This document shows, one piece after another, positions 1 to 37,093 of a stretch of 37,093 nucleotides of DNA (the first letter of the stretch is position 1; each line of letters opens with the position of its first letter). The notes under the pieces are model-generated. The model did not search any database and was not told the DNA's origin. It was given only the letters and a program-made list of their open reading frames with translations. Source of the stretch: an uncultured Bacteroidales bacterium (GTDB lineage: Bacteria; Bacteroidota; Bacteroidia; Bacteroidales; Bacteroidaceae); contig CADAEK010000025.1 in the NCBI GenBank assembly GCA_902786925.1, forward strand, positions 1 through 37,093. The letters are read 5' to 3'. Both the position numbers and the translations under genes were made by a program.

Positions 1-91
1 CATCCTGCGCATTGCCCGTCAGATGGTATCCCACCCGATAGAGCCGCCTGTGGAAAGGCATAAACCGTTGCTTAAACTCCCGTGCGTCCAT
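1..91 (-). CDS. ECF-type RNA polymerase sigma factor, N-terminus only
   Basis: The first 30 codons of a protein run off the left edge of the window. Translation from the ATG at 91-89 gives MDAREFKQRFMPFHRRLYRV and then GYHLTGNAQD, which reads as the start of sigma-70 region 2 in ECF sigma factors (LYRxxxxLTGNxxDAED pattern). The start lies 9 nt after the stop of the secreted-protein gene upstream, so the sigma gene is probably the third gene of that operon. Too short for the usual ORF cut-offs. Family assignment rests on this short stretch alone. Confidence 0.72.
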   Translation of the reverse strand, partial: MDAREFKQRFMPFHRRLYRVGYHLTGNAQD

Positions 92-100
92 TCAGTTCAG

Positions 101-1138
101 TCACTTTTCTTCTTCAACCTCTGTGAAAGTGATTTCAGCCACCACCTTCTTTGTCTTGTCATATTTCGATGCCTTTTCTTGATTGAAATAATAACGGACG
201 CCACATTCGCCATTCAGCACGCCATCCTCATCGCTCAAGTATTTAATAACTTCATCTTCATTGTGGAATTCAGGACGATACTCTCCATTCAAGAGGATGA
301 CACAATTCTTGATTTCTGTTTTCAGTTCTTCTGCAGACATTTTAGAGAAATCATTTCGATCCCACCACTCAATGACCACCTTCTTGTCCGTGTTGGGATA
401 TTTCTCCTTCACAGCACTTCCTACAACCCATGATTCGTTATTAAAATGGAAATCTTTGGCATCCATGTATGCTTTCGCTTCGTCCGTCGAATGTAATTCA
501 GGGTGTTCCTCACCATTGATGACAAAGAGCACATTGCCATTCTTTACATCTTCCAACACGTCCTTCATGTCCACCACATCGCCGCCATTCTCCTGCTCAT
601 AGATGACGTCTTCTTTCTCCATGATGGACTTCACCACAAGCTCTTTTTCCACTTTCGTATCAATATGCCCTAATACCACCGTCTCCCAGACTTTCACCTT
701 CATCAACAAATCGCTGACCTTATTTCCCTTCACCTTACCGTAGCATTGCAGCTTGATCGTGGGATTGAACACTTCAGACATCATTTGCCGAAGAACATTC
801 GCATCTTCATCAGAACCTCCATTCTTGTTGGTCACAAACAGCATCTCGTATCCCTTGAGTGCCTTGATGTCTTCTTCGAGTTGAGCCAGTTGTTCCTCAT
901 CGACTTTTTCCAATTGCACCGTCTCACTCATCTTGAAATTCTTCTTCAACTGAGCACGTTCCTTTTCTGTCAACGCTGGATCAGGATTTTCGTCATAGAA
1001 TTTCAGAGTTTCCTTACTCGTATCCATGTATTGCGCATTAGGAAGCTGCCTGTACTTCTCAATCAGCTTGTTCACTGTTTGTCCGAAGGCAACATTCACC
1101 ATGAGTGCCATTGCCATCAATAAGATTGTCCGTTTCAT
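101..1138 (-). CDS. Secreted protein with two C-terminal repeats, DUF4252-operon partner
   Basis: 345 residues with a Sec signal peptide (about residues 1-20, ending AFGQ), so exported. The N-terminal part (about 20-190) has the acidic, alternating character of DUF4252 proteins, but I cannot assign it firmly. The C-terminal part holds two diverged copies of a roughly 60-residue unit, one around NVLFVINGEEHPELH and the other around NCVILLNGEYRPEFH. Both copies run from an (I/L)NGE(E/Y)xPE(L/F)Hxx(D/E)E segment to a TxKKVV strand. It lies 14 nt downstream of the DUF4252 gene and 9 nt upstream of the sigma-factor start, so all three are probably one operon. No enzymatic motif is visible; function unknown. 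Confidence 0.8.
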   Translation of the reverse strand: MKRTILLMAMALMVNVAFGQTVNKLIEKYRQLPNAQYMDTSKETLKFYDENPDPALTEKERAQLKKNFKMSETVQLEKVDEEQLAQLEEDIKALKGYEMLFVTNKNGGSDEDANVLRQMMSEVFNPTIKLQCYGKVKGNKVSDLLMKVKVWETVVLGHIDTKVEKELVVKSIMEKEDVIYEQENGGDVVDMKDVLEDVKNGNVLFVINGEEHPELHSTDEAKAYMDAKDFHFNNESWVVGSAVKEKYPNTDKKVVIEWWDRNDFSKMSAEELKTEIKNCVILLNGEYRPEFHNEDEVIKYLSDEDGVLNGECGVRYYFNQEKASKYDKTKKVVAEITFTEVEEEK

Positions 1139-1152
1139 AGGTTCTGCGTATT

Positions 1153-1650
1153 TTATTTTTCGTTTACGGATATTTCAACCTGTTTTTCAATCATCTTCTT
1201 GAAGTCCATCTTGCCTTCGAGGATAATCAGCGAAGATTCACCTTCTTCTTCATGAAAGATAGCGATGGTGGATTTCTTCCCCTTCTTGAACTGGTAGATT
1301 TTCATTATCTCGCCATCCTCGTCTGTTCCAACAACGAGAGGTTCCCAGCCACAACCATTCAGGATGCTTGCCACTTGCTTGCTCATTGTCTCAACTCCAT
1401 CCTCTCCTTCGCAATTATAAATACTGATGTTCTCCAATTTCTTGAGCATATCGCCTGACATTCCCTCAAGGGTGAGAGCGTCACCAAAATCGAAATCACC
1501 TCCACTTTTGGCAGCCAAGTTCAGCATGGTTTTGTTAATGACGACATGTTCCACACCTTTGATGTCAGCCAACTTTGCAAATGCATTACTATGTGCGGAG
1601 GCACAACCAACACTGAGTGCCAAAGCAATAGACAAGATAGTTCTTTTCAT
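1153..1650 (-). CDS. DUF4252 family secreted protein
   Basis: 165 residues with a signal peptide (MKRTILSIALALSVGCASAHS). The mature part has DUF4252 features: a short N-terminal helix with an LxxxKGVEHVVINKTML-type segment, then a strand-rich middle and an IILEGKMDF strand near the end. DUF4252 proteins are common in Bacteroidetes and are often encoded beside ECF sigma and anti-sigma genes; their molecular role is unknown. It is the first gene of a minus-strand operon with the next secreted protein and an ECF sigma factor. The signal peptide begins MKRTIL like that of its neighbour, suggesting duplication or a shared leader. Confidence 0.83.
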   Translation of the reverse strand: MKRTILSIALALSVGCASAHSNAFAKLADIKGVEHVVINKTMLNLAAKSGGDFDFGDALTLEGMSGDMLKKLENISIYNCEGEDGVETMSKQVASILNGCGWEPLVVGTDEDGEIMKIYQFKKGKKSTIAIFHEEEGESSLIILEGKMDFKKMIEKQVEISVNEK

Positions 1651-1698
1651 ATTTATTATAGTTGATAATACTTCGTTTCAAGAGCCCTTCTATCTGTA

Positions 1699-1726
1699 CA
1701 AACGAGACTTCCGAAAAGTTTGTTAC
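1699..1726 (-). promoter_or_regulatory. Candidate ECF-type promoter of the DUF4252-sigma operon
   Basis: On the minus strand GTAAC (1726-1722) is followed after 16 nt by TCGTTTG (1705-1699). This resembles the AAC/CGT arrangement of promoters read by ECF sigma factors, and no TAnnTTTG box is present in this gap. It would make the operon self-activated by its own sigma gene. Inference from a short motif only. Confidence 0.35.
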
Positions 1727-1763
1727 AAAAGAAAAGATTTTTTTCAAAAAAGTGAGGATTCAA

Positions 1764-2387
1764 TCATAACATCTGCTCAAACATTATCCGATACGCTTCC
1801 ACTTTCTTCTCGAAGGCAAGAGGGTAGGCGCGTGACGAGGACGGAAGGCGATAGAGAACTAGCTGCTTTCCGTCTTTGTTGTAGGTGTTGGGGATGGGAA
1901 CATACGTGTTGACTTTGGGCACTTCGGGTATGTTCATGTAGGTGCAGATGGTGTCGGTGGCTTTCTCTCCTGTTGTGACGATGGCTTGACAATGAGGCAG
2001 TTTTTTCAGCAGGGCATGAATGTCGGTTGGTTCTACTACTTCTAAGAATTTATCTGAAGCATTATCCTTCAGTCGTTTGATGGCTGTGGAAGTGTCGAAG
2101 AAGGCGATGCCCCTCTCTTGGCAGTGCGCCACAATATCTTCCAACTTAAATCGTTTGGCCTCAGCATCCACAAAGTGATTCTTGTCTCCATAGAAAATTT
2201 GTCCTTCAATGCGCCAATGGTCGTTGATGAAATTAGGGTAATAGAAGTCCACACACCACCGTTTCCGTTGTGGCGGAAAACTACCGAGGAAAAGCACTTT
2301 GGCATTCTCGGGCAGGAAAGGAATGAGCGGATGATATTCCACTTCGTTCGTGCTTCGAGCAATGTTAGAAATGTTTAAATAATTCAT
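1764..2387 (-). CDS. Uracil-DNA glycosylase superfamily protein
   Basis: 207 residues from the chosen start. The sequence has the layout of the UDG/HDG superfamily: HPL...KVLFLGSFPP (GSFPP at 35-39) as the first motif, then YYPNFINDHW with an Asn (55) where family-6 hypoxanthine-DNA glycosylases carry theirs, and AIVTTGEKAT as the central strand. The C-terminal LPSSSRAYP (motif near the end) fits the DNA-binding Ser/Pro loop. It probably removes deaminated bases in base-excision repair, but the exact substrate is not predictable. A longer reading begins at 2432, yet the -7 box at 2408-2415 would lie inside it, so I start at 2387, giving a leader of about 14 nt. Confidence 0.75.
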   Translation of the reverse strand: MNYLNISNIARSTNEVEYHPLIPFLPENAKVLFLGSFPPQRKRWCVDFYYPNFINDHWRIEGQIFYGDKNHFVDAEAKRFKLEDIVAHCQERGIAFFDTSTAIKRLKDNASDKFLEVVEPTDIHALLKKLPHCQAIVTTGEKATDTICTYMNIPEVPKVNTYVPIPNTYNKDGKQLVLYRLPSSSRAYPLAFEKKVEAYRIMFEQML

Positions 2388-2407
2388 ACAGATGTACTTT
2401 GCATAGG

Positions 2408-2415
2408 CAAAGGTA
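2408..2415 (-). promoter_or_regulatory. -7 box of the UDG-family gene
   Basis: TACCTTTG on the minus strand, 20 nt before the chosen ATG. It decides the start: the upstream in-frame ATG at 2432 would precede the promoter. Confidence 0.6.
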
Positions 2416-2515
2416 GGTGTTTTGATAAACAATCTGAACCTTTTCTTGTATTTTTTGAATGTTTATTAATATATTTTTTGCTGTTATGAAGGTAAGCCTT
2501 TTCGTTGAAAAGTTG

Positions 2516-2523
2516 TACCTTTG
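2516..2523 (+). promoter_or_regulatory. -7 box of sstT, apparently leaderless
   Basis: TACCTTTG ends only 4 nt before the ATG at 2528. Transcription would begin at or next to the start codon. No clear -33 element is seen at the usual distance. Confidence 0.55.
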
Positions 2524-2527
2524 TGGC

Positions 2528-3745
2528 ATGAAAATCGTTTCTTTTCTCAAGAGATTGACGAGAATCAGCCTCGTCGTGCGCATCCTTATCGGATTGGTGA
2601 TTGGTGTGTTGCTTGGCATGTTTTTCCCTCAGTGGACAGCTGTGGGCATCTTGGGCAAGGTGTTTGTCAGTGCGTTGAAGGCCGTTGCTCCCGTGCTGGT
2701 GGCCGTGCTGGTGGCCGCTTCCATTGCCAAGGCCCAGGGAGGGTTGGGACCTCGGTTCAGCACAGTCCTTACGCTTTATCTTTTCTCCACGTTCATGGCA
2801 GCCTTTGTGGCGGTGGTGGGCAGTTTTCTCTTTCCTGTCACGATGACCCTGAGGGAAGCAGCCAGCGCAAAAGCTCCTGGCGGTCTGGATGAAATCTTCA
2901 CAAGCTTGCTCACCAATATGGTGTCCAATCCTCTGCATTCTGTCACGTCTTCCAACTACATCGGCATCCTCTTTTGGGCTGTTATCTTTGGTGTGGCGCT
3001 AAAACTGCGTGCCAGTGAACACACCATCCAGGTGGTTTGTGATTTCTCCGCAGTCATTTCGCAGGCGGTCAAGTGGATTATTCAGTATGCTCCCTTGGGC
3101 ATCATGGGACTTGTCTTTACGTCAGTGGCAAAAAGTGGACTGGATATCTTTACAGACTATGGCAAGCTGCTCCTTCTGCTTGTGGGGTGTATGCTCTTCA
3201 CGTCGTTCGTTCTCAATCCGTTGATTGTATTCCTATATCTTCATCATAATCCCTATCCGTTGGTGTGGCAGTGCTTGAAGGAGAGTGGATTGCATGCTTT
3301 CTTTACTCGCTCTTCTGCGGCCAATATCCCCGTGAATATGGATTTGTGCCGTCGGCTTAAGCTTGACAGGAACTTCTATTCTGTCAGCATTCCGCTGGGC
3401 TCTACCATCAACATGGCTGGGGCCGCGGTGACCATTACGGTTCTTTCTCTCTCGGTGGCCCATACTGTCGGTGTCGAGGTGTCTTTCCTCTCGGCCCTAT
3501 TTCTGAGTCTGGTTGCTACTCTTGGTGCCTGTGGCGCCTCTGGTGTGGCAGGCGGCTCGTTGCTGCTCGTTCCGATGGCCTGCTCTCTTTTTGGCATCTC
3601 TCCTGCCGTATCCATGCAGGTGGTTGCTGTAGGCTTCATCATTGGGGTGGTGCAAGATTCCGTTGAGACAGCTCTCAACTCCAGTAGCGATGTGCTCTTC
3701 ACCGCCACTGCCGAAATGCGGGAGAGAAAGAAACTGAACTCATGA
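2528..3745 (+). CDS. sstT: Serine/threonine:Na+ symporter SstT
   Basis: 405 residues, the normal length for SstT of the dicarboxylate/amino acid:cation symporter family. It is an inner-membrane protein with 8 or more hydrophobic segments. Family signatures are visible: TRSSAANIPVNM (the serine-rich re-entrant loop), SIPLGSTINMAGAA (helix 7 cation/substrate region) and GACGASGVAGGSLLL (second re-entrant loop). It imports serine and threonine with sodium. An in-frame reading begins at 2459, but homologues begin at the MKIVSFLKRL equivalent and the promoter lies just before it. The stop codon overlaps the ATG of the glycerate kinase gene (ATGA), so the two are translationally coupled; serine uptake beside glycerate kinase suggests serine catabolism. 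Confidence 0.9.
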   Translation: MKIVSFLKRLTRISLVVRILIGLVIGVLLGMFFPQWTAVGILGKVFVSALKAVAPVLVAVLVAASIAKAQGGLGPRFSTVLTLYLFSTFMAAFVAVVGSFLFPVTMTLREAASAKAPGGLDEIFTSLLTNMVSNPLHSVTSSNYIGILFWAVIFGVALKLRASEHTIQVVCDFSAVISQAVKWIIQYAPLGIMGLVFTSVAKSGLDIFTDYGKLLLLLVGCMLFTSFVLNPLIVFLYLHHNPYPLVWQCLKESGLHAFFTRSSAANIPVNMDLCRRLKLDRNFYSVSIPLGSTINMAGAAVTITVLSLSVAHTVGVEVSFLSALFLSLVATLGACGASGVAGGSLLLVPMACSLFGISPAVSMQVVAVGFIIGVVQDSVETALNSSSDVLFTATAEMRERKKLNS

Positions 3746-4875
3746 AAATTGTTTTAGCCTTCGACTCCTACAAGGGATGTCTCACGGCCGAGGAGGCCTG
3801 TTGCGCAGCCGAAGAAGGTGTGCGTCGTGCTGGCTTTTGTGGTGAGGTTGTCCGTGTTCCATTGAGCGATGGTGGCGAGGGATTGGTGCAGTGCTTCCTC
3901 CGGATGGGGAAAGCCCGTGAAGTGCGTGTGAAGGTGCATGGCCCATTGATGGATGAGGTGGAGGCCGTGTATGCCATCAGCGCAGATGGCAAGACGGCAT
4001 ACATGGAGATGGCCAGTGCGTGTGGACTGACCTTGGTGCCGCCCGAACGTCGAAACGTGATGGAGGCCACTACCTATGGCCTTGGCGAGATGATGCTGGA
4101 TGCGTTGCATCGGGGTGTGCGTCATGTCATTCTTGGAATAGGTGGTTCTGCTACCTGTGATGGTGGGCAAGGGATGCTGCTCGCATTGGGATTGCAGGAT
4201 GAAGAAGGTGGAGCGCTTTTACAACCTCTGAGGCAACGTCGTCGACGTCGGTTAACCGATGTCGTCGATGTCGGTCGACCGACGTCGACGATGTCGGTTT
4301 TGACGGTTGCTTGTGATGTTGATAATCCTCTTTACGGCAAAGAGGGTGCTGCTTACGTTTTTGCCCCTCAGAAGGGGGCGACTGCCGAGCAGGTGAAGGA
4401 ACTCGATGCGCGTTTGCGTACCTTTGCTAAAGAGACAGAAGAGAAAGGTATTGCCACATCGGATGATGCCTTCCATCCTGGGGCTGGTGCTGCAGGTGGG
4501 TTGGGCTATGCGCTGCTGACTTATCTGGGAGCAGAGCTGAAATGTGGCATCGAAGTAGTGATGGAGGCATCGGGCTTTGACAAGGCACTTGAAGGGGCCG
4601 ATGTGGTGCTGACGGGCGAGGGATGCTCGGATGAGCAGACTACCCACGGAAAGGTGGCTGCTGGTGTGCTGGAGAAGGCGAGAAAGAGAGGAGTGAAGAC
4701 AGTGTTAATATCAGGACAGATTAAAGATAAGGAGGCGCTGGTGGCATTCGGTTTTGACAGGTTGTATGGCATCAATGATAGTGATGAACGGCCGCTTGAA
4801 GTGCTGATGCAGCCCGAAGTAGCGGAGGAGAACATCAGACAGGCATGCCAGCGCATGATGGAGGAAGGTGTATGA
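3742..4875 (+). CDS. Glycerate kinase (GlxK/GarK family)
   Basis: 377 residues. It phosphorylates D-glycerate with ATP to a phosphoglycerate entering glycolysis. The N-terminus KIVLAFDSYKGCLTAEEA, LSDGGEG, GIGGSATCDGGQGML, VACDVDNPLYG, GPQKGAT-like APQKGAT, and VLTGEGCSDEQTTHGKV are the family blocks. Oddity: residues about 164-187, between GGALLQPL and LTVACDVDNP, are an arginine/aspartate-rich stretch encoded by tandem palindromic DNA (4237-4298) and about 8 residues longer than I would expect. It overlaps sstT upstream and the HhH gene downstream by ATGA junctions, so it sits in a coupled three-gene operon. Confidence 0.9.
   Translation: MKIVLAFDSYKGCLTAEEACCAAEEGVRRAGFCGEVVRVPLSDGGEGLVQCFLRMGKAREVRVKVHGPLMDEVEAVYAISADGKTAYMEMASACGLTLVPPERRNVMEATTYGLGEMMLDALHRGVRHVILGIGGSATCDGGQGMLLALGLQDEEGGALLQPLRQRRRRRLTDVVDVGRPTSTMSVLTVACDVDNPLYGKEGAAYVFAPQKGATAEQVKELDARLRTFAKETEEKGIATSDDAFHPGAGAAGGLGYALLTYLGAELKCGIEVVMEASGFDKALEGADVVLTGEGCSDEQTTHGKVAAGVLEKARKRGVKTVLISGQIKDKEALVAFGFDRLYGINDSDERPLEVLMQPEVAEENIRQACQRMMEEGV
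4237..4298. repeat. Tandem palindromic repeat inside the glycerate kinase gene
   Basis: About 62 bp built from the unit CGAYGTCGG and its complement. Two near-perfect 22-bp palindromes, centred on GGTTAACC and GGTCGACC, lie next to each other. The reading frame stays open through both. It resembles a palindromic element that became coding sequence. Confidence 0.8.
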
Positions 4876-5756
4876 ATAATCCATTAAAAGGTTTCTTCTA
4901 TTTTCGAAAGAGCGACCGCAAGGGTATTGTGGCGTTGGGGTGCATTGCCGTGTTTGCATTGGGTGTGCTGATGGTTTTGGACAGAATGGAGGAACAGAAA
5001 GAACAATCGATGGATACTCCTGTGTTTGTAGCGGATGATCATAATAGGCCGCTTTCAGTGTCGAAGAAACGGCTTCATGCCTTCGACCCTAATACCGTTG
5101 ATTCTCTCACCTTGGTTCAATTGGGAGTGAAACCTTGGAAGGTGAAGAACTTTCTGCATTATCGAGCCGCTGGAAAGGTGTTCCATTCGGCTGAGGAGAT
5201 GGGCGACACCTATGGGTGGACGAAAGAAGATGTGGAGAGGCTTTCCCCTTATGTGCGTGTAGGAGCGGCCTATCAGGCACGGAAAGAGACTCCTCGTTTT
5301 GAGGAAAGAAAACTTCATCAGGAAGGTCAGACTCGTTCTATGGAGCCACAGAAGTTCCAAACCTTGACAAAAGTGGATGTGAATGAGGCGGATACCGCGA
5401 TGCTGCGGCGTATTCCGGGGATTGGTGAAAAGATTAGTGTAGCCATTGTGCGTTACCGTCAACGCTTAGGTGGTTTTCATTCTGTTGAGCAACTGAGGGA
5501 AATCTCCATCGTCTCCCCCGAGCTCTTGGAATGGTTCACCATATCCTCTCCTGCCGCTGTTCAGCAGATTCATCTCAACAAGGCTTCTTTCCAAGCGCTC
5601 AACAGCCATCCCTATATCACTTATGAACAGACAAAATCCTTACTGCAGTACATCCGCTTGTATGGCGAAGTGAAAAGAGAAGAGACTCTCATGTCCACAG
5701 GTATCTTCACGAAAGAGGAACTGGAGAGGCTAAGGCCATATATTACTTATGAATAA
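4872..5756 (+). CDS. Membrane-anchored helix-hairpin-helix (ComEA-like) protein
   Basis: 294 residues. One transmembrane segment (about 18-38, GIVALGCIAVFALGVLMVL) follows a short basic N-terminus, so the rest is probably periplasmic. Three helix-hairpin-helix units follow: DPNTVDSLTLVQLGV, VDVNEADTAMLRRIPGIGEK (the canonical ComEA-type copy) and IHLNKASFQALNSHPYI. Such proteins bind DNA non-specifically; in competent bacteria ComEA pulls DNA into the periplasm, but competence is not shown here. The ATG overlaps the glycerate kinase stop (ATGA); an earlier in-frame ATG at 4845 lies inside that gene and was not chosen. Confidence 0.82.
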   Translation: MNNPLKGFFYFRKSDRKGIVALGCIAVFALGVLMVLDRMEEQKEQSMDTPVFVADDHNRPLSVSKKRLHAFDPNTVDSLTLVQLGVKPWKVKNFLHYRAAGKVFHSAEEMGDTYGWTKEDVERLSPYVRVGAAYQARKETPRFEERKLHQEGQTRSMEPQKFQTLTKVDVNEADTAMLRRIPGIGEKISVAIVRYRQRLGGFHSVEQLREISIVSPELLEWFTISSPAAVQQIHLNKASFQALNSHPYITYEQTKSLLQYIRLYGEVKREETLMSTGIFTKEELERLRPYITYE

Positions 5757-6138
5757 GGAAGAATTTGAGAAGCACAAGCCATTTGCGGGCGAGAAGAAAC
5801 CCTCGATGTTGTGAAGCCTGACAGAGGCAGATATTCAAGCGAAAGTGGAATCCTTCCTGAAGGAAGCGCAACGAGGCACCGTCCTTGTATCTCCTGCTAT
5901 TTCTAAAGGCGAACAGGCCGTGATGCGGGCTGCTCTCGATGCCCACCTCCCCCTCATCTTCCTCACTCCTTGGGGCTTTAATGCCTTTTCAAGACCAGGA
6001 CATCAGTTTTTTAACGCTTGTTCTGAAGGTCGCCTTCTCATTCTCGCCCCTTGGGAACATCAGAACCAACGCATCCCCCTCACAAGAGAGATGTGCTTAG
6101 CTCTGAATGGGATGACAAAGAACATCTGTGAGAGGTGA
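5749..6138 (+). pseudogene. Hypothetical protein gene split by an in-frame TGA
   Basis: An ATG at 5749 overlaps the end of the HhH gene by 8 nt and opens a frame (MNKEEFEKHKPFAGEKKPSML) that stops at TGA 5812-5814, then continues in the same frame without another stop to 6138. The downstream part (VLVSPAISKGEQAVMRAA, ACSEGRLLILAPWEH, PLTREMCLALN) resembles a conserved Bacteroidetes protein or C-terminal domain with a DprA/SLOG-like nucleotide-fold flavour that I cannot name firmly. A GTG at 5845 could start a 97-residue product. Most likely a gene decayed by one nonsense change, or a remnant of a larger gene. Confidence 0.55.
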
Positions 6139-6156
6139 AATGGAAGTGAGGATACT

Positions 6157-6195
6157 CATAACCAGAGTTAAGTAGTGTTATGGTTAAGTTTTTTT
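6157..6195 (+). terminator. Possible terminator after the split gene
   Basis: CATAAC (6157-6162) pairs with GTTATG (6177-6182); a run of seven T follows at 6189-6195. The stem is short and the T-run is offset by 6 nt, so this is weak. Confidence 0.35.
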
Positions 6196-6230
6196 AGCGT
6201 TGTAATTTATACTTTATGGCTCAAAACACG

Positions 6231-6238
6231 TAGCTTTG
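6231..6238 (+). promoter_or_regulatory. -7 box of the SDR gene
   Basis: TAGCTTTG lies 11 nt before the ATG at 6250. It sits inside the longer open frame starting at 6175 and therefore favours the 6250 start. Confidence 0.55.
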
Positions 6239-6249
6239 TGGAAAAAACA

Positions 6250-6963
6250 ATGAATATATTGATTGTTGGTGCCACATCGGGCATAGGAAAGGCTCTTTTG
6301 GAGAAATATGTGGAGGTGGGGAATTTTGTGGTGGCTATTGGTCGTCGGCAACAGCTATTGGATGAGTTATACAAAAAGTATAACGGCAAAGTGTTGGGAG
6401 AAATGGCTGATGTGACAGATGTAGAGGCAATAGGGATGGTGATGGAGAACATACAAAAGAGGTTGGGTGTGATTGATTTGGCGATAGTTTGTGCAGGCAC
6501 AGGAGAACTTAATCCTTCTCTTGATAACGAATTGGAGAACCCTTCTATACAGACAAATGTGGTGGGGTGGACGTTTGTGGTAGATGCTTTGTTTCATTTG
6601 TTTGAGCAACAAGGCAAAGGGCATTTAGTTGCTATCACGTCTGTTGGAGGTCTCCGAGGCGAGCCAATGGCACCTGCTTATAGTGCGACGAAAGCCTATC
6701 AAATCAATTATATGGAGGCTCTTCGGAAAAAGGCCTATAAAGAAGGTAAAATGATCACAGTGACAGATATACGTCCTGGGCTTGTTGATACAGCTATGGC
6801 AAAGGGCGAAGGTTTATTTTGGGTGATGCCTGTGGACAAAGTGGCTTCACAAATTATTGCTGCCATCAGAAAGAAGAAGAGCGTGAAGTACGTCACAAAA
6901 AGATGGCATGTACTTGCTTTTCTGAACAAGCACATGCCATGGCTCTTGTATAAACGGATATAA
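6250..6963 (+). CDS. Short-chain dehydrogenase/reductase (SDR family)
   Basis: 237 residues. A classical SDR: cofactor-binding GATSGIG at 7-13, the NAG-equivalent CAGTG at 81-85, catalytic Ser131 (ITSVGG) and the YxxxK pair Tyr144/Lys148 (YSATK), then a PG motif (DIRPGLVDTAM). GRR at 31-33 after the second strand suggests NADP preference. The C-terminal tail is basic and hydrophobic (HVLAFLNKHMPWLLYKRI), as in membrane-associated SDRs. Substrate unknown. The start is set by the GxxxGxG distance and the promoter just upstream. It converges on trpS, with only 2 nt between the two stop codons and no terminator in between. Confidence 0.88.
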   Translation: MNILIVGATSGIGKALLEKYVEVGNFVVAIGRRQQLLDELYKKYNGKVLGEMADVTDVEAIGMVMENIQKRLGVIDLAIVCAGTGELNPSLDNELENPSIQTNVVGWTFVVDALFHLFEQQGKGHLVAITSVGGLRGEPMAPAYSATKAYQINYMEALRKKAYKEGKMITVTDIRPGLVDTAMAKGEGLFWVMPVDKVASQIIAAIRKKKSVKYVTKRWHVLAFLNKHMPWLLYKRI

Positions 6964-6965
6964 TC

Positions 6966-7958
6966 TTAATACACCTTGAAGCCAATAATCTTGCGCACTT
7001 CTTTCAGAGTGGCAGCCGCGCTTTCACGCGCTTTTTCGGCACCCATCTTGGCAACCTTGTCGAGCAATTCCTGATTGCTCTTGTATTCGAGGATGCGTTC
7101 GCGGATAGGGGTGAGCGTCTTCACGATGTCCTCTGCCAGTTGCTTCTTCATGTCGCCATAGCGGATAGACATGTCGTTCCACTTCTCGTTGAAATAGTCG
7201 TAAGTCTCTTTGCTAGAAGCAATCTCCATGAGTGTGAAGAGGTTCTGAATGACCTCTGGCTTCTCTTGGTTAGGTTCTGTTGGACCTGAATCGGTTACAG
7301 CGCGCTTCACCTTCTTCTCGATAGACTTGGCATCTTCGTAGAGGTAGATGCAGTTGCCTTCCGATTTGCCCATCTTGCCAGAGCCATCGAGTCCTGGAAT
7401 CTTGATGGCGTGGTCGCCAAAGTAGAAGTTCTGAGGCTCGGGGAAGAACTCCACGCCGTAGATGTTGTTGAAACGACGGGCGCACTTGCGAGCCATCTCC
7501 ATGTTCTGCTCTTGGTCTTTGCCCACAGGCACCTTGGCGGCACGGTGCTGAAGGATGTCGGCAGCCATGAGGGTGGGGTAGGTGAGCAGACCTGCGTTCA
7601 CGTTGTCGGGTTGCTTGCGTGCCTTTTCCTTGAAGGTAGTCACGCGTTCCAACTCGCCAAGGTAGCAGTTCATGTTGAAATAGAGGTACAGCTCAATGGT
7701 TTCGGGCACGTCGCTCTGTATGTAGATAGTTGATTTCTCGGGGTCAATGCCACAAGCCAAATACTCAGCCAGAATGGTGCGAGCCGACTGCTGAATGTCT
7801 TCGGGTTTGGGGTGAGTGGTGAGGGAGTGCCAGTCGGCAATGAAGTAGTAGCAATTATAGTCTTCCTGCATCTTCACGAAGTTCTGCACAGCTCCGTAGT
7901 AGTTGCCGAGGTGGAGGTTTCCCGTAGGGCGAATGCCGCTCAATACAATCTCTTTCAT
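6966..7958 (-). CDS. trpS: Tryptophanyl-tRNA synthetase
   Basis: 330 residues, the normal size for a class I TrpRS. It charges tRNA-Trp with tryptophan in the cytoplasm. The class I signatures are present: HLGN at 16-19 in PTGNLHLGNYYGA and KMGKS at 195-199 (the KMSKS loop). The LLTYPTLMAADIL block (tryptophan pocket region) and the VPVGKDQEQN segment are typical. Single gene with its own promoter (-7 box at 7981-7988). Confidence 0.96.
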   Translation of the reverse strand: MKEIVLSGIRPTGNLHLGNYYGAVQNFVKMQEDYNCYYFIADWHSLTTHPKPEDIQQSARTILAEYLACGIDPEKSTIYIQSDVPETIELYLYFNMNCYLGELERVTTFKEKARKQPDNVNAGLLTYPTLMAADILQHRAAKVPVGKDQEQNMEMARKCARRFNNIYGVEFFPEPQNFYFGDHAIKIPGLDGSGKMGKSEGNCIYLYEDAKSIEKKVKRAVTDSGPTEPNQEKPEVIQNLFTLMEIASSKETYDYFNEKWNDMSIRYGDMKKQLAEDIVKTLTPIRERILEYKSNQELLDKVAKMGAEKARESAAATLKEVRKIIGFKVY

Positions 7959-7980
7959 GTCTTTGTGTTCAAAATTTGTG

Positions 7981-7988
7981 CAAAGGTA
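7981..7988 (-). promoter_or_regulatory. -7 box of trpS
   Basis: TACCTTTG on the minus strand, 22 nt before the ATG. No consensus -33 element at the preferred distance. Confidence 0.55.
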
Positions 7989-8047
7989 CGTATTTTAAGC
8001 AAAAAGAGAAGACGTTTTAGGTGAAAAGTGAAGTGTGAAAAGTGTTT

Positions 8048-8824
8048 TTACTTTCCCATCCACTTCTTTCGTTCTCCGTCAGACATCTTTTCGATGGCGT
8101 AGCGGAGGGCCGTGCGTGGCATATCGTGCGCATGTTGCTCAAGGAAGTCGCGGAGCTGGTCCATGCTGACGCGTTTGCCCATCTCGCGGAGCATCCAGCC
8201 AACAGCTTTGTGCATGAGGTCGTGGGGATGGTGCAGATGCTTCTCGGCATAGCGGAGGCACCACGACGGGTCGCCTTGTTGTGAGGTCTTCCATGTGCTG
8301 ACCATGCTGATGCGCTGTTTCCACAGACAGGTGCTATTAGCTAAGTTGTCGAGTGTCTGTTGCTTATATGCTTGGTGAAGCCCGATGGCCTTACCGCCCA
8401 GATTGGTGGGCAGCGATAGCCAATGGCCAATGATCTTAGGTGCGGACATATCCACCAAGTCCCAGTTGTTGGCTTGTTCGGCATATTTTAGATAGAGCAT
8501 GACAATCTCGTCTCTTTGCAGGATGGCGTCAGGGTTGTTGATGAGGCGTTTGGTGGCCAGTCGCTCAAACTTGTCCACCAGCAACAGCCATCCGCAGAGC
8601 CTCACTTCATGCCAATGGTTCATCAGCAGTTCCGGTATCTCGCTGAGCGGTGTGTCTTTGGCCACCTTCACCACTTCTCGTGTCTGCGGTACTTTGATGC
8701 CCAAGAACTCATCGCCTTCACCATATTCGCCTTTCCCTGTTTTGAAAAAGCCCATCAATACCTTTCGCTGCTTCTCATTATACAGCGATTCCATATACTC
8801 TATAATGTCTTTTGCTGTGGTCAT
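8048..8824 (-). CDS. DNA alkylation repair protein (AlkD-like HEAT repeat)
   Basis: 258 residues, all-helical, matching the AlkC/AlkD-type DNA alkylation repair family (HEAT-like repeats that glycosylate bulky or cationic alkylpurines without flipping). Visible family blocks are FFKTGKGEYGEGDEFLGIKVPQTR near the N-terminus, YAEQANNWDLVDMSAPKIIG with the conserved Trp-Asp pair used for catalysis in AlkD, and LMHKAVGWMLREMGKR. Monocistronic with a consensus promoter 90 nt upstream. The UDG-like gene and recJ/recQ also in this window are unrelated units, so this is not a repair cluster. Confidence 0.88.
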   Translation of the reverse strand: MTTAKDIIEYMESLYNEKQRKVLMGFFKTGKGEYGEGDEFLGIKVPQTREVVKVAKDTPLSEIPELLMNHWHEVRLCGWLLLVDKFERLATKRLINNPDAILQRDEIVMLYLKYAEQANNWDLVDMSAPKIIGHWLSLPTNLGGKAIGLHQAYKQQTLDNLANSTCLWKQRISMVSTWKTSQQGDPSWCLRYAEKHLHHPHDLMHKAVGWMLREMGKRVSMDQLRDFLEQHAHDMPRTALRYAIEKMSDGERKKWMGK

Positions 8825-8914
8825 GTCTTGTTCAAACCGTTTCGGTATTTGTTTGTTTTTAGGAACAGAATGCCTGTTAGGGCACCCTTCTTAATGCTTG
8901 TTGTGTTTCGGGAA

Positions 8915-8944
8915 CAAAGGTACAGAAAAAACAATATTTGTCAA
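8915..8944 (-). promoter_or_regulatory. Consensus promoter of the AlkD-like gene
   Basis: TTG at 8944-8942, then 19 nt, then TACCTTTG at 8922-8915. The predicted leader is about 85 nt. Confidence 0.7.
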
Positions 8945-9016
8945 TAATTCAAGCTCATTTGTTCTACTAATGTAAGTTTTTTAGGTACAGCGAGTTTACC
9001 AATCGTGAATTTTAGT

Positions 9017-9055
9017 TACCTTTGCATCTTCGAACGAAAAACCATTTTATCTTTG
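9017..9055 (+). promoter_or_regulatory. Two stacked candidate -7 boxes before xpt
   Basis: TACCTTTG at 9017-9024 and TATCTTTG at 9048-9055. The second would start transcription almost at the ATG (9064). The TTTG of the first is 23 nt from the second and might serve as its -33 element. Confidence 0.45.
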
Positions 9056-9063
9056 AATACAGC

Positions 9064-9684
9064 ATGAATTTCTTAGAAGAGAAGATACTCCTTGACGGAG
9101 TGATTAAGGAAGGAAACATCTTGAAGGTGGATAGTTTCCTGAACCATCAGATTGACATAGACATCATGCGTCAGATTGCGTATGAGTTTCAGCGTCGTTT
9201 TAGGGGCATAGAGATTAGTAAGATACTGACGATTGAAGCGAGCGGTATTGCCATCGCCACGCTGTTGGGCAATCTTTATGATGTGCCTGTGGTGTTTGCC
9301 AAGAAAAGCGAAACAGCCAACAGCACAGACGACAAGTATGTGTCCCAAGCCTACTCGTTCACACACAAGAAGATGAATAACGTGTTTATCTCAAAGCCCT
9401 ATATGCACGCTACCGACAAGGTGCTGATTGTGGATGACTTCTTGGCTGACGGTCAGGCGATGCATGCATTGATAGACTTGGTGCATCAAGCCGGTGGTGA
9501 GGTGGCAGGTGTAGGTATTGCTGTGGAAAAAGGCCAGCAGCAGGGTGGACGGATTCTCCGTGAGGAAGGCTACAGGGTGGAGTCCATTGCCATCATCGAT
9601 TCAATGGATTGGCAGACCCAGACCATCCGATTCCGTCAGCAACCAGAACGAAAACTGGAAAATGCTCAGCTGAAAGCATTGTAA
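9064..9684 (+). CDS. xpt: Xanthine phosphoribosyltransferase
   Basis: 206 residues. It converts xanthine and PRPP to XMP in purine salvage. The PRPP-binding loop is VLIVDDFLADGQA at 120-132 (two acidic residues followed by the phosphate loop), and IEASGIAIA near 58-66 is the substrate-side segment of Xpt enzymes. The KYVSQAYSFTHKK block also matches Xpt. The family usually has about 190-195 residues; the extra length is at the C-terminus. The start is at MNFLEEKIL rather than a TTG at 9022 that would lie on the promoter. The xanthine/uracil permease gene follows after 37 nt, which supports xanthine as substrate. Confidence 0.92.
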   Translation: MNFLEEKILLDGVIKEGNILKVDSFLNHQIDIDIMRQIAYEFQRRFRGIEISKILTIEASGIAIATLLGNLYDVPVVFAKKSETANSTDDKYVSQAYSFTHKKMNNVFISKPYMHATDKVLIVDDFLADGQAMHALIDLVHQAGGEVAGVGIAVEKGQQQGGRILREEGYRVESIAIIDSMDWQTQTIRFRQQPERKLENAQLKAL

Positions 9685-9721
9685 TTTGTGCGATACAATT
9701 TAACTTCATAATCAATTATTC

Positions 9722-11035
9722 ATGGTGGATAACAAAAAACGTATTTATCAGTTGGATGGCCGTGTGCCTTTGGTGCAAGCTGTTCCATTTGGTCTTCAGC
9801 ATGTGCTGGCGATGTTTGTGGCCAACATCACCCCTATTATCATCTTAGCAAATGTGGTGGGCATTGAGCAAACTCTCAGTGGTGCCTTGATTCAGAACTG
9901 CATGATTATTGCGGGTATCGGAACGCTGATTCAGCTTTATCCTATTTGGCGCATCGGTTCACGCCTTCCTATCGTCATGGGTATCAGCTTCACCTTCCTG
10001 TCGCTGGCCATTTTCATCGCAACCACTCAAGGGATGGGTGCTTTGATGGGTGCAGTCGTCATTGGCGGTATCGTGGAAGGCCTGCTGGGACTTTTTGCCA
10101 AGTACTGGTTGTTTATCATTTCACGTGTGGTGGCTGCTACCGTAGTGACTGCTATTGGCTTCTCTTTGTTGCCTATTGGTGCCAATTCTTTTGCTGGTGG
10201 TCAAGGAGCAGCAGACTTCGGCTCTACACAAAACTGGATTGTCGGAACCTTTACACTCCTTACCTGTTTGGGCTTCCAGATTTTTGCTAAAGGCTTTTTA
10301 CGTTCCCTTTCTGTGCTCATTGGCTTGATTGCTGGCTACATCCTTGCTGTGTGCATGGGCATGGTCGATTTCTCTGGCCTTCAGAATGCTCCGCTTATCG
10401 AACTCCCTCGGTTCATGCCTTTTGAACTTGAATTCAACTGGGGAGCCATCCTCTCTATTGTAGCAATTTATTTGGTTTCTGCTACGGAAACAATAGGCGA
10501 TACAAACGCCCTCTGTGTGAGTGCATTGGAACGTCCTCCACACAAAGCAGAGCTGGGTGCCAGCATCTCATGTGATGGATTTGTCAGCAGCATTGCAGGT
10601 CTCTTTGGCTGTACTCCGATTACTTCTTTCAGCCAGAATGTTGGTCTTGCTGCCATGTCGGGTGTGGTAAACCGTTTTGCCATTGCAACAGGCGCTTGTA
10701 TCATGATTCTTGGTGGCATCTTCCCTCCTGTGGGAGCATTGCTCACCACGATTCCCCAAGCCGTTCTTGGTGGCTGCACCATCATGATGTTCGGCTCTAT
10801 TATGTATGCAGGTTTTGGCATGCTATCTAAGTGTGGTTTCACTGATCGCAACATGATTATTGTGTCTCTTTCGCTTAGTATAGGTCTTGGCTTTACGCAG
10901 GCAACGGGAATGTTCTCCATCTTCCCCCAGATTGTCCAGACGGTCTTTGCGGAGAACTGTGTGGCGGTGGTGTTCCTGCTGGCCGTCATCCTCAACCTTG
11001 TGCTTCCTAACAAGCCGCCAAGAAAGTACGCATAG
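9722..11035 (+). CDS. NCS2 family xanthine/uracil permease
   Basis: 437 residues with about 12-14 membrane segments. It matches the nucleobase:cation symporter-2 family: FGLQHVLAMFVANITP near the N-terminus, the helix-8 region ATETIGDTNAL and the helix-10 region GLFGCTPITSFSQNVGLAAMSGV, where purine ligands bind. The C-terminus is short and basic. Position directly behind xpt points to xanthine, possibly guanine or uric acid, as cargo. nadD follows after 4 nt. Confidence 0.92.
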   Translation: MVDNKKRIYQLDGRVPLVQAVPFGLQHVLAMFVANITPIIILANVVGIEQTLSGALIQNCMIIAGIGTLIQLYPIWRIGSRLPIVMGISFTFLSLAIFIATTQGMGALMGAVVIGGIVEGLLGLFAKYWLFIISRVVAATVVTAIGFSLLPIGANSFAGGQGAADFGSTQNWIVGTFTLLTCLGFQIFAKGFLRSLSVLIGLIAGYILAVCMGMVDFSGLQNAPLIELPRFMPFELEFNWGAILSIVAIYLVSATETIGDTNALCVSALERPPHKAELGASISCDGFVSSIAGLFGCTPITSFSQNVGLAAMSGVVNRFAIATGACIMILGGIFPPVGALLTTIPQAVLGGCTIMMFGSIMYAGFGMLSKCGFTDRNMIIVSLSLSIGLGFTQATGMFSIFPQIVQTVFAENCVAVVFLLAVILNLVLPNKPPRKYA

Positions 11036-11039
11036 CCTT

Positions 11040-11621
11040 ATGAAAATTGGCATTTACGGCGGAAGTTTTAACCCGATCCATAAGGGCCACACTGAACTGG
11101 CTGCATCTCTCGTGCTGCAAGGCTTGGTGGATGAACTATGGCTGTTGGTGTCACCGCTGAACCCATTGAAGCAAGGTGCTACAAGCAATATTGCTGAGTA
11201 TGAGCATCGGCTTAACATGGCGCGTTTGGCTACTGAAAATATAGAAGGCGTGAAGGTGTCGGACTTTGAACGGCACCTTCCTCTCCCTTCTTACACGATT
11301 ACCACGCTGAACGAGCTCCGTAAAGCGTATCCTGAGCATGAATTCGTTCTTGTCATTGGCGCTGATAATTGGGATCGTTTCCCTCGCTGGTATCATGCGC
11401 AAGAAATCGTGGAGACATATTCTATCCTCATCTATCGCCGTCCTGGTTGTGAGATAGATGAAGCGGCTCTTCCACCATCCGTTCAAGTAGTGGATACACC
11501 TTTGTATGATGTCAGTTCCACCCAAATTCGTGAGTCTGTTAAGCAAGGGCGCATCATGCATTTGTGGTTAAATGAAAAAGTGGTTGCATACATCAAGCAG
11601 CACCACTGTTATGGGGCTTAA
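11040..11621 (+). CDS. nadD: Nicotinate-nucleotide adenylyltransferase
   Basis: 193 residues. It adenylates nicotinate mononucleotide to deamido-NAD in NAD synthesis. The nucleotidyltransferase signature GGSFNPIHKGH is at 7-17, and the second signature VSSTQIRESV is near residue 160. GADNWDRFPRW fits the mononucleotide-binding block. The open frame extends upstream into the permease gene, but the ATG at 11040 aligns with the family start. Third gene of the xpt operon, 4 nt behind the permease. Confidence 0.94.
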   Translation: MKIGIYGGSFNPIHKGHTELAASLVLQGLVDELWLLVSPLNPLKQGATSNIAEYEHRLNMARLATENIEGVKVSDFERHLPLPSYTITTLNELRKAYPEHEFVLVIGADNWDRFPRWYHAQEIVETYSILIYRRPGCEIDEAALPPSVQVVDTPLYDVSSTQIRESVKQGRIMHLWLNEKVVAYIKQHHCYGA

Positions 11622-11656
11622 CCACGACTAAGAATCTCCTTTATTTGTTACGTTTC

Positions 11657-11698
11657 TGTGATTGGATTCTATTTCCTGAAATGATAGATGGTATCACA
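11657..11698. terminator. Imperfect hairpin between converging genes
   Basis: TGTGAT pairs with ATCACA at the ends, and ATTCTATTTC pairs imperfectly with GAAATGATAGAT inside. There is no good T-run on either side, so termination is only suggested by its place between nadD and the HhH/beta-barrel gene. Confidence 0.3.
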
Positions 11699-11715
11699 GG
11701 GGACTGCGATGTCAT

Positions 11716-13794
11716 TTAGAACTTCCATCTTATTTGTACTTGCAAGTCTTCTCTATGGTTGGCGTTGATACGTTCCAGTCCGCTACTGATGGTGCTCCGA
11801 TTGAAGTATTTCGTTATGCCGAGTTTTGTGTTGATGTAGAGGGATTGCTTGAAGAGAGGGATGGAAGCGAGTAGGGAAGTGCGGACCCCCTTATAATAAT
11901 ATAATGTGGAACCGAACGCGTAAAGGAGGGAGGGTTCGTAGTGAGAGATGCGCGCATTGTAGGTGTCGGTGTTGAAATAGGTGATTCCAAAGTCTAATCT
12001 GCATTTTGTATTGGGGTTTTGCCAACGGATGTTTTCTCCAATGGCAAAACCTTTCTCGTTGGGATTGCTGCCAAAGGTGATGAGGTTGCCTATGGCTGAA
12101 GTACGAATAGTGATTGACGGGGAAAGGCTGTAGCTCAATTGTAGCTTGATGTTTTGGTGTGTGTCATATTTGAGCACCTTTGTGGATTTTGTATTTGTTT
12201 CGTAGGCAAAATCTTTCTGCTTTGACTTGATACGGTAACGTGCCAAGAGACTCCATCTCAAGCGTGGAGAATAGAGTGCTTGTACCATTCCTTCATAACC
12301 ATACGTACTTGCTGATGCATTCTGTTTCAACCATGGGAAACACATCGCGTCCACGTAAGCTTCAAAATCGGTGTAGCGGATTGACTTGGATGTCCATCCC
12401 AAGAGGACTCCTTGCTCGTTTTGGACTTTGGAGTTTTCTCCAAATGCCTTGCCGTTTATGCTGACATATTTCGCACCGTAGTAGCGCCCTATGAGGGTGA
12501 GAAAATTGGATGAATTGACTTTTAAGCGGATGGTATTAAGGCTAGCGGTTCCGTTCCGCTGCTCTGTGTGGCTGAGTGCTGTTTCTCCGCTGAAGGTAAG
12601 GGAGTGGAAACGGTAAAAATAGGAAAGACTGCCGGCCAAGAAATCTTGCCCGCTCGCTTCGTATCGTCGATATGTGCTGGCGAGGGTGTTGTGGCGTGGC
12701 TGGAGCGGTATATCAAAATGGGTGGCAACAGCTGTGGCAGATAGGAACAGGGAGTTGTGGCTCCAATGTACGTTGCCGCCTATATTGGTGATGTGGAGAT
12801 TGTTTTTCTTGCTTCGCTCCAGCCGTGTGCGATGCAAACCGTCTGTTTTGAGCGAAGACATGCCTGTGGAGTCACTATTGTATGTGCCGTCTGCAGACTG
12901 GTAGGAACCGAATGCCGAGAACTTCCAGTGCTTTAGCGTTATGGTGGCTGCAGCACCAGTGAAATGACCGGATTCGTTCGTGGAAGAATGTTTGGTGATA
13001 CCCGCATTCATGCGATTGGCAGTGCTGAGCATCATCGCCTTGCTAAGCTTCATTCCATTGTTGATGACTAAGCCTTTGCCAAAACTTAGGCGGTAGTTGC
13101 CGATAATGGCCCGTTCCACGCAGCCAATGTTTCTCAGCATCATGTAGCCTGCCACATAGTCCACGCCTCGTTCTCCAGCATCCTTCTCCATTTGTATGCC
13201 TGCCAGCAGATGATTGCTTGCAGAAAATGCATATCGGAAGGCATGGCGTAAATTGTCGCCTCGATATACTTTGTTGGGTGATTTCTTCAACACATCAGGG
13301 GACACGTCTTTGTATCCCTCTTTGGTGTAAAAGGGTATGTCGGTGCGCCATACAGTTTCGTGAGAACTATACTTAAGAAGTTGCTGGAGTGTTGGTATGT
13401 ATTTAGGTGGTTCTATGATTTCAGCCTTCACAAACAACCGTAGCATGTCACGTTCTTTCTTGCTCAGGCTCTTTATCATCATCAATTCTCCTAAGCTGAT
13501 CATCTGCCCATTACGCTCCACGTAATGCAATATGTCTTCAATTTGTTCTTCGGCAAGAAATGGCAACTCGTCCATGTCTGCTTTTGTGGCGATATTGAGA
13601 TTGAGTGGATTGATGTGCAGTTCATAGAGACGTTCCATTGTCTCTTCGTCTATTGTTTCCTCGTCGGTATCTTCCAGCATCACGGCCACAAATTCATCCC
13701 ACGTCATTTGATGGGCTTCTTGCTTTGTTTGGCAGGAAGCATAGGTAAAGGCGCAAATAAAAAGAAGAAATGTACAGATAAAGTATTTCATCAC
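11716..13794 (-). CDS. Secreted HhH-domain protein with predicted C-terminal beta-barrel
   Basis: 692 residues with a signal peptide (about 1-20). After an acidic stretch comes a helix-hairpin-helix region of ComEA type (about 50-125: LNIATKADMDELPFL, then VERNGQMISLGELMMIKSL). From about 150 to the end the sequence is rich in alternating hydrophobic/aromatic strands and ends VQIRWKF, the terminal Phe expected of an outer-membrane beta-barrel. Large proteins with this architecture recur in Bacteroidetes; their role is not established and DNA binding at the surface is only inferred from the HhH part. It has a strong promoter divergent from the metal-efflux permease. An ATG one codon later is an equally good start. 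Confidence 0.8.
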   Translation of the reverse strand: MMKYFICTFLLFICAFTYASCQTKQEAHQMTWDEFVAVMLEDTDEETIDEETMERLYELHINPLNLNIATKADMDELPFLAEEQIEDILHYVERNGQMISLGELMMIKSLSKKERDMLRLFVKAEIIEPPKYIPTLQQLLKYSSHETVWRTDIPFYTKEGYKDVSPDVLKKSPNKVYRGDNLRHAFRYAFSASNHLLAGIQMEKDAGERGVDYVAGYMMLRNIGCVERAIIGNYRLSFGKGLVINNGMKLSKAMMLSTANRMNAGITKHSSTNESGHFTGAAATITLKHWKFSAFGSYQSADGTYNSDSTGMSSLKTDGLHRTRLERSKKNNLHITNIGGNVHWSHNSLFLSATAVATHFDIPLQPRHNTLASTYRRYEASGQDFLAGSLSYFYRFHSLTFSGETALSHTEQRNGTASLNTIRLKVNSSNFLTLIGRYYGAKYVSINGKAFGENSKVQNEQGVLLGWTSKSIRYTDFEAYVDAMCFPWLKQNASASTYGYEGMVQALYSPRLRWSLLARYRIKSKQKDFAYETNTKSTKVLKYDTHQNIKLQLSYSLSPSITIRTSAIGNLITFGSNPNEKGFAIGENIRWQNPNTKCRLDFGITYFNTDTYNARISHYEPSLLYAFGSTLYYYKGVRTSLLASIPLFKQSLYINTKLGITKYFNRSTISSGLERINANHREDLQVQIRWKF

Positions 13795-13807
13795 TCTAAA
13801 TTGGACT

Positions 13808-13839
13808 CAAAGGTAAGGCCTTTTCTCTGTATAGACAAA
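13808..13839 (-). promoter_or_regulatory. Consensus promoter of the HhH/beta-barrel gene
   Basis: TTTG at 13839-13836, 20 nt spacer, TACCTTTG at 13815-13808. It lies back to back with the permease promoter, about 30 nt apart. Confidence 0.72.
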
Positions 13840-13869
13840 CTTTGCAACCGGATTGCAAAACATTCTTTG

Positions 13870-13877
13870 TACCTTTG
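13870..13877 (+). promoter_or_regulatory. -7 box of the metal permease gene
   Basis: TACCTTTG, 26 nt before the ATG at 13904. Candidate TTG elements are 14 or 25 nt upstream, outside the best spacing. Confidence 0.55.
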
Positions 13878-13903
13878 CCGCAGAAAACAAAAAAAGACGG
13901 AAT

Positions 13904-15268
13904 ATGGAAAGTATTTTGAATGTATTGCAGGCTGTTTTGGGGATTGTCAATGAAATGTCCCCATACTTGCTGTTAGGCTTCCTGCTGGCAGGCATCATGC
14001 ATGCCTTCATCCCCGATGGATGGTATACGAAGTATCTTAGTGGCAACACATTTCGTTCGGTTGTCAATGCCGCTATCTTTGGCGTTCCGCTGCCTTTGTG
14101 TTCCTGTGGCGTAATACCAACGGCCATGTCTCTCCGTCGCGAAGGCGCTAGCAAGGGGGCGGTAGTCTCGTTCTTGATTGCTACGCCTCAAACAGGTGTT
14201 GACAGTATCTTTGCTACCTATTCCCTGATGGGTTTGCCTTTTGCCGTGGTGAGGCCGATTGCCGCATTGTGTACGGCTATTATTGGCGGTACATTCGTCA
14301 ATTGGAACGGCGATAACGAAGAGATGTCAGCGGTGGCAGATGCTTCTCGCGCCTATTCGGAACAGCCTCGTCTGTCCTTTGCCAGCCGTTGTGGGGAAGC
14401 CCTTAAATTTGGATTTGTGGAGATGATGGAGGATATTGGCAAATGGCTTGTTATTGGCCTTATTGTAGCAGGTCTCATCACTGTGCTGGTACCCGATTCG
14501 TTCTTTGCCATCTTCAGAGACAATACATTGCTAAGTGTGCTTCTGGTGCTTTGCGTCAGTGTCCCCATGTACATCTGCGCTACAGGAAGCATCCCAATCG
14601 CTGTGGCGCTGATGATGAAAGGACTTACGCCTGGTGCAGCTCTTGTCATGCTGATGGCTGGTCCGGCTTGTAACGTGGCGAGCATCCTTGTGGTTAACAA
14701 GGTGCTGGGCAAGAAGACGCTTCTGCTCTATCTTGCAGCCATCGTGGGTGGTTCCATCTTCTTCGGCTTCGGCATAGACTATCTCTTGCCACGTGAGTGG
14801 TTCACCGAGCATTTGAATAACACTCTTGCTTGCTGTCATGATGTGGCTGGCTGGTTTGAATGGCTTTGTACAGGCGTCCTTGCTTTACTTCTGCTCAATG
14901 TGCTCCGCATGAAGCTGATGCATCAGTCGGCATGCTCTTGTGGACATGGACATGGTGAACACTGCCATTGCCATGAACATCATGACCATTGTGGCTGTCA
15001 TGCAGATGAGGCTGAGTGCCATTGCCATGAAGAGGAAACATGCTCTGCCTCTGCAGCGGAATCATGTGAAACGCGTACCTATCGGATTAAAGGCATGACC
15101 TGTAATCATTGTCGTGCCAATGCAGAGAAGGTTATTCGTACGGTCCCAGGCGTGGAGTCTGTCTCCGTGGACCTTCAGAGTGAGATTGCTACAGTAGTAG
15201 GCGATGCTATAGATGACTCCGCTGTGCGTGAGGCCGTGGAAAGCATTGGTTTCACACTCGAAAGCTGA
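13904..15268 (+). CDS. SO_0444-type Cu/Zn efflux permease with His/Cys-rich linker and HMA domain
   Basis: 454 residues. The N-terminal part (1-350) is a two-half permease of the DUF318/ArsP-like superfamily with PLPLCSCGVIP (Cys66, Cys68), CATGSIPIAVAL and AGPACNVAS, the conserved Cys and Gly/Pro motifs of SO_0444 metal-efflux permeases. A linker of about 35 residues (near 352-386) is extremely rich in His and Cys (GHGHGEHCHCHEHHDHCGCH). The C-terminus is a heavy-metal-associated domain with GMTCNHC (Cys400, Cys403). Together these suggest export of copper, zinc or a similar ion, with the linker and HMA loading metal. Start at MESILN, after the promoter; an earlier in-frame ATG at 13853 would lie upstream of it. 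Confidence 0.85.
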   Translation: MESILNVLQAVLGIVNEMSPYLLLGFLLAGIMHAFIPDGWYTKYLSGNTFRSVVNAAIFGVPLPLCSCGVIPTAMSLRREGASKGAVVSFLIATPQTGVDSIFATYSLMGLPFAVVRPIAALCTAIIGGTFVNWNGDNEEMSAVADASRAYSEQPRLSFASRCGEALKFGFVEMMEDIGKWLVIGLIVAGLITVLVPDSFFAIFRDNTLLSVLLVLCVSVPMYICATGSIPIAVALMMKGLTPGAALVMLMAGPACNVASILVVNKVLGKKTLLLYLAAIVGGSIFFGFGIDYLLPREWFTEHLNNTLACCHDVAGWFEWLCTGVLALLLLNVLRMKLMHQSACSCGHGHGEHCHCHEHHDHCGCHADEAECHCHEEETCSASAAESCETRTYRIKGMTCNHCRANAEKVIRTVPGVESVSVDLQSEIATVVGDAIDDSAVREAVESIGFTLES

Positions 15269-15325
15269 ATGATTCCCATTAAGGCGTAAGCGTATGCCAG
15301 AATAGCTTGAGCCTGACATCCTAAA

Positions 15326-15393
15326 AATCGATGTGTCCCACATCGATTGAACGAAGTGCCCCACATCGATTTACCGATGTGGGGCACTTCGTT
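15326..15393. repeat. Pair of perfect palindromes downstream of the permease gene
   Basis: A 10-bp inverted repeat (AATCGATGTG with a 3-nt loop, 15326-15348) is followed at once by a perfect 19-bp inverted repeat (arms 15350-15368 and 15375-15393, containing GTGCCCCACATCG). The second resembles the hairpin at 19861-19898. Probably a dispersed palindromic element acting as a terminator. Confidence 0.75.
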
Positions 15394-15410
15394 TCTGAGC
15401 TTATTGAGGC

Positions 15411-15436
15411 ATCTTTTGGAGTGTGCCTTTTTCTCT
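15411..15436 (+). terminator. Possible terminator with T-run after the palindromes
   Basis: GGCA and TGCC close a short hairpin that is followed by five T. Weak alone, but it sits in the same place relative to the palindrome as the hairpin at 19916-19937 in the related element. Confidence 0.3.
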
Positions 15437-15536
15437 CTCTGCTCCGTATCCTCTTGGAGGCTTCTAAAGTATCATCTTATCCTTGTTCTGAACACGGGCT
15501 AGATAGCTGCAGCACTATAGCTTGAGACTTAAGGGC

Positions 15537-15602
15537 AAAAAAAATGGGTTGCCGCTGCAACCCGAACCTTTGTTAACCTTAAATCTAATACTATGAAAAA
15601 CA
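15537..15602 (-). ncRNA. Orphan small-RNA unit with own promoter and terminator
   Basis: A predicted transcript of about 65 nt begins near 15602 on the minus strand. It ends in a perfect 7-bp hairpin (GGGTTGC/GCAACCC, 15546-15563) followed by eight T (15544-15537). It contains no open frame of any size. The internal stretch reading TATTAGATTTAAGGTTAACA looks familiar to me from Bacteroidales intergenic regions, but that is recollection and not verified. The flanking genes are both on the plus strand, so it is not a leader of either. Confidence 0.55.
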
Positions 15603-15607
15603 CGTTG

Positions 15608-15638
15608 CAAAGATATGGGGTTTTGTGGATATTGTCAA
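15608..15638 (-). promoter_or_regulatory. Consensus promoter of the orphan small-RNA unit
   Basis: TTG at 15638-15636, 20 nt spacer, TATCTTTG at 15615-15608. This is one of the best matches to the Bacteroidetes promoter in the window, yet no gene follows it. Confidence 0.68.
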
Positions 15639-15799
15639 GAAAAAAATAAGAAAATAGCGAAGAAAGTTGTTTTTTCTTGACTATAATCAATAAAAGGACG
15701 TAAAAAGGCCCTAAAAAAGAAAAACATAAGGCGAAAATGGTGCGTATGTCATTTATTATCCTTAATTTTACATCGTAAATAAGAAATGAAAACTAAATA

Positions 15800-17533
15800 A
15801 TGAATTACAAATGGAATTACGAAGCACCTACAACCGAGGATCAGGCATGTGCCGAAGGACTGGCTGAAGAAGTTCGAGTCAGTCCAGCCATTGCGCAGCT
15901 TTTGGTGGCGCGTGGCATTCGCACGCCCGATGGGGCACGAAAGTATTTTCGTCCGCAATTGCTCGACCTTCATAACCCTTATCTGATGAAGGACATGGAT
16001 AGGGCCGTTGAGCGTCTGAATGAGGCGATGGGACAGCGTGAGCGCATCATGGTGTATGGCGATTACGATGTGGATGGATGTACGGCCGTGGCCTTGGTGT
16101 ACAGGTTCATAACACAGTTCTACTCCAATGTGGAGTGCTATATTCCCGATCGTAATGAAGAAGGTTATGGCGTTTCCCGTAAGGGAGTTGACTATGCTGC
16201 GAGCCAAGGTGTAAAACTAGTGATAGTGCTGGATTGTGGCATAAAGGCGACTGATGAGATTCAATATGCCAAGGATTTGGGCATTGATTTCATCATCTGC
16301 GACCATCACGTGCCAGATGAAGTGTTGCCTCCAGCAGTGGCGATACTGAATGCCAAACGAGTGGACAATACATATCCTTATCTTGATTTGTCTGGTTGCG
16401 GTGTGGGCTTTAAGTTTATGCAGGCCTTTGCTATCAGCAATGGAATTCCATTCAGTACACTGATTCCATTGCTGGATCTTTGCTCTATTAGCATTGCAAG
16501 CGACATTGTGCCCATCATGGGCGAGAACCGTATATTGGCTTATCACGGCTTAAGGCAGTTGAACAACAATCCGAGTGTGGGTGTGAAGGCAATGATTGAT
16601 GTGTGCGGATTGACGGGCAAGGAATTGACGATGAGCGATATCATCTTCAAGATAGGACCTCGTATCAATGCCAGCGGACGTGTACAGAACGGTAAGGAAT
16701 CTGTCAATTTGTTGGTAGAGCGCGATGAGGAGAAGGCCCACAAGATGGCCGAGAACATCAACCGGTATAATGAAGAGCGCAAAGAGCTAGACAAACGCAT
16801 GACGGAAGAAGCGAGTCATGTGGTTGCGCATTTACCTCAGATGGAAGATAAGAGTGCCATCGTCATTTATAATGCAGATTGGCATAAAGGTGTGATTGGC
16901 ATTGTTGCTTCCCGGCTGACAGAGGAGTTCTTCCGACCTGCAGTAGTGCTGACACTTGATGGTGATATCGTAACTGGCAGCGCAAGAAGTGTGAGTGGAT
17001 TTGATGTGTATAAAGCCATTCAGAGTTGTGAGGATTTGCTTGATAACTTTGGCGGACACACCTATGCCGCAGGCTTGTCAATGAAGGTGGAGAATGTGGA
17101 GGAGTTCAGTCTGCGATTTGAGCAATATGTGCATGAGAACATTGCGCCAGAACAGACACGCCCTAACCTTGACATTCATTCCGTCATTAACTTCAAAGAC
17201 ATAACCCCAAGATTCTTCAACGATCTAAAGCGCATGCGCCCATTCGGACCGGATAATCCTAAGCCAGTGTTCTGTACGATGAACGTATTTGATTACGGCA
17301 CAAGCAAAGTTGTAGGGCGTCAGCAGGAACACATCAAGTTGGAATTGGTCGATAGTAAATCGAACAACGTGATGAATGGCATTGCTTTTGGACAGAGTTC
17401 TGAGGCTCGTTATATCAAGACTAAGCAGGCGTTTGACATTGTTTACACCGTGGAGGAAAACACACGCAAACATGGCGAAGTGCAGCTGCAGATTGAGGAT
17501 ATCAGAACGCATGAGGAAGAATTGAAGGATTGA
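15800..17533 (+). CDS. recJ: Single-stranded-DNA-specific exonuclease RecJ
   Basis: 577 residues, a normal RecJ length. It degrades ssDNA 5' to 3' in recombination and repair. The DHH-phosphoesterase signatures are visible: VYGDYDVDG (metal-binding Asp residues at 88-93), VIVLDCGIK (about 142-149), and the DHH triad at 168-170 in ICDHHVPDE. The DHHA1 part contains GPRINASGRVQNG and GGHTYAAGLSM. The upstream gap lacks a clear TAnnTTTG box. recQ follows after 20 nt and probably shares the transcript. Confidence 0.95.
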   Translation: MNYKWNYEAPTTEDQACAEGLAEEVRVSPAIAQLLVARGIRTPDGARKYFRPQLLDLHNPYLMKDMDRAVERLNEAMGQRERIMVYGDYDVDGCTAVALVYRFITQFYSNVECYIPDRNEEGYGVSRKGVDYAASQGVKLVIVLDCGIKATDEIQYAKDLGIDFIICDHHVPDEVLPPAVAILNAKRVDNTYPYLDLSGCGVGFKFMQAFAISNGIPFSTLIPLLDLCSISIASDIVPIMGENRILAYHGLRQLNNNPSVGVKAMIDVCGLTGKELTMSDIIFKIGPRINASGRVQNGKESVNLLVERDEEKAHKMAENINRYNEERKELDKRMTEEASHVVAHLPQMEDKSAIVIYNADWHKGVIGIVASRLTEEFFRPAVVLTLDGDIVTGSARSVSGFDVYKAIQSCEDLLDNFGGHTYAAGLSMKVENVEEFSLRFEQYVHENIAPEQTRPNLDIHSVINFKDITPRFFNDLKRMRPFGPDNPKPVFCTMNVFDYGTSKVVGRQQEHIKLELVDSKSNNVMNGIAFGQSSEARYIKTKQAFDIVYTVEENTRKHGEVQLQIEDIRTHEEELKD

Positions 17534-17553
17534 AGGTCTGAAGGATTGACGAA

Positions 17554-19473
17554 TTGAAACCACTTGACATACTAAAGGAATACTGGGGCTACGACTCTTT
17601 TCGCGGCATCCAGCATGACATCATTGAGAGCATTCTCAATGGGCGTGACACGTTGGGCCTGATGCCTACCGGTGGTGGTAAGAGTATCTGCTTTCAGGTG
17701 CCAGCACTGATGATGGATGGCTTGTGCATAGTGGTCACGCCACTCATCTCGTTGATGAAAGATCAGGTGCTGCAACTGAAGCGGCGTGGCATCAAGGCAG
17801 AGGCTGTCTATTCGGGTATGATGCACGATGACATTATACGCGTGCTGGACAATGCGGTGTTGGGTGCCTACAAGCTTCTTTACATTTCTCCAGAACGTCT
17901 TTCTTCAGAGCTTTTTTCAGCAAAGTTGGCACGTATGCGCCAAGTGAGCATGATTGTGGTTGATGAGGCTCATTGCATCTCGCAGTGGGGATATGATTTC
18001 CGTCCTTCTTATTTGCAGATTGCGAAGATTCGTCAGCTCTTGCCCATTGAGAATGTGCCAGTCTTGGCATTGACTGCAACGGCAACTCCCAAGGTCGTGG
18101 ATGATATTCAGGAACGGCTCGGTTTCCGTGAGAAGAATGTTTTTTCGATGAGTTTCGAACGAAAGAACCTCATCTATGTTGTGCGTGAGACGGAGGACAG
18201 GGCGGGAGAAATGCTGCACATCTTACAAGGAGTGCCTGAAGGAAGTGCTATCGTTTATACACGAACTCGTCAGCAGACGATAGATATTGCTCGATATCTG
18301 GAAGAAAATGGTGTTACTGCCAGCAATTATCATGCGGGTTTAACCAATGCTGAGAAGGATTATCGGCAAATCAACTGGACGAAAGGGCGTGTGCGTGTGA
18401 TGGTGGCAACCAATGCCTTCGGAATGGGTATTGATAAGCCTGATGTGCGATTAGTCATCCATTATCATATGCCCGATTCGCTTGAGGCTTACTTTCAAGA
18501 GGCTGGCCGAGCAGGACGGGATGGCAAGACGTCCTATGCTGTATTGCTCTATAACAATCAGGACCTCAAGACGCTTAATAGGCGTGTGGCGGAGACGTAT
18601 CCTGACTTGAATTATGTGAAGCAGACCTACGAGAACGTGTCTTACTTCTTGCAAGTTGGAGTTGGCGAAGCATTGGGGCGTACATTCTATTTCCCGATGG
18701 AAACGTTCTGTCGTACGTTCCGCCAATTCCCAGTGCAGACTCATGCAGCCTTGCAGTTGCTTAATAATGCAGGGTACATTGAATATCATGAGGAGCAGGA
18801 GTTCAAGTCGGCTCTTCATTTCATCCTTCGTAAGGAGGAACTGTATCGCATCTATGAAACGGATGAAGAAACAGATTTGCTTATTCAGACAATCTTACGC
18901 ACATACTCGGGTGTGTTTTCCAATTTTGTTTATATTGAGGAAACGAACCTCTCCCACCTTACAGGAATACCGGCAGAACGTGTATATCAGATACTGAAGG
19001 ATTTACACCATAATCGAATCATCGACTTCATCCCTCATAGACAGACGCCTACGGTCAGCTATACGGTTGCACGTGTCGATACAGAACTCATCAGCCTGCC
19101 ACCTATTGTCTATGAAGACCGCAGGGAGGACTTCCAGCAGCGTATAGACCAGATTGCTCATTATGTCACTTCTACTGATACCTGCCGTAGCCGTATGTTG
19201 CTCAGCTATTTTGGTGAGCGTGCAGACCACGACTGTGGACAATGTGACGTGTGCTTAGCTCGCAAAAAGACTGAAGCGACACGTGCCAGCGATGTGCAAG
19301 CAGCCATTCAAACTATCACGCAATTCTTGGGTGATGGTCAAGAGCACAGGCTTATGGATCTGAAGTCACTTCCTGTCCCAACGCCAGTCTTCGACGAAGC
19401 TATCCGATATATGATGGGAGAGGAGATGTTAGTGGTGGAGGGCATGAAGATTAGACTGAATAATGAAGATTGA
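17554..19473 (+). CDS. recQ: RecQ family ATP-dependent DNA helicase
   Basis: 639 residues. A 3'-5' helicase: Walker A TGGGKS at 39-44, DEAH at 137-140, motif III LALTATATPKV, motif V/VI region MVATNAFGMGIDKPDV and QEAGRAGRDG. The RecQ zinc-binding site appears as CRSRMLLSYFGE...CGQCDVC, after a winged-helix region. No obvious HRDC domain follows. There is no ATG near the N-terminus: an upstream in-frame stop lies at 17539-17541 and the next Met (Met37) is in the Walker loop, so the start must be the TTG at 17554, whose first residues fit RecQ N-termini. AAGGA at 17541-17545 could be a ribosome-binding site, rare in this phylum. Operon with recJ. Confidence 0.93.
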   Translation: MKPLDILKEYWGYDSFRGIQHDIIESILNGRDTLGLMPTGGGKSICFQVPALMMDGLCIVVTPLISLMKDQVLQLKRRGIKAEAVYSGMMHDDIIRVLDNAVLGAYKLLYISPERLSSELFSAKLARMRQVSMIVVDEAHCISQWGYDFRPSYLQIAKIRQLLPIENVPVLALTATATPKVVDDIQERLGFREKNVFSMSFERKNLIYVVRETEDRAGEMLHILQGVPEGSAIVYTRTRQQTIDIARYLEENGVTASNYHAGLTNAEKDYRQINWTKGRVRVMVATNAFGMGIDKPDVRLVIHYHMPDSLEAYFQEAGRAGRDGKTSYAVLLYNNQDLKTLNRRVAETYPDLNYVKQTYENVSYFLQVGVGEALGRTFYFPMETFCRTFRQFPVQTHAALQLLNNAGYIEYHEEQEFKSALHFILRKEELYRIYETDEETDLLIQTILRTYSGVFSNFVYIEETNLSHLTGIPAERVYQILKDLHHNRIIDFIPHRQTPTVSYTVARVDTELISLPPIVYEDRREDFQQRIDQIAHYVTSTDTCRSRMLLSYFGERADHDCGQCDVCLARKKTEATRASDVQAAIQTITQFLGDGQEHRLMDLKSLPVPTPVFDEAIRYMMGEEMLVVEGMKIRLNNED

Positions 19474-19513
19474 CCTTCTTAACAATTCTTGTTAATTATA
19501 AAATACAATAGAT

Positions 19514-19819
19514 ATGACTCCATTTGAACTTATTGCTAAGGCAACTCAGGCTATTGCCGTTAATCCTTCCGATGTGGCTGCCTATAAACAACGTGCTGTT
19601 GTATTGTGCCAAATGCAGCAGTTAGACGAAGCATTGAAAGACCTCGATACTCTCATTGATACTCTTCACACAGACGATGCTGAAGTGTATCAATTGCGAG
19701 GCACTCTCCGTATGCAGCGAGGCGACAAGAAGGGTGCACTTGATGATATGCGCAAGGCATTAGATTTCAACCCAGAGTTGCTCCAGCAGCTTTCGGGCCA
19801 GTTCCAAACAAAGAAGTAA
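19514..19819 (+). CDS. Small TPR-repeat protein
   Basis: 101 residues with no signal peptide. Two to three tetratricopeptide units are seen: residues about 17-50 (NPSDVAAYKQRAVVLCQMQQLDEALKDLDTLI, with the Tyr/Ala/Leu TPR spacing) and about 51-90 (DDAEVYQLRGTLRMQRGDKKGALDDMRKALDFNP). TPRs mediate protein-protein contacts; the partner is unknown. It lies 40 nt behind recQ and is followed by a strong bidirectional hairpin, so it is the last gene of the recJ-recQ unit. Confidence 0.8.
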   Translation: MTPFELIAKATQAIAVNPSDVAAYKQRAVVLCQMQQLDEALKDLDTLIDTLHTDDAEVYQLRGTLRMQRGDKKGALDDMRKALDFNPELLQQLSGQFQTKK

Positions 19820-19852
19820 AAGTGTGTGTGACAATAGCTAGTTAAACACTTC

Positions 19853-19904
19853 AAAAAAATGACGTGCCCTACATCGTTCAACGGATGTGGGGCACGTCGT
19901 TTTT
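19853..19904. terminator. Bidirectional terminator hairpin, GTGGGGCAC element
   Basis: GACGTGCCC... pairs with ...GGGGCACGTC over about 18 bp (19861-19898) with one bulge. Seven A precede it and five T follow, so it can end transcription from both the TPR gene and the outer-membrane protein gene. It shares the core ATGTGGGGCAC and the trailing TCGTTTxTGAG with 15350-15400. Confidence 0.75.
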
Positions 19905-19915
19905 GAGGCAATAGA

Positions 19916-19937
19916 GGTGTCTATTGTATGAGACACC
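19916..19937. repeat. Second hairpin of the shared element
   Basis: GGTGTCT (19916-19922) pairs perfectly with AGACACC (19931-19937). It occupies the same relative position as the small hairpin after the 15350-15393 palindrome. Confidence 0.5.
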
Positions 19938-19964
19938 CTTTGGGAAGCTCTCTCACCAGAAAGT

Positions 19965-20528
19965 TTAAAGCTTAAACTTATAGCCTGCTGTGATTTGAAA
20001 CACAGAATTGTGGCAGTTCTTATCGGTGATTTCTTTCTTGTATACCTTAAGGAGTCCGATGTTGTAGCGAATATCGAATACAACGTTTTGGTACTCGTAT
20101 GAAGCACCTACGGGGATGGCAAGGTCGAACTTGTTGCAGCCCTTCATGCAATTGTGATTATCGCGGTCTGAAGCATCAATTAATATGGAAGGCTGAATGC
20201 CTGCCTTGATAGCCAGACCATCCATCACGTAGTAGTTAGCAAGAATGGGGAAGGCAAGGTAATCCAATCTGCTCTTTCCGCTTCTTTTGAACTTGGTGCC
20301 TTGCTGTGAGAAAAGCATGCCTGCAGACAAGCCGATGTTGTCAGTGAAGCCATACTCTGCATTTGCGCCAATGGCGATGCCTATTTTGTTCTTCGTCTGG
20401 CTAAGTTTTGTGATGCTTGCCCAGTTCAGACCAAATGTCGGAGCGACGGTGATTTCTCCTGCTCCGTTTTGTGCATGAGTAGTGACTGCAACCATCAAAA
20501 CTGTGGCAATGATAAGAAGTTTTTTCAT
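19965..20528 (-). CDS. Outer-membrane beta-barrel (porin-like) protein
   Basis: 187 residues with a signal peptide (MKKLLIIATVLMVAVTTHA, cleaved before QNG). The mature part has the strand pattern of small Bacteroidetes outer-membrane proteins (OMP_b-brl/PorT-like): GEITVAPTFGLNWASI, GFTDNIGLSAGMLFSQQG, LDYLAFPILANYYV, AGIQPSILI, and a last strand FQITAGYKFKL. Two Cys (NCMKGCNK) sit in a predicted loop. It begins 30 nt after the tyrA stop with no visible promoter or terminator, so it may be transcribed with the aromatic operon. Function unknown. Confidence 0.8.
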   Translation of the reverse strand: MKKLLIIATVLMVAVTTHAQNGAGEITVAPTFGLNWASITKLSQTKNKIGIAIGANAEYGFTDNIGLSAGMLFSQQGTKFKRSGKSRLDYLAFPILANYYVMDGLAIKAGIQPSILIDASDRDNHNCMKGCNKFDLAIPVGASYEYQNVVFDIRYNIGLLKVYKKEITDKNCHNSVFQITAGYKFKL

Positions 20529-20558
20529 TGTGATTGGGGTATAAACGTCTTGCTTATA

Positions 20559-21332
20559 TTATTTGATATTCTTGCGAATCTTCGTCAGGTACTTCTGCAT
20601 GTGCTCCTCATCTCTTGTGTCGATGATTTCGATGATTTCCTTCATCTCAGTGCGAATCTGCTCCACCTGCCCCTTCGTGTAGGGGTTGAAGAGGATTTCG
20701 CGCAGGAGGGTGTCGTCCTCGCTGAGCACTCCCTTGGCGATTTGCATGTGTCGTTTGAATGTTGTGCCTGGAGCATCTTGATGTTTCATTACGGCTGCAA
20801 AGGCGAAAGTGGAGATGAAAGGAATAGACAATGAGTATGCCACCGTCTGGTCATGCTCTTCAAACGTGTATTCGAAGATGTTGAGCCCCAGACGAGAGTA
20901 GAGGTCCTTAAAGAAGCAACGTCCCATGTAATCGCCCTCGTTGATGATGATGGCATTTTCATCATTCAATTTGCCAAGGTTTGCAAATGTAGGACCGAAC
21001 ATTGGGTGGGTGCTCACATAGTGGAAGCCGCTTTGCTCATAGTAGTCTTTGAATCCAGTCTTTACAGACGAGATGTCGGAAAGAATGCATGACTTAGGCA
21101 GATATGGAATAACCATATCAAATACCGTCAGCGTGTATTTCAGGCTGACAGCGTTGATGACCAGTTCTGGTTCGAATTGTTTGATTTCTTCCAGCGAGGT
21201 GAATCGTTGGGTGTTGTACATGAAACGCAGTTTCTTGGGGTCAATGTCATACACGGCCACTTCATGGTCAAACGAAAGCAGGTCTGTGAAGAACGACCCC
21301 ATCTTGCCTGCACCTAATATCAGTATCTTCAT
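20559..21332 (-). CDS. tyrA: Prephenate dehydrogenase
   Basis: 257 residues. It oxidatively decarboxylates prephenate to 4-hydroxyphenylpyruvate, the tyrosine branch. The NAD(P)-binding loop GAGKMGSFF starts at residue 7. SDISSVKTGF and STHPMFGPTFANLG are the conserved prephenate-site blocks, the latter with the catalytic His. The protein lacks a chorismate mutase or ACT domain, consistent with the mutase being fused to the DAHP synthase next to it. Its ATG overlaps the end of that gene by 4 nt. Fourth gene of the attenuator-controlled operon. Confidence 0.92.
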   Translation of the reverse strand: MKILILGAGKMGSFFTDLLSFDHEVAVYDIDPKKLRFMYNTQRFTSLEEIKQFEPELVINAVSLKYTLTVFDMVIPYLPKSCILSDISSVKTGFKDYYEQSGFHYVSTHPMFGPTFANLGKLNDENAIIINEGDYMGRCFFKDLYSRLGLNIFEYTFEEHDQTVAYSLSIPFISTFAFAAVMKHQDAPGTTFKRHMQIAKGVLSEDDTLLREILFNPYTKGQVEQIRTEMKEIIEIIDTRDEEHMQKYLTKIRKNIK

Positions 21333-22393
21333 TTGTTGATGATTTCAATCTGTTGTCTTACACTTTCCTCATGGATGCTTTCAAAGACTTTGGCCACAAA
21401 CTCAGGTCCCATACCGCAGAGTGAGCCTTGTACGCCGCGCTTTGAGAGAATCTCGTTGTAGCGTGTAGCCTGCAGCACTGTCATGTTGTGCTCCTTCTTA
21501 TAGTGGCCGATTTCACGGCATACACGCATGCGCTTAGCCAGAATATCCATAATTTGATTGTCCAGTTCGTCAATCTGCTTACGCAGGCTGGTCAAGCCCT
21601 CTGTTGTGGTGTGCTCATCGCGGATGACAAGGAGGGAAAGGATGTAGTCAAGCACTTCTGGTGTTACTTGCTGCTTCGCGTCGCTCCACGCCTTATCAGG
21701 GTCACAGTGTGCCTCGACAATCAGTCCGTCGAAACCTAAGTCCATTGCCTGTTGGCAGAGTGGTGCAATCAGTTCGCGGCGACCTCCGATGTGTGAAGGG
21801 TCACAGATGATAGGAAGGTTTGGTATGCGGCGGTGCAGTTCAATAGGAATCTGCCACATAGGTGAGTTGCGGTAAATCTTCTGCTCGTAGCTGGAGAAGC
21901 CGCGGTGGATAGCACCCATACGTTTTACGCCTGCCTGATTGATGCGCTCGAGAGCTCCAATCCACAGTTCAATGTCGGGGTTGACAGGATTCTTTACAAA
22001 CACGGGGATGTCCACGCCCTTCAATGCATCAGCCAAAGCCTGCACTGCAAATGGGTTTGCAGTAGTTCTGGCGCCAATCCAGAGGATGTCCATGTCATAC
22101 TTCAGAGCCAGTTCCACATGTTCTGGTGTTGCCACCTCGGTAGAGATGAGCATGTGAGTCTCATCCTTCACCTGCTTCATCCAAGGCAGAGCCTTTTCAC
22201 CATGACCTTCGAAGCCACCTGGCTTCGTGCGGGGCTTCCATATACCAGCACGGAAGTTGTGGCAGCCTTTCATGGCCAGTTCGCGTGCAGTTTCCATCAC
22301 TTGCTCCTCAGTCTCGGCGGAGCATGGGCCAGCAATCACGAATGGGCGTTCGTTATCGCTTGGCAGACCTAAATTTGTCAGTTCGAGTTCCAT
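21329..22393 (-). CDS. Bifunctional DAHP synthase / chorismate mutase
   Basis: 354 residues. The N-terminal 255 residues are a type Ib (KDPG-aldolase-like) DAHP synthase: FVIAGPCSAE, FRAGIWKPRT, WIGARTTANP, VFVKNPVNPD, GAIHRGFS, ICDPSHIGG and DGLIVEAHCDPDKAWSD. It joins PEP and erythrose-4-phosphate, the entry to the shikimate pathway. Residues about 268-350 are an AroQ-type chorismate mutase (LRKQIDELDNQIMDILAKRM with the catalytic Arg, then VCREIGHYKKEHN). This C-terminal fusion is usual in Bacteroidetes and allows feedback by prephenate in characterised homologues. It lies 15 nt behind the aminotransferase and overlaps tyrA. Confidence 0.94.
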   Translation of the reverse strand: MELELTNLGLPSDNERPFVIAGPCSAETEEQVMETARELAMKGCHNFRAGIWKPRTKPGGFEGHGEKALPWMKQVKDETHMLISTEVATPEHVELALKYDMDILWIGARTTANPFAVQALADALKGVDIPVFVKNPVNPDIELWIGALERINQAGVKRMGAIHRGFSSYEQKIYRNSPMWQIPIELHRRIPNLPIICDPSHIGGRRELIAPLCQQAMDLGFDGLIVEAHCDPDKAWSDAKQQVTPEVLDYILSLLVIRDEHTTTEGLTSLRKQIDELDNQIMDILAKRMRVCREIGHYKKEHNMTVLQATRYNEILSKRGVQGSLCGMGPEFVAKVFESIHEESVRQQIEIINK

Positions 22394-22408
22394 ATTGTTG
22401 TGTGTTGT

Positions 22409-23596
22409 TTAGTTCTTAAATACTTCTTTGATTCTCTCTAATGCAAGTTTCATCTTCTCGTCCTTAGCGCAGAGTGAGATGCGGATATATCGCTTGCCGT
22501 TGCTCCCGAAGATGAAGCCTGGGGTGATGAAGACACGAGCCTCATGCAGAACCTTTTCCGTCAAGTCTTCCACGTCAGCGATGCTGTCAGGGATGCGTCC
22601 CCACAGGAACATGCCTTGCTGCGTCGGGTCGAAAGTGCAGCCGAGGGTGTTCATGATGTCTTCTGCAATCTTGCGGCGAGTGGCATACGTCTCAATGTTG
22701 GCCTGTGTGTGCCAAGCTTCTGTGTTCTCGTAGGCTTGTGCCGCAGCCAGTTGCAGTGGACGGAATGTGCCCGAGTCAATGTTGCTCTTGATTTTCAGAA
22801 TCCATTGAACAAATGTGCTGTTCGTGGCCAGCATGCCTACGCGCCAACCTGGCATGTTGTGGCTCTTCGACATAGAGTTGAACTCAATGCAGCACTCCTT
22901 GGCTCCTGGCACTTGCAGAATGCTCAAGTGCTCATCTCTGTTGAGAATGAAAGAGTAGGGGTTGTCGTTCACCACCACGATATTGTGCTTTTGAGCGAAG
23001 GCTACAATCTTCTCATATAGTTCGCGTGTTGCACGTCCGCCTGTTGGCATGTTGGGGTAGTTTGTCCACATCAGCTTCACACCGCTCAAGTCCATCGCTT
23101 CCAGCTGCTCAAAGTCGGGCTGCCAACCGTTGCTCTCCAAGAGGTCGTAGTTCACAATCTTCTGACCGAGAATCTTGCTCAGCGAAGTATAGGTAGGATA
23201 ACCGGGATTGGGTACCAGCACTTTGTCGCCAGGGTTGCAAAGGGCGAGTGTCACATGCAGGATGCCCTCCTTGCTGCCGATGAGAGGCTGGATTTCAGAG
23301 GCAGGGTCAAGTGTGACACCATACCAGCGCTGATAGAAATTCGCCATCGCCTTACGCAGTTCGGGGATGCCTACTGTTGGCTGGTAGCCGTGTGCATCTG
23401 GACGGTGTGCGTGCTCACACAGCACGTCAATTGTTTCTGTGCTGGGTGGCATGTCTGGCGAACCAATGGCCAGCGAAATGATGTCCTTTCCTTCTGCATT
23501 CAGCTTAGCCACTTCCTTGAGTTTGCGGCTGAAGTAGTACTCACTCACGAGCGACAGGCGTTCTGCAGGTTGTATCTTACATTGTTTGTCTTCCAT
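22409..23596 (-). CDS. Class I/II aminotransferase, probably aromatic
   Basis: 395 residues, PLP-dependent fold type I. NYPNMPTG (179-186) is the variant NxPxxPTG block, NDNPYSF (210-216) holds the PLP-ring Asp, and Lys244 in SMSKSHNMPGWR binds PLP. RISLCAKD near the C-terminus contains the Arg that grips the substrate carboxylate. Placed between pheA and the DAHP synthase, it most likely makes phenylalanine and tyrosine from their keto acids, although similar proteins are annotated as aspartate or LL-DAP aminotransferases. Its first 20 nt overlap the 3' end of pheA. Confidence 0.88.
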   Translation of the reverse strand: MEDKQCKIQPAERLSLVSEYYFSRKLKEVAKLNAEGKDIISLAIGSPDMPPSTETIDVLCEHAHRPDAHGYQPTVGIPELRKAMANFYQRWYGVTLDPASEIQPLIGSKEGILHVTLALCNPGDKVLVPNPGYPTYTSLSKILGQKIVNYDLLESNGWQPDFEQLEAMDLSGVKLMWTNYPNMPTGGRATRELYEKIVAFAQKHNIVVVNDNPYSFILNRDEHLSILQVPGAKECCIEFNSMSKSHNMPGWRVGMLATNSTFVQWILKIKSNIDSGTFRPLQLAAAQAYENTEAWHTQANIETYATRRKIAEDIMNTLGCTFDPTQQGMFLWGRIPDSIADVEDLTEKVLHEARVFITPGFIFGSNGKRYIRISLCAKDEKMKLALERIKEVFKN

Positions 23597-24419
23597 CTTT
23601 ATATTCTCCTAAAATCTTAAAGTCTTTGGTCAGTGGTATAATAGCGTCTATCGATTGGCGATAGCGTGTCAGGTCATCGTATAGCACATCAACATAGAAC
23701 AGATATTCCCATTCTTTTCCGATGATGGGCAGCGATTGAATCTTGGTCAGGTTGATGTGGTAGAAAGAAAGAATTGCAAGTACATGGCTCAGTGAGCCTT
23801 CTTCGTGAGGCAGCGAGAAAACGATGCTTGCCTTGTTGGCCTCCATCAGTGGACGGAGCAAATCGGCCTTGTTGGGGTTCGACACTACGAGGAAACGTGT
23901 AAAATTGTGTTTGTTGTCTTCGATGTGGTCTTCCAGCACCTTCAGTCCATACAGCCGAGCAGCTTCTGCGTGACAGATGGCAGCCCATCCGCGCTTTTTC
24001 CCTTCACTGATCATCTTCGCACTACCTGCTGTGTCCTCAGCCTCTACGTGTTTGATTTGTGGGTGCTTCTCGAGGAAGTGGCGGCATTGCATCAATGCCA
24101 CAGGGTGTGAGTGGATTTCCGTGATGCTATCCCAGTCATCTTCGGGCAGGCAGCAGACGCAGTGTGTGATGTGCAGTTTGTGTTCGCCCACGATGGTTGT
24201 GCCAGAGTCCCTCAGCAGTTCGTAGTTGTGCAGCAGCGAACCGGCAATGGTGTTCTCGATGGCCAGCATGCCAATGGTGGTGGGGTCTTGTTTGATGGCG
24301 GCAAACACCTCCTCGAACGTTGAGCAGCACACCAGTTGCACCTGGTCACCTTCGAAGTAGAGATGGGCGGCGATGTCGTGGAACGACCCTATCAAACCTT
24401 GTATTGCAATCTTTCTCAT
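23577..24419 (-). CDS. pheA: Prephenate dehydratase
   Basis: 280 residues, monofunctional. It converts prephenate to phenylpyruvate. The catalytic domain (1-180) shows IENTIAGS at 54-61 and the catalytic Thr-Arg-Phe triplet at 174-176 (NFTRFLVV). An ACT domain follows (about 195-275): EEGSLSHVLAILSFYHINLTKIQSLP, in which the ESRP phenylalanine-binding motif is QSLP, so feedback inhibition by Phe may be altered. No chorismate mutase domain; that activity is on the DAHP synthase. First structural gene after the Tyr/Phe attenuator. Confidence 0.94.
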   Translation of the reverse strand: MRKIAIQGLIGSFHDIAAHLYFEGDQVQLVCCSTFEEVFAAIKQDPTTIGMLAIENTIAGSLLHNYELLRDSGTTIVGEHKLHITHCVCCLPEDDWDSITEIHSHPVALMQCRHFLEKHPQIKHVEAEDTAGSAKMISEGKKRGWAAICHAEAARLYGLKVLEDHIEDNKHNFTRFLVVSNPNKADLLRPLMEANKASIVFSLPHEEGSLSHVLAILSFYHINLTKIQSLPIIGKEWEYLFYVDVLYDDLTRYRQSIDAIIPLTKDFKILGEYKDGRQTM

Positions 24420-24438
24420 ATATTATATATAATGTATA

Positions 24439-24462
24439 AGCCCCGCTCGTTTGAGCGGGGCT
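24439..24462 (-). terminator. Attenuator terminator-like hairpin before pheA
   Basis: Perfect 10-bp GC-rich stem (AGCCCCGCTC/GAGCGGGGCT) with a 4-nt loop, ending 19 nt before the pheA ATG. The downstream tract on the minus strand (TTATACATT) is T-rich but not a continuous run. The first arm is also complementary to the segment after the leader-peptide stop. Confidence 0.7.
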
Positions 24463-24519
24463 ATATTGTTATTCTCTATGTATCTGTCACATGATTGATG
24501 AACACATAACTACCCGCTC

Positions 24520-24576
24520 TTACCTCTTGCTAAAGTAAAAGTAAAAATAGTAATATGTGTTAAACAATGATTTCAT
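24520..24576 (-). CDS. Tyr/Phe-rich leader peptide of the aromatic operon
   Basis: An 18-residue ORF reads MKSLFNTYYYFYFYFSKR. Residues 8-15 are eight consecutive Tyr or Phe codons (five Tyr, three Phe), with another Phe at position 5. It begins about 17 nt after the predicted transcription start. Its TAA is directly followed by the antiterminator segment GAGCGGG. Chance occurrence of such a run just upstream of pheA and tyrA genes is very unlikely. Too short for automated gene calls. Confidence 0.8.
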   Translation of the reverse strand: MKSLFNTYYYFYFYFSKR

Positions 24577-24598
24577 GCCCAATTGACTTAAAACGTTG

Positions 24599-24629
24599 CA
24601 AAAGTACGCACTTTCTTCGGAACAGCCAA
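24599..24629 (-). promoter_or_regulatory. Consensus promoter of the aromatic operon
   Basis: TTG at 24629-24627, 20 nt spacer, TACTTTTG at 24606-24599. It defines a leader of about 170 nt before pheA. Confidence 0.7.
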
Positions 24630-24706
24630 CACATTTTAAGAAAAAATGCGCTTTATGTGTAAAAAAGTTGTTGAATCGTCGGATTCGTACTCAAAAGGAA
24701 GTCGTC

Positions 24707-25213
24707 TTATCGGTTCAGCCACTTCAGTACGGCCCATGTGCCCGCCACCTGCAACAGCAGGCCGGGCCAGCCGATTGTGAAGTCTATAAGGGTGGCTGCA
24801 ATGCCACCTGTGAGTGCCAGCTCAGCAAGCCCGCCTAAGAGCTCGGCTACAAGAACCACGCCCACCAGCAGCAGGAGGTTCACTTCCTTGAAATATTGTG
24901 CGGTCAGTCCTGCAGCTAAAGCGAGGAAGGTCAGCTTGAGTGCCATCACGGGAATGACGCTCCACATGGGGGCGCTCCAAATGAGGTTGTTCACGACGGG
25001 TGATGCCAATGCGGCCAAGAGCCCTGTCTTCCATCCGAACTTGTATGAGCCGGCAAGAATTACGAATGAGAGTGGGGCAAAGATGATGCCGCCTTGAGGA
25101 ATGAGGTGAAACAACTGTGGCAGCAACGTGTTGGCCACAATGAACGTAAGTGACCACAGGTAGGTCTGAGCCTCGCTGTAGTTGAATGTGTACAATTTTG
25201 TGTTGGTCGTCAT
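24707..25213 (-). CDS. ECF-transporter S component-like membrane protein
   Basis: 168 residues from the ATG at 25213. It has five to six hydrophobic segments (for example SLTFIVANTLLPQLFHLI, GIIFAPLSFVILAGSY, LLLLVGVVLVAELLG, WPGLLLQVAGTWAVL) and the general look of substrate-binding S components of ECF vitamin transporters, including the LPQLFHLIPQGG loop. The cargo cannot be told, and no A or T component is nearby, so it would share a general module. The open frame extends to 25522, but the consensus promoter at 25269-25299 lies within that extension, so the shorter start is preferred. Confidence 0.68.
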   Translation of the reverse strand: MTTNTKLYTFNYSEAQTYLWSLTFIVANTLLPQLFHLIPQGGIIFAPLSFVILAGSYKFGWKTGLLAALASPVVNNLIWSAPMWSVIPVMALKLTFLALAAGLTAQYFKEVNLLLLVGVVLVAELLGGLAELALTGGIAATLIDFTIGWPGLLLQVAGTWAVLKWLNR

Positions 25214-25268
25214 ACGAAAAGTGATTGTTCTTATGGGTTGCTTATTAGGTTCTTGTAAAATAGCTTCA

Positions 25269-25299
25269 CAAAGGTACATCAATCTCCTGAAACAACAAA
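25269..25299 (-). promoter_or_regulatory. Consensus promoter of the S-component gene
   Basis: TTTG at 25299-25296, 19 nt spacer, TACCTTTG at 25276-25269. The leader to the ATG is about 50 nt and contains no start codon or obvious riboswitch fold. Confidence 0.7.
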
Positions 25300-25467
25300 A
25301 TATTTCTTTTCCTTTTGACGATTGTCCGTCGCAATGTAAGCCTTTGAAAGCATTCCTTATGTTGCATAAGACTCCCTCTTGAGCAGGCGGGCAAGGTGAA
25401 CTTGTGGCTTGCTCGGTCTTTCGTTTGTATGTAGCCAACAAGCTTATGCACGCCACTAAAGGCTGCG

Positions 25468-25577
25468 AAAAAACGGTATGCCCCACTGATGTCAATCGTT
25501 GGGTTTGGGGCAGCAGCTGCATGGCTTAATAATGTAGTCCTTATGTCCTTGTTAGTAGAAAAAACGCTGCAAAGATA
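25468..25577 (-). ncRNA. Possible second orphan short transcript
   Basis: A -7 box TATCTTTG (25577-25570) faces a hairpin TGCCCCA/TGGGGCA (25512-25479) followed by TACCG and six T (25473-25468). The predicted RNA is about 95 nt. There is no -33 element at the right distance, so this is much weaker than the unit at 15537. The hairpin shares the GGGGCA core of the palindromic element. Otherwise the stretch 25300-25580 shows nothing I can assign. Confidence 0.3.
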
Positions 25578-25581
25578 ACAA

Positions 25582-25612
25582 AGAAAAAAAGACCCATCTT
25601 GGTGGATGGGTC
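25582..25612 (-). terminator. Terminator of the head-GIN lipoprotein gene
   Basis: GACCCATC/GATGGGTC stem (25591-25612) with seven T following on the minus strand (25590-25584), located 38 nt after the stop codon. Confidence 0.75.
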
Positions 25613-25649
25613 ATAAACTGTCAATGATGAAACAAGGTGTGATAAGTCA

Positions 25650-26468
25650 TCATTGTATCACAAGGCCTTCGTGGATTTCGAGCAGTCGCGAGTCGATGTC
25701 TGCCATACCGCCAGCCTGCTTCGTGAAGTGAGCACATTCGCCCTTCAGTTCTATTTCGCCAGTGCCGCCGGCAGTCACGGTGAGGTTCTGGCACTTCACC
25801 TCAAGATCGGCATCGCCCGAGCTGCTGATTTCCACATGGATATCGTTAGCCTTCAATTCGGCTTTCATGTCACCTTCGCCAGCAATGGCAATGTGGGCTT
25901 TCTTGCACTTGATTTTCTTGGCGGTGATATCGCCATCGCCGGTGATGCTGATGTCAAGCTTTTTGCACTTCACACGCTCCACATCTACGTCGCCAGTGCC
26001 ACCGATGTGGATGCTCAAATCGCCTGTAAACTCCGACTTGTCCTTCAAATCGATGTCTCCTGAGCCAGACACATTGATGCTCTCCAAGTTAGGGGCCGTG
26101 ATGAGCAGCTTGATGGTAGGCACTCGCTTGGGGGCACCCTTCGTGGGCTTGACTGTGAGTGTGCCGTCTTTCACGCTGATGTCATTGTAGGCAATAGCCT
26201 TTTCGTTGCCCTGCGCTTCCACTTTGAACGCGTCTCCTTGTGTGTACTTGATGTCTGCGGAGCCTTGCAGTTCGATGTGCGTGAAGGCATCCAGCGTGAG
26301 CGCTTCCGTCACTACCTTGCCCCATTTCTCACTGTCGCGGAAGTAATCTTTGCCCACTTCCTTGCGTGCCATGCGGTGCAGTTCATCGCTGGAGAAGTTG
26401 CAGGAAGTGATGAATATAGTCGTTAAAGTAAGGGCCGCAACCCATAGGATTTGTTTGATGTTTATCAT
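25650..26468 (-). CDS. Head-GIN domain (DUF2807) lipoprotein
   Basis: 272 residues. The N-terminus is a lipoprotein signal with lipobox ITSC (Cys around 23), so the protein is lipid-anchored. The rest is a putative auto-transporter adhesin head-GIN domain: repeated strands of the form IxVSGSGDIDL, IHIGGTGDVDVERVKCKKL, ISITGDGDITAKKIKCKKA, IAIAGEGDMKAEL, VEISSSGDADLEV and VTAGGTGEIEL, about one turn of a right-handed helix per 20 residues. Function unknown; such proteins are common in Bacteroidetes surfaces. The open frame begins at 26612 but the lipobox distance fixes the ATG at 26468. TACCTTTA at 26507-26514 may be its -7 box. Confidence 0.85.
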   Translation of the reverse strand: MINIKQILWVAALTLTTIFITSCNFSSDELHRMARKEVGKDYFRDSEKWGKVVTEALTLDAFTHIELQGSADIKYTQGDAFKVEAQGNEKAIAYNDISVKDGTLTVKPTKGAPKRVPTIKLLITAPNLESINVSGSGDIDLKDKSEFTGDLSIHIGGTGDVDVERVKCKKLDISITGDGDITAKKIKCKKAHIAIAGEGDMKAELKANDIHVEISSSGDADLEVKCQNLTVTAGGTGEIELKGECAHFTKQAGGMADIDSRLLEIHEGLVIQ

Positions 26469-26506
26469 GATGTGCTCTGCAAGCCAATTAGGCGCTTGCG
26501 GTTGTG

Positions 26507-26514
26507 TAAAGGTA
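26507..26514 (-). promoter_or_regulatory. Variant -7 box of the head-GIN gene
   Basis: TACCTTTA on the minus strand, 39 nt before the ATG. Last base deviates from TAnnTTTG. Confidence 0.4.
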
Positions 26515-26601
26515 GCCCGTTTTAGGCCTATGTTCCAAATAAAAGGAAGTGGAAAACGTGGATTTAACATACTTTTAACATTCAAAACCACAAAAAAGTC
26601 G

Positions 26602-26609
26602 TACCTTCG
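26602..26609 (+). promoter_or_regulatory. Variant -7 box of the Nif3-like gene
   Basis: TACCTTCG, 36 nt before the ATG. A 7-bp inverted repeat CGAAACG/CGTTTCG (26614-26638) fills the predicted leader just ahead of the start codon and might influence translation. Confidence 0.4.
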
Positions 26610-26644
26610 CACCCGAAACGTGGTAATGGCCCGTTTCGAACGAC

Positions 26645-27448
26645 ATGAAAGTAAAGGATATCTTAGGTGCCCTTGAAGAGTTCGCTCCTTTGGCCCTGCA
26701 AGACGGCTACGATAATGCGGGATTGCAGATTGGATTAGCAGAGGATGCAGAAGCTACAGGGGCATTGTTGTGTTTAGACGTCACCGAAGACGTCGTGGAT
26801 GAGGCTGTGCAGCGCGGCTGCAACCTCATTGTGAGCCATCATCCGCTCCTGTTCCGTCCTGTCAAGTCCATTACGGGAGACGACTACATCGGACGTGTCA
26901 TCATGAAGGCCATTCAACAGAAGGTGGCCATCTATGCAGCCCACACCAATCTTGATTCAGCCTATGAGGGTGTCAACTTCAAGATGGCGGAGAAGTTGGG
27001 CTTGCAGCACATCGAATGGTTGTCGCCCAAGACTTCGTATGACTACGAGGGGGCTATACGCACAGCAGGCGAAGGTATTATCGCCACGTTGCCTGCTCCT
27101 ATGACACAGAAGGACTTCATGGAACGAGTCAAGGAAGTTTTCAGTTTGAAGTCGCTTCGGGTCAACAACGCTGCAAAAGGAACCATCAGTCGCGTGGCGC
27201 TCTGTGGCGGTTCTGGTGCCTTCCTCATTCAGAAGGCGGTAGAGCAGGGAGCAGACGCTTTCATCACGGGCGAGATTGGTTACCACCGTTTCTTCGGCTA
27301 CGACGACCAGTTGCTGCTCATGGAAATAGGGCATTACGAGAGCGAGCAGTACACGATAGAGCTGCTTCATCAGGTCATTAGCCGCAAGGCACCCGGACTT
27401 CAGGTGTGCCGCACAAAATTGCAAACAAATCCGATTAACTATTTATAA
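26645..27448 (+). CDS. Nif3-like dinuclear metal-centre protein
   Basis: 267 residues, the short form of the NIF3/YbgI family without the inserted domain. Metal-binding residues are visible: SHHPLLF (His65, His66), AAHTNLDSA (His and Asp) and the C-terminal GHYESEQYTIE (His, Glu). Family members form hexameric toroids with two metals per subunit; some are annotated as GTP cyclohydrolase I type 2 homologues, but the physiological role is unsettled. Start MKVKDILGALEEFAP is typical. The zinc-ribbon gene begins 2 nt after its stop, an association repeatedly seen with this family. Confidence 0.93.
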   Translation: MKVKDILGALEEFAPLALQDGYDNAGLQIGLAEDAEATGALLCLDVTEDVVDEAVQRGCNLIVSHHPLLFRPVKSITGDDYIGRVIMKAIQQKVAIYAAHTNLDSAYEGVNFKMAEKLGLQHIEWLSPKTSYDYEGAIRTAGEGIIATLPAPMTQKDFMERVKEVFSLKSLRVNNAAKGTISRVALCGGSGAFLIQKAVEQGADAFITGEIGYHRFFGYDDQLLLMEIGHYESEQYTIELLHQVISRKAPGLQVCRTKLQTNPINYL

Positions 27449-27450
27449 AA

Positions 27451-28272
27451 ATGGCAAAGAAGAAAGAAAACCCATCAGAGATGCCCGTTGAGGAGCGTCT
27501 CCAGAACCTCTATCAGTTGCAGACCATTCTGTCTGAGATAGACCGTATCCGCACTTTGCGCGGTGAGCTTCCTCTCGAAGTGGAAGACCTTGAGGACACC
27601 ATCGAAGGTTTGAAGACTCGTATCAGCAAGACTGAGACTGAGATTTCTGACCTGCGCAGCAAGATTGCCGACTACCGTGGCAAGATTGAGTTGGCTGAGT
27701 CACAGCTTGCTACCTACAAGGAGCAGATGGACAACGTGCGCAACAACCGTGAGTACGACCTTCTGAACAAGGAGATTGAGTTCCAGACGCTGGACATCGA
27801 GCTCTCCAACAAGCGTATCCGTGAGGCACAGGCTCAGGAGAAGAGCCGCGAGGAGTATCTGGCTAAGAACAAGGAAGAGCTCGAAGGCCGCATGCAGGAC
27901 CTCGAGGTGAAGAAGAACGAGCTTGACGAGATTATCGCTGAGACTAAGGCTGACGAGGAGAAGCTCCGCGAGAAGGCCAAGAACCTTGAGACGCAGATTG
28001 AGCCACGCCTGTTGCAGAGCTTCAAGCGCATCCGCAAGAACTGTCGCAACGGTCTTGGCATCGTGTACGTGCAGCGTGATGCTTGCGGTGGTTGCTTTGC
28101 CAAGATTCCACCACAGCGCCAGCTCGACGTTCGTATGCGTAAGAAGGTGATTGTCTGCGAATACTGTGGCCGTATCCTTATCGACCCAGAACTTGCAGGT
28201 GTGAAGCAGGAGACTCCTGCTGCTGAAGAGAAGCCAAAGCGCCGCTCACGCCGCAAGAATGCCGAGGAATAA
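27451..28272 (+). CDS. Coiled-coil protein with C4 zinc ribbon (DUF164 type)
   Basis: 273 residues. Residues about 15-190 form a long charged coiled coil. A C4 zinc ribbon follows, CGGC at 212-215 and CEYC at 236-239, then a lysine/arginine-rich tail. This is the CT398/DUF164 architecture (zf-RING_7), paired with Nif3-like proteins in many bacteria; it is thought to bind nucleic acid or secretion components, but the role is not established. Codon use is strongly biased (AAG, GAG, CGT), suggesting high expression. Ends at a good terminator. Confidence 0.9.
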   Translation: MAKKKENPSEMPVEERLQNLYQLQTILSEIDRIRTLRGELPLEVEDLEDTIEGLKTRISKTETEISDLRSKIADYRGKIELAESQLATYKEQMDNVRNNREYDLLNKEIEFQTLDIELSNKRIREAQAQEKSREEYLAKNKEELEGRMQDLEVKKNELDEIIAETKADEEKLREKAKNLETQIEPRLLQSFKRIRKNCRNGLGIVYVQRDACGGCFAKIPPQRQLDVRMRKKVIVCEYCGRILIDPELAGVKQETPAAEEKPKRRSRRKNAEE

Positions 28273-28307
28273 GTCTTTTCTTGTTAGACAAAGCACTCAT
28301 ACAGCAA

Positions 28308-28342
28308 GGCTGGAAACGCATCAAGCATTTCCAGCCTTTTTT
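28308..28342 (+). terminator. Terminator of the Nif3/zinc-ribbon operon
   Basis: Perfect 9-bp stem GGCTGGAAA/TTTCCAGCC (28308-28336), 11-nt loop, six T at 28337-28342. Confidence 0.88.
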
Positions 28343-28397
28343 GTTGTGTCATGTTGCTTCTACAGAGTGTGGGATTGTCTCTTGCGAGACGGATCGT

Positions 28398-30209
28398 TCA
28401 TCTTTTCTTGGGTGTTTCCTTTTGGGGCAGGTCGCCAATTTTCTCCAGCTTGAAGTCGGTGGCTGAGAACCAGCCTGGTGCAGGAACCGTTTCTTCGTCC
28501 TTCACTTGAATGCCATAGATGAGGGTGGTGGGAGCCGACACCACGATGCTGTCAATGTACACGTAGCTCCAGCCGTAGCCCCTTCCTTTGTTTGCTTTCA
28601 GAATCTTCTCCTTATCGCTTGCAGACAGGCGATTGACGAGTTCGTGCAGCACGGGGTCATTCAGATAGTTCGGGTCGTTGCTTTTATAGAAGCCTGCTTC
28701 CATCCCCAGAATCTCCCAGATGTTGCCTGTCATGTTTCCTTGATGCGGAATCTTGGCCAGGCAGGAAAGGAGATTGTCCTTGTACATGCCGCCCATGATA
28801 GAGTCTTGTCCCGACACAAAGATGTATTTCTCGCAGAGGTTGGCGTTCTCTCCCGCGGCTTCTGCTCTCACAGCGGCGCTGAGGCGGTAGATGCCCGGTT
28901 CCACGTTCTCGTGCTTGGTAGCCTCGTAGATGACGGGTACGTTCCAGTTGCAGGCGTCGAGATAGCGCACTTCTGGATTGCCTGTCATGTACTCACCTTT
29001 GGAGGTGTAGCGGTCGGTGTTCGTGGCTTCCACCAGTTCCCAGCCGTTCTTCTGGATGAAATCCCAATCTTCGTCATAGTAGATAAAGCCATTGTGGGTA
29101 TGTGTCTTTACCCACTCTTGAAATTTCTCTTCACTCATCTGCGTGTTTGTCTGGCTGTAAACTTGTACTGCATTTGCCCATGAGCCGATAAATCCAGCCA
29201 GCGAGAGTATCCACAAGACGAGCCATGTGACGCGCTGCTTCGTGGAAAACGAGGCCGTTTTTCCAAATGCGCTGACAACAGCGTGGATGCAGCAATACAG
29301 CATGATGCCGATGGAGGTCAGTAGCATGATGCCGCAGAAGATGACAGGGATGGAAATCTTGGCTGTAACCTCCTTTTCAGAGATATTCCACCAGTTGTCT
29401 GCCATAAAGTCGGGGGCTGCCAGGAATGCTACGAAGAAACCTAAAGCGATGAGGAATCCGATGGCCAGTGCTGTACTCAAACCGATACAAAGCACGCCGA
29501 GGAAGATGCTCCAGAACGAAGGACCCTTCTTCTCTTCCTTCATGAGGTTGATGTTTTGCACCTCGGTAGAGAGGTTTTGTGGGTTCACCTCCTTGCCCTT
29601 CATCATCAGTCGGTCTTCTGGCGTTCTTGTCTCGGGGGTGAACATGGCTGCCAGCAGATAAGCAATGATAGGCATGAATAGGGCAGGGACAAAGAGTATC
29701 AGGAAAAAATGGAAGGTGAATGAGCAGATGTTGATGCCTCCCCACAGCAGGCTAATCAGCACAAAACCCGAGCGCCAACCTGTGGTGCTGCCGCCGAAGT
29801 ACTGCGCGCATCCGGCCAGCACGCCAGCCAGCACTTTGTTCTGCGAGTCACGGTAGAACTTCTTGCTGTTCTGTGGCTTCTTGGTGCTCTCCGTCTTGGT
29901 GTTAGCGTTGGTGGAGTCCTCTGCTTGAGCCGTATCGCCGGTGTTCTCTCCGGTGATTTCTTCCAGCTGTCCAATCTGCTGGATGATGGTCTGAACGTGT
30001 TCGATAGTGATGGCTTCGATGCCTTGAGCCTTGAGGTCGTCAAAGAGTTCAGCGATGCGCTCCTCGATGTCCTCGGCTATTTCCTTGCCGCCCTCCTGCT
30101 TCAGGAAGTAGTTGCGCAAAGTCTCCGTGTAATGGTTCAGGAGTTCGTAAGCATCCTCGTCAATCTGGTAGAGTCTGCTACATAGGTTGATGGTAATATT
30201 CTTTTTCAT
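28398..30209 (-). CDS. PspC-domain membrane protein
   Basis: 603 residues. Residues 1-90 form an acidic cytoplasmic helical region (EDAYELLNHYTETLRNYF, then EDIEERIAELFDDL). A PspC domain follows (about 118-190: NKVLAGVLAGCAQYFG, then WRSGFVLISLLWGGINI and a second hydrophobic segment). Three more transmembrane segments lie at about 230-365. The C-terminal 230 residues are predicted periplasmic and carry no motif I recognise. PspC proteins sense envelope stress in other phyla. It is preceded by a PadR repressor gene 38 nt upstream, the common PadR-PspC pair of Bacteroidetes, which probably controls it. Confidence 0.88.
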   Translation of the reverse strand: MKKNITINLCSRLYQIDEDAYELLNHYTETLRNYFLKQEGGKEIAEDIEERIAELFDDLKAQGIEAITIEHVQTIIQQIGQLEEITGENTGDTAQAEDSTNANTKTESTKKPQNSKKFYRDSQNKVLAGVLAGCAQYFGGSTTGWRSGFVLISLLWGGINICSFTFHFFLILFVPALFMPIIAYLLAAMFTPETRTPEDRLMMKGKEVNPQNLSTEVQNINLMKEEKKGPSFWSIFLGVLCIGLSTALAIGFLIALGFFVAFLAAPDFMADNWWNISEKEVTAKISIPVIFCGIMLLTSIGIMLYCCIHAVVSAFGKTASFSTKQRVTWLVLWILSLAGFIGSWANAVQVYSQTNTQMSEEKFQEWVKTHTHNGFIYYDEDWDFIQKNGWELVEATNTDRYTSKGEYMTGNPEVRYLDACNWNVPVIYEATKHENVEPGIYRLSAAVRAEAAGENANLCEKYIFVSGQDSIMGGMYKDNLLSCLAKIPHQGNMTGNIWEILGMEAGFYKSNDPNYLNDPVLHELVNRLSASDKEKILKANKGRGYGWSYVYIDSIVVSAPTTLIYGIQVKDEETVPAPGWFSATDFKLEKIGDLPQKETPKKR

Positions 30210-30247
30210 TGTTGGCTATTTTGTATCGTTTATAATAAAAGAATGGG

Positions 30248-30592
30248 TTAGTTGTCGATGAGGAGCCTTCTGGTTTTCAGATTATGCACCGTGCTTTCCA
30301 GTTCGCTCCAGGCGGCGTCCAGTTGCTTCAGGGTTTCTCGTCCCTCATCGGTCAGCACATAATACTTGCGAGGAGGGCCTTGTGTGCTCTCTTGCCATTC
30401 GTAGCCCAACAGCCCGTCGTTCTTCAGGCGTGTGAGCAGAGGGTAAAGCGTGCCTTCCACCACCAGCAGATTGGCCTCTTTCAGCCGGCTGATGATGTCG
30501 GATGTGTAGTACGCTTTTTCGCTGAGCAGCAGCATAATGCAGTACTCCAGCATACCCTTTCGCATTTGCGATTTTGCGTTGTCTACATTCAT
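30248..30592 (-). CDS. PadR family transcriptional regulator
   Basis: 114 residues, one winged-helix domain typical of PadR subfamily 2. Blocks seen: MRKGMLEYCIMLLLSEKAYYTSDIISRLKEA (helices 1-2), LVVEGTLYPLLTRLKNDGLL (recognition helix) and QGPPRKYYVLTDEGRETL (wing). It lies upstream of the PspC gene in one operon and probably represses it and itself. The promoter is at 30636-30666. Confidence 0.92.
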   Translation of the reverse strand: MNVDNAKSQMRKGMLEYCIMLLLSEKAYYTSDIISRLKEANLLVVEGTLYPLLTRLKNDGLLGYEWQESTQGPPRKYYVLTDEGRETLKQLDAAWSELESTVHNLKTRRLLIDN

Positions 30593-30635
30593 ACATTCAT
30601 GCGTTTAGTTAGTACTTGAGTTTGTTATTGTGCTG

Positions 30636-30679
30636 CAAATGTATGTAAAACCTTAATACCTTGCAATACATAGTACTAT
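30636..30679 (-). promoter_or_regulatory. PadR-pspC promoter with adjoining palindrome
   Basis: TTG at 30666-30664, 20 nt spacer, TACATTTG at 30643-30636. A perfect 10-bp palindrome ATAGTACTAT (30670-30679) abuts the -33 element and is a candidate PadR operator. Confidence 0.6.
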
Positions 30680-30796
30680 AATTTAACATTCTTTAAGGAT
30701 AAATGGTGTTAATTCCTTGCCGTGCGGAAAAACTTGGTTCGAATTCTTGCCCCATTCAAATATGCTCTCTACAGGGGCGGTTGGCACACGGCCATA

Positions 30797-30832
30797 GAAA
30801 AAGGTGTGCTCTTCGTGGAGAAGAACACACCT
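30797..30832 (-). terminator. Terminator of the GH16-GH43 gene
   Basis: AGGTGTG (30802-30808) pairs with CACACCT (30826-30832) with an inner CTC/GAG; five T follow on the minus strand. It is about 95 nt after the stop. The rest of 30680-30926 holds nothing else I can support except a small CCTCGT/ACGAGG palindrome near 30893. Confidence 0.65.
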
Positions 30833-30926
30833 GTGGTAGAGAAGCATGTCGCTGCGCCTTGGTTTGAAGGGAAGCAGGATGCTGTGAGAACCTCGTAGAC
30901 GAGGAGGAAAAAGGCTACAGAGGCTG

Positions 30927-32741
30927 CTATTTGAACTCGCCCTCTATTTGTTTGCCGACGATGAGCTTGTCGCCTGAGAGGTCTACCTCGAAGAGGCAAG
31001 GGATGCGGAGGTAGTGGCCCTTGATGTTCTTGTGGCTATGCACAGACATGAGCCAGCGGCCATCGAGGGTGCGGAAAAGCATGCCGTGACCGAAGTTGGG
31101 TGGCGTGATGGGCTGGCGTTCTTGAATCCAAGGACCATCGAGGGTGCCACTCTTGGAGTAGGCTACTCCCTGGATATAGATATCGTCCTTCCAACTGGTC
31201 CAGAGCATGCCAAGACGTCCTGTGGCGGTGCGGAAGAGGTAGGGGCCGTCGGTCACTTTGTTGGGGTGGTTCTTGCGTTTCCCCTTCTCGTGGCTCCAAG
31301 GGGAGTCGAAGGCGCGGAAGAGAACTTTCCCCTTGCCAATGGAACCGCTGAGGTCGGGCTTCAGTTCTATCTTCTCAATGGTGCCGTTCCAGTTCTGCAG
31401 CCACTCGCCGCAATAGACCATGTAGGGCTTGCCGTCGGTGTCTACCCAGAAGGTGCCGTCGAGGGTGGGCTGGTGTTCGGGCAGATAGGTGGCATCGGCC
31501 ATAGGACGGTAGGGACCATCAGGGGTGTCGCTGACGAGCACGTGAGAGGCGCGACGAGGAATGACGTTGCCACGCACGGTGTCAATCTTGATGGCTTCGT
31601 TGGTGAAAGTGGCGAAGTAGTAGTACTTGCCTTTGTAGGGGTGCAATTCAGCAGCCCAAATCTGTGGACGTGCGCCCATCCAGGAGTTGGGGTCTGTCTG
31701 TGCCACGCGGTAGGGGCCTGCCCAGAGGTTCAGGTCTTTGCTGGTCCAGAGCAGGCCTCCTGTGCCGGTCATGTAGTAGGTCTGTGTGGCGGAATCAGCC
31801 ATGATACAAGGGTCGGAGAGGCGAATCTGGTCACGAGGCGTGAGCTGCTGATACACGCGCACATAATCTATCTCGTACTTCATCGGCAGGGCAGAGTCGT
31901 CAATCTTGCCACCGTTGTCGCCTCCGATGGCGAGGTTGAGCAGCAGGTATTGCGGACGGGTGAAGGGGTTGATGTGCTGTCCAATGGCTCCGTTGACGGT
32001 TTGGCTCATGGGAATGTCGTTGAGCAGTTCGTCGTCAAGATAGATGCGGATGGATTGGGGTGTCCAGTCCATGCGCCAGAGGTGGAACTGATTGGCCCAG
32101 TTCGCGTCTTTGTTGGTGAAGTGGGTGAAGGGTGTCTTGACGGAGTTCCACACGGCATGATAGGGCTGGTCGTCTCCCCAAGCGGCATTGGCCAAGATGT
32201 GGGGAATGCCATTGATGCGGTAGTACTCCATCACGTCAATCTCACCACAGGAAGGCCAGGGGAGTGAGGCGCCCTTCTGCGCATTGCCAGATGTGCCTTT
32301 GCCCAACAGCCAAATGGCGGGCCAGGCTCCTCCTGCAGTGGGTATCTTGGCGCGCACTTCGAGACGGCCATAGAGGAAGGAAAAGGAGTTGCGGGTGGTG
32401 AGGGATGAGGCTGTGTAGTCGATAAACTCGCGCTGACGGCGCCAATCGCGGTTGCCTGATGCTGTGTAAAGCGGATTGGCTCGGTGTTCTTTCCGTGCCT
32501 CAATCACAAGGCATCCGTCCTTCTGGTAGGCGTTGTCTTCTTGATACCATTGGTCTTCGTGGTTGCGCACAAAGCCGCGCTCAGCTTCCCACACAGCATG
32601 GTCGTAGGGACCATCGGTGCCGAACTCTTGGCTCCAGATGAGTGTCCATTCTTTGGACGCTTGATTGGGCTGTGCCGAAAGGGAAAGACAGCAGAGTGTC
32701 AGCAGCCCAAGGACTGCGATGTACAAGTGTTTTGTGTTCAT
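30927..32741 (-). CDS. Secreted two-domain glycoside hydrolase, GH16-like plus GH43-like
   Basis: 604 residues with a signal peptide (about 1-23). Residues about 30-297 are a GH16 beta-jellyroll: GRLEVRAKIPTAGGAWPAIWLLG, then the catalytic motif GEIDVMEY (Glu167 nucleophile, Asp169, Glu172 acid/base) and the closing YEIDYVRVYQ. This points to endo-cleavage of a beta-1,3 or mixed-linkage glucan or a related beta-galactan. Residues about 305-600 read as a GH43-like five-bladed propeller: SDPCIMAD, WAAELHPYKGKYYYF, LDGTFWVDTDGKPYMVY, VTDGPYLFRT and GHGMLFRTLDG. The usual general-acid EGP motif is TDGP here. Two hydrolases in one chain suggest processing of a branched polysaccharide. No SusC/SusD genes are adjacent. 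Confidence 0.88.
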   Translation of the reverse strand: MNTKHLYIAVLGLLTLCCLSLSAQPNQASKEWTLIWSQEFGTDGPYDHAVWEAERGFVRNHEDQWYQEDNAYQKDGCLVIEARKEHRANPLYTASGNRDWRRQREFIDYTASSLTTRNSFSFLYGRLEVRAKIPTAGGAWPAIWLLGKGTSGNAQKGASLPWPSCGEIDVMEYYRINGIPHILANAAWGDDQPYHAVWNSVKTPFTHFTNKDANWANQFHLWRMDWTPQSIRIYLDDELLNDIPMSQTVNGAIGQHINPFTRPQYLLLNLAIGGDNGGKIDDSALPMKYEIDYVRVYQQLTPRDQIRLSDPCIMADSATQTYYMTGTGGLLWTSKDLNLWAGPYRVAQTDPNSWMGARPQIWAAELHPYKGKYYYFATFTNEAIKIDTVRGNVIPRRASHVLVSDTPDGPYRPMADATYLPEHQPTLDGTFWVDTDGKPYMVYCGEWLQNWNGTIEKIELKPDLSGSIGKGKVLFRAFDSPWSHEKGKRKNHPNKVTDGPYLFRTATGRLGMLWTSWKDDIYIQGVAYSKSGTLDGPWIQERQPITPPNFGHGMLFRTLDGRWLMSVHSHKNIKGHYLRIPCLFEVDLSGDKLIVGKQIEGEFK

Positions 32742-32784
32742 TGTTGAGGTTGTTTTTTTAGGGTGAAGAATTAGTTAGTTGTTT

Positions 32785-32854
32785 GAGGAGTGAGGAGTGA
32801 GGAGTGAGGAGTGAGGAGTGAGGAATTAGGAATTAGGAGTTAGGAATTAGGAGT
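32785..32854. repeat. Heptanucleotide tandem repeat A
   Basis: About ten 7-bp units: five copies of GAGGAGT, then GAGGAAT and alternating TAGGAAT/TAGGAGT. It lies between the GH gene and the HsdR-like gene. Confidence 0.9.
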
Positions 32855-32861
32855 TATTAGT

Positions 32862-32917
32862 TCAACTATCAACTGTCAACTGTCAACTATCAACTGTCAA
32901 CTGTCAACTATCAACTA
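32862..32917. repeat. Heptanucleotide tandem repeat B
   Basis: Eight uninterrupted copies of TCAACTR (R = A or G), immediately after repeat A. Confidence 0.92.
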
Positions 32918-32957
32918 TCTCCTAAACAGGGGGATTGAGGGGGCTTTGAGGTCTTCT

Positions 32958-33413
32958 TTACAGTTCTGCATATGCAGGAATGTCTTTCAAGAAGGTGTAG
33001 GTGCCATTCTGCAGGTCCACCTTGCAGCAGTAGTGCTTCATGCCGTTGCTCACCACCAGATACTCTACCTCCAGCACGATGTTGTAGCGGGAAATCTGGT
33101 TGAACACCTTTTGGGTGATTTCCACGTCAGGACGCTTGTATTCCACAATCATCAGCGGCTTCAGTCCCGTCTGGCCATATACCACCGTATCGCATCGACG
33201 GCTCATGCCATTGAGCTTCACGGCTACCTCGTTGGCCATCAGCGTAGGGGAGTAGCCTTTGTGCTCCAGCAGAAAATGCACGAAATGCTGCCGCACCCAC
33301 TCTTCGGGAGTGAGGGCAACAAACTTGCGGCGCAGCACATCGAGTATCTGCACCATCCCGTTCTGCTTCTTGATGTTTGCCTCGAAGGGCGGCAAATGGA
33401 GTGGCTGCATCAT
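32958..33413 (-). CDS. HsdR N-terminal-domain-like PD-(D/E)xK protein
   Basis: 151 residues, matching the stand-alone HSDR_N_2 family (type I restriction R-subunit N-terminal nuclease fold). Motifs: VAVKLNGMSRRCDTVVY with the metal Asp, and LKPLMIVEYKRP carrying the E-x-K signature; QISRYNIVLEVEYLVVSNG completes the fold. No methylase or specificity subunit is nearby, and this small orphan protein is widespread in Bacteroidetes next to holA, so it is more likely a housekeeping nuclease-like protein than a restriction enzyme. The leader is only about 0-2 nt according to the -7 box at 33421-33428. Confidence 0.85.
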   Translation of the reverse strand: MMQPLHLPPFEANIKKQNGMVQILDVLRRKFVALTPEEWVRQHFVHFLLEHKGYSPTLMANEVAVKLNGMSRRCDTVVYGQTGLKPLMIVEYKRPDVEITQKVFNQISRYNIVLEVEYLVVSNGMKHYCCKVDLQNGTYTFLKDIPAYAEL

Positions 33414-33420
33414 GACTTTG

Positions 33421-33452
33421 CAAAAGTAGGAATTTTATATGACAATTTTCAA
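33421..33452 (-). promoter_or_regulatory. Promoter of the HsdR-N-like gene, near-leaderless
   Basis: TTG at 33452-33450, 21 nt spacer, TACTTTTG at 33428-33421; the ATG follows 7 nt later. Confidence 0.55.
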
Positions 33453-33483
33453 TTATCCATTTTCAATTATCAATTTATTTCTC

Positions 33484-33491
33484 TACTTTTG
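33484..33491 (+). promoter_or_regulatory. -7 box of holA
   Basis: TACTTTTG, 17 nt before the ATG at 33509. It is arranged back to back with the HsdR-N-like promoter across a 55-bp AT-rich gap with repeated TTTTCAATTATC. Confidence 0.55.
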
Positions 33492-33508
33492 CACAAAAGA
33501 ACAAGCAA

Positions 33509-34531
33509 ATGGCAAAGGTAAACATCACACACAGGGAAGTCATTGAGATGATTCGACGAGGAGAATACAAGCCCATCTTTCTTCTGATGGGGGAGGAATC
33601 GTATTACATCGATCGTCTCTCTGAGTTCATCGCTGACAATGTGCTGACAAAAGATGAGCAGGATTTTAACCAAACTGTCATCTATTGTACGCGCGAAACA
33701 GCGGTGGCTGATGTGATTAATTGTGCGAGGCGTTACCCGATGATGGCAAAATATCAAGTGGTAATTGTTAAAGAGGCACAGAATTTGTTAAAATTGGAAG
33801 AGCTTGCTGTTTACGCTCAAAACCCGTTGCAGACTACCATTTTGGTCATTTGCTATAAGAATGGTAAGCTGGACGGGAAGAAGAAACTGGTGGCAGCTGT
33901 GGAGAAAGTGGGCGTCGTTTGCGAAAGCCCTAAGGTGAAAGAGGGCATGCTGCCTCAGTTCATTACAGAATACCTGCAGCGCAAACGGGTGACCATCGAC
34001 GAGCGCGCCTGTCAGATGATGGCTGAGAGCGTGGGCGCTGATCTAAACCGGTTGGCAGGGGAACTGGATAAGCTGGTTCTGGCATTGCCAACAGGGCAGC
34101 AGCGCATCAATACCGACCTCGTCGAACAGCATGTCGGTGTGTCTAAGGAGTTCAATGTGTGGGAGTTACGCGATGCGCTGATTGCCAAGAATGTGACGAA
34201 AGCGAATAAGGTGCTGCACTACATGGAACTGAATGCGAAGGCGAATCCACCCGTGATGACTGTGGCCCAGCTTTTTAACTTCTTCTCTACCGTCATGTTG
34301 GCCTATTATGCGCCTGACCGCTCGGAACAGGGCCTCATGCGCCATCTGGAACTTCAAAAGAATTGGCAGCTTCGCTCTTATACTGCTGCTATGCGCAACT
34401 ATTCGGCATTGAAGACGATGCAGATTATTGGGAAACTGCGTGAAGCCGATGCCCGTTTGAAGGGTATCGAGCGCGGAAATCTGACAGACGAGGACATCAT
34501 GCACGAGCTCATTTATTTTATCCTGCACTAA
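33509..34531 (+). CDS. holA: DNA polymerase III subunit delta
   Basis: 340 residues, normal for HolA. It is the clamp-loader subunit that opens the beta sliding clamp. The N-terminus YKPIFLLMGEESYYIDRLSEFI (the degenerate P-loop-like G-E-E segment of delta), the RRYPMMAKYQVVIVKEAQ block, GADLNRLAGELDKL and the C-terminal collar region are typical. It is a single gene, followed by a long hairpin terminator. Confidence 0.93.
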   Translation: MAKVNITHREVIEMIRRGEYKPIFLLMGEESYYIDRLSEFIADNVLTKDEQDFNQTVIYCTRETAVADVINCARRYPMMAKYQVVIVKEAQNLLKLEELAVYAQNPLQTTILVICYKNGKLDGKKKLVAAVEKVGVVCESPKVKEGMLPQFITEYLQRKRVTIDERACQMMAESVGADLNRLAGELDKLVLALPTGQQRINTDLVEQHVGVSKEFNVWELRDALIAKNVTKANKVLHYMELNAKANPPVMTVAQLFNFFSTVMLAYYAPDRSEQGLMRHLELQKNWQLRSYTAAMRNYSALKTMQIIGKLREADARLKGIERGNLTDEDIMHELIYFILH

Positions 34532-34593
34532 TCAGTCATCTCTCCTTCTTTTGCCTCCTCGCAATTTTTGTTCGAGAAAAATCACCTAAAAAA

Positions 34594-34646
34594 ATGTACG
34601 GCAAGTTGATGGCCCCATAGGGGAGGCTTATCACTTTGCCGTACAT
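34594..34646. terminator. Long hairpin terminator after holA
   Basis: ATGTACGGCAAG (34594-34605) pairs with CTTTGCCGTACAT (34634-34646), and an inner CCCCATAGGGG forms the tip. Seven A precede it and a T-rich stretch follows, so it could work in both directions. Confidence 0.65.
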
Positions 34647-34695
34647 TGCATTTTGTTCAATTTTTCCTCTTGTTTTTGACCTGTTTCTCGCCCAT

Positions 34696-34711
34696 TTTTT
34701 AGCGCTAAAAA
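34696..34711. repeat. Perfect 16-bp palindrome TTTTTAGCGCTAAAAA
   Basis: Isolated palindrome between two terminator hairpins in the gene-free region after holA. Could be a binding site or a weak terminator. Confidence 0.5.
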
Positions 34712-34793
34712 CGCATACAAAATCTCTTTCACTCAAAAATACGAACAAAAAAATCGGGTGCATTTCTTCGGAGAATCAGCACTTTAACCACTG

Positions 34794-34822
34794 AAAAGGG
34801 GCTAAAAAATAGCCCTTTTTTT
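34794..34822. terminator. Bidirectional terminator in the gene-free region
   Basis: GGGCTA/TAGCCC stem (34799-34815), flanked by AAAA on the left and seven T on the right (34816-34822). No annotated gene ends here, so an unannotated transcript may come from 34650-34790, where I see no convincing ORF. Confidence 0.55.
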
Positions 34823-34901
34823 AGCCAAAAATCAATCTCAAATCCTCTGTTCGATTCTCGCAAAATCGCCTTGTTTTTGAGGCTAAAACGCTCTCCGTAA
34901 T

Positions 34902-35445
34902 TTTACATTAACATTCATTAGCATTTAGATAATGGACTTTTACATATAGAAATATGCATCATTTGGCTTAATTCTTTTACAGATAACAACTGCCCGACTT
35001 ACAGAAGTATAATTTTGTAAAAGTATTCAATGTGCTTTATTTTTGTATTTGTAAAGTTTATAAACCTCATTGCATAAATAATACATGGCAAATTTGATAT
35101 TATTAACCAACTGAAATAACACAAATTATGGTGTTTTTTGCAATAATGTATAGAAACCGTATGCCTCAGAGGGGGTGCTTTTTATGCCATTTTACCCCAT
35201 AAACCGCTATATAGGCTAATATTCCTAATTATAAGTAAAAGAAAACCAATGTTTAATTGACAATAGTATAAGTGTAAATTAAAGTATGATTTACAGGTGT
35301 GTATTTACAAAGCAGAACTATTTACAAGAAGAAAGTAAAAGCTGTTTACAAATTAAAAATACCCTCTTTAAGAAAATGCACTTTCATTATATAAAAATAA
35401 ATAAGAATGTTTTGACGTTTGCAAAATAATGCCTATCTTTGTAAA
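34902..35445. promoter_or_regulatory. Cluster of TTTACA/TGTAAA sites before the XRE regulator
   Basis: Eleven exact copies: TTTACA at 34902, 34939, 34976, 35290, 35304, 35321 and 35345; TGTAAA at 35016, 35050, 35273 and 35440. The last overlaps the -7 box and start region of the XRE gene. The stretch 34823-35457 is strongly AT-rich and otherwise empty. The clustering suggests binding sites, perhaps autoregulatory; inference only. Confidence 0.4.
35411..35441 (+). promoter_or_regulatory. Consensus promoter of the XRE regulator
   Basis: TTTG at 35411-35414, 19 nt spacer, TATCTTTG at 35434-35441. Predicted leader about 11 nt. Confidence 0.72.
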
Positions 35446-35457
35446 AACTTTGAAAAT

Positions 35458-36018
35458 ATGACTGATAAAGAAAAAATCGAGCTGATCATTCAAGACAAGC
35501 ATCTCAACAGTACCCAATTTTGCAATGAAGTGTGTATCGCTCCTGGTACCCTCTCCCACATTCGAAGTGGACGCACCGAACCTTCTCTGAATATTTTGCG
35601 TAGTATTGCACAGGCTTTTCCTGATATCAATCCTGCGTGGCTTTTTTATGGCGAGGAGCCAATGTACAAAAGTACCAATTTGCCTGCATCGGAAAATGAG
35701 GCTTCTGAGGAGGAATCTGTAGGTAATAATATGGTGGGTGATGAGCTGGATGAGGAGCTTCCATTTTCTTCTCCTTTCCTCGCGGCTGCTTCAGCGCTGG
35801 GTGCCGCCAAAGGGGCTCAGGCTTCCCCTCTTCCATTGTCTGCCTCTGCTCCTTCTGGTGCACGTCGCAACTCCTCGGTGGCGAACCAGGTTCCTGTCGC
35901 AAACGTGCAGGATGTCGTGGCAGAGACGTTGAAACAGTATCAGAAACCTCAGCGCAAGGTTGTTGAGGTGCGCATCTTCTTCGATGATGGCACTTTCGAG
36001 ACGTTTAGCGCCAGTTGA
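35458..36018 (+). CDS. XRE-type helix-turn-helix regulator with low-complexity linker
   Basis: 186 residues. Residues 1-70 are an XRE/Cro-like helix-turn-helix: KEKIELIIQDKHLNSTQFCNEV, then the recognition segment APGTLSHIRSGRTEPSLNIL and the Bacteroidetes-typical extension FPDINPAWLFYGEEPM. Residues about 80-150 are a low-complexity linker, first acidic and then rich in Ala, Ser and Pro. A short C-terminal part (RKVVEVRIFFDDGTFETF) looks like a beta-hairpin and may mediate assembly. Start at 35458 follows the promoter; the earlier in-frame ATG at 35419 would overlap it. DNA target unknown; the TTTACA cluster upstream is a candidate. Confidence 0.85.
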   Translation: MTDKEKIELIIQDKHLNSTQFCNEVCIAPGTLSHIRSGRTEPSLNILRSIAQAFPDINPAWLFYGEEPMYKSTNLPASENEASEEESVGNNMVGDELDEELPFSSPFLAAASALGAAKGAQASPLPLSASAPSGARRNSSVANQVPVANVQDVVAETLKQYQKPQRKVVEVRIFFDDGTFETFSAS

Positions 36019-36109
36019 TTCCCTGGCGTGTATTGATGATTTAGTTCTGCTTGTTTAAGGAACCGTAAAATGGAGGTGTATTCTCCTTGAGTTCCCCGAG
36101 TCGAATTGT

Positions 36110-36189
36110 ACAAAAGGAGGTTGTTAACAATTCATTCTATTTTAACAATATGTTGTTATTTGAATGAATTTCTAGCAACCTTCTTTTGT
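36110..36189. repeat. 80-bp nested inverted repeat
   Basis: Outer arms ACAAAAGGAGGTTG (36110-36123) and CAACCTTCTTTTGT (36176-36189) match with one wobble. Inner arms AATTCATTC/GAATGAATT and a central AACA/TGTT continue the fold. It may be the terminator of the XRE gene or a small MITE-like element. Confidence 0.55.
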
Positions 36190-36515
36190 CTGCTTTTCCG
36201 TGTGAAATAGAAAGGGCTTTGCGCCTCCAGCCGCTTGGCAACCACCGCAGTGTTTTTCATGGTATAGGGCTTCGCCTAGGCGAGTCAACGATCCAGCATG
36301 AAGTCATATTCTCAGATGAAAAGGTCAACGTTTCCAGTATAAAGTCCAATAACCCGGGAAAAGGGACAACAAAAGCAGGAAAGCAGTCAACTGGATCAGA
36401 GAGCTAAGTCAACTAAATCAGTACAAGAAACAGTAATTAACAAAACAGTAACAAATCAAGGCTCAAAGGGAGTCAACACAATACAGGAAAAGACATCAGG
36501 AAAAGACAACATTGC

Positions 36516-36666
36516 GTTACAGTGTTACAGTGTTACAGTTCCAAAATCAATTGTTGGAGAGTCAAAAATAAACTCTATATTTATATATATATATATATAA
36601 ATATAGAAGTATTTTTAGGGGGTTGACAAACCTGTTCGAGAACTGTAACACTGTAACAAGTGTAAC
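36516..36666. repeat. Symmetric iteron array around a 32-bp AT palindrome
   Basis: Three direct copies of GTTACAGT (36516-36539) face three inverted copies (ACTGTAAC at 36642-36649 and 36650-36657, AGTGTAAC at 36659-36666). Between them lies a perfect 32-bp palindrome of alternating A/T (36575-36606) and a GGGTTGACAAACC motif. No ORF crosses the array. Confidence 0.85.
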
Positions 36667-36748
36667 AGTCAAGACACTCTGCACAAAATAAATTTCGAAT
36701 TCATCATTTTTTTTGCGAAAACATTCGAGAACCGCAATGCCGCTGTCG

Positions 36749-36756
36749 TACCTTTG
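36749..36756 (+). promoter_or_regulatory. -7 box without an evident gene
   Basis: TACCTTTG followed by a stem-like segment (GCGCTCC at about 36784 against GGGAGC at about 36819). No ORF follows before the tandem repeats. Possibly an untranslated leader of a gene beyond the window edge. Confidence 0.35.
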
Positions 36757-36864
36757 CAACGTCAATCTGAGAGACGAAAATTTGCGCTCCTACAAGAAAA
36801 AAATTACGGGCCCACACGGGAGCAAAAATTTCAATCGAAATGCGACACAAGAGAGAAAGCATGA

Positions 36865-36996
36865 GGCTTGAAACGTGAGACTTGGAACATGAGGCTTGAA
36901 CCGTGAGACTTGGAACATGATACTTGAAACGTGAAACTTGGAACATGAGGCTTGAAACGTGAAACTTGGAACATGAAACTTGAAACTTGGAACATG
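36865..36996. repeat. 14-bp tandem repeat array
   Basis: About nine 14-bp units of the form RRCTTGRAACRTGA, alternating between a CTTGAAACGTGA type and a CTTGGAACATGA type, so the higher-order period is 28 bp. The final units are shortened. No coding frame uses it convincingly. Confidence 0.9.
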
Positions 36997-37093
36997 TCTT
37001 TTCCTGATTTTGGTTGACAGTTTTTTATTCTTTTCCTGAGATGGTTGTCAGTGGTTTTCCTGAATAGGTTTACACTTTACTGTTTTCGTTGAC

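What the first reader, a model, noticed from the sequence alone, without database searches (positions are those of the whole stretch)
24439..24629. Tyr/Phe attenuator with an 18-residue leader peptide controls the aromatic amino-acid operon
Seen directly: a consensus promoter, then MKSLFNTYYYFYFYFSKR with eight consecutive Tyr/Phe codons, a TAA immediately followed by GAGCGGG, and a 10-bp GC hairpin whose first arm contains CCCGCTC. Segment CUUUUAC inside the Tyr/Phe codons can pair with GUAAGAG, which overlaps GAGCGGG. The three pairings are mutually exclusive in the classic attenuation order. The genes downstream make Phe and Tyr. One leader with mixed Tyr and Phe codons would sense both end products at once. 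Such regulation is well known in proteobacteria; I am not aware of a well-described example in this group. The imperfect T-tract leaves open whether the hairpin ends transcription or blocks pheA translation.
Basis: partly seen in the sequence, partly recalled or inferred. Interest (0 to 1): 0.88.

Follow-up and report, generated by a model that had tools for sequence, protein, structure and literature searches.

The report
Tyrosine/phenylalanine attenuator of a Bacteroidia operon
Just before the genes that make phenylalanine and tyrosine lies a tiny Tyr/Phe-rich peptide gene followed by an RNA switch that should stop transcription when both amino acids are plentiful, and close versions of it sit before the same gene in most of the related bacteria examined.

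Summary
On the minus strand: a Bacteroidota-type promoter, an 18-codon ORF MKSLFNTYYYFYFYFSKR, GAGCGGG right after its stop, and a 10-bp GC hairpin 19 nt before pheA, first gene of a Phe/Tyr operon. Comparison puts it far above chance: a Tyr/Phe-run leader precedes pheA in 275 of 291 class loci counted (30 of 30 in the genus), against 47 of 5820 shuffles, 2 of 57 hisG and 1 of 29 ilvD upstream regions. The complement of the terminator's 5' arm starts 7-15 nt after the last Tyr/Phe codon in 255 of 274; terminator and antiterminator keep pairing through two-sided changes; TTTT follows the hairpin in 255 of 278. Best reading: classical ribosome-mediated transcription attenuation sensing Tyr and Phe, probably ancestral in the class. 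The 1:2 helix is not supported comparatively, the window's own terminator lacks a T-run, and nothing was measured. Closest prior art: a 5' element upstream of pheA and leader-peptide clues in Flavobacterium psychrophilum (PMC9723704). New member of a known kind, unusually widespread. The control genes carry cognate leaders of their own: His runs before hisG (41 of 57) and Ile/Leu/Val runs before ilvD (18 of 29).

The parts
24626..24629 (-). -33-like element TTGG of the leader promoter
   Evidence: 19-nt spacing to the -7 element; Bacteroidota consensus recalled
24599..24606 (-). -7-like element TACTTTTG (TAnnTTTG)
   Evidence: TAnnTTTG within 100 nt upstream of the Y/F run in 30 of 30 genus, 73 of 73 Prevotella-set, 73 of 75 family, 47 of 61 order, 20 of 35 other-order loci versus 4-9% of base shuffles
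24520..24576 (-). leader ORF, MKSLFNTYYYFYFYFSKR + TAA
   Evidence: counterpart in 275 of 291 class loci
24532..24541 (-). segment 1, CUUUUACUUU inside the Tyr/Phe codons
   Evidence: pairs with 24517-24526 in the MFE fold; not supported by comparative tests
24517..24526 (-). segment 2a, GAGGUAAGAG, partner of segment 1, spans the stop codon and overlaps segment 2b by three bases
24513..24519 (-). segment 2b, GAGCGGG, antiterminator 5' side, 12 nt after the last Phe codon
   Evidence: offset 12 in 30 of 30 genus loci; 97.3% of 735 cells paired with segment 3 in 105 genus+family sequences
24453..24462 (-). segment 3, AGCCCCGCUC, shared by antiterminator and terminator
24439..24448 (-). segment 4, GAGCGGGGCU, terminator 3' arm; followed by UUAUACAUU, not a canonical U-run
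23577..24419 (-). pheA, prephenate dehydratase (first structural gene)
   Evidence: PF00800 E 2.1e-57; only PF00800 match in the assembly
22409..23596 (-). class I/II aminotransferase
   Evidence: PF00155
21329..22393 (-). DAHP synthase / chorismate mutase fusion
   Evidence: PF00793 + PF01817
20559..21332 (-). tyrA-like prephenate dehydrogenase
   Evidence: PF02153

Best explanation
A ribosome-mediated (leader-peptide) transcription attenuator that senses charged tRNA-Tyr and tRNA-Phe and controls the Phe/Tyr operon. Transcription starts just upstream of the leader ORF. If Tyr- or Phe-tRNA is short, the ribosome stalls in the YYYFYFYF run. It then leaves GAGCGGG, 12 nt beyond the last Phe codon, free; this pairs with CCCGCUC as soon as that is transcribed (antiterminator) and polymerase reads into pheA. 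If both are plentiful, the ribosome reaches the stop codon, covers GAGCGGG, and segments 3:4 form the terminator. Shown: leader, segments, spacing, conservation, two-sided changes, in-silico folding order. Inferred: stalling, termination, response to amino acids, transcription-translation coupling at this site.
For: Leader in 275 of 291 class loci versus 47 of 5820 dinucleotide shuffles, 2 of 57 hisG and 1 of 29 ilvD upstream regions. Both Tyr and Phe in all but 2 of 279 leaders. Segment 2 offset 7-15 nt in 255 of 274 versus 243 of 1370 for shuffled windows. Helix 2:3: 97.3% of cells paired, slid versions 30-56%, 40 two-sided cells; helix 3:4: 95.7% paired, slid 37-56%, 110 two-sided cells. 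In the order and other-order sets the own terminator arm pairs better than the mean of arms swapped from other genomes in 88 of 96. TTTT after the hairpin in 255 of 278. Hairpin-to-ATG distance is not fixed (6-229 nt, median 26). RNA from segment 2b on, before segment 4 is made, folds as antiterminator (-22.9 kcal/mol); with RNA blocked to stop+13 the terminator forms. The operon makes Phe and Tyr.
Against: The window's own terminator lacks a T-run (22 of 30 genus loci have TTTT, this one does not). At equilibrium the terminator beats the antiterminator even with segment 2 free (-29.8 vs -24.6 kcal/mol), so the switch must be kinetic. Helix 1:2 is not supported: 71.5% paired, equal to shuffles (71.4%) and below one slid version (79.2%); the synonymous-codon test was flat. 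In the family the arm-swap test is weak (45 of 75 above the mean, 9 of 75 in the top 5%) because the motif is almost invariant. In the Prevotella set only 50 of 73 antiterminator duplexes reach <=2 of 50 shuffles. 37 of the 40 two-sided cells of helix 2:3 come from one column pair, and the slid control favours a structure taken from one of the sequences. 16 of 291 class loci failed the leader scan. No expression data.
Confidence: 0.92

Rival explanations
1. Translational attenuation: the same alternative hairpins control access to the pheA start rather than transcription. In the window clade the hairpin ends 19 nt before ATG and has no T-run.
For: Missing T-run and 15-19 nt spacing in 8 of 30 genus loci.
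Against: TTTT after the hairpin in 255 of 278 loci; distance to ATG ranges from 6 to 229 nt, 10th-90th percentile 14-68, the longest partly from loci with two serial leaders.
Confidence: 0.06
2. The ORF makes a functional small aromatic peptide and the hairpin is an ordinary 5' UTR structure or terminator of an upstream transcript.
For: The peptide pattern is conserved.
Against: N- and C-terminal residues, length and stop position vary while Tyr/Phe run, spacing and RNA pairing stay; a promoter motif sits directly upstream; hisG and ilvD carry leaders of the matching amino acids instead.
Confidence: 0.01
3. Chance Tyr/Phe run in an A/T-rich intergenic region.
For: In the other genus genomes the bare codon pattern is about as frequent as its reversed control.
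Against: 47 of 5820 shuffles reach the threshold that 275 of 291 class loci reach; hisG and ilvD upstream regions seldom do.
Confidence: 0.01

Closest known systems
   Same: 5' element before pheA, no Rfam hit, present in other Flavobacteriaceae; [quoted passage not shown]
   Different: The section does not give the peptide, the pairings or a range beyond the family; here the Tyr/Phe leader, spacing and two-sided changes are shown across the class.
E. coli pheA leader / Rfam Phe_leader RF01859 (biology recalled)
   Same: Leader peptide, competing hairpins, terminator before a Phe gene.
   Different: 21.6 bits against a gathering score of 55; the best sub-threshold match is in fact Leu_leader RF00512, 23.5 of 50 bits. 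The E. coli leader is recalled as Phe-only; this one mixes Tyr and Phe.
Bacteroid-trp RNA RF01692 (Weinberg 2010, PMC2864571; table row and passages seen)
   Same: Listed as a cis-regulatory RNA of Bacteroidetes.
   Different: No match in this genome at E <= 0.001; a trp motif by name.
Multi-amino-acid attenuators such as the E. coli thr and ilv leaders (recalled)
   Same: One leader with codons for more than one end product.
   Different: Other amino acids and phylum.

Membership tests
Ribosome-mediated (leader-peptide) transcription attenuators | Short translated ORF with a run of codons for the operon's end products | tested here: met
   Eight Tyr/Phe codons; 275 of 291 class loci. Translation itself not tested.
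Ribosome-mediated (leader-peptide) transcription attenuators | Terminator hairpin with U-run before the first structural gene | tested here: inconclusive
   Hairpin in 278 of 279 leaders with loops of 3-20 nt (200 of 279 with loops up to 10), TTTT in 255 of 278; the window copy has the hairpin but no U-run.
Ribosome-mediated (leader-peptide) transcription attenuators | Antiterminator (2:3) that excludes the terminator | tested here: met
   97.3% paired, two-sided changes; arm swap 88 of 96 outside the family, 45 of 75 inside it.
Ribosome-mediated (leader-peptide) transcription attenuators | 1:2 helix when the leader is not translated or after release | tested here: inconclusive
   Folds in the window, not supported comparatively.
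Ribosome-mediated (leader-peptide) transcription attenuators | Readthrough changes with supply of the cognate amino acids | not testable with these tools
   No expression data held.
Rfam Phe_leader RF01859 | Score at or above the gathering threshold (55 bits) | tested here: not met
   21.6 bits, E 0.22.
Rfam Bacteroid-trp RF01692 | Match to the covariance model | tested here: not met
   None in the genome; the control genome Bacteroides ihuae rings.

The most novel reading that the evidence does not exclude
Leader-peptide attenuation is an ancestral, general device of class Bacteroidia, and this element is its aromatic branch: Tyr and Phe in nearly all leaders, Trp codons added inside the run in 16 of 96 leaders outside the family, two leaders in series in 19 order/other-order loci plus one doubtful Prevotella locus. 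With His-run leaders before hisG (41 of 57) and Ile/Leu/Val-run leaders before ilvD (18 of 29) it would mean that bacteria which hardly use Shine-Dalgarno sequences (recalled) keep transcription and translation tightly coupled near the 5' end of biosynthetic messages.
Probability: 0.65. Interest if true: 0.7.

Novelty: new member of a known kind. Interest (0 to 1): 0.58.

Why it matters
Leader-peptide attenuation needs a ribosome that follows polymerase closely. Whether Bacteroidota couple the two is, as far as I recall, unsettled. A class-wide attenuator gives a direct, quantitative test in a genetically tractable gut commensal. It also gives a ready-made sensor for Tyr/Phe supply in gut and rumen bacteria, and an annotation for an RNA that reaches no Rfam family's gathering score in the window.

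Tried and rejected
Considered and set aside: chance composition; translational control as the main mechanism; membership of RF01859 or RF01692. Helix 1:2 was tested twice and not supported. This genome's own hisG (gap of about 55 nt) and ilvD (best score 3 of 8) have no leader.

A first ilvD script took the gene start too far upstream and suggested that ilvD mostly lacks leaders. I raised the odds of the novel case from 0.60 to 0.65 and the interest from 0.56 to 0.58 for that reason.

A first hairpin scan with loops of up to 10 nt found none in 79 of 279 loci, among them the Prevotella loci looked at; the limit was raised to 20.

Failures of the leader scan in the class: 16 of 291. With GTG/TTG starts or further upstream, L159, L227, L273, L282 and L306 show a Tyr/Phe run (the pheA start of L282 is uncertain), and L201 has segments 2-4 but no such ORF. 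In L113, L144, L155, L295 and L299 another reading frame ends within 5-46 nt of pheA or overlaps it, so pheA may be inside an operon there. L140, L240, L242, L288 and L289 remain unexplained.

Papers: (listings with titles and starts of abstracts) showed no paper that describes a Tyr/Phe leader across Bacteroidota; five papers were opened (PMC2864571, PMC4833913, PMC7366714, PMC9723704, PMC10272879), as passages or sections. The library lacks most subscription journals. Lopatovskaya et al. 2010 (Mol Biol 44:128), seen only as a reference, may list Bacteroidetes attenuators; I could not read it. Naville and Gautheret 2010 is recalled and was not opened.

Full report
WHAT IS THERE. On the minus strand of the window lies TTGG-N19-TACTTTTG, then an 18-codon ORF (24576-24520) MKSLFNTYYYFYFYFSKR, then GAGCGGG directly after its TAA, and a 10-bp GC hairpin (24462-24439) that ends 19 nt before the pheA ATG at 24419. 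The genes downstream are pheA (PF00800), an aminotransferase (PF00155), a DAHP synthase/chorismate mutase fusion (PF00793, PF01817) and a prephenate dehydrogenase (PF02153). PF00800 is found once in the assembly. The leader RNA folds with z = -5.85 against 200 shuffles. In that fold segment 1 (CUUUUACUUU) pairs with GAGGUAAGAG, and 3:4 forms the terminator.

CONSERVATION OF THE LEADER. I collected the DNA upstream of pheA for 328 loci: the window hit, 30 genus loci of 43 matching genomes, 80 from the genome collection (the best 80 of 256), and 217 from the family, order and phylum draws. Not every match was looked at: beyond the loci supplied I chose stretches by hand across the listings, and the phylum listing was itself cut. 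I left out 13 family matches with only 30-32% identity, which are another type of prephenate dehydratase, and 7 of 77 same-order matches (mostly partial or at contig ends). Two loci were skipped and nine dropped (duplicates or too short), leaving 317. Score: most Tyr/Phe in ten codons of an ATG-started ORF of at most 45 codons within 447 nt, threshold 6. Genus 30 of 30, Prevotella set 74 of 74, family 75 of 80, order 61 of 69, other orders of the class 35 of 38, together 275 of 291; other classes of the phylum 4 of 26. Dinucleotide shuffles of the class sequences reach it in 47 of 5820. The sequences are related, so these counts are not independent events. Both Tyr and Phe occur in all 279 leaders except two of 61 in the order set.

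SPECIFICITY. Upstream regions of other amino-acid genes from the same groups serve as natural controls, and each turned out to carry the leader of its own amino acid. Tyr/Phe runs: pheA 275 of 291, hisG 2 of 57, ilvD 1 of 29. His runs (4 of 8): pheA 1 of 291, hisG 41 of 57, ilvD 0 of 29. Ile/Leu/Val runs (7 of 8): pheA 10 of 291, hisG 2 of 57, ilvD 18 of 29. Base shuffles reach the His threshold in 0 of 2850 and the Ile/Leu/Val threshold in 14 of 1450. A GC hairpin directly before TTTT follows 38 of 41 His leaders and 17 of 18 Ile/Leu/Val leaders. The window's own genome has such a leader before pheA but not before hisG or ilvD.

THE SWITCH. For 278 of 279 leaders a hairpin was found between leader and pheA without reference to segment 2 (loops 3-20 nt; a first scan with loops up to 10 found 200). 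The best complement of its 5' arm starts 12 nt after the last Tyr/Phe codon in 30 of 30 genus loci, and 7-15 nt after it in 255 of 274 class loci, against 243 of 1370 with shuffled windows. A ribosome stalled in the run would leave such a segment free and one at the stop codon would reach it (footprint size recalled; the reach test is lenient and all loci pass). In a 105-sequence genus+family alignment, antiterminator cells are 97.3% paired (slid 30-56%, shuffles at most 95.2%) with 40 two-sided cells; terminator cells are 95.7% paired (slid 37-56%, shuffles at most 91.1%) with 110 two-sided cells. Of the 2:3 two-sided cells 37 come from one column pair. Across the order and other orders the motif itself changes, for example CCCGC/GCGGG, CCTGC/GCAGG, CCCGGC/GCCGGG and CTCGA-type arms. 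Own arms beat the mean of swapped arms in 88 of 96 and 95% of swaps in 45 of 96; in the family the figures are 45 and 9 of 75. Duplexes reached by at most 2 of 50 shuffles: 211 of 274, in the Prevotella set 50 of 73.

TERMINATION OR TRANSLATION. Four Ts in a row follow the hairpin in 255 of 278. The distance from hairpin to ATG ranges from 6 to 229 nt, median 26, the longest partly from loci with two serial leaders. That pattern fits transcription termination. The window copy and seven genus relatives have TTATAC instead, so its termination strength is open. In silico, RNA from segment 2b on, before segment 4 exists, folds into the antiterminator (-22.9 kcal/mol). With everything present the terminator is preferred (-29.8 vs -24.6), so the decision would be kinetic.

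PROMOTER. TAnnTTTG lies in the 100 nt before the Tyr/Phe run in 30 of 30, 73 of 73, 73 of 75, 47 of 61 and 20 of 35 loci (genus, Prevotella set, family, order, other orders) and 0 of 4 outside the class, against 4-9% of base shuffles in the class sets; where found it starts about 53 nt before the run. The leader is thus probably at the very 5' end of the message.

WHAT DID NOT HOLD. Helix 1:2 is not supported beyond its presence in the window: 71.5% of cells paired, shuffles 71.4%, slid by one 79.2%; a test with synonymous Tyr/Phe codons was flat. The alignment has an indel there, so this is inconclusive rather than negative. The second-to-last run codon is TAC in 197 and TAT in 14 of 278 leaders, which may reflect a constraint on the RNA or plain descent.

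COMPARISON WITH THE KNOWN. It works like the classical leader-peptide attenuators. In Rfam the region reaches no family's gathering score; the best sub-threshold matches include Leu_leader (23.5 of 50 bits, E 0.0087) and Phe_leader (21.6 of 55 bits, E 0.22), and the genome has no Bacteroid-trp. The nearest report is the transcriptome of Flavobacterium psychrophilum (PMC9723704), whose section on 5' cis-regulatory RNAs I read: leader-peptide attenuation clues before amino-acid operons, and structured 5' elements before pheA and hisG present in other Flavobacteriaceae without Rfam hits. For Bacteroides thetaiotaomicron, passages of PMC7366714 mention short ORFs in long 5' UTRs reminiscent of leader peptides, without pheA in the passages seen. 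The searches listed under Tried and rejected showed no description of this element across the phylum; absence from this library is weak evidence.

VERDICT. A real, conserved Tyr/Phe attenuator; new member of a known kind, with an unusually wide and probably ancient range in Bacteroidia.

Noticed in passing
L341-L397 and L339, upstream of hisG: His-run leader peptides (for example MNNTLHHHHHHCNSSR) in 41 of 57 hisG upstream regions of the class, 38 of the 41 with a GC hairpin directly before TTTT; 0 of 2850 shuffles and 1 of 317 pheA upstream regions reach the threshold. The window's own genome lacks it.
   Followed up: partly
L398-L426, upstream of ilvD: Ile/Leu/Val-run leader peptides (for example MKLLNTVLVVVVVVVLKNIE) in 18 of 29 ilvD upstream regions of the order, 17 of the 18 with a GC hairpin before TTTT; 14 of 1450 shuffles reach the threshold. 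L426 is a partial gene. The window's own genome lacks it.
   Followed up: partly
window 23577-24419 and 22409-23596: pheA alone looks replaced: 87-90% identical to the four Prevotella loci compared (P. ruminicola KHT3 and three relatives) but 68-70% to the seven other genus members compared, while the adjacent aminotransferase is 89-98% identical to those seven and 75-79% to Prevotella, and the leader is of the genus type. Five genus relatives share this pheA. A single-gene exchange inside the operon behind a kept attenuator.
   Followed up: partly
L135, L145-L149, L168, L177, L267, L271, L274, L278, L281, L286, L287, L290, L301 and others: Two Tyr/Phe leaders in series before pheA in 20 of 279 loci (16 order, 3 other orders, 1 doubtful Prevotella locus), possibly double attenuators.
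   Followed up: partly
leaders outside the family: Trp codons inside the Tyr/Phe run in 16 of 96 order and other-order leaders, 0 of 178 in genus, Prevotella set and family.
   Followed up: partly
L163, L164, L165, L175: Four of 26 loci outside the class carry the leader; they are the four best pheA matches among the other-class genomes listed, suggesting transfer of gene and leader together.
   Followed up: no
window 15534-15603 (-): BTncRNA_FopS (RF04319), 76.2 bits, a Bacteroidetes paralogous sRNA.
   Followed up: no
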